DNA from: a virus
Strand: one strand, 5' to 3'
Virus record (IMG/VR): IMGVR_UViG_3300030380_002418
Coordinates: 1 to 27,464 of that record
DNA: 27,464 nt
Every line of letters starts with the position of its first letter. Position 1 is the stretch's first letter. A model generated the notes under the pieces. It ran no database searches. It was not told the origin of the DNA and saw only the letters and a program-made list of their open reading frames with translations. The position numbers and the translations under genes are program-made. Positions 1 to 27,464 of this stretch are shown here, piece after piece.

Positions 1-332
1 CTTGTCATTGACATTTTTTGATGAAATATTCTATTCCCTATTTTTAGTAATTTTTCTTGTGTTTTTGGATGTACGGTGGATTTTGCCTCAGTAAAGTACT
101 TGTCTAAATATATAAATTCATTTTCCGTCAAACATTCTGGTTTTTTATATGGAAAAAGTTTATTTAGTTTTTCTTTACGTTCATCGCAACCACAATCTTC
201 GCCAAGTACCCATTTAGCTATTTTAGCTATTCCTGTTTTTTCAAGTACCTTTTCAACTGTATCTCCTAATCCTTTAGCCTTTGTACTTTTTATACTCTTC
301 TTTGCTTTCTTTCCTGATTTTTTCTTTGGCAT
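1..332 (-). CDS. Conserved phage protein of unknown function, C-terminus beyond the left edge
   Basis: The ORF opens at ATG 332-330 and stays open to base 1, giving 110 residues without a stop. The N-terminus is lysine-rich (MPKKKSGKKAKKSIK). It is followed by KGLGDTVEKVLEKTGIAKIA and a Cys-containing segment, GEDCGCDERKEKLNKLFPYK (residues about 45-64). I recall similar GEDCGC-type small proteins in Flavobacteriia phages, but know of no demonstrated function; the lysines and clustered cysteines allow nucleic-acid or metal binding. The first 59 nt overlap the 3' end of the sigma-factor gene in another frame. No later ATG keeps the conserved part, so the overlapping start is preferred. A terminase gene may follow beyond the edge; this is inferred from general layout only. 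Confidence 0.75.
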   Translation of the reverse strand, partial: MPKKKSGKKAKKSIKSTKAKGLGDTVEKVLEKTGIAKIAKWVLGEDCGCDERKEKLNKLFPYKKPECLTENEFIYLDKYFTEAKSTVHPKTQEKLLKIGNRIFHQKMSMT

Positions 333-843
333 TTGTTAATGTATTAAATATTGAACTTAAACTTATTTTTGTCTCTTTACTAATATCTCGCATACTCATA
401 TTAGTATTTAAATATAACTTAGTTAGCTTCTTATCGTACCAATACCAATCTTCAATAACGCTATCAATCTTGTTATAGAGTGCCTCTAAGTTAACTTTTT
501 TTTTGTAATTATCATTATGTTGCTCAACATCATAAACTATTTGATTCATAATATAATTAAATTTTTCATTGTCTATATCTGAAAACAATACTGTTTTTTT
601 ATTTTTATTATAATTAGTAAACTTACTATAATATAAGTTTCTTAATGTAATATATATGTAAAATGTATTGATTTCAGTTTCATTATACATAATTCTTTTT
701 ACATCTTTAGTATAATCATACATTCTAATATACATATCTTGAACTAACTCGTTGGCATCATTATTATTTAATTTAAAACTCTTAGCCATATTTATCCATT
801 CATTATGCCTCTTGGCTAATATGTCAAGTATCTTAGAGCTCAT
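274..843 (-). CDS. Sigma-70-like RNA polymerase sigma factor (phage-encoded)
   Basis: This 189-aa protein has the layout of a small two-domain sigma factor. Residues about 20-75 resemble region 2: a helix DANELVQDMYIRMYDY like the polymerase-binding helix, then a Tyr/Phe-rich stretch FYIYITLRNLYY. Residues about 135-178 resemble region 4, with a helix-turn-helix MSMRDISKETKISLSSIFNT and a basic recognition helix. The middle linker is Asn/Lys-rich. The family redirects host RNA polymerase to specific promoters; here it could drive late or middle phage genes, which is an inference. It overlaps the upstream nuclease gene by 11 nt and the downstream gene by 59 nt, so it is probably translated as part of the replication operon. 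It could instead be a sigma-like regulator without full promoter-melting activity. Confidence 0.72.
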   Translation of the reverse strand: MSSKILDILAKRHNEWINMAKSFKLNNNDANELVQDMYIRMYDYTKDVKRIMYNETEINTFYIYITLRNLYYSKFTNYNKNKKTVLFSDIDNEKFNYIMNQIVYDVEQHNDNYKKKVNLEALYNKIDSVIEDWYWYDKKLTKLYLNTNMSMRDISKETKISLSSIFNTLTNAKEKIRKESKEEYKKYKG

Positions 844-1123
844 CTTTAAATATTATGTCTCTAAGTTTATTAAATGAGTTTACAACATGATAATTACCTT
901 GCCATTCAGCTTGAAACTTTATTTCGTCTGGCGTAAGCTTTTGTTGTGCTAACGGTTTATCTCCATCTTTAATTTCTATAAGATAATTGTTACCTGCATA
1001 TCCTACTATAATATCTGGTGCACCTTTGCCTAATTGATGAGTATGGAGGACAGAGCATCCTATCTCTCTAATCTGAGAGACAATCTTTTTTTGGTTAGCA
1101 TCTACTCTTGCTCTTTTTCGCAT
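833..1123 (-). CDS. VRR-NUC domain nuclease
   Basis: A 96-aa single-domain protein with the PD-(D/E)xK layout of VRR-NUC nucleases. It shows GKGAPDIIVG with candidate Asp37, then NYLIEIKDG with Glu50 and Lys52, then LTPDEIKFQAEW and a final VVNSF strand. Stand-alone phage VRR-NUC proteins act as structure-specific endonucleases, including Holliday-junction cleavage, so a role in processing replication or recombination intermediates before packaging is likely. The length is normal for the minimal domain. It overlaps the primase-helicase by 22 nt and the sigma-like gene by 11 nt, a pattern typical of translational coupling. The domain call is strong; the exact substrate is not visible from sequence. 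Confidence 0.88.
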   Translation of the reverse strand: MRKRARVDANQKKIVSQIREIGCSVLHTHQLGKGAPDIIVGYAGNNYLIEIKDGDKPLAQQKLTPDEIKFQAEWQGNYHVVNSFNKLRDIIFKDEL

Positions 1124-2829
1124 CTGATATTATCTACACTATCAAAGGGTGTTTGATTGTTAAAATAATATCTGTTTGATTTCCTATGATATGTTATGCC
1201 TTCAATATCTTGTGGATAACCTACCAATTTTTGTTTCTTTATTTTTTGACTGCCAAACGTAACCTCAGTATTACTAAAATCTAAAGCTCTATTTGGTCTC
1301 CATACAAAAAGTACATTATCACTTTTATCTGCAAAAGTACCACCACCTTTAATCGTGTTGACATCTGGTTTTCTATATCTACCATTGTCATCTTTTTGTG
1401 GTGTAACTTGGTGTGCAACTAAATGAACAGAGATTTTATTCTCTACGGCAAACCTTTTTAACTCACTCATAAATCTACTTATGTATAAGTCTTCTCTTTC
1501 GCCTCTTTGCATCCTGTGTTGTACAGTATTGTATGGGTCAATAATCAATGAACGTATGCCTTTTGTTTTTACTAAAAACTTAGCTCTTTCAAATATGTCT
1601 TCTAATTTATAACTTTTTTTTGGATATATAATAAAAAAATGTTTTTTCATAAAATCCATACCTTGTTTAAATTCAGCTTCACTCATATAATTGTTTTGAT
1701 AAAAAGGGTCTGAACTTTTGCCTATGTAACATTCTATCAAATCATGAAAGAAATCATTTATAGGCATATTCTCTGGGCTAAACACTGCAAACTTCCAACC
1801 ATCATGAAATGCCTTTAAAACTGATAGCTGATTTAAAAACATACTTTTTCCTTCGTTCTGATAACCTGTCCATATATTAACCTCACCATTACGCCAAGTC
1901 CATGCCCTATCAATAGCTTCTATATGTGTTGTTGAACCTCGTTCTTGTCCGTTTCTGTAACCATCTAACATACTATCGTATATATCACTGACATCAAAAA
2001 CACCTTCTACTTTAGGCACTCTAGCGTGTTTAAATCTATGCTGTAACGATTCTATGCCTTCATTAAGTAAAACCTCATTAGCATCTTTATATGGATTTGT
2101 ATCTATTAATCTTATTTTTTCAGCACCAATCCTTCTTATTAGTTCCTCTTCTAAATACCTTCCGTTTTCATCATTATCTGTACATAAGTAAACTACTTTT
2201 GCATTGTCAAACACTTCATAAGAGTTTGTAATACATTCTAGTTTTTTATCTAAGTTTTTGTCTCTGGCATTTGGTGCACCCATATTTACAGAGGTATGCC
2301 AAGTGAAACCTGCAACCTCCCAACTTAATGAATCAAATTCACCTTCACAAAGTATTACAAAATCCTGATTTACTACTCTATCGTAATTAAATATAATAGG
2401 TTGACCATTTTTTGATTGAGTAAATGTTTTATTATTAATGCCTCTTGTTTTATAATTTACAAGCTCATTATTTTTTAGATATGGGAATACAACACTTTTG
2501 CCATCTTTAGTAGTAGTTATTTTATTATTTTCAATAACTTCATTTGTTATGCCTCTACTGTTAAGAAACTTTATGGCACTTGAATTTATTTTCTTTAAAT
2601 TATTTGTAGTCGGCTTGGTATATATTTTTTGTTGTATCATATTGTTGTTAGGGTTTACAGAACCATTCCAACCACAATGGTGGCAGTGATATAATCCATC
2701 ATCTAAGTTTATAGAAAGCGATGTATCACTTTTATTTTTCCTAGTATGACTACATTTTGGGCACTTTACTTTCTGTTGAGAGTATTTGCCTTTAGGTACG
2801 ATTCCAATTTTTACAAAGTTTTCTTGCAT
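1102..2829 (-). CDS. Bifunctional DNA primase-helicase (T7 gp4-like)
   Basis: The 575-aa protein combines primase and helicase in the order seen in T7 gp4. A zinc-binding module has Cys23 and Cys26 (CPKC) and Cys49 and Cys52 (YHCHHCG). A TOPRIM domain has CEGEFDS (Glu162) and the acidic CTDNDENG motif (about 216-223). A RecA-like DnaB-family helicase domain has Walker A GYQNEGKS (322-329), Walker B SLIIDP (Asp431) and a downstream HLVAHQ motif (469-474). It would unwind the fork and lay down RNA primers. The length matches the family (about 550-600 aa). It follows a short intergenic region with palindromic repeats and leads into the nuclease and sigma-like genes. All key motifs are present, so the gene looks intact. 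Confidence 0.95.
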   Translation of the reverse strand: MQENFVKIGIVPKGKYSQQKVKCPKCSHTRKNKSDTSLSINLDDGLYHCHHCGWNGSVNPNNNMIQQKIYTKPTTNNLKKINSSAIKFLNSRGITNEVIENNKITTTKDGKSVVFPYLKNNELVNYKTRGINNKTFTQSKNGQPIIFNYDRVVNQDFVILCEGEFDSLSWEVAGFTWHTSVNMGAPNARDKNLDKKLECITNSYEVFDNAKVVYLCTDNDENGRYLEEELIRRIGAEKIRLIDTNPYKDANEVLLNEGIESLQHRFKHARVPKVEGVFDVSDIYDSMLDGYRNGQERGSTTHIEAIDRAWTWRNGEVNIWTGYQNEGKSMFLNQLSVLKAFHDGWKFAVFSPENMPINDFFHDLIECYIGKSSDPFYQNNYMSEAEFKQGMDFMKKHFFIIYPKKSYKLEDIFERAKFLVKTKGIRSLIIDPYNTVQHRMQRGEREDLYISRFMSELKRFAVENKISVHLVAHQVTPQKDDNGRYRKPDVNTIKGGGTFADKSDNVLFVWRPNRALDFSNTEVTFGSQKIKKQKLVGYPQDIEGITYHRKSNRYYFNNQTPFDSVDNIRCEKEQE

Positions 2830-2854
2830 AGTATAAAATTTCTGCTATATTTTA

Positions 2855-2915
2855 TAATACACTATGTAATATATTACACTATGTATTATTTATTTATATA
2901 ATACACAGTGTATTA
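2855..2915. repeat. Cluster 1 of a 17-bp near-palindrome (3 copies)
   Basis: Three 17-bp units lie at 2855-2871 (TAATACACTATGTAATA), 2872-2888 (TATTACACTATGTATTA) and 2899-2915 (TAATACACAGTGTATTA). The third is a perfect inverted repeat around its central base; the first two abut directly. The cluster fills the gap between the winged-helix gene, whose stop codon it touches, and the primase-helicase. The same unit recurs six times at 25132-25223. Symmetry and repetition suggest dimeric protein binding sites, either operators or replication-initiator sites; this function is inferred. Confidence 0.85.
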
Positions 2916-3218
2916 CATAGAACTGACATTCTTGGCACTTGGGCTAACGTAAATCTTACGTTCTTTTCCGTCATTTCCTAAACTCTTTGTTTTTCTTTTT
3001 ATGTATTTCTTGTTTTCTAATTTGTTTAATATCCTATATAAAGTTCTATCGTTTAAATTTAATGCCATACAAATACTTTCATTTGAGGCATAACAATAAC
3101 CTTTTTTAATTGTTAGTGAATCTATATAAGATAAAACCGTTGCTTCTGATATTGTTAAATTTGTGTTCATAAATGCTAAATTAATATTAACGTATTTTGT
3201 GTTTTTTCTTTGTGTCAT
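2913..3218 (-). CDS. Winged-helix DNA-binding protein
   Basis: A 101-aa protein whose central part reads as a winged helix-turn-helix. LTISEATVLSYIDSL is the first helix, YASNESICMALNLNDRTLYR (about 42-61) is the helix-turn-helix, ILNKLENKKYIKRK follows, and a basic wing KSLGNDGKERKIYVS completes the domain. This arrangement occurs in phage replication initiators and helix-turn-helix regulators with MarR- or DnaD-N-like folds. A terminator lies just upstream and the first 17-bp near-palindrome cluster touches its stop codon, so it is a natural candidate for binding those sites. That link is only positional. It could be a replisome organiser rather than a repressor. Fold call fairly sure, function open. 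Confidence 0.75.
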   Translation of the reverse strand: MTQRKNTKYVNINLAFMNTNLTISEATVLSYIDSLTIKKGYCYASNESICMALNLNDRTLYRILNKLENKKYIKRKTKSLGNDGKERKIYVSPSAKNVSSM

Positions 3219-3228
3219 GATTTTAGAT

Positions 3229-3260
3229 AAAAATCCCCCAAAACTTAACGTAATGGGGGA
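3229..3260 (-). terminator. Intrinsic terminator after the SSB-like gene
   Basis: On the minus strand TCCCCCA (3260-3254) pairs with TGGGGGA (3240-3234) around a 13-nt loop, followed by a short T run. It sits 8 nt past the SSB-like stop and before the winged-helix gene, so it would at least partly end the recombination transcript. Confidence 0.8.
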
Positions 3261-3267
3261 ATGTTAA

Positions 3268-3528
3268 TTAAAACGGTAAATCTGGTGTTGGTAATGCTTG
3301 AGCAGGTTGCGATTGCTTTTGAGCATCTGGCTTATATTCATCTAGCCAAACTGAGTGAGTTTTACCATACTGGTCAGTTTCTTTCTTGTTTCCAATAGTA
3401 AGCTTTAAATAACGCTTTCCATTGTACTCAATCCAAGAATCTTTAGTTTTTTCTTCACTAATAGTAAAGTTAATTAGGTCGTAGTTTCCAACTTTTTTTC
3501 CACTACCTACATACTTTTTTTCATTCAT
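3268..3528 (-). CDS. Putative single-stranded DNA-binding protein with LPF tail
   Basis: An 86-aa protein beginning MNEKKYVGSGKKVGNYDLIN. A beta-rich core (FTISEEKTKD, RYLKLTIGNKK, HSVWLDEY) is followed by a low-complexity Gln/Ala/Pro linker and the C-terminus PTPDLPF. A short disordered linker ending in an acidic residue plus LPF is the hallmark of bacterial SSB C-terminal tails that recruit replication partners. The core is shorter than a classical OB-fold SSB (about 110 aa). It may be a minimal phage SSB or a partner protein that mimics the tail. It lies between the ERF gene and the winged-helix/primase genes, consistent with recombination or replication. The function is inferred mainly from the tail and context. 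Confidence 0.55.
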   Translation of the reverse strand: MNEKKYVGSGKKVGNYDLINFTISEEKTKDSWIEYNGKRYLKLTIGNKKETDQYGKTHSVWLDEYKPDAQKQSQPAQALPTPDLPF

Positions 3529-3542
3529 AATTTTAATTTAAT

Positions 3543-4106
3543 TTAGGTTAATAATAATTTTTCTACTTTCTTACTTACTTTATATTTTTTTCTAATATCG
3601 GTGATAGTAAAACCTTTTTCTTTAATAGCTTGTTTAGCTTTATTAAATTTATCTCCTTTGTCTTCTAGCCAGTCTTTATTTGGCTCTAAGACAGCCGTAG
3701 AGGCGTTTTTAGACGTGTTAGAGTGATTATTAGTAGCATCTGCATCTTTTGTATCATCAATTAAAAATAAGCCGTTTAAAGCGTACTTTCTAGCATAACT
3801 ACTTGATGCACCGTAGCATTGAGCTACATCCATTCCTTTACGATTTAAGTTAATACCTGCTTGAGCTCTGACTTGTATTTTATCTACACCGTCAGTAATC
3901 TCTGCAACTGCATTAACAAATAATGGGTCTGGAGCAATAGAATCAGTAATAGTAAGCAATAACTCTTCTTTTGCCAATAAAGGCTTTACTGCCTCTAAGA
4001 TGTCTTCACAACTTCTGTAATTATAGTTACCGAAATTGTTTCTTTGATTTTTAGGTGCTTTCAAACTCCCTTGAATACGCACCAACTTCTTTGTTAAGTT
4101 TTTCAT
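3543..4106 (-). CDS. ERF-family single-strand annealing protein
   Basis: A 187-aa protein starting at ATG 4106 (MKNLTKKLVRIQGSLKAPKN). The first half matches ERF-type recombinases: NFGNYNYRSCEDILEAVKPL, then ELLLTITDS, a strand VNAVAEITDG, and the QCYGASSSYARKYALNGLF segment. The family coats single-stranded DNA and promotes annealing during phage recombination or replication. The C-terminal third is a charged linker (residues about 130-150) and a basic tail IRKKYKVSKKVEKLL. An in-frame ORF extends upstream to 4232, but its extra 42 residues cross a terminator hairpin and look non-coding, so the 4106 start is chosen. A promoter-like TATGTTTG box lies just before it. The SSB-like gene follows after 14 nt. 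Confidence 0.85.
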   Translation of the reverse strand: MKNLTKKLVRIQGSLKAPKNQRNNFGNYNYRSCEDILEAVKPLLAKEELLLTITDSIAPDPLFVNAVAEITDGVDKIQVRAQAGINLNRKGMDVAQCYGASSSYARKYALNGLFLIDDTKDADATNNHSNTSKNASTAVLEPNKDWLEDKGDKFNKAKQAIKEKGFTITDIRKKYKVSKKVEKLLLT

Positions 4107-4110
4107 GTAA

Positions 4111-4141
4111 CAAACATATAGATAAAATATGTCATGTGCAA
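4111..4141 (-). promoter_or_regulatory. Candidate Bacteroidota-type promoter for the ERF gene
   Basis: On the minus strand TATGTTTG (4118-4111) matches the Bacteroidota -7 consensus TAnnTTTG. A TTG (4141-4139) lies 20 nt upstream, the usual place for the -33 element. The -7 box ends only 4 nt before the ATG at 4106, so the transcript would have almost no leader. It lies directly downstream of a terminator. Confidence 0.55.
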
Positions 4142-4151
4142 GACAAAAGAC

Positions 4152-4180
4152 AAAAAAAAGAGGCAACATCTTGCTACCCC
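4152..4180 (-). terminator. Intrinsic terminator upstream of the ERF gene
   Basis: On the minus strand GCAA (4174-4171) pairs with TTGC (4166-4163) across a GATG loop. The stem extends through a 2-nt bulge by GGGG against CTC/T, and eight T residues follow (4159-4152). It would stop transcripts entering from the lysis operon or from the upstream promoter-like box. The stem is imperfect, so it may be a partial terminator. Confidence 0.6.
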
Positions 4181-4217
4181 TTTTCATTGAAAACAAAGAA
4201 ATCAACAGATATTCGCA

Positions 4218-4299
4218 CCCTATTGAATTCACAAAGATATAAAAATACCTATTAAATTCATAGAGGGTATTGAATTTATTTATACACCTATTAAATTTA
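4218..4299. repeat. Four 13-bp direct repeats with an embedded promoter-like box
   Basis: On the plus strand four related units lie at 4219-4231 (CCTATTGAATTCA), 4248-4260 (CCTATTAAATTCA), 4266-4278 (GGTATTGAATTTA) and 4287-4299 (CCTATTAAATTTA). Spacings are 29, 18 and 21 bp. Between copies 1 and 2 the minus strand reads TATCTTTG (4239-4232), a good TAnnTTTG -7 box with no evident -33 TTG. Copy 4 overlaps the stop of the 41-aa gene. Two more copies lie at 25481-25510. The arrangement looks like an operator array around a promoter. Confidence 0.75.
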
Positions 4300-4422
4300 A
4301 CGACCCTGACCTCTGTACTTTTTCTTATACTTTACCTGACCTTTACTTGCATTTTTAGAATGTACATTAGGTCTTTTAGTACGTTTGTTTGGTCTGTACT
4401 TGCTTATAACTAACTTAGCCAT
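4297..4422 (-). CDS. 41-aa very basic small protein
   Basis: A short ORF from ATG 4422 to TAA 4299-4297 encodes MAKLVISKYRPNKRTKRPNV and then a Lys/Arg/Tyr-rich second half ending KKKYRGQGR. About a third of its residues are Lys or Arg. Its start overlaps the end of the holin-like gene by 8 nt (GGC TAA inside ATGGCTAAG), typical of coupled translation. Its stop overlaps a regulatory repeat. I recall tiny basic proteins of this sort (SKYRPN... YRGQGR) in Bacteroidota phages, with no known role. The composition suggests nucleic-acid or membrane-surface binding. The ORF is short, but the overlap and composition support it. Confidence 0.7.
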   Translation of the reverse strand: MAKLVISKYRPNKRTKRPNVHSKNASKGQVKYKKKYRGQGR

Positions 4423-4879
4423 TCTTTTTAAATATGTCTATTGCTTTTTCACTTGACCTACCACCAAAGTAAGCTAATACAACAGCCATCATTACTTTTT
4501 CAAATGTATCGTTCCAAGTAGCGCCAATAGTAAACGGTACATTATCTATACTATCTAATATGCCTGCTAAAGAAAAAACAACAATACACCATATTAAAAC
4601 CATTGGTCTTACATTTTTAGCCATCCATGAATCGCTATTACTATCAGATTCCCACCTAGAAGTTATAGCTTCCATTTCTTTATTTTGTTGCTCGTAAATC
4701 ATTTGTTGTAGTTTTATCTTATCATCACTAGATATTTTAGATTTACCTATTTCAGCTATAGCCTCTTCTGGAGAACTAACACCACTTAATACTTTTCCTA
4801 GTGTTGGATTTATCATTGATGCTGCACCAAATAATAATTTGCCAACTGTAGTTTCCTTAAATTTCTTTTTATCCGACAT
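4415..4879 (-). CDS. Holin-like membrane protein
   Basis: A 154-aa protein with a soluble N-terminal half (KETTVGKLLFGAASMINPTL, then a charged helix about 50-80). SWMAKNVRPMVLIWCIVVFS leads into a membrane helix (about 92-110), and a second hydrophobic helix VMMAVVLAYFGG (about 129-140) is followed by RSSEKAI. The SWxAxNxRPM segment before a membrane helix and the final FGGRSxEK motif match the three-TM holin family found in gene transfer agents and many phages. Such proteins let the endolysin reach the cell wall. It overlaps the M15 endolysin gene by 11 nt, which supports a lysis role. Exact topology is not certain. Confidence 0.75.
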   Translation of the reverse strand: MSDKKKFKETTVGKLLFGAASMINPTLGKVLSGVSSPEEAIAEIGKSKISSDDKIKLQQMIYEQQNKEMEAITSRWESDSNSDSWMAKNVRPMVLIWCIVVFSLAGILDSIDNVPFTIGATWNDTFEKVMMAVVLAYFGGRSSEKAIDIFKKNG

Positions 4880-5342
4880 TTGTTATATCTATATATTTAG
4901 TTTTACCATTTTCTCTTATAGCTTTTAAGCATCTTTTTCTGTTAGAATCAGCATCTACATAACTAACATGAACCCAATCAGGGCTATCATTTGTGCCAAA
5001 CTCCCAAATAAGTTGGTCAAAGTCGAGATTATCTTTAATATAATAATACATATAAGCATTACTAACGTGACCGTAAATATCGTCAATATCAATAGCACGT
5101 CCTTGACAATGTTGGCTTTTACTGCTGCCTCCAATAGCTTTATTAAGTTCTTCACATCTATAAAATGAGTTTATTTTAATTGGTGCACCAACTGCTTCTC
5201 TAAGTGGCTCAAACACCTTATTAGCTACCATCTCCATATTTTGTAAGTGATATTCATTAGGCACATTATCTATACCTAAACGTAAAGCTGTTGCACTTCT
5301 AGTAGCTTCTTTATAAGTTATATGTTTACTTATTCTATTCAT
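4869..5342 (-). CDS. M15-family peptidoglycan endopeptidase (endolysin)
   Basis: A 157-aa protein with the D,D-carboxypeptidase-like M15 zinc peptidase fold. INSFYRCEELNKAIGG leads to SQHCQGRAIDID, which supplies His78 and Asp85, and WVHVS supplies His125; these are the three expected zinc ligands. LIWEF lies between them as expected. It should cleave peptide cross-links in peptidoglycan at lysis. It lacks a signal peptide, so it would need the neighbouring holin. Its ATG overlaps the lipoprotein stop (TAATG) and its end overlaps the holin-like gene by 11 nt. The length is typical of a single-domain M15 endolysin. All ligands are present. Confidence 0.92.
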   Translation of the reverse strand: MNRISKHITYKEATRSATALRLGIDNVPNEYHLQNMEMVANKVFEPLREAVGAPIKINSFYRCEELNKAIGGSSKSQHCQGRAIDIDDIYGHVSNAYMYYYIKDNLDFDQLIWEFGTNDSPDWVHVSYVDADSNRKRCLKAIRENGKTKYIDITNVG

Positions 5343-5698
5343 TATTTATCGTTTCTTTTATCTTTTATAGCATTCATATCTATTCTTGATATGTCTTTTG
5401 TTTGATAATTATTAGAAGTACTACTAGAATTATTGTTACTAGAACTACTATTAGATTCATAATATATTTTATTAGAGTATATATTATTATATCTCCAGTT
5501 ATTATAGTAATAAGGATTCCATTCCCTAGCATACAGAGGATATATAGATTGATAAATATTAGGGCGTATTTTATCTATTGGTAATAGTAGAGTATCTCCT
5601 TCTGATGTAACCGCTAAAACGTGCTTGATTGTTGGTTTTGGGGTGTAAGTTCCGCACCCTATTATTAACATTAGTATTAAACATATAATAAATCTCAT
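5342..5698 (-). CDS. Small lipoprotein of the lysis cassette
   Basis: A 118-aa protein with an N-terminal hydrophobic segment ending in a lipobox, FIICLILMLIIGCG, predicting lipidation at Cys15. The mature part has a compact region (HVLAVTSEGDTLLLPIDKI), a Tyr/Asn-rich stretch (YYYNNWRYNNIYSNKIYY) and a Ser/Asn low-complexity segment near residues 82-97. The endolysin gene follows directly with a TAATG overlap. Its place beside endolysin and holin suggests an envelope-disruption role such as an outer-membrane spanin component. No paired inner-membrane spanin is proven, although the coiled-coil membrane protein at 6038-6319 could be a partner. Lipidation is the firm part of the call. Confidence 0.7.
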   Translation of the reverse strand: MRFIICLILMLIIGCGTYTPKPTIKHVLAVTSEGDTLLLPIDKIRPNIYQSIYPLYAREWNPYYYNNWRYNNIYSNKIYYESNSSSSNNNSSSTSNNYQTKDISRIDMNAIKDKRNDK

Positions 5699-5699
5699 T

Positions 5700-6041
5700 T
5701 TAATTTGTACTTGCTCTTCTAGGTTTATTAATTCTATTTATAGTATTCTGTATTTCTAATCTAGTAGCTTTAATTTGCAAAGATATATCTGCTACATATT
5801 GCATTCTAACCCTACCTGATTTATCCATAATAACAATTACAGGAACAGCCATAATTTTATTCTGAATATCTTTAGGTTGGTCTTTTAAGTAACTAAACTT
5901 TACAGTAGCTCCTGTAATATCACTTAAATCGTAATTATTCTTTTTATTCCATTCTGCATTTATTTGCAGAACTGTTACGTCTTGACTATATACAGAGACC
6001 GCAACCAATACACATATCACACATAATATTAATTTTTTCAT
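5700..6041 (-). CDS. Exported thioredoxin-fold-like protein lacking CxxC
   Basis: A 113-aa protein with a clear signal peptide (MKKLILCVICVLVAVSVYSQ, cleavage near residue 20). VTVLQINAEWNKKNN follows, then KFSYLKDQ, and IMAVPVIVIMDKSGRVRMQY. The last motif, with Pro67 after Val, looks like the cis-proline and strands 4-5 of a thioredoxin fold, and INAEWN sits where the WCxxC active site would be. The redox cysteines are absent, so a thiol oxidoreductase role is unlikely; a structural or binding role in the periplasm is more plausible. It is followed after 1 nt by the lipoprotein gene. The fold is inferred from pattern, so the function is open. Confidence 0.6.
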   Translation of the reverse strand: MKKLILCVICVLVAVSVYSQDVTVLQINAEWNKKNNYDLSDITGATVKFSYLKDQPKDIQNKIMAVPVIVIMDKSGRVRMQYVADISLQIKATRLEIQNTINRINKPRRASTN

Positions 6042-6319
6042 TTACTAATTATTTCAAATAACTTATCGTCTATTTTCTTTAACGCATCTGAGTTTTCTTC
6101 TACTTTTTTACCAGTATTCATAATAGTTTCTCTTACGAGCTTGTCTTTTAAATCATACTCTGTTCTAGAAATCTCAGGTTCTGGTAGCTGTTTAGCTTCC
6201 TCTATATCTGCTTGTAAGGCAAACCACATTCCTATAAGGGTGGATAATCCTACCCCTATAGCAATAAGTGTCTTTATACTAATCTCAAATTTACTGTCTT
6301 CGCTTAATTCTTTGCTCAT
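6038..6319 (-). CDS. Single-pass membrane protein with coiled coil
   Basis: The preferred start is ATG 6319 (MSKELSEDSKFEISIKTLIA), giving 93 aa. A longer in-frame ORF reaches 6385, but that stretch is the end of the 47-aa gene in another frame, whose TGA overlaps this ATG (ATGA). A single membrane helix (LIAIGVGLSTLIGMWFALQ, about residues 17-36) is followed by a long charged helix with heptad character to the end (TGKKVEENSDALKKIDDKLF). One membrane anchor plus a periplasmic or cytoplasmic coiled coil in a lysis cassette resembles an inner-membrane spanin or a holin regulator. This is suggestive only. It overlaps the next gene by 4 nt. Confidence 0.65.
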   Translation of the reverse strand: MSKELSEDSKFEISIKTLIAIGVGLSTLIGMWFALQADIEEAKQLPEPEISRTEYDLKDKLVRETIMNTGKKVEENSDALKKIDDKLFEIISK

Positions 6320-6459
6320 CTTAATTTTTTTGTTTTTTGAATAGTATATACTATCGTGCAGATTAGAAGTATAATTTTTAACCATACCTCAACCTCAGTT
6401 AATGATACTACAAAAGCTATTGAGTTTATAAGGTATATCTTCATATCTGCAAAATCCAT
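6316..6459 (-). CDS. 47-aa small membrane protein, holin-like
   Basis: A short ORF runs from ATG 6459 to TGA 6318-6316. It begins MDFADMKIYLINSIAFVVSL, has a short acidic loop TEVEVW and a second hydrophobic helix LKIILLICTIVYTIQ, and ends KKTKKLR. Two short hydrophobic segments and a basic C-terminus fit a tiny holin or a phage membrane protein. The upstream gene ends 4 nt before its ATG and its stop overlaps the next ATG (ATGA), so spacing strongly supports it. I recall similar MDF...VSLTxxExxLK proteins in Bacteroidota phages, without a proven role. It may act with or instead of the larger holin-like protein at 4415-4879. Confidence 0.75.
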   Translation of the reverse strand: MDFADMKIYLINSIAFVVSLTEVEVWLKIILLICTIVYTIQKTKKLR

Positions 6460-6463
6460 AGCG

Positions 6464-6700
6464 TTATTCTTTATCTTCTTTTATTTCCTTGTAAGAACCA
6501 TCTTTTAAGTCGATATTTATTTTACCATACTTACCTTCTAGTTCTTCTTTTACTTTGTTACTTTCTTCTTGCACTTGTGCAAAAGCGTGTAACAGTCCGT
6601 GCTTCTGTACTTCTAAAGTACCTAAGTCGTGTTTAATTGCAGAAAACTTCTTTTCTGACTCTAACAATGATTCTAATTCTTCTTTACTAATTTTTGACAT
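6464..6700 (-). CDS. 78-aa coiled-coil protein
   Basis: A short acidic and lysine-rich protein, predicted mostly helical. SKEELESLLESEKKFSAIKH and LGTLEVQKHGLLHAFAQVQE form a continuous heptad-like helix (about residues 5-60), followed by YGKINIDLKDGSYKEIKED, a likely beta hairpin. Similar short coiled-coil proteins lie downstream of tail fibre genes in many phages, where they may be chaperones or minor virion parts; no specific function can be assigned. It is separated from the fibre-linked upstream gene by 37 nt and from the downstream membrane protein by 4 nt. Confidence 0.65.
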   Translation of the reverse strand: MSKISKEELESLLESEKKFSAIKHDLGTLEVQKHGLLHAFAQVQEESNKVKEELEGKYGKINIDLKDGSYKEIKEDKE

Positions 6701-6737
6701 TTTATTAAATTTATAGTTATATTACAAATATATTAAA

Positions 6738-7064
6738 TTAATCCCAATCAGGACGTAATGTTTCGTCTACAGGATTCTTTTGTAGTTCTATTTGATTGTC
6801 TATGTTTTCTTTCATACTGTCAACATCTAGTCCAGATTCTAACCATCCTACTACATCTTCTTTAGTTAAGTCAGCATATTCTATAAATGGTTCTTCAGGA
6901 TTGTATTTTACTCCTAGAGTACCTATTGAACTTGCTGATACAGGTTCTTCTGAATCGTCTTGACCTGTAAAAGACCAATGCACTGTATAGATTACATTGT
7001 CTAAGTCGTCTTCGTGAATTTTAGCATCTAATGCGTTTATTCTCCAATTGTAAGTATTTGCCAT
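6738..7064 (-). CDS. DUF7936-like small virion-associated protein
   Basis: A 108-aa protein with NTYNWRINALDAKIHEDDLD, VIYTVHWSFTG, GTLGVKYNPEEPFIEYADLT and DVVGWLESGLDVDSMKENID followed by NQIELQKNP. The order (beta strands with YTVHW, then an acidic LTKEDVVGWL helix and a final QIE...P tail) resembles the DUF7936-type proteins frequently found next to fibre or tail genes, recognised from memory rather than a search. It begins one base after the tail fibre stop, so it is probably co-translated. Function unknown; a host-recognition accessory role is only a contextual guess. Confidence 0.65.
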   Translation of the reverse strand: MANTYNWRINALDAKIHEDDLDNVIYTVHWSFTGQDDSEEPVSASSIGTLGVKYNPEEPFIEYADLTKEDVVGWLESGLDVDSMKENIDNQIELQKNPVDETLRPDWD

Positions 7065-7065
7065 T

Positions 7066-10000
7066 TTAATTATTTATTTGTGTTTTTAAAGTTTCTATTT
7101 CTGCTTTTAGTTCTTGTATTGACTTAATTAAGAAAGGCACTAAATCTGAATAGTTTAATCCCTCAACTTGTGGTTCATCAAAGCCTTCAATTTCTTTTGT
7201 AAATACAACTTCAGGAATAATATCGAATGTTTCTTCAGCAATTAAACCACAAGCAGGTTGTCCAGTTTTTATATCATTATATCTTACTGGTCGTAATGTG
7301 TTAATTTTATCTAAAGAACTTTCAAGATTTACTATATCAGTTTTATATCTTATAGAAGATGCTTGATAATATATTTCTCCGTCACTTGTATCATATCTTA
7401 AATCAGCACCTGTAGGAGTATAAGCATTTAAATGAGGTGCTTTTATTGTTCCAGCAGCTGTAATACGCATTCTTTCTGTAAGTGTTCCACCTGTTGCAGT
7501 TTGGAAAGCTATCTCGCCACCTAATGGACTTGCAGTAGTAATATCCCCAATTATTTTAGCATAAACATTTCCGTGTGTTTGATAAGAAAATCCAATTTCT
7601 GTATCTCCTGATGAAAATACTTCTAAAGCATTACTTGAATTAGTACCTACTATAACCTTGCCACCACTTTCAATACGCATTCTTTCTACTGCTGATGCAC
7701 CTGTTTCATTAGTAGCAAATATCATATCCTGACCATTTGAACCACTTGTATTTATTGTACTTATATATGAATACCTATTTGTACCTACATCATCGTTTGT
7801 ATGTGCAGCAAAACCTAACCTTGCTTCTGTATTTAGAGTTGTACTTTTATTGACTATAAATAAGGGTATTGTTGGTTGTCCTGCATTAGTGCTATGGATT
7901 TGAACTTTTGCAGATACAGATGTGGTTCCAATGCCTATTTCTCCCCCAGATGTTATACGCATTCTTTCTGTGCCACCTACTTTAAAAACGTGAGAGCCAC
8001 CTACAACATTACTTCCCTCCCAATTTAAATCTTGATAGTTACTACCATTATAAGCAAACCTAGCGGTTGAACTATTTGTTGTTTCAACGTGCAACTTAAC
8101 ATCAGGCGAAGTCGTTCCAATTCCTACGTTTCCAGTATTAGTAAGAGTTAATATTTCATCATTACTACCTGAATTAGTACCTATTGTAAAATTATTACTT
8201 GCTCCTTGTGATGGATTACCTATAAACCAATCTAATACTCCAGTTTTTGTTAAAGTAATTCTAGGCAGTGTAGATTTTTTTATTTGTAGTATACTTGTAG
8301 GCGAAGTCGTTCCTATTCCTACGTTTCCACCACCAATTATTCTTATTGCTTCTGTTTCACTTCCACCACCACTAGGGGCAACATTAAATGCTAAACCATT
8401 ATTAAATCCTTTTATAGCACCACCAGAATTTGTAATATTATCACCAGTAACTCTTATTAAACCATCACCACTTGTAGCGTGAACGTGTACTTTGGCAGAT
8501 GGCGATGCTGTTCCAATTCCTAAATTACCTCCTTGTGTTAAATAAAGTTTTGTTGCAAAACTTGCATCTCTAACGTGAAAACAAGTACTCGCATCCGCAC
8601 CAATATAACCACCTCCTGCATTTTGTCCTGTCCTAAACAAACCAAGCTGCACAGAACCATTCTCGTGAGCAAACCTCGCATAACCATTTCCATCTTGGCT
8701 AACAAAAGTATTATTTCCATCAACTACAGTTAATTTAGATGAAGGCGAAGTCGTTCCGATTCCTACGTTTTGATTAAAATAAGTATTGCCATTTTGTAGC
8801 ATTACCATATGATAGTAATTAGCAGTACCTAATCTATATGATTCATCAGCTAAAACTAAAGCTGAACCCATTACAGTATCAGTTGCTGGTTTTGTAATAA
8901 ATAAACCTGACCTTGTATTTTCTGACCTTAATTGCAAAGAAGCATCTGTATCTCTCTTTAAATAATTTAATCCATTTGTGGCTGTAATCTGAGTTGTTTG
9001 TATAGTACCTGCAAAAGTTGAGTTTTGTGAAGCATCTATTGTTAAAGCAGGAACTTTAGCAGCAGTTCCTAATATTAATTTTTGACCTGCAAAAGAAGTC
9101 CCAACATATACAGAAGAACTTCCATCTCTAACCATACTAAATTCTCCTATTCTACTTGCACCTTCATATAAACCGTAACCCCAAACATTTGAACTTGAAA
9201 TTGAATTACTTGTATTAACTGCTTTTGTAAAAATACCTTCACCTAAATTAAAAGTAGATGCTCCAACAGTAGATATAGTACCATTAACAGTCAAATTATC
9301 ATCAACAGTTAAAGTGTCGTGTATAGTTGTTGAGTCTCTTATATCTACAGAAGTACTACTAAGACCTAACACCTCAACACCTTCTATAATTTGAAATGAA
9401 AAGGTAGAATTTGAATGAAACTGAAACGCATCTGTATCGTGGTCAACTCTAATATAATTTATAGGAGAACTTGTGCTGTCTGCGAATGCTAAATATGCAG
9501 CTTCATCTGTTGCACTAGCTATTGTAACACCTCCTTCATCTGGAGCATTTATTACTAATTCGTGTTTACTATAAGAACTTGGATTAGCTGTATTGATACC
9601 AACAGAATCTTCTGAAGTATCAATATGTATAATATTAAGAGATGTCGCATCTCCTATTTGTATATCGTTATTTTCTTCACTTTTAATTTGTAATTTACTT
9701 CCTGAGCTTGTTATTTGACCAACAAATGTACCAGTGCTAGTTCCTACCGCCCAAGCATTAGTAGAATATCCAAATCCTTTTACATAAAACCTAGAAGCAT
9801 TACCAGGATTTGATTCACTTATGGATATATCTCCTCCTGATTGTATTCTCATCATTTCAGTTGATTCTATTGTAAAAATCAAATCTGTACCACTTGTTTG
9901 AGTTATATAATTATCAGTTCCATCACTATATATTTCTAAATCATCATCAACACCTAACAAAATTTTATTATTATCTCCTAAATCTATATTTCCATTTACA

Positions 10001-11412
10001 TCAATTCCAGTTGAATTTACAGTTAATCTTGTAGTTCCTGAACTTTTAAATGTGTGAGTAGTAGAACTCAATGAATAAAATTGGTCAGTATCATTTCTAA
10101 ACAAAAAACTATCAGACCTTAAGAATATACTACCCCCAGCAGTATCGTTTATTATACCAAACTGAGTAGCGCCATCAAAATACATTTCAACGTCACTATC
10201 AGTTCCATAATAAATCTTCTGGTTATCAGCCATTATAATATTATTAGCACCTGAGGTATTACCCCCTGCAAGTACTTCAGCTAATGTATCGTGACCTGTA
10301 ATAGCAGTATCTACATAAGCAGTAGTAGCCACTTTAGTACTATTGTCTCCATCTGATTGAGTAGTCGCTGTCACACCATCTGCTAAAACAGAAGTTGCAG
10401 TTAAATTACCTGTAACATCTCCAGTTACATTACCTGTTAAGTCACCTGTAACGTCACCAGTAACATTTCCTGTGACATTACCCGTTAAATTTCCTGTAAC
10501 ATTTCCTGTTAAGTTACCACTAAAACTACTTGCAGTAACACCTCCTTCAAAAGTAGCATCTTGTGAAGTGTCTATCGTTAACGCTAATGTTTCTGCTGTA
10601 TTAAATATTAAGTCTCCTGTAGCTGTAGTTATTTCATTACCACCAGAACTTGTAATAATTCTTAAATCATAATCGTCTGTATGCGGTGCTTTTAAATCTA
10701 TATAACCACCTGAAGCTCCACCTATTTCTATTCTACCAAAAGCAGAACCTTCAATAGTTAATTCATCATCTATAACTAATGTTCCAGCTATATTTACATT
10801 ATCTGTAAATAAACCTGTAGTACCTGATATAGTTCCACCTGTTACATTACCAGTCAAATTACCAGTAACATTACCAGTAAGATTACCAGTTACGTTTCCT
10901 TCTAAGGCAGCAATTAGAGTAGCTTGAGCATATCCTGTTCCACTTGTATTTACTGTTGTAGTAGGTTCAGTTTGTAAGTCTTTGAATAATCTGTATTTAC
11001 CTGTTAGAGCTTCTCTAAACAATCCTGAGTATAATGTAGTACCTGAAGGAGTATATTTGCCATAAAATCCTATGTCAACTGCATCTGTAGAAGTGTTATT
11101 GTTTGCCAGTACAATTAAAGGGTCTTTTACTGTTAATGTATCTGTTCCTACTGTTGTAGTGCTTCCTTCTACTACTAAGTTTCCAATAACTGTTAGATTG
11201 CTACCTATTTTAGCATCTCCGTAAACGTGAAGGTTTAATCCTGATTCTGGTGTTACTCCTATTCCTACTTGAGTAGTAGAAACAAATAAAGGTGAATTAT
11301 TACCAAAACCATCAGTTAATTGTTTAGCACCAACTGTTATATTTCCATTATCAGAGAACTTTACAAGCGACTGATAAGTATCTTTTATTTTATTTCCTGA
11401 AAGTGTAGCCAT
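7066..11412 (-). CDS. Long tail fibre with C-terminal S74 intramolecular chaperone
   Basis: A 1448-aa repeat-rich protein. Two blocks of GNVTGNLTG-type tetrapeptide repeats (about residues 170-190 and 297-340) are followed by many GIGTTSPxxKLHV-type repeats through the shaft, both typical of beta-rich trimeric fibres. The C-terminal 97 residues form an S74-type chaperone domain: SSIRYKTDIV, with candidate catalytic Ser1352 and Lys1357, then LRPVRYND, CGLIAEE and a final coiled coil (IKSIQELKAEIETLK). In this family the domain trimerises the fibre and then cuts itself off. The protein would contact the host surface. The start overlaps the stop of a 35-aa ORF (TAATG). Intact throughout. Confidence 0.9.
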   Translation of the reverse strand: MATLSGNKIKDTYQSLVKFSDNGNITVGAKQLTDGFGNNSPLFVSTTQVGIGVTPESGLNLHVYGDAKIGSNLTVIGNLVVEGSTTTVGTDTLTVKDPLIVLANNNTSTDAVDIGFYGKYTPSGTTLYSGLFREALTGKYRLFKDLQTEPTTTVNTSGTGYAQATLIAALEGNVTGNLTGNVTGNLTGNVTGGTISGTTGLFTDNVNIAGTLVIDDELTIEGSAFGRIEIGGASGGYIDLKAPHTDDYDLRIITSSGGNEITTATGDLIFNTAETLALTIDTSQDATFEGGVTASSFSGNLTGNVTGNLTGNVTGNVTGDVTGDLTGNVTGDVTGNLTATSVLADGVTATTQSDGDNSTKVATTAYVDTAITGHDTLAEVLAGGNTSGANNIIMADNQKIYYGTDSDVEMYFDGATQFGIINDTAGGSIFLRSDSFLFRNDTDQFYSLSSTTHTFKSSGTTRLTVNSTGIDVNGNIDLGDNNKILLGVDDDLEIYSDGTDNYITQTSGTDLIFTIESTEMMRIQSGGDISISESNPGNASRFYVKGFGYSTNAWAVGTSTGTFVGQITSSGSKLQIKSEENNDIQIGDATSLNIIHIDTSEDSVGINTANPSSYSKHELVINAPDEGGVTIASATDEAAYLAFADSTSSPINYIRVDHDTDAFQFHSNSTFSFQIIEGVEVLGLSSTSVDIRDSTTIHDTLTVDDNLTVNGTISTVGASTFNLGEGIFTKAVNTSNSISSSNVWGYGLYEGASRIGEFSMVRDGSSSVYVGTSFAGQKLILGTAAKVPALTIDASQNSTFAGTIQTTQITATNGLNYLKRDTDASLQLRSENTRSGLFITKPATDTVMGSALVLADESYRLGTANYYHMVMLQNGNTYFNQNVGIGTTSPSSKLTVVDGNNTFVSQDGNGYARFAHENGSVQLGLFRTGQNAGGGYIGADASTCFHVRDASFATKLYLTQGGNLGIGTASPSAKVHVHATSGDGLIRVTGDNITNSGGAIKGFNNGLAFNVAPSGGGSETEAIRIIGGGNVGIGTTSPTSILQIKKSTLPRITLTKTGVLDWFIGNPSQGASNNFTIGTNSGSNDEILTLTNTGNVGIGTTSPDVKLHVETTNSSTARFAYNGSNYQDLNWEGSNVVGGSHVFKVGGTERMRITSGGEIGIGTTSVSAKVQIHSTNAGQPTIPLFIVNKSTTLNTEARLGFAAHTNDDVGTNRYSYISTINTSGSNGQDMIFATNETGASAVERMRIESGGKVIVGTNSSNALEVFSSGDTEIGFSYQTHGNVYAKIIGDITTASPLGGEIAFQTATGGTLTERMRITAAGTIKAPHLNAYTPTGADLRYDTSDGEIYYQASSIRYKTDIVNLESSLDKINTLRPVRYNDIKTGQPACGLIAEETFDIIPEVVFTKEIEGFDEPQVEGLNYSDLVPFLIKSIQELKAEIETLKTQINN
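8104..8772. repeat. Three near-identical 28-30 bp repeats inside the fibre gene
   Basis: The plus-strand segment GGCGAAGTCGTTCC, one variable base, then TTCCTACGTTT recurs near 8104-8132, 8299-8328 and 8744-8772. A diverged copy lies near 8500. Each encodes the VGIGTTSP turn. Nucleotide identity is higher than elsewhere in the shaft, suggesting recent duplication or recombination among repeats. Confidence 0.7.
10395..10525. repeat. 12-bp tandem repeat tract in the fibre gene
   Basis: About ten 12-bp units of the type CCTGTNACATTN or CCNGTTAARTTN encode alternating GNVT, GNLT, GDVT and GDLT. A shorter tract of similar units lies at about 10838-10900. The units differ mostly at third positions, so this is a coding repeat that could change length by slippage or recombination. 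Confidence 0.75.
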
Positions 11413-11519
11413 TATTCAAAACAAGTTGGTTGTGAATCAATATGTAAAGTGCTCTCGTTTGCAGTATCTCCAAAATTACTACTGCAATATATCTTTCCCC
11501 AGTCTATTGTGTTTGCCAT
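11412..11519 (-). CDS. 35-aa small protein before the tail fibre
   Basis: A short ORF from ATG 11519 (TAATGGCAAAC) to TAA 11414-11412 encodes MANTIDWGKIYCSSNFGDTA and ends STLHIDSQPTCFE. Its stop overlaps the fibre ATG (TAATG), the same junction type seen between true genes here. I recall comparable NTIDWGKIYC proteins beside structural genes of Flavobacteriia phages, with unknown function. Two cysteines are present. It overlaps a competing 39-aa frame; this one is preferred because of the TAATG link and the recognisable start. Confidence 0.6.
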   Translation of the reverse strand: MANTIDWGKIYCSSNFGDTANESTLHIDSQPTCFE

Positions 11520-11598
11520 TATCTTTCTTTTTTAAATAAGTTAATAATTTTTTTACGTTAACCTCTTTAGGTTTGTAGTTCTTTTTTATAATACCCAT
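11479..11598 (-). CDS. 39-aa lysine-rich small ORF, alternative frame
   Basis: An ORF from ATG 11598 to TAG 11481-11479 encodes MGIIKKNYKPKEVNVKKLLT and then YLKKKDNGKHNRLGKDILQ. Its start lies inside the last codons of the head protein gene (13-nt overlap). Its last 41 nt overlap the 35-aa ORF in another frame. The lysine-rich helix and NRLGKD ending look protein-like, and it fills an otherwise empty 66-nt gap. Both ORFs may be translated; this one is less certain. Confidence 0.4.
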   Translation of the reverse strand: MGIIKKNYKPKEVNVKKLLTYLKKKDNGKHNRLGKDILQ

Positions 11599-12089
11599 CC
11601 GTGAAATCCTGTGTCTTTATCTGGATAAATATCTTGATTAGAATTACTATAATACTCGTCAAATTTAGACGGTGCATTATAAGTCATGTAATCTATAAAT
11701 CTTTGAGCATAATACTCAGCAAAATCTCTCTCCTTTTGAATTAAGAAATCTATCTCTTCTTTATTTGCTATTTGACTATTTTCAGCATTATGTTTATATA
11801 CTCCTCCATTTGATATAGAATAAGCTGCAAATGGTAAGTATTCTACCATAGCAAAGTGTATAAGCATTGGTTGTATATAGTCATTAACTAAATCCAAGTA
11901 ATCTCCACTTAAACTTCCCGCTATAATATCAGCACTTATTTTATCGTATAAATCTGTGCCTAAATAATTTTGTACATGAATTTCTTGTGCCAAACTAATA
12001 AACTGTATAAATTTATCTGTATCCACATTTGAATTTAACGCAGTGTTTTTAACTAAATCTGACCTTTTTATAAATAGTGCTGTTGCCAT
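11586..12089 (-). CDS. DUF6712-like head completion / head-tail connector protein
   Basis: A 167-aa mostly helical protein. It begins MATALFIKRSDLVKNTALNS and has NVDTDKFIQFISLAQEIHVQ, then YLGTDLYDKISADI, a helical VNDYIQPMLIHFAMVEYL segment and KEEIDFLIQKERDFAEYYAQ near the C-terminus. The early DLVxNT...NVDxDKFxxxIxxAQ...LGTxLY order matches the DUF6712-type proteins that sit downstream of portal genes in Bacteroidota phages, and resembles gp6-type connector adaptors. It probably joins the portal vertex to the tail. Its ATG directly abuts the portal stop. Assignment rests on pattern and position. Confidence 0.7.
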   Translation of the reverse strand: MATALFIKRSDLVKNTALNSNVDTDKFIQFISLAQEIHVQNYLGTDLYDKISADIIAGSLSGDYLDLVNDYIQPMLIHFAMVEYLPFAAYSISNGGVYKHNAENSQIANKEEIDFLIQKERDFAEYYAQRFIDYMTYNAPSKFDEYYSNSNQDIYPDKDTGFHGWVL

Positions 12090-13336
12090 TATTCTTCTAT
12101 ATTTATTTGTTCTTCTATTTCTTCACTATCTTCCTTTTTTATTCCTGTTTCTTTTTCTATCTCTGCATCTGTAATAGCATTTGTTAAGTCAGTAAATTCT
12201 AAAGGTTGTAATGTTTTAAAGTATATATCTAATTCAATTCCGTTATACATCAATACTTTTTCTAGTTCATCTAGTATAGTAACTTGCATTGGACGAATAA
12301 CTGTATTGTCCATAAGTAAAGATGCTGTTTGTAATTCTTCAGCGTTATTACCTAAACCAGTATTGTCTTTTATACCCACAAGCATAGGCGATACAATTCT
12401 GTGTGATACCATTACCTTTCTCATAGATTCATCACTTAAGAATTTATATTGCTCATGAGCATCACTTAGTATAACTGGCTCAATACTTGCAGACAGTTCT
12501 TTACTATCGTTAAATGCTAATATAAATCTACCAGCATTAGAAGACCCACTAAACTTTTCTTGTATGTTTTGCTCAATCAAACTTCTTTGTTCTTCTGTAG
12601 GAACACCATTATTAAAGTTTATAAGCATACTTGGTGCAAGACCATTTTGTATATTATTTATATGATAGTTCGCTATCTCTTCTTCTAATTCAGCATATTG
12701 TAAACCTCCTTGATAATCTACTGGTGAATAGTAATAAAATCCAGCTCTATAAGGTTTGATATATAGTATTTCTAATCCTGACTTGCTAGTTCCAAACGCA
12801 GGTATTCTTTTAGGTTGTGTTTTAAAAGTAACGTCTGACCAATCTTTAGCATAGTAATAACCTTGTATTTCACCCTTGTTATTTGCCTTCTCTGCCCTTA
12901 ACGTCTCTACAGGTATATGTTCTACTTGTACAATCTTTTTTCTGTCCTTAGAATAGATTATTTGGATTGCAGCTTGACCCATCATCTTATAGTCGTAACA
13001 TACTTTTTTCATACAAGATTTAGTAAAGAGCTCTTTCATTTCTATATAGTCAGCTTCTTTTTCTTTACTGTCAACTGCATCAATTCCTTTTCCGTATATC
13101 ATCTCGGCAATACCATTGATAGCAGCATTGTTAGTAGGGCTTCCGTTATATCTGTCTATTAAATAACTAAAATAATTATTATCATCTCCGTACTCTACCC
13201 AATCTCTATTGTATTGTTCTTTGATTTCAGGTCTTGTGTAGGAAGACATATTAACTATATGTATCTTTCCTTTTTCTGCTTTTGGCAACGGTTTACTATT
13301 ATATCTTTTTTTTGCCATTTTATTTACTTTTCTCAT
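12089..13336 (-). CDS. Phage portal protein
   Basis: A 415-aa protein with the shape of a portal subunit. YGDDNNYFSYLIDRYNGSPT is followed by NNAAINGIAEMIYGKGID, a wing with CYDYKMMGQAAIQIIYSKD, and a clip/stem region with YHINNIQNGLAPSMLINFNN. The later LSDESMRKVMVSHRIVSPML and GLGNNAEELQTASLLM segments are characteristic of Bacteroidota phage portals. Twelve copies would form the DNA channel at one capsid vertex. The length is normal. The start at 13336 overlaps the previous stop (ATGA); an internal ATG at 13318 (MAKKRYN) is an alternative. The C-terminus is a Glu/Ile-rich tail. Confidence 0.88.
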   Translation of the reverse strand: MRKVNKMAKKRYNSKPLPKAEKGKIHIVNMSSYTRPEIKEQYNRDWVEYGDDNNYFSYLIDRYNGSPTNNAAINGIAEMIYGKGIDAVDSKEKEADYIEMKELFTKSCMKKVCYDYKMMGQAAIQIIYSKDRKKIVQVEHIPVETLRAEKANNKGEIQGYYYAKDWSDVTFKTQPKRIPAFGTSKSGLEILYIKPYRAGFYYYSPVDYQGGLQYAELEEEIANYHINNIQNGLAPSMLINFNNGVPTEEQRSLIEQNIQEKFSGSSNAGRFILAFNDSKELSASIEPVILSDAHEQYKFLSDESMRKVMVSHRIVSPMLVGIKDNTGLGNNAEELQTASLLMDNTVIRPMQVTILDELEKVLMYNGIELDIYFKTLQPLEFTDLTNAITDAEIEKETGIKKEDSEEIEEQINIEE

Positions 13337-13668
13337 ATTATTACAAAATCGTTATCGTATGTGTTTTCTGTAGTGTATTCTCCAGAATGTACATCAAAGG
13401 TATTAAAATTAGTTTGGTCTGTGCAAAAAATAGAGCCTCTATATATAATTACAGAACCATTTTTAATTGCAAATGAATAAAATCTACCTTCTACTAATGA
13501 AAAACTACCTGTAACAGTCATATACCCATTTGAATTAGTTACAGAAACACTAACAGCGCTTGTAGTTCTTTTAGATTTATCAGTTAGTTCAAATGTAACT
13601 GAGCTTTGTGCACTTCTAGGAATTACCTTAAAACTCTGAGCACCTGTTGATGTTGTTAATACTACCAT
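13333..13668 (-). CDS. Small beta-rich putative virion protein
   Basis: A 111-aa protein with alternating short strands: SSVTFELTDKSKRTTSAVSV, then GYMTVTGSFSLVEGRFYSFA, then SVIIYRGSIFCTDQ and a Tyr/Asn-rich acidic tail. No membrane segment or known motif is seen. It sits between the tail tube terminator and the portal gene, overlapping the portal start by 4 nt (ATGA). A beta-sandwich minor head or adaptor protein is likely by context; I do not recognise a named family. Confidence 0.55.
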   Translation of the reverse strand: MVVLTTSTGAQSFKVIPRSAQSSVTFELTDKSKRTTSAVSVSVTNSNGYMTVTGSFSLVEGRFYSFAIKNGSVIIYRGSIFCTDQTNFNTFDVHSGEYTTENTYDNDFVII

Positions 13669-13704
13669 ATTATAAGTAACAAATAATTACTAATTTGTTT
13701 TCAT

Positions 13705-13731
13705 AAAAAAAGGGATACCGAAGCATCCCTT
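13705..13731 (-). terminator. Strong intrinsic terminator after the tail tube gene
   Basis: On the minus strand AAGGGATGC, a TTCG tetraloop and GTATCCCTT form a 9-bp stem with one G-T pair, followed by seven T residues. It lies 26 nt past the stop at 13757 and before the 111-aa gene. It would make the tail tube transcript end, at least partly, before the portal genes. Confidence 0.92.
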
Positions 13732-13756
13732 AATTTAACCTAATTAAATTTAGTTA

Positions 13757-14329
13757 TTATGAATTAGTACCTTCTGTAATAGTTACGGTTCCAGATAATC
13801 CAGCAAATTCACTGAATGGGAATGTAGCAGAAGTGCTATCAACATTCATGAAGTTAGCTGGTTTTCTTTCCATGCCACTTAAAGTTAAAGTATATCCGCT
13901 TAAATCTCCCATAGCAGCTCCAGTAACAACTGTTCCGCCAGAAACATCAGCTCCATGCTCTAATCCCATTAAAAATACATTTCCATTATAATCTTCAACA
14001 GCAACATGAGGTCTTCCGTAAGCTAACAATTTTAATTCTTTATTGTCTTCTTTAGAAAGTTTATGTAGTGTTAAATTTAATGTTTGTTCAAAGAATGTAG
14101 TTCCATTTTCTCTTGATGATGTAATATTTTGTTCAAAAGATGAGTTTCCTTTAACTTCATACTTATATGCTGTTAAATCGTTACTGCTGTCTCCTGTCAT
14201 ATTAGTAACTTCGTCCTCTGTTTCACTAACAGTTCCCAAATCACCAAAGTCAACAAAATATATATTTTTTATACCACCAACTACATCTTTACAAGGTTCT
14301 TTTCTACCTATATTTAGTCCACAAGCCAT
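13757..14329 (-). CDS. Major tail tube protein (putative)
   Basis: A 190-aa beta-rich protein. It contains GGIKNIYFVDFGDLGTVS, YKYEVKGNSSFEQNITSSRE, ENGTTFFEQTLNLTLHKLSK and a helical KEDNKELKLLAYGRP. HVAVEDYNGNVFLMGLEHGA and SGGTVVTGAAMGDLSGYTLT follow. This strand-helix-strand pattern and the RPxVAVEDxNGNxFLxGLExG segment fit Bacteroidota-phage tail tube proteins, recognised from memory. The gene is flanked by strong terminators on both sides, as expected for a protein made in many copies. It could instead be a capsid decoration protein, but size and neighbours favour the tail tube. Confidence 0.65.
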   Translation of the reverse strand: MACGLNIGRKEPCKDVVGGIKNIYFVDFGDLGTVSETEDEVTNMTGDSSNDLTAYKYEVKGNSSFEQNITSSRENGTTFFEQTLNLTLHKLSKEDNKELKLLAYGRPHVAVEDYNGNVFLMGLEHGADVSGGTVVTGAAMGDLSGYTLTLSGMERKPANFMNVDSTSATFPFSEFAGLSGTVTITEGTNS

Positions 14330-14346
14330 AGTTTATTATTTTTTAT

Positions 14347-14382
14347 AAAAAAAGGGTAAGTAGGCATTAACCCACCTACCCT
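14347..14382 (-). terminator. Strong intrinsic terminator after the major capsid gene
   Basis: On the minus strand AGGGTAGGTGGG and CCTACTTACCCT form a 12-bp stem with two G-T pairs and a TTAATG loop, followed by seven T residues. It lies 22 nt past the capsid stop. Only partial read-through should reach the tail tube gene unless a further promoter lies within the 75-nt gap. Confidence 0.93.
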
Positions 14383-14404
14383 AATTTTTGGTTAATTTAA
14401 TTTA

Positions 14405-15364
14405 TTAAGAATATAGTACAATGTCAGACCCTATTCCGTACTGAACTCCAGCAGTAAATCTCATAACAACTCTTACGTTTTGAGAACCATCTAGGTCAGC
14501 CATATCGATTAACTTAACTTCGTTGTGGTCAGATAAAAGACCTGTTCCGAAGAATAAGTTAGATTTTTGAGCAGCAACAGCTCTGTTGTCAGCAAGACCG
14601 TTAGCAACAAATAATTTTACACCATCAAAAGATAATGCTCCATTTTGCCACCACATAGTACCTTGATTAGATACACCGTTTGCTCCAATGCTAGATACGT
14701 TTTCAGTACCAGCAGCATTTTCTAAGATTCCAAATCCTCCTAGTGCTCTTACATAAGCTCTAGCGATGTTTTGAGATACATAGATAAATAAATCTTCTTT
14801 TCCATATAGTGAAGAAGGAATAGCATCAACGATAGCTCCTAGTTGAGCAATAACGTTTGAAGATGTTACAGTCGCAGCAGCAACGTCAATAACGTCACCA
14901 TCAGCAGCTAATAAAGTTGTAAATCCATCGAATTCACCAGCGTTTCCGTTAACACCTTTCCAAATGTTGTTTTCTGTTTTTTCAGCAACTAATCCAGAAA
15001 CGTGACCAATTAAGTAGTCAGAGAATTTTGGAGGTAGGTTGTCAAAAGCAGAGTATCCCATTTGTACAGCTTCCCAGTCACTTCTAAAGTCTTTCTTACA
15101 AAGCTCTAGGTTTACTTGGAATTCTTCTGGTTGAAGGATTCTTTCAGTTAATGTAATAGTTGCAGTATCAGTGAAATCACAAGTTGCATCTTTGATTACG
15201 TTAGCATCAGTAGCAATTTTTTTGATTACCTCTTTGAACTTTACATTTGGTTTGATTTCAATACCACCTCTATCAAGTGTAACACCTGATAATAAAGCAG
15301 CAGAAATGTACTTGCCTGCAAATTCGCCAGCATAAGTACTTGTAATTGATGTAGTAGTAGCCAT
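14405..15364 (-). CDS. Major capsid protein, HK97-like
   Basis: A 319-aa protein whose length, position after a scaffold-like gene and composition fit an HK97-fold capsid subunit. It starts ATTTSITSTYAGEFAGKYIS. VTLDRGGIEIKPNVKFKEVI forms the region before the main fold. Later segments include LTERILQPEEFQVNLELCKK, a long spine-like helix (FSDYLIGHVSGLVAEKTENN) and a C-terminal FTAGVQYGIGSDIVLYS strand. Codon use appears richer in G+C than in neighbouring genes, typical of a highly expressed capsid gene. A strong terminator follows. The upstream scaffold gene ends 25 nt before. No separate delta domain is obvious. Confidence 0.8.
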   Translation of the reverse strand: MATTTSITSTYAGEFAGKYISAALLSGVTLDRGGIEIKPNVKFKEVIKKIATDANVIKDATCDFTDTATITLTERILQPEEFQVNLELCKKDFRSDWEAVQMGYSAFDNLPPKFSDYLIGHVSGLVAEKTENNIWKGVNGNAGEFDGFTTLLAADGDVIDVAAATVTSSNVIAQLGAIVDAIPSSLYGKEDLFIYVSQNIARAYVRALGGFGILENAAGTENVSSIGANGVSNQGTMWWQNGALSFDGVKLFVANGLADNRAVAAQKSNLFFGTGLLSDHNEVKLIDMADLDGSQNVRVVMRFTAGVQYGIGSDIVLYS

Positions 15365-15389
15365 TTTTTAATTAATTTTAGTTTTTAGT

Positions 15390-15923
15390 TTATTTTAAAT
15401 TAGCAATTCTGTTCATTACCCTATCTCTAGTGTTCATAACTCTGTTTTGACCAAAAGATTTAAAGTTTTGTTTTACTTCCCCTTCAGGGTTGTGTGCGAT
15501 TGGTTCTGAAGCTGGTTCAGCAGATAACTTTTCTATTTCTTTTTCCATAGATAGTTTTTCTTCATTGTAACCCAATTTCATTTCTTCAATCATTTTCTTT
15601 AGTTCAGAGATTTTAGAATCAAATTCGTCTCTTCCAACGTATTTTGTTTCATCCATCTCAATTTCTTCAGAGGCTTCCTCCATTACAGGAACTTCCTCTT
15701 GTAACTCTTCAGAAACAACTTCTTCAGAAGACAACTCCTCTTTTACTTCTTCTTCTTGACAAGCAAGTTCAGTAAGTTCTTGAGATAGTTTTTCTTCTTC
15801 TTTAACTTCTTCCGAAAGATTTACTTCTTGATTCACCTCAACTTCTTTTACTTCATCCTTTTTAACTAATGATAGTTTTTCCATGATGTCGTTCAAAATT
15901 GATGTAGCTTTAGTGTTTTCCAT
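15390..15923 (-). CDS. Putative capsid scaffolding protein
   Basis: A 177-aa, extremely acidic, helical protein. Residues about 20-95 are nearly continuous Glu/Val/Leu heptads (EVKEVEVNQEVNLSEEVKEE, then SSEEVVSEELQEEVPVMEEA). A coiled coil follows (FDSKISELKKMIEEMK, about 104-119). The basic C-terminus (FGQNRVMNTRDRVMNRIANL, about 157-176) would dock on the capsid. An acidic rod with a positively charged C-terminus next to the major capsid gene is the usual scaffold design. EPASEPIAHNPEG forms a flexible linker. It is probably removed by the protease encoded at 16354-17853. Function is from composition and position. Confidence 0.72.
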   Translation of the reverse strand: MENTKATSILNDIMEKLSLVKKDEVKEVEVNQEVNLSEEVKEEEKLSQELTELACQEEEVKEELSSEEVVSEELQEEVPVMEEASEEIEMDETKYVGRDEFDSKISELKKMIEEMKLGYNEEKLSMEKEIEKLSAEPASEPIAHNPEGEVKQNFKSFGQNRVMNTRDRVMNRIANLK

Positions 15924-15988
15924 AAATTTCGATTTATAAATTAATTTATCTTACTTAAATAACTGTATGTAAAAAGGTTGTTAGATTT

Positions 15989-16357
15989 TTAGTTTGCAGC
16001 AATACAAGCCGTACAATCATCATATAGAGTAATAGATTCAATTTCTAATCCAACTTCTGTTGTTGTTCTCAATACAGTATAACATCCTGTATGATGATTA
16101 TTTTTTAATGTTAAATGATAAACATTTCCAACAACTAAAGATATTGTATCCGACCAAACATTATGTTTGTGACCATCCGAACAAAACTCAACTCTATACA
16201 TATTAGATTTTGGTGCTATAGCTCTTATTCTTCCAACGCCTTGACTTCTTAAAGTACCATCACAACACTTTCTTGAATATGTGCCATCTTTACACATACA
16301 ACCTCTTCTACTACCACTTGGAACAGCGTTTCCTACAGTTTCATTTGTTTTTTTCAT
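15989..16357 (-). CDS. Cysteine-rich small virion-module protein
   Basis: A 122-aa protein. SRRGCMCKDGTYSRKCCDGT places four Cys in a short N-terminal loop. The rest is beta-rich with further Cys: RVEFCSDGHKHNVW, NHHTGCYTVLRTTT and a final YDDCTACIAA. Nine cysteines in all suggest metal binding or disulphides. I recall RRGCxCxDGxxYSRxCCDG proteins in Flavobacteriia phages near the capsid genes, without a known function. It starts with an ATGA overlap on the protease stop and lies before the scaffold gene, so a minor capsid or decoration role is likely. Confidence 0.6.
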   Translation of the reverse strand: MKKTNETVGNAVPSGSRRGCMCKDGTYSRKCCDGTLRSQGVGRIRAIAPKSNMYRVEFCSDGHKHNVWSDTISLVVGNVYHLTLKNNHHTGCYTVLRTTTEVGLEIESITLYDDCTACIAAN

Positions 16358-17853
16358 TTCTTACTGCTTTTAGGATGTTTAGTTGGTAGCAAATCGTAAT
16401 CAGTTGTGTACTTAGCATTTTCTGGTCTTCCGTTTCTTACTAGGTACATAAAAGCGTTAACTCTGGCGTGTGCCCACTGTGAAGGTGATTTTACGTTTGG
16501 TGAATGACTTGTATTGTATGCTCCAAGACCTCTTTGAAATACTGAGGCTAGCATACCAACAGTTATACCATAACCTAACTTTTCCTTATATCTTTTATTA
16601 AAATCATCTGCTTTCTTTTGTAATGAAGCTCTGTCTTTTGCAGATACTTTAGCACCTCTTTTGCCAGAAGCATCTCCTTTTGCCGTTCCTTTACCTTTAG
16701 GGTTTTTGTTAGGCGTATCAGATTTAGGTGCTTTAGGGCTTTTTCTTATAACACCATCTTTACCGACTTCTGCTAGTTTATGTTGTTCACAAGGCATATA
16801 CCAAGTCTTACCTTCAAGCTCGTGTTCGTGTATTCCTTTACAATCTAAATCTTCAGCCATTTTTTCAGCCATTTCTCTAGTTGAATATGCTAATCTATCA
16901 TTTATAATTGCATGGTCTTTATCTACAACCATAGATGCCATTTTTAATTCACCAAGTTCTCTTAGCTTGCCTCTTGACCAATTTAATCCTGCTTTGCCTC
17001 CCCATAGTAAATAAGATATAGTTCCACAAGCTTTACTGTCTCCAGCATCATAATATGTCTCTGCTCGACTTAAATAAGAATACATCCTCTTAATTGTTGA
17101 TACACTCAATTTCTCACCTCTTGATAATTGCTGAGCTCTTATTTTTCCTACGCTTGTGGCACATTTATTATTTACTTTTTTATTTAGTTCAATGCCTCTT
17201 TTAGCATTATTTCTAACACCACTTCCATAATCACTATAAGTTTTAAATTCATACTTATTATCTAGTATTGAATTAGCAATCTCTAATAATATTTCTGTAG
17301 CTTCTTCTTCATTGTGTATTTCTTCTATTCTACTCATGGCAATTTTATCAGTGAAATAACCTTCTATAGAAAAACCTTTGACCAATCCTGTCTTTATATA
17401 GTCGTTCCAAACCTTATCATTATTAACTTTCATAGATACCATCCAAGTACCAATAGGCAAATCCATACCGTACTTTCTTGACTTATCATGTACGTCATCT
17501 TCTATAATCCAAGATTCAACTACAGATAAACCATGTAATTCAGCTTGATGTTCTAATGTAGATTTGTTTTGATTTCCTCTCATTAAGAATAATTGTGAGG
17601 CTTGTCTTACTGTATCTTCACTAAAGAATATATAATACTCATCTTCACCATTTCTTCTATATATGTTTTTGTTGGGAACTAAAGCCGCACCCATTAATAT
17701 TTTCTTTTCTTTGTTAACTTCAGCAAGTTTTATTTCGTGTTGTTTAGATAATGCAATAAAGTTTTCTTCTATTGCAGGCTCATCAACTATAGATATAGCC
17801 TCTATGCCTGATAATAATTGTTCTTCGTCTATAAGTAATTCTACTATTTTCAT
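16354..17853 (-). CDS. XkdF-like prohead protease fused to further domains
   Basis: A 499-aa multidomain protein. Residues about 50-170 resemble the XkdF-like serine protease domain (Peptidase S78_2): LMGAALVPNKNIYRRNGEDE, STLEHQ with candidate His102, SWIIEDDVHD, and VKGFSIEGYF with candidate Ser162. Residues 205-302 form a separate Cys/Tyr-containing domain (CATSVGKIRAQQLSRG, IKRMYSYLSRAETYYDAGDS, GTISYLLWGGKAG). A small third block (312-360) has AEDLDCKGIHEHELEGKTW. A Lys/Gly/Pro linker (370-403) joins a C-terminal domain (405-491) with LGYGITVGMLASVFQRGLGA that resembles DUF5824. It probably matures the prohead. The additional domains have unknown roles. The stop overlaps the next start by 4 nt. 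Confidence 0.75.
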   Translation of the reverse strand: MKIVELLIDEEQLLSGIEAISIVDEPAIEENFIALSKQHEIKLAEVNKEKKILMGAALVPNKNIYRRNGEDEYYIFFSEDTVRQASQLFLMRGNQNKSTLEHQAELHGLSVVESWIIEDDVHDKSRKYGMDLPIGTWMVSMKVNNDKVWNDYIKTGLVKGFSIEGYFTDKIAMSRIEEIHNEEEATEILLEIANSILDNKYEFKTYSDYGSGVRNNAKRGIELNKKVNNKCATSVGKIRAQQLSRGEKLSVSTIKRMYSYLSRAETYYDAGDSKACGTISYLLWGGKAGLNWSRGKLRELGELKMASMVVDKDHAIINDRLAYSTREMAEKMAEDLDCKGIHEHELEGKTWYMPCEQHKLAEVGKDGVIRKSPKAPKSDTPNKNPKGKGTAKGDASGKRGAKVSAKDRASLQKKADDFNKRYKEKLGYGITVGMLASVFQRGLGAYNTSHSPNVKSPSQWAHARVNAFMYLVRNGRPENAKYTTDYDLLPTKHPKSSKK

Positions 17854-17872
17854 ATTGAATTTATTTTAATAA

Positions 17873-19465
17873 TTAACCGACTGATGCGGTGTTTGTAATA
17901 TTTCTTTCTAATTCTTGAGCTGATGTTATTTCTTTACTAACAACAAATGCTTTCAATGGTTGTCCTGTTACGCCTGCTAATGTAGTTGCTAATTGACTTA
18001 CTCCTCCAGCACCTACTACATTAAAGTCAGGAGCTTCTATTTGCGTAGGGGTTGGAGTACTTGCAGAACCTCTTTCATTAGGAACTTTTACTGATTTTAT
18101 TTTTTGTACATTAGCAAGTCCTGCTGCAATAACTGCTGCAGCATTAATAAAGTTTAACGGAACTGGACCAGCTAAAGCTTCATTAGCACCTGCATAAGTA
18201 TTTATAATTGCTGACGCTATTTTCATTGTTTTATTTCCTGATGTGTTTTCACCAAATAAACTTGCTGCTTGATTTAAGTTAGTTGCTATTTCTTTTAGTT
18301 GTTTGTTTCTGTTGGTTCTTTCTATTTCATTAAGCTTTTTGATTGCTTTAGAATTATCTTCTTTATTTTTAGCATACTTATCGTCTGCTTTCACTAAGTC
18401 TGCTAAGGCTTTTATCCCGACATCTCCAGCACCCTTCAATGCTTTAGATGCTTCTAATGATGCATTTATTTGCCTTATACTCCAACCTTCTAACATTTTT
18501 TCTAATATAAAATCAGAATCTTTAGCTCTGCCTTGTAGATATTCAAAAAGTTCTTCAAATTCAATTTTTAATTCATCTGATGCACTTTTTACCTTATCTC
18601 TAAATCCAATAGGAGCTTCTGATAGTTTTTCTATTTGTTTGTTAGATTCTAGTATTTCTCTTTGGCTTTCTCTTATTTGAGCTCTTAGCGTTTTTACCCT
18701 GTCTAAGTCACCCCTTTGTAAAGCTTCTGTTTCATCTTTTCTTAATTGAATTAATCTTGTTTCTGCCTCAAATATATCAAACATTTCTTGAGCTATTTTA
18801 ACTCTATTTTCTAAAGATATTTCTTCGTCTCTTAGAAGTTTAGTGTTAGATATACCTACCTCGTCAAATCTATCAGCAATTTCCATTAAGTCTTCTTGAG
18901 TAGCACTTATTTCTTTAGTTAAATTACCTAAAGCATCCATACCTACTTTAGTTACTAAACCTAATGATTGTCTAAGTTGTCTAAGTTGTCTATTTCTTAA
19001 TTTAATGTTTTCTGCTATTTCTTCATTTAATTTTTTTATTGCTTCTGCTTCTTCTTCAGCAGCAGTTGCAGAACCTTTAAAGAAAGCAATAATATCTGCT
19101 CCATAAGATATTAATAATTGTACTGCTATTAAAAAACCTCCTGCTCCCCATAAACTTTTTAAGAGCATACCCATTGACTTTACAAATCCTCCATTGGTTC
19201 TAGCAAAAGATTGAAATAATGAAATTACTTGCGACAAGTTGTTTGCGATTGCCGTAAATCCAAAAGATGCATCTGATGCTAAACGACCAGTTTCTAAGAG
19301 TATAGCGTTATTTAAACCTGATTGAGCTCTACCTTTTTCTGTAGCTTTATTTACCTTTACTTGAGCAGTACTTAATTTGCCTAAAGCATCTTCTACCTTT
19401 TTAACTTCTGCTGGAGCTGCTCCTGCTGATACCTGTACCGTTACTAGTATCTTTTTACTTGCCAT
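17873..19465 (-). CDS. Tail tape measure protein
   Basis: A 530-aa helical protein. A short N-terminal strand (KKILVTVQVSAG) is followed by helices, a hydrophobic segment likely to cross the membrane (WGAGGFLIAVQLLISYGADI, residues 106-125) and a long coiled coil (about 134-300, EAEAIKKLNEEIAENIKLRN onward). A Lys/Asn helix (about 360-400) and an Ala/Gly-rich C-terminal part (INTYAGANEALAGPVPLNFI) follow. This is typical of a tape measure, which sets tail length and moves into the host at infection. At roughly 0.15 nm per residue it implies a short tail, near 80 nm. Preceded by a 48-aa ORF that overlaps it by 11 nt. Confidence 0.82.
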   Translation of the reverse strand: MASKKILVTVQVSAGAAPAEVKKVEDALGKLSTAQVKVNKATEKGRAQSGLNNAILLETGRLASDASFGFTAIANNLSQVISLFQSFARTNGGFVKSMGMLLKSLWGAGGFLIAVQLLISYGADIIAFFKGSATAAEEEAEAIKKLNEEIAENIKLRNRQLRQLRQSLGLVTKVGMDALGNLTKEISATQEDLMEIADRFDEVGISNTKLLRDEEISLENRVKIAQEMFDIFEAETRLIQLRKDETEALQRGDLDRVKTLRAQIRESQREILESNKQIEKLSEAPIGFRDKVKSASDELKIEFEELFEYLQGRAKDSDFILEKMLEGWSIRQINASLEASKALKGAGDVGIKALADLVKADDKYAKNKEDNSKAIKKLNEIERTNRNKQLKEIATNLNQAASLFGENTSGNKTMKIASAIINTYAGANEALAGPVPLNFINAAAVIAAGLANVQKIKSVKVPNERGSASTPTPTQIEAPDFNVVGAGGVSQLATTLAGVTGQPLKAFVVSKEITSAQELERNITNTASVG

Positions 19466-19601
19466 ATCTTAATCTTTTAAGTTGTTCGTTCATTTGTACA
19501 AAATCTTTTACTCCTGCATATTTACCTTTTGCTATTTCTACATTTTCACCAGCTCCGTACCAATCAGAAGCATTTAATAAATCAAGTATATCTTTTATCA
19601 T
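19455..19601 (-). CDS. 48-aa small tail-module protein
   Basis: A short ORF from ATG 19601 to TAA 19457-19455 encodes MIKDILDLLNASDWYGAGEN, then VEIAKGKYAGVKDFVQMNEQ and LKRLRYGK. It begins 2 nt after the 742-aa gene stop and overlaps the tape measure start by 11 nt, fully filling the gap. The ASDWYGAG and KGKYAGVKDFVxMNEQL segments look like a genuine short protein; I recall such genes beside tape measures in Bacteroidota phages, function unknown. A tail assembly accessory role is plausible. Confidence 0.7.
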   Translation of the reverse strand: MIKDILDLLNASDWYGAGENVEIAKGKYAGVKDFVQMNEQLKRLRYGK

Positions 19602-19603
19602 AG

Positions 19604-21832
19604 TTATAATTTGTTTAGTAATTCTAATTGACTTACTTCAGTTTTAAAGTTTGTGCTTATAGAATTAATCGTAAATGTTCTATCTTGTATCACAAGCTCA
19701 TCATTTAATCTATAATTAACTAATATATCTGTTGGCAAGTATCCTTTTAACTTATATATTCTTTTCTTTTCTTCAAAGATTCCGTTAATATAATTAGCAT
19801 AAAACTTTTTAAACAAAGAGTTAGTGCCTCCATCATAATTAGTTAAATTCCATTCATCTATTTCATCATCAAAATTAATTGTGAAAGAAGCCGCAGTTGA
19901 TGTTGTGCCATCTTCATTAGTGTTAGAAGGTCTATAATATTGTGTTATTTCTACAGGAGTGCCATCTGAAATCCATTTAATTCCTGTTCCAGAAGATAAT
20001 CCAGTTTTTTGTATAGCATAAAAAACTAAAGGCTTAGTTAATACTGGAGAATAATTACCAGTGTTTGGAGTTACGTCTGTTTTAGATTCAAAGTCTCCAT
20101 CTGCTGAATAACCACAAAGAATATCTGTTATGTATGGTGAAGGAGATGTGATTGCTGAATAAGGGCTTGTTCCTGTTTGATTAGTGTCAATTATTCTTTC
20201 AAACTTCATATGTTCAAAAGGTACTTTAACTTCGTATTTAGTACCTCTATCAACAAATGTAGGTCTGACTTCTTCATTACCAAAGGTCTCATTAAATTGT
20301 TCTAAATGATTTATAGATAATAAAGTAGACGGTTTTTCATACTGAAAATTAATTTGATTAAATTCAAAAGCCCTATCTATAGTCAATTCTTTTGTGTCTA
20401 TATGTTTTGTTATATCATAACTACCTTCAGATGGATTGTTTACTGCATCTAAATAAAAGTTGTCTAAAGTATCTACATATATTTTACCAAAGTCTGCATC
20501 AGCCACATCATCAATATAGTATGCTGTTAAATTAAACATCTTAAATAATCCTGTCAGAAAATCAATAGTTTTAATTTTAGGCACATTGTCTGTTATTATG
20601 ATTTCACTTGTTGTAGATATACTTGCTCCAGTTCCTCCTATGTTAAATACAGCAGTGTTTGTGCCTGTAGGAGTTTGTGTTATTGGATTAAGTATATACT
20701 CTGTCATGTTTAATGTAGGAGTAAAAGACAAGGTTTCATTAGATTCAACAATCCATTTGATTTGATAATTAACTAATTCAAATGTTGATATTAATTGAAC
20801 AGTAAAATCTCTTGAAGCTCCTGCACCTAAAGCTAATTGTCCTAGTGTATTTCCAGTAACATAATCTATAGCTTTTACGCTATAAGGTTTAGTTTGGTCT
20901 GCACCTGTTGTAGTTATTGTTAATTGTGCATCATAACGTCTTGTATGTCCTGAAGTTGATACAGTCCAAGTATCTCCAGTTATGTTAAAACCTAAGTCAC
21001 CAGAAGAATATCCCCATGAGCCACATATACGACTTAATGTTTCTTCTTGATTTTCGTCTCCTCCTATTGCTCCTTTATTTCTACTTAACCAAAGAAATAG
21101 ATTACTAAATTCAGTTGAGCTAAAGAAATCTCTAGTAAACACCACATTAGAAGAGTATCCGTTAGATGTAGTATATTTATCTTCTATAGCTTCTATTATA
21201 GTTAAGCATTTAACAGCAGGCTTTAAATCATCAAACTCTAAACCAATACCGTTTTGTGATGTGTTGTAATATAAATTACCACTATAATTAGGGCTAGATT
21301 GAGCTGAATCATAATAAAATCTTTTTGTGTGTGATATTAAAGGATATATTATTTTACCAGAAGATAATCCTGTTTGTAATCCATTCTTAACATTAGAACT
21401 TGTGTAATCATGTGTATAATCATCTAGTTGACCAAGAGTACTTAATTCATCATCTCCAAGCAAATCTTTTAAGTTTATGGTATTGCCATAAAAAATAACT
21501 TCATAGGAAAAAGGTTTATTGTCTTTCATCTTAACATTATTAAGAGAAATCTTGCCTCTTCTAAATGGAGAAAAGTCTAATTCCATTACAGCGTCTTTTC
21601 TGCTTCTTGCATCAAAACCATTATCAATATTGTAATTATACCAGTGTTGAAATAGTTTGTTGTTAGTTTTAGAAGCAGGTAATGTAAATGTTTGGCTAAA
21701 ATCAGTAAATACTTTTTGTATATCTCTTACATCTTGTATTTTAGATGTTAACGAAATAGTTTCATCATTAAACATATCTACTCTCTTATAGACATCATCA
21801 TTATTTTTTATATATAATACTATTTTTTGCAT
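19604..21832 (-). CDS. Large distal-tail / baseplate-type protein
   Basis: A 742-aa beta-rich protein. It begins MQKIVLYIKNNDDVYKRVDM, then FNDETISLTSKIQDVRDIQK and VFTDFSQTFTLPASKTNNKL, followed by DFSPFRRGKISLNNVKMKDN and VIFYGNTINLKDLLGDDELS. The N-terminal part (about 1-140) is a well-defined domain of the kind found in Bacteroidota tail-tip proteins. The middle is rich in Thr/Ser (about 250-400). The C-terminal part has NINSISTNFKTEVSQLELLN. Position just before the tape measure and size suggest a distal tail or baseplate protein, possibly carrying receptor-binding regions. The stop precedes the 48-aa gene by 2 nt. Confidence 0.6.
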   Translation of the reverse strand: MQKIVLYIKNNDDVYKRVDMFNDETISLTSKIQDVRDIQKVFTDFSQTFTLPASKTNNKLFQHWYNYNIDNGFDARSRKDAVMELDFSPFRRGKISLNNVKMKDNKPFSYEVIFYGNTINLKDLLGDDELSTLGQLDDYTHDYTSSNVKNGLQTGLSSGKIIYPLISHTKRFYYDSAQSSPNYSGNLYYNTSQNGIGLEFDDLKPAVKCLTIIEAIEDKYTTSNGYSSNVVFTRDFFSSTEFSNLFLWLSRNKGAIGGDENQEETLSRICGSWGYSSGDLGFNITGDTWTVSTSGHTRRYDAQLTITTTGADQTKPYSVKAIDYVTGNTLGQLALGAGASRDFTVQLISTFELVNYQIKWIVESNETLSFTPTLNMTEYILNPITQTPTGTNTAVFNIGGTGASISTTSEIIITDNVPKIKTIDFLTGLFKMFNLTAYYIDDVADADFGKIYVDTLDNFYLDAVNNPSEGSYDITKHIDTKELTIDRAFEFNQINFQYEKPSTLLSINHLEQFNETFGNEEVRPTFVDRGTKYEVKVPFEHMKFERIIDTNQTGTSPYSAITSPSPYITDILCGYSADGDFESKTDVTPNTGNYSPVLTKPLVFYAIQKTGLSSGTGIKWISDGTPVEITQYYRPSNTNEDGTTSTAASFTINFDDEIDEWNLTNYDGGTNSLFKKFYANYINGIFEEKKRIYKLKGYLPTDILVNYRLNDELVIQDRTFTINSISTNFKTEVSQLELLNKL

Positions 21833-23199
21833 TATAGAATGTTGTTTATTTTGTCGTAAGCGTAATCAAAAGACAAAGTGTAGCTTATAAGCTTATCGTT
21901 AACTGACTTTTTGAATTGAAGAGTATTAGATTTAAGGTTTATTGGCAAAGTGTTTGTTCCATCAAAAATCCACACTTGTTCTGCAAGCAACATTTCTCTT
22001 ACCACCTCGTTATGGTCTTCAGTGTAAAACCCTGAATTAACGGTTATTGATTCTTTACCATTTGCCATAAACTTCTTTTCTTGGTGTTTGCTTAAAGCAT
22101 AAGAAGGTGTACTGCCAGAGTTTTCTATATCTAAAATATTATTCTTAAACTGTTGTGAAGTGATACTTATGTTAGTCATAGACTTTTTAAAGAACCATAA
22201 GTTTTGTAGTGCTCCAAATTTATTATAGAATATTATATTTAGTGGCGTGTATTTAGGCTCACATACTTTTCTAAGTGTTATAACTACATCTGAATAAGAA
22301 GAATTATTACTAGATATAGTTACAAAATCTCCATCGTTTAAATCCTCACTATCAGTAATAATTAAATACTGTATTTTTTGATTAGTGTTTCCATTATCAG
22401 TTATAACTACAGGCGTTGTTCCTGAACCCCAAGTTACATCATAAGCATCCCAAAAGTCATCAGCATTGTCCCAACTTATATTTGCACCTGCTGAACTTGT
22501 TAAAGTAGCTGTTACCGTTTCTGCTTCTGCATATATAGGAATCTTTATATCAGCACCATCATTATAATAAACCGTAGTATTGTGCTGAAGCACCATAGGT
22601 GTTGTGTATTGTACGCTTCTAGGATTAGTACCATCTTCAAAGTAACCATATCCATCTATACCTAAGAAACTAGATGTATTTGTGTCTTGAGAGTTTACTT
22701 GAACAATAGTTCCTGTTGAATCATAAATAGTAATATCTGCATCTATCCATAAAGTGTCAGTTGCATAGTTATTATATTCTGTTTCCATAAAGTCTCTTGC
22801 AAGCTCACTTAATTCAAATACAACATAAGGCTTAGCAAATAATATATAATTTTCACCTGAAGCCATAATGTCTGAGCTTATAGATAAAGTTGTGTCGCTA
22901 TCAATAGCAGTAACGCTTGCTGTTGTTGAATCTGTTGTATTCTTTATAAAACTACCTACTTGAGCTGTAGTGTTAAAGTTTTGTGTACTATCAACTAATT
23001 TATTAGCCGTAGTAGAAGTTGTTGTTCCTCTATCTAGTTCATCTAATAATTGTTCCTTAGTTAAAGTGTATCTTTTATAAGATGCATTTCTTTGTGCTGA
23101 TGTGCCAGTCCAAATATATAATTCTAACTTAACAGAGCTCAAATCTGCATTAGATACTTTGAAGTAGAATGGGCTTCTTGTGTTTATTACTGTTGACAT
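21832..23199 (-). CDS. Putative tail-tip protein, beta-rich
   Basis: A 455-aa protein with many short strands. The start MSTVINTRSPFYFKVSNADL is followed by VKLELYIWTGTSAQRN, YVVFELSELARDFMETEYNN, ITSQQFKNNILDIENSG and a C-terminal KSVNDKLISYTLSFDYAYDK. An N-terminal segment (about residues 60-115) has a Thr/Ser-rich insertion, TTTSTTANKLVDSTQNFNTT. IFYNKFGALQNLWFFKK, near residue 330, resembles a conserved tail-protein segment. It overlaps both neighbouring genes by one base, so it belongs to the tail operon. A baseplate hub or distal-tail component is likely; no enzyme motif was seen. Confidence 0.55.
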   Translation of the reverse strand: MSTVINTRSPFYFKVSNADLSSVKLELYIWTGTSAQRNASYKRYTLTKEQLLDELDRGTTTSTTANKLVDSTQNFNTTAQVGSFIKNTTDSTTASVTAIDSDTTLSISSDIMASGENYILFAKPYVVFELSELARDFMETEYNNYATDTLWIDADITIYDSTGTIVQVNSQDTNTSSFLGIDGYGYFEDGTNPRSVQYTTPMVLQHNTTVYYNDGADIKIPIYAEAETVTATLTSSAGANISWDNADDFWDAYDVTWGSGTTPVVITDNGNTNQKIQYLIITDSEDLNDGDFVTISSNNSSYSDVVITLRKVCEPKYTPLNIIFYNKFGALQNLWFFKKSMTNISITSQQFKNNILDIENSGSTPSYALSKHQEKKFMANGKESITVNSGFYTEDHNEVVREMLLAEQVWIFDGTNTLPINLKSNTLQFKKSVNDKLISYTLSFDYAYDKINNIL

Positions 23200-23768
23200 T
23201 ATTGTTGTATTTTAAATGTTTCTCCATTTTTAGTATATCCTATAGATTGCATAAAACTATCTAAATCTGTATTTATATCTTTTAATATTGCTCTGTCAAT
23301 AGTTGCAAGTTTTGCAAATTGTGCATCTACTAGATTTGTTAAGAAGTTAGTTGGCTTTATTCCTTCTCTATTTATTTTTTGTGCAATTTGGTTTGCTATT
23401 CTATTTTTGCCTTCTGGAGTTATATTTGTTAAGTTTCTACCTTTGGCATCTGTTAATTTAACTGGTTTTTTGTTAATCCAATTAACTAATTGCGAAACTG
23501 AAGGATTTGTTCCTGCTTTAGTTCCTTCATCTACCTTTTCTCCATATGAATTACCCCTCATGTTAACAGATAATTTATTTTTTATATATTTACTTTCTAC
23601 AGTAAAACTATCTTTTAAATTACCACTAGCATTCAATGGTTCGTTTATTGTTCTTCCACTACTATATTTTCTAAATCTGCTTCTTTCTAACTCTCTTATA
23701 GATAATCTTTTTAGATTACCGACAAAACTTATTAGATATGATTCTGTATTTTTTAACTTAAAACTCAT
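23199..23768 (-). CDS. HK97 gp10-like head-tail closure protein
   Basis: A 189-aa protein from ATG 23768 (MSFKLKNTESYLISFVGNLK); a TTG start at 23774 is possible but unlikely because ATG 23768 makes a TAATG overlap. ASGNLKDSFTVESKYIKNKL and NMRGNSYGEKVDEGTKAGTN are followed by SVSQLVNWINKK, GRNLTNITPEGKNRIANQIA and KINREGIKPTNFLTNLVDAQ. The LNASGNLxxS...Y...VxxG...GI.PTxF order matches gp10/virion-morphogenesis family proteins, which close the head-tail joint or the tail end. The next gene starts with a one-base overlap. Confidence 0.7.
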   Translation of the reverse strand: MSFKLKNTESYLISFVGNLKRLSIRELERSRFRKYSSGRTINEPLNASGNLKDSFTVESKYIKNKLSVNMRGNSYGEKVDEGTKAGTNPSVSQLVNWINKKPVKLTDAKGRNLTNITPEGKNRIANQIAQKINREGIKPTNFLTNLVDAQFAKLATIDRAILKDINTDLDSFMQSIGYTKNGETFKIQQ

Positions 23769-24259
23769 TAGCAAGGAGATTGACCGTTAGCATTAATATC
23801 CGATATTTCATTGTTTGCCACTGTGATTGATATATCTAAGCTCCAACCAGCAAGTAAATTCTCGAACCTATCTTCAAACATATTAGCAGTGTAATCTGTA
23901 TCTATTTGATATAAATCAGAAAACAATTCTCCTCTTCTAAGTGCCGATTGTAAACCATTAACTACAGCAAACTGAGTGTTAAGCACATCTTGTTTATTAT
24001 TGATATCGTGAAAGTAGTTATTTAAATCTTTCTTATCTTCTTTGGTTTCATTTACTATATCCATACAAATAACCTGTAGGTTAAATTGAACTACATGGTC
24101 TTGAAATGTACATCCATTTACAATTATGTGTGATAAAGGAAATATAGTTTGTTTATTTAGGTCAACTTCAAATATGTCTCCAAACGTTACTGAATTAACA
24201 TTGTTGTTGCCTTGAAGGTATGTTTTAAGTTTATCTAATATGTCGTAAAAACTTGTCAT
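23768..24259 (-). CDS. Putative tail terminator / completion protein
   Basis: A 163-aa protein with alternating helices and strands: MTSFYDILDKLKTYLQGNNN, SVTFGDIFEVDLNKQTIFPL, HVVQFNLQVICMDIVNETKE and FENLLAGWSLDISITVANNE. The FxVDLxKQxIFPLxHI and later WSLDIxI pattern resembles tail completion (gpU-like) proteins recognised by context in Bacteroidota phages; no catalytic motif is evident. Its ATG overlaps the stop of the frameshift extension (ATGA), which also supports that extension as real coding sequence. Confidence 0.55.
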   Translation of the reverse strand: MTSFYDILDKLKTYLQGNNNVNSVTFGDIFEVDLNKQTIFPLSHIIVNGCTFQDHVVQFNLQVICMDIVNETKEDKKDLNNYFHDINNKQDVLNTQFAVVNGLQSALRRGELFSDLYQIDTDYTANMFEDRFENLLAGWSLDISITVANNEISDINANGQSPC

Positions 24260-25043
24260 TGTCTATATGCTTTTTTTAATTCTTGTTGTTCTATGTCTAC
24301 TTTTTCTTTTTCAAATGCTAAATAATTTAAACACTGGTAGAGTGGAAGCTCGGTAACTGTATTGAAGTTTCGGACATCTCCTTTAGCGAGTGCATAAATT
24401 GATTGATACCAACCCCATTTTTGTGCAAATGCGTCTCTAGCTGTAGCATATCCTCTTTCTTCAGATTTTGCTCCAAATATTTCGGTATAGCTCCCAGCAA
24501 CTCCTTCCCTAAACTGTAAAAAAAAACCATTGAACTAATTGCTACATCTAAAGGCATCTCTTTCATTAATTCTTGTATCTCTTCATTTACCTTGTAAGGT
24601 GCAACTGTGTATTTGTTTTCTGACTTAAAATTAACTGGTCTGTATAATACAGCCATAGCTTTGTGCATTTTTTGCCAATCAGTAATATTAGTTTCTATAT
24701 CTACATATTCACCAAGAGTTATATCATCAAGCTTAGGTATGAATCCCATATCTACATCTAACAAATCAAATCTTTGTATTAATTTAGGTTTCTCTTCAAA
24801 TGCCTTATTTAATATTTCTAATACTTTTTGATATTCTGATAAAGGTATTCTACTGACGTCTCTTAGCGAAACATTACAGAATATTTCTACGAGTTTCATG
24901 TTTAAGAAATCGTTTATCTGTTCTTCATTATCGGCATCTTCTGTTTTGTTCTGCTCTATGACTTTCATATACTTTTGATATTGCCAAAGTTTAATGTCAG
25001 ATAGAGTTGTTGGTACTTCTAGTTCAATTTGTTTTAGTGCCAT
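24256..25043 (-). CDS. Tail assembly chaperone, frameshifted long form (-1)
   Basis: A -1 shift at the T-run 24526-24518 joins residues 1-175 of the upstream protein to an 87-residue extension ending at TGA 24258-24256 (262 aa in all). The extension reads LQFREGVAGSYTEIFGAKSE, then ERGYATARDAFAQKWGWYQS, then IYALAKGDVRNFNTVTELPL and YQCLNYLAFEKEKVDIEQQE. It has a chaperone-like composition with WGWYQS...LAKGD. The 0-frame product ends at 24327. The extension is open for 87 codons, is Trp/Tyr-containing and ends in an ATGA overlap with the next gene, strong evidence that it is translated. Lambda gpG/gpGT works the same way, binding the tape measure during tail assembly. Confidence 0.85.
24327..25043 (-). 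CDS. Tail assembly chaperone, short (0-frame) form
   Basis: The 0-frame product is 238 aa. It begins MALKQIELEVPTTLSDIKLW, with KLWQYQKYMKVIEQNK and LNMKLVEIFCNVSLRDVSRI, then MGFIPKLDDITLGEYVDIET and TDWQKMHKAMAVLYRPVNF, a mainly helical layout. After the slippery site it continues SLGKELLGAIPKYLEQNLKK and ends QLPSFHSTSV. It would be the counterpart of lambda gpG. The gene follows a repeat-rich intergenic region and starts the virion operon. Start ATG 25043 follows an A/T-rich leader without a Shine-Dalgarno sequence. Confidence 0.75.
   Translation of the reverse strand: MALKQIELEVPTTLSDIKLWQYQKYMKVIEQNKTEDADNEEQINDFLNMKLVEIFCNVSLRDVSRIPLSEYQKVLEILNKAFEEKPKLIQRFDLLDVDMGFIPKLDDITLGEYVDIETNITDWQKMHKAMAVLYRPVNFKSENKYTVAPYKVNEEIQELMKEMPLDVAISSMVFFYSLGKELLGAIPKYLEQNLKKEDMLQLETHLHKNGVGINQFMHSLKEMSETSIQLPSFHSTSV
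24518..24526 (-). other. -1 programmed ribosomal frameshift site (T_TTT_TTT)
   Basis: The minus strand has nine consecutive T residues preceded by ATGG and followed by ACAG. Read in the 0 frame as GTT TTT TTT TAC, it contains the canonical heptamer T_TTT_TTT at 24525-24519. Shifting back one base after codon 175 gives TTA CAG TTT AGG and opens the extension, whereas a +1 shift reaches TAG almost at once. This makes the shift direction clear. Confidence 0.88.
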
Positions 25044-25131
25044 ATTATAATTAATAATTTTATTTGATTTTGTACTTTACTATATTCCAACTGAATATAT
25101 GTCAGTTATATATGTATTATATATGTATATG

Positions 25132-25223
25132 TTACATACTATGTATTACACTATGTAATACACTGTGTAATATATTACACTATGCAATATAATACATTAT
25201 GTAATATAATACACTATGTATAT
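25132..25223. repeat. Cluster 2 of the 17-bp near-palindrome (6 tandem copies)
   Basis: Six 17-bp units start at 25132, 25144, 25156, 25173, 25190 and 25207. The first three overlap by 5 bp and the last three abut, giving periods of 12, 12, 17, 17 and 17. Examples are TATTACACTATGTAATA (25144) and TAATACACTGTGTAATA (25156). The unit is the same as in cluster 1 at 2855-2915. They sit between the 79-aa gene and the tail chaperone start, in a 202-nt gap that also holds an AACTGA/TCAGTT inverted repeat (about 25089-25107) and an AT-rich tract. Likely operators or binding sites for a dimeric protein. Confidence 0.87.
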
Positions 25224-25245
25224 ATATATAATATATATAATCTGA

Positions 25246-25485
25246 CTATTTGTCGGTTGGGTTATGTTTGTAATAGTAGAATGTATATAATTCAACTATT
25301 TTATCACTCCATTCATTAAGTTTATATGCCTCAGGTGAACGTATTATTTTACCATTGTCATTTACCTCAACATAATATTCACGTTGTGTCTTTGGCACAG
25401 CATATATCTTAATGTTGTTGTCTATGCAATAAGATATTGCTTTTAAATAGTTTCTGTCATATCGAACAAGTTTCTTTCTACCCAT
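25246..25485 (-). CDS. 79-aa protein of unknown function, repeat-controlled
   Basis: The preferred start is ATG 25485 (MGRKKLVRYDRNYLKAISYC), with ATG 25494 also possible; a further upstream extension to 25524 would need a TTG start. The protein continues IDNNIKIYAVPKTQREYYVE and has KIIRSPEAYKLNEWSDKIVE, ending YTFYYYKHNPTDK. It is basic and Tyr-rich, mixed helix and strand, with no membrane segment. Its start codon lies within a direct-repeat unit, so its expression may be controlled by the protein binding those repeats. I do not recognise a family. It is isolated between two non-coding regions, a position often taken by regulatory genes, but no helix-turn-helix is clear. Confidence 0.6.
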   Translation of the reverse strand: MGRKKLVRYDRNYLKAISYCIDNNIKIYAVPKTQREYYVEVNDNGKIIRSPEAYKLNEWSDKIVELYTFYYYKHNPTDK

Positions 25486-25519
25486 TAGATTCATAAAGGT
25501 ATTGAATTCATAAAGGATA
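25481..25519. repeat. Two direct repeats over the start of the 79-aa gene
   Basis: Plus-strand units CCCATTAGATTCA (25481-25493) and GGTATTGAATTCA (25498-25510), each followed by TAAAGG, are spaced 17 bp apart. They match the array at 4218-4299. On the minus strand each unit is preceded by a CTTTA stretch; between them the sequence TACCTTTA is close to the Bacteroidota -7 form TAnnTTTG. Confidence 0.7.
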
Positions 25520-25524
25520 TACAA

Positions 25525-25829
25525 GTGTCAGATGGAAAGTATGGTTTGTAGAGAGAGTGGAGTAATATACTCAGCACGTTTGCAAATAGGGAGAGTACCC
25601 TTTTTCTATAACCTACATAAAACTAAATATTAAATTAAAGGCGTTTTAAGGGCTTATTAAATTAAATTGAGGGGTACATACCAGAAAGGGTGTGAAGATG
25701 CGTTAAATACGTACTGAATTGCTTGTATATGGCTAATAAATAGCTGATAAAGAAAAGAAATATAGTTATTGACTATTTAATTAATCATAACTAACTAATT
25801 GTTAGGAATCTAACAAAATGTAACAAATA
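25525..25829. other. 305-nt gap without a convincing gene
   Basis: No minus-strand ORF longer than a few codons is present. Short inverted repeats are visible, for example GAGTA-ATA-TACTC (25559-25571), GGG-AGAGTA-CCC (about 25590-25601) followed by a T run on the plus strand, and GTTAG-GAAT-CTAAC (25801-25814). A 33-codon plus-strand ORF (25532-25633) exists but has no support. The first 80 nt are richer in G+C than the surroundings. A promoter or small RNA is possible. Confidence 0.4.
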
Positions 25830-25852
25830 AAAAAACCCCTAATTAAAGGGGT
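25830..25852 (-). terminator. Intrinsic terminator after the small-gene operon
   Basis: On the minus strand ACCCCT (25852-25847) and AGGGGT (25840-25835) pair around a 6-nt loop, followed by a run of seven T residues. It lies 38 nt past the stop of the 83-aa gene and closes the operon of small genes. Confidence 0.88.
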
Positions 25853-25889
25853 ATAATATTAATAAAAGGCGCTAAAAGATTAATATAAT

Positions 25890-26141
25890 TTAATTTATTG
25901 TTTCAATTTCGCCCTCTGAACAATAAGAACCATTATTTAAAATGTAAAATCCATCTTCATCATGTTCTATTATTTTTAAGATAGTATTTAGTTTATAGTT
26001 TGGATGCTCTTTAAAATTATCTACTATCTTGACTTTAGTGCCAATTTTAATCATTGGTTCGTTACAACATGGACAATTTAAGTTTCTTTGTTCTCTTTGT
26101 TTCTTTGCATGGTGCAAAATGTTTGCTTCAAGTCGGTGCAT
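25890..26141 (-). CDS. 83-aa CPCC protein of unknown function
   Basis: A basic N-terminal helix (MHRLEANILHHAKKQREQRN) leads to CPCCNEPMIKIGTKVKIVDN, then NTILKIIEHDEDGFYILNNG and a final SYCSEGEIETIN. The CPCC pair with a later Cys could bind zinc, and GTKVKIVDN...LKIIEHDEDGFYIL resembles a small SH3/KOW-like beta domain. Start ATG 26141 follows an A/T-rich leader 4 nt after the upstream stop. It is the last gene before a terminator. Function unknown; protein or nucleic-acid binding is plausible. Confidence 0.6.
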   Translation of the reverse strand: MHRLEANILHHAKKQREQRNLNCPCCNEPMIKIGTKVKIVDNFKEHPNYKLNTILKIIEHDEDGFYILNNGSYCSEGEIETIN

Positions 26142-26145
26142 AATA

Positions 26146-26430
26146 TTAGTTTAAATTAGTTAATGTTATTTCTTTATTTTTAATTGCGTTTGTTCTTTCC
26201 TTTGTATTCATGTCAAGAAATTGCGTTAAATATTTACTTGTTGTTCTTGAATAATTATGATAGTATTCATCTAACATAATTTGTCCAAACTTATCTACAA
26301 AGGCGATAATGCTTCGATAACTTTGAAAATACTTTCCTTCTGGCGTGTAAATTTCAAATTGATTTGCAACGGGGTTTCCAGTTCTTGGAGATGTCATTGA
26401 ATAGGTTTTAATTTTCTTTATTGTTTTCAT
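26146..26430 (-). CDS. DUF8033-like small protein
   Basis: A 94-aa protein beginning MKTIKKIKTYSMTSPRTGNP. VANQFEIYTPEGKYFQSYRS, IIAFVDKFGQIMLDEYYHNY and SRTTSKYLTQFLDMNTKERT form a compact mixed alpha/beta domain. The pattern (SPRTGNPVxNQFxIxTxEGxYFQSYxSIIAF) is one I associate with the DUF8033-like family common in phages and mobile elements; function unknown. Its stop lies 4 nt before the next start, and the previous gene ends one base before its ATG, so it is tightly operonic. Confidence 0.65.
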   Translation of the reverse strand: MKTIKKIKTYSMTSPRTGNPVANQFEIYTPEGKYFQSYRSIIAFVDKFGQIMLDEYYHNYSRTTSKYLTQFLDMNTKERTNAIKNKEITLTNLN

Positions 26431-26431
26431 A

Positions 26432-26698
26432 TTATTTAAATTTAAATTGATAAATACTTTTATTTTGTCTATCTGGCGAAATGGAAGTTAATTTTGTTAT
26501 TAAATAACCTCTTGAGGTGTAAGTTCTTTTTGCCGTTTCAGAACCTCCTAAGTTTCTAAACCATTTTTGAGTATCTTTTGACACTATATTTTTATAGTTT
26601 TCTTTTGTTATCTGTTCAGTTTTTTGACCTTCAACAATGTATGTTGTTTTTGTTGATGGGTTTTTAATTAAACTTGTTTTTGTCATTGTTATTTTCAT
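26432..26698 (-). CDS. 88-aa conserved phage protein of unknown function
   Basis: An 88-aa basic protein. MKITMTKTSLIKNPSTKTTY is followed by VEGQKTEQITKENYKNIVSK, TQKWFRNLGGSETAKRTYTS and RGYLITKLTSISPDRQNKSI. The WFRxLGGSETAxRxYTxxGY and SPDRQN motifs look conserved and recur in my memory of Flavobacteriia phage genomes; they do not reveal an activity. No membrane segment or Cys cluster. It starts after a 5-nt gap and is followed by a one-base gap, so it is translated within the small-gene operon. Confidence 0.6.
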   Translation of the reverse strand: MKITMTKTSLIKNPSTKTTYIVEGQKTEQITKENYKNIVSKDTQKWFRNLGGSETAKRTYTSRGYLITKLTSISPDRQNKSIYQFKFK

Positions 26699-26703
26699 TG
26701 TTT

Positions 26704-26892
26704 TTATTTTTGTTTTATTAAGTTATGTTTTTTTAACCTGACATATTCTTTTGCTCTGTATAATATTTCTTCTTTTGATAATTCGAGTTCAAAATCCCCT
26801 ATGTCTATGTAAATACTTGCGTTATGTATAAATGCGTTTATATCATGTATATGAAACCATTTATCAGCTTGTTTTAATGTGTTTTTATCCAT
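26704..26892 (-). CDS. 62-aa small protein of unknown function
   Basis: A short protein: MDKNTLKQADKWFHIHDINA, FIHNASIYIDIGDFELELSK, then EEILYRAKEYVRLKKHNLIK. An N-terminal helix, a strand pair IYIDIGDFELEL and a basic C-terminal helix are predicted. It starts 4 nt after the preceding small membrane gene and ends 5 nt before the next gene. No known motif is visible. Spacing and a coherent fold support it as a real gene. Confidence 0.6.
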   Translation of the reverse strand: MDKNTLKQADKWFHIHDINAFIHNASIYIDIGDFELELSKEEILYRAKEYVRLKKHNLIKQK

Positions 26893-26896
26893 GATT

Positions 26897-27013
26897 TTAT
26901 ATTTCTAGGGTTAATAATAAGGTTAAAATAAAAGCACTTGCATAAACAAATACTTTAATAAATAAGTCGCTTAAAATAATTTTAGCGAATAGGTTTTTAA
27001 TTTTTGTTTTCAT
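26897..27013 (-). CDS. 38-aa small membrane protein
   Basis: A short ORF from ATG 27013 to TAA 26899-26897 encodes MKTKIKNLFAKIILSDLFIK and then VFVYASAFILTLLLTLEI. It has a basic N-terminus and one hydrophobic helix (about residues 20-36). Its ATG overlaps the stop of the preceding small membrane gene (TAATG) and it ends 4 nt before the 62-aa gene. These junctions match those of clear genes nearby. Too small for family assignment; a single-span membrane peptide. Confidence 0.6.
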   Translation of the reverse strand: MKTKIKNLFAKIILSDLFIKVFVYASAFILTLLLTLEI

Positions 27014-27123
27014 TATATAAATAGTTTAGTTAAAATTGTGATAGATGCCACCATAACAAAGGCGAACGTAATAAAGGATATTATTACTAAGGCATCAATA
27101 AAAAGTTTGTGTATTGTTTTCAT
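27013..27123 (-). CDS. 36-aa small membrane protein
   Basis: A short ORF from ATG 27123 to TAA 27015-27013 encodes MKTIHKLFIDALVIISFITF and AFVMVASITILTKLFI. It is almost wholly hydrophobic (about residues 11-31), with a basic start. It begins 10 nt after the 87-aa gene stop and overlaps the next small membrane gene by 1 nt. Together the two form a tandem pair of one-span peptides starting MKT. Function unknown. Confidence 0.6.
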   Translation of the reverse strand: MKTIHKLFIDALVIISFITFAFVMVASITILTKLFI

Positions 27124-27133
27124 AGTTATTTTT

Positions 27134-27397
27134 TTAGCAATATCTTGAGCCATTTTTTTTAATTAATTGTAATGATTTTAATAAATGCTCATACGCTTTT
27201 ATTGTCTTTTTCATTTCTTTTAATTCTTCCTCTTTATTATAGGAATCATCATAAAATATTTCTTCGTAACCCTCCCTATCAAAAAGCATCATATCCCAAT
27301 AATAATCTGTGAAATTATCGATTTCGTTTGCTAAATTGTAATACTTTTTAAGTGAATTAAAGTATTTTTTCTCAATGTTTGTTTCTTTTGTTTTCAT
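27134..27397 (-). CDS. 87-aa helical protein of unknown function
   Basis: Begins MKTKETNIEKKYFNSLKKYY, followed by LANEIDNFTDYYWDMMLFDR, EGYEEIFYDDSYNKEEELKE and MKKTIKAYEHLLKSLQLIKK. It is predicted as a helical, charged, cytoplasmic protein rich in Tyr, Lys and Glu, with no membrane segment. The start region ATAACTATGAAAAC repeats almost exactly before the 36-aa gene, so initiation signals are shared. I do not recognise a family. Confidence 0.55.
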   Translation of the reverse strand: MKTKETNIEKKYFNSLKKYYNLANEIDNFTDYYWDMMLFDREGYEEIFYDDSYNKEEELKEMKKTIKAYEHLLKSLQLIKKNGSRYC

Positions 27398-27410
27398 AGT
27401 TATAAATATA

Positions 27411-27464
27411 TTATGAGTTTTTTAACTCTTTTTTAAATACTCTTTTAATAAGGGATAAATCATT
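27411..27464 (-). CDS. C-terminal end of a gene running off the right edge
   Basis: A frame open from the window edge reads NDLSLIKRVFKKELKNS and ends at TAA 27413-27411, 13 nt before the next start. It is a plausible basic helical C-terminus, but only 17 residues are visible, so the call is weak. A shorter ATG-initiated reading in another frame is less likely. Confidence 0.35.
   Translation of the reverse strand, partial: NDLSLIKRVFKKELKNS

Follow-up and report, generated by a model that had tools for sequence, protein, structure and literature searches.

A head maturation protease with three C-terminal modules that recur on other head proteins of bacterial and haloarchaeal viruses

The four-part protease gene and its neighborhood

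The window, i.e., the whole 27,464-base stretch of the virus record analyzed here, contains an open reading frame (ORF) of 499 amino acids at positions 17853-16354. The original prediction of an ORF at these positions holds, and its strand is the minus strand, the plus strand across 16354-17853 having many stops. On the basis of the ORF, Pfam matches and relatives, we describe its product (16354..17853, minus strand) as a head maturation protease with three C-terminal candidate passenger modules, which we call B, C and D. Residues 1-175 (17329..17853, minus strand) form an XkdF-type Peptidase_S78_2 protease, matched by Pfam at residues 44-166 (PF14550; E value 2e-13, 50.9 bits, gathering cut-off 24) and by phrog_24921 over residues 1-175. 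His102 (codon 17548-17550) and Ser162 (codon 17368-17370), which we take to be candidate catalytic residues, lie within this part, as had been claimed, and are invariant in 58/58 distinct orthologs, the window sequence among them.

Module B (residues 205-304; 16942..17241, minus strand) is a five-helix domain without a Pfam model, delineated by its AF2 model, by homologs and by phrog_2859, which covers residues 213-294. Module C (residues 310-362; 16768..16926, minus strand) is a DUF3721 mini-domain with Cys338, His342, His344, Cys355 and His358, which Pfam matches at residues 323-359 (PF12518; 5.9e-8, 32.8 bits versus a cut-off of 27). It is followed by a Lys/Gly-rich linker (residues 363-398; 16660..16767, minus strand) that is probably disordered, judging from its low pLDDT and its net charge of +7, and then by module D (residues 399-499; 16357..16659, minus strand), a basic (+13) domain of three helices identified from Pfam, its model and homologs. 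The DUF5824 match in D (PF19141, residues 428-485; 2.2e-6, 28.3 bits) exceeds the curated cut-off of 25. The Lys/Gly linker and the DUF5824-like end were thus correctly anticipated. Of the two blocks originally called uncharacterized, B (about 205-302) indeed lacks a Pfam model, but the second is DUF3721, a named Pfam family without an assigned function. No NCBIfam model was found for the 499-residue protein or for standalone B. The net charge is −8 for the protease, +11 for B, −6 for C, +7 for the linker and +13 for D, so that B, linker and D together place about +31 on an acidic protease.

The gene sits in a head module, all on the minus strand. Downstream are an ORF for a 122-residue protein without a family match (15989..16357), which overlaps the protease gene at its stop codon; an ORF for a Glu-rich protein of 177 residues (15390..15923) without an informative family match, scaffold-like as inferred from its position and composition; and an ORF for a 319-residue putative major capsid protein (14405..15364). 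The last assignment was made from position and a weak PHROGs match (phrog_1623, virion structural protein, 0.0015); the best match is to phrog_11320, of unknown function (5.8e-44), and Pfam yielded none. Further on lies a portal gene (12089..13336; phrog_33693, 3.3e-93) whose product is devoid of B, C and D. Elsewhere on the minus strand, the window encodes a tail-fiber-like protein of 1448 residues that contains repeats of the GNVTGN type and has a Peptidase_S74 chaperone at its C terminus (7066-11412), a probable lysis pair consisting of a Peptidase_M15_3 protein (4e-18) and a weak, below-cut-off holin match (4415-5342), and a primase-helicase with Toprim and DnaB_C domains (1102-2829). A 189-residue protein (274-843) presumably resembles a small sigma factor, as judged by eye; Pfam yields only a below-cut-off chance match for it.

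IMG/VR was scanned with the window gene, and the best 80 of 584 relatives were analyzed with HMMs. Protease and B are present in 80/80 of them and the complete protease-B-C-D set in 76/80, two lacking C (L052 and L053) and two lacking D (L059 and L060). The four-part gene is therefore no assembly artefact. Far from being absent from related protease genes, the modules are thus kept as a full set in most of these relatives, and they also occur in other protease families (see below). Identity to the window peaks in B and D (median 94%, compared with 81% for the protease) and falls lowest in the linker at residues 176-204, with a minimum of 18%. Divergence at fourfold-degenerate sites is about equal across the domains. 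As B and D are about as diverged at these sites as the protease, their high identity reflects constraint, which is no weaker on either module than on the protease. Recent acquisition of B and D by horizontal transfer had been considered as a source of the high identity in L045-L056 and was dropped, since the fourfold sites are about as diverged as those of the protease.

The modules vary individually among these orthologs. In three of them (L061, L071 and L078) the protease is 80-81% identical to that of the window and B only 49-53%, with corresponding DNA identities of 74-79% and 53-56%, which indicates that B was replaced while the protease was kept. The orthologs in L059 (6001-7137) and L060 (5032-6168) stop directly after C, a clean loss of D; L059 also has a shortened version of the next small ORF, the one of 122 residues in the window. 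In AU tests with 5000 resamplings, the data of each domain were rejected under the trees of the other domains, in a comparison with each domain's own optimum on short alignments; given these limits, the evidence for exchange is taken from the replacement of B in L061, L071 and L078 instead.

The modules on other carriers

Further scans were seeded with D, B, haloviral B, B in GTDB genomes, pelagiphage-type D and PaBG/cell-type B, so that they matched the module and not the carrier. The best 80 loci were taken per scan, and as the seeds were phage or window modules the samples are non-random; carriers were detected with HMMs built from the collected loci, by which diverged carriers are missed. 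In the D-seeded scan, D is accompanied by a portal, S78, S78_2 or capsid domain in 65 of the best 80 ORFs, and the B-seeded scan showed a head-assembly domain of these four kinds in 66/77 new loci. The PaBG/cell-type B scan revealed a head carrier in 67 of the best 80 B ORFs, 41 by HMM and 26 by similarity outside B to representatives typed by Pfam or PHROG. The Pfam carriers of the modules comprise Phage_portal, Peptidase_S78, Peptidase_S78_2, DUF2213, Phage_capsid and Phage_Mu_F, to which the PaBG/cell-type B scan adds Phage_portal_2, Portal_Mu and Phage_portal_3, placing B on four portal families, and two further maturation-protease PHROGs. A Pfam census of two sets of non-redundant carriers, of 61 and 40 proteins, gave Peptidase_S78 in 33 and 5, Phage_capsid in 28 and 3, Phage_portal in 17 and 4, Phage_Mu_F in 3 and 5, Peptidase_S78_2 in 1 and 7, and DUF2213 in 0 and 3, respectively.

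Among named viruses, Halogranum tailed virus 1 has B in its prohead protease, HRTV-4 and HRTV-28 have it in their portal-MuF proteins, and Vibrio, Curvibacter and Limnohabitans phages in their head regions. B and D are N-terminal in a 974-residue protein of Roseobacter phage CRP-831 annotated as major capsid protein, and the protease of Salinibacter phage 15_1 is preceded by D and a C-like motif. B, C and D are thus found again, in either order, on portals and MuF-like proteins as well as on several protease families and on protease-capsid polyproteins. They are not specific to the window protease and occur in viruses of both bacteria and haloarchaea.

Other domains were also seen on these carriers. 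In the census sets of 61 and 40 proteins, further passengers were Hva1_TUDOR (6 and 6) and DUF3721 (6 and 7), with one Ferritin (ferritin/Dps-like) and one acid-phosphatase-like HAD domain among the additional ones. Hva1_TUDOR (DUF2945) recurs beside B in phage head proteins (L252, 4691-5983; L092, 4851-5234; and others). Another common module, recognized by eye from the motif GGVVAQMKW, accompanies D in L137 (5503-6693), L142 (5722-6759) and L085 (5095-7635); its hosts are marine contigs and Salinibacter phages.

The position of the modules was analyzed in 94 non-redundant complete viral ORFs, 73 of which have a carrier detected by HMM; truncated ORFs, ORFs shorter than 200 residues, near-duplicates and the 80 window orthologs were left out. 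The modules are C-terminal in 20/20 portal fusions and 7/7 DUF2213 fusions, and N-terminal in 30/30 capsid-protein fusions and 37/38 S78 fusions (all non-redundant). In S78_2 fusions they are N-terminal in 8/8 cases outside the window family and C-terminal within it. Among the 21 ORFs without an HMM carrier, nine show similarity outside B to the portal-MuF protein of HRTV-4 or to the MuF portion of that protein, and two match MuF-like head-morphogenesis PHROGs. The portal C terminus and the N-terminal part of the HK97-type capsid precursor point into the capsid lumen, where the protease also works. The module-bearing ends are therefore expected to face the capsid interior. The carriers have no common assembly partner; what they share is the compartment.

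B follows MuF in L277 (4060-6468) and lies between portal and MuF in L099 (3609-6098; HRTV-4). Comparison of L277 with HRTV-4 indicates that B was relocated within one halovirus carrier type. Single modules are thus lost, swapped and relocated individually. Where a locus shows portal as well as protease or capsid genes, B or D is on the portal only in 29 loci, on the protease or capsid protein only in 61, on both in none and on neither in 12; counted by distinct portals, the numbers are 16, 16, 0 and 10. The absence of double carriers may be due to chance if carriage is rare, and for the C domain exclusivity is not significant after removal of redundancy (p = 0.28).

B and D also occur away from head proteins. 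No head domain was detected by HMM in any of the best 80 ORFs with pelagiphage/cyanophage-type D, most of which are cytidylyltransferase-like; in pelagiphage HTVC008M, for instance, D is on a protein of the cytidylyltransferase family. According to the available text of the respective reports, two orthologs of this type of carrier, T4-GC190 of S-SM1 (PMC3037559) and ORF154 of S-CREM2 (PMC10665884), are virion proteins by mass spectrometry. D was not detectable in the S-SM1 cytidylyltransferase protein. Among the 44 B ORFs from GTDB genomes, B stands alone in 34. These are mostly standalone genes for proteins of about 105-175 residues, in Patescibacteria, rhizobia and others; loci such as L334, L339, L336 and L350 have standalone B of about 105-135 residues in Patescibacteria, rhizobia and alphaproteobacterial endosymbionts. 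The only recurring neighbor of cellular B is TspO-like, in several Patescibacteria-type loci. Since B is found as standalone cellular genes, it also works in cells. In PaBG and Vibrio phage 150E35-1, B lies outside the head region; the B gene is not named in the available text of the PaBG paper (PMC7412058). The cellular B genes and the cytidylyltransferase-borne D count against a virion-only role.

Predicted structures of B, C and D

The original prediction had proposed structure models of residues 205-302 and 405-491. Modeling yielded five helices with high confidence for B and three helices, confidently, for D. For B (residues 200-308, 62 aligned sequences), AF2 gave a pLDDT of 92.9 and a pTM of 0.85. 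Searches of this model against the PDB returned a best Foldseek E value of 1.6, and a best VIA-align Z score of 4.2 to unrelated helical proteins. A missing PDB match does not prove a new fold. An hhalign comparison of B with S78_2 and other families found nothing. An independent structure search of BFVD recovered B within entries for XkdF, prohead protease and portal proteins.

The model of residues 305-499 has an overall pLDDT of 78; C and D are confident, and the linker at 363-398 is disordered, with a pLDDT below 50 over most of its length. In 64 non-redundant sequences of C, Cys338 and Cys355 co-occur: 45 have both, 19 neither and none only one. His342 is present in 64/64 and His358 in 62/64 of them. 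The covariation of the two Cys residues points to either a metal site or a disulfide bond in C. A tblastn search of C against phage records gave no match.

Candidate role and relation to known systems

We propose that B, C and D are probably carrier-independent passenger domains, placed on those ends of head proteins that lie in the capsid lumen, and that the window protease doubles as their carrier, its C-terminal tail being the passengers. The modules would be fused to the portal C terminus, to a MuF-like protein, to the protease or to the N-terminal region of a protease-capsid polyprotein; as part of a procapsid component they would enter the head and need no packaging signal themselves. 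The original idea that the extra domains might be cargo carried into the capsid thus gains comparative support, with the same modules found on portal, MuF, protease and protease-capsid proteins at the end expected to face the lumen. During maturation the window protease could release its own tail, and the modules would stay with the packaged DNA and then enter the host alongside it. In the literature searched we found no published virion proteomics of a B, C or D carrier. Packaging and ejection, from residence in the procapsid through cleavage by the protease and retention with the DNA to host entry, are thus inferred. The presence in virions of cytidylyltransferase-family proteins lends indirect support, although D was not detected in the S-SM1 member. 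The weakest step is the proposed binding of B and D to nucleic acid, that of the packaged or incoming genome, or to a host nucleic-acid machine; its sole basis is charge, and B of haloarchaeal viruses is acidic, as halophile proteins generally are. A fuller version, in which B, C and D form a kit used by tailed viruses of bacteria and archaea, with at least B having cellular counterparts, that is cut free by the maturation protease, ejected with the genome and active on nucleic acid or the host transcription machinery within the first minutes after infection, is put forward only tentatively.

A more specific function could be read from D: once in the host, a domain resembling sigma-factor region 2 would bind the cell's RNA polymerase or promoter DNA that has been opened, the tail delivering a transcription factor. 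Nearly all of the 50 entries listed by VIA-align for D are bacterial sigma factors, and ranks 1-6 in Foldseek are the SigE N-terminal domain (best E value 0.23). However, the top VIA-align match has a Z score of 6.6 (rmsd 3.5 over 76 residues), and for helical domains a Z score below 8 can reflect a common arrangement. Membership of D in the sigma-70 region 2 family was rejected by hhalign, which gave a probability below 1%, with equal or higher values for control families (sigma profiles built on 19 and on 30 loci drawn from seven genomes; 65 control families), and D has no match to Pfam sigma families up to an E value of 1. We thus consider this function improbable and the modeled likeness weak, a lead.

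The modules might instead serve assembly, as scaffold-like domains or domains binding a partner (protease, portal or scaffold) in the procapsid that are discarded on maturation without any delivery. Every carrier acts in head assembly, and sidedness fits the positions of scaffold and delta domains equally well. Nevertheless, orthologs that are otherwise conserved naturally lose D or C or replace B, standalone cellular B genes exist, and a separate scaffold-like ORF adjoins the protease gene in the window. Moreover, portals of four families carry modules, and portals are not generally known to be processed. We hold an assembly function to be unlikely. An explanation as a processing polyprotein, whose protease cuts itself into proteins for the producing cell so that fusion means co-expression only, would account for the disordered Lys/Gly linker before D, for the protease in the same chain as the modules and for their occurrence as separate genes, yet it leaves portal carriage and the strict placement unexplained; with co-expression alone, non-head late genes would be expected as carriers equally often. 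We give it hardly any credence.

The preferred reading as passenger domains has precedents. Polyvalent proteins, known from phages and conjugative elements (Iyer et al. 2017, PMC5512222), as portrayed in the available text of that paper, are multi-domain chains, some on portal or MuF proteins, proposed to be packaged and injected. The window protein resembles them in combining at least two domains of distinct function in a single chain, in a terminase-portal phage, and in relatives its modules are fused to portal or MuF proteins. In contrast, the hub domains described there (zincin peptidase, ART, PBECR, 2H and DdrB-ParB) differ from the modules found here, and Pfam identifies only S78_2, DUF3721 and DUF5824 in the window protein, with no polyvalent hub domain. 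Unlike here, no prohead-protease or capsid-protein carriers were seen in the available text, which describes polyvalent proteins as few in archaea (PMC5512222); the modules B, C and D, by contrast, are present in haloarchaeal viruses. The MuF polymorphic toxins of temperate phages similarly have variable domains on a head protein, but the window gene lacks a recognized toxin domain and its modules are conserved, not hypervariable (compared with the available text of PMC5576092). Pfam found no Phage_Mu_F match in the window protein.

In lambda-type protease-scaffold and HK97-type delta-domain fusions, extra protease or capsid sequence is likewise inside the procapsid. Unlike those, B, C and D are common to portals and MuF-like proteins, and B is also cellular. 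The closest contrast within the protease family is gp1 of Nonlabens phage P12024S (Peptidase_S78_2/XkdF), which aligns to residues 1-175 of the window protein at 46% but differs in its C-terminal half, where B, C and D are all missing; no similarity between this tail and the 177-residue ORF of the window was found. The literature searched contained no mention of DUF5824 or DUF3721 and no description of these fusions, and the available text of a survey of archaeal tailed viruses (PMC8651126) is silent on protease and MuF. Portal and MuF proteins that bear effectors in the head are known, having been described as polyvalent proteins in the accessible part of PMC5512222. New are the named conserved module set, the protease and protease-capsid carriers, the strict sidedness and the presence in haloarchaeal viruses.

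If the proposal is true, attachment of B, C or D to the correct end of a head protein would serve as an address label predicting location in the capsid interior, and hundreds of unannotated genes of marine and haloarchaeal viruses would acquire testable functions. Natural sites that tolerate loss and swapping would be available for placing a domain inside a virus head. Head-borne effectors would extend from portal and MuF proteins to maturation proteases and capsid polyproteins, and it would become testable which proteins accompany the genome into the host in siphovirus-like marine phages without internal proteins of the T4 or N4 type.
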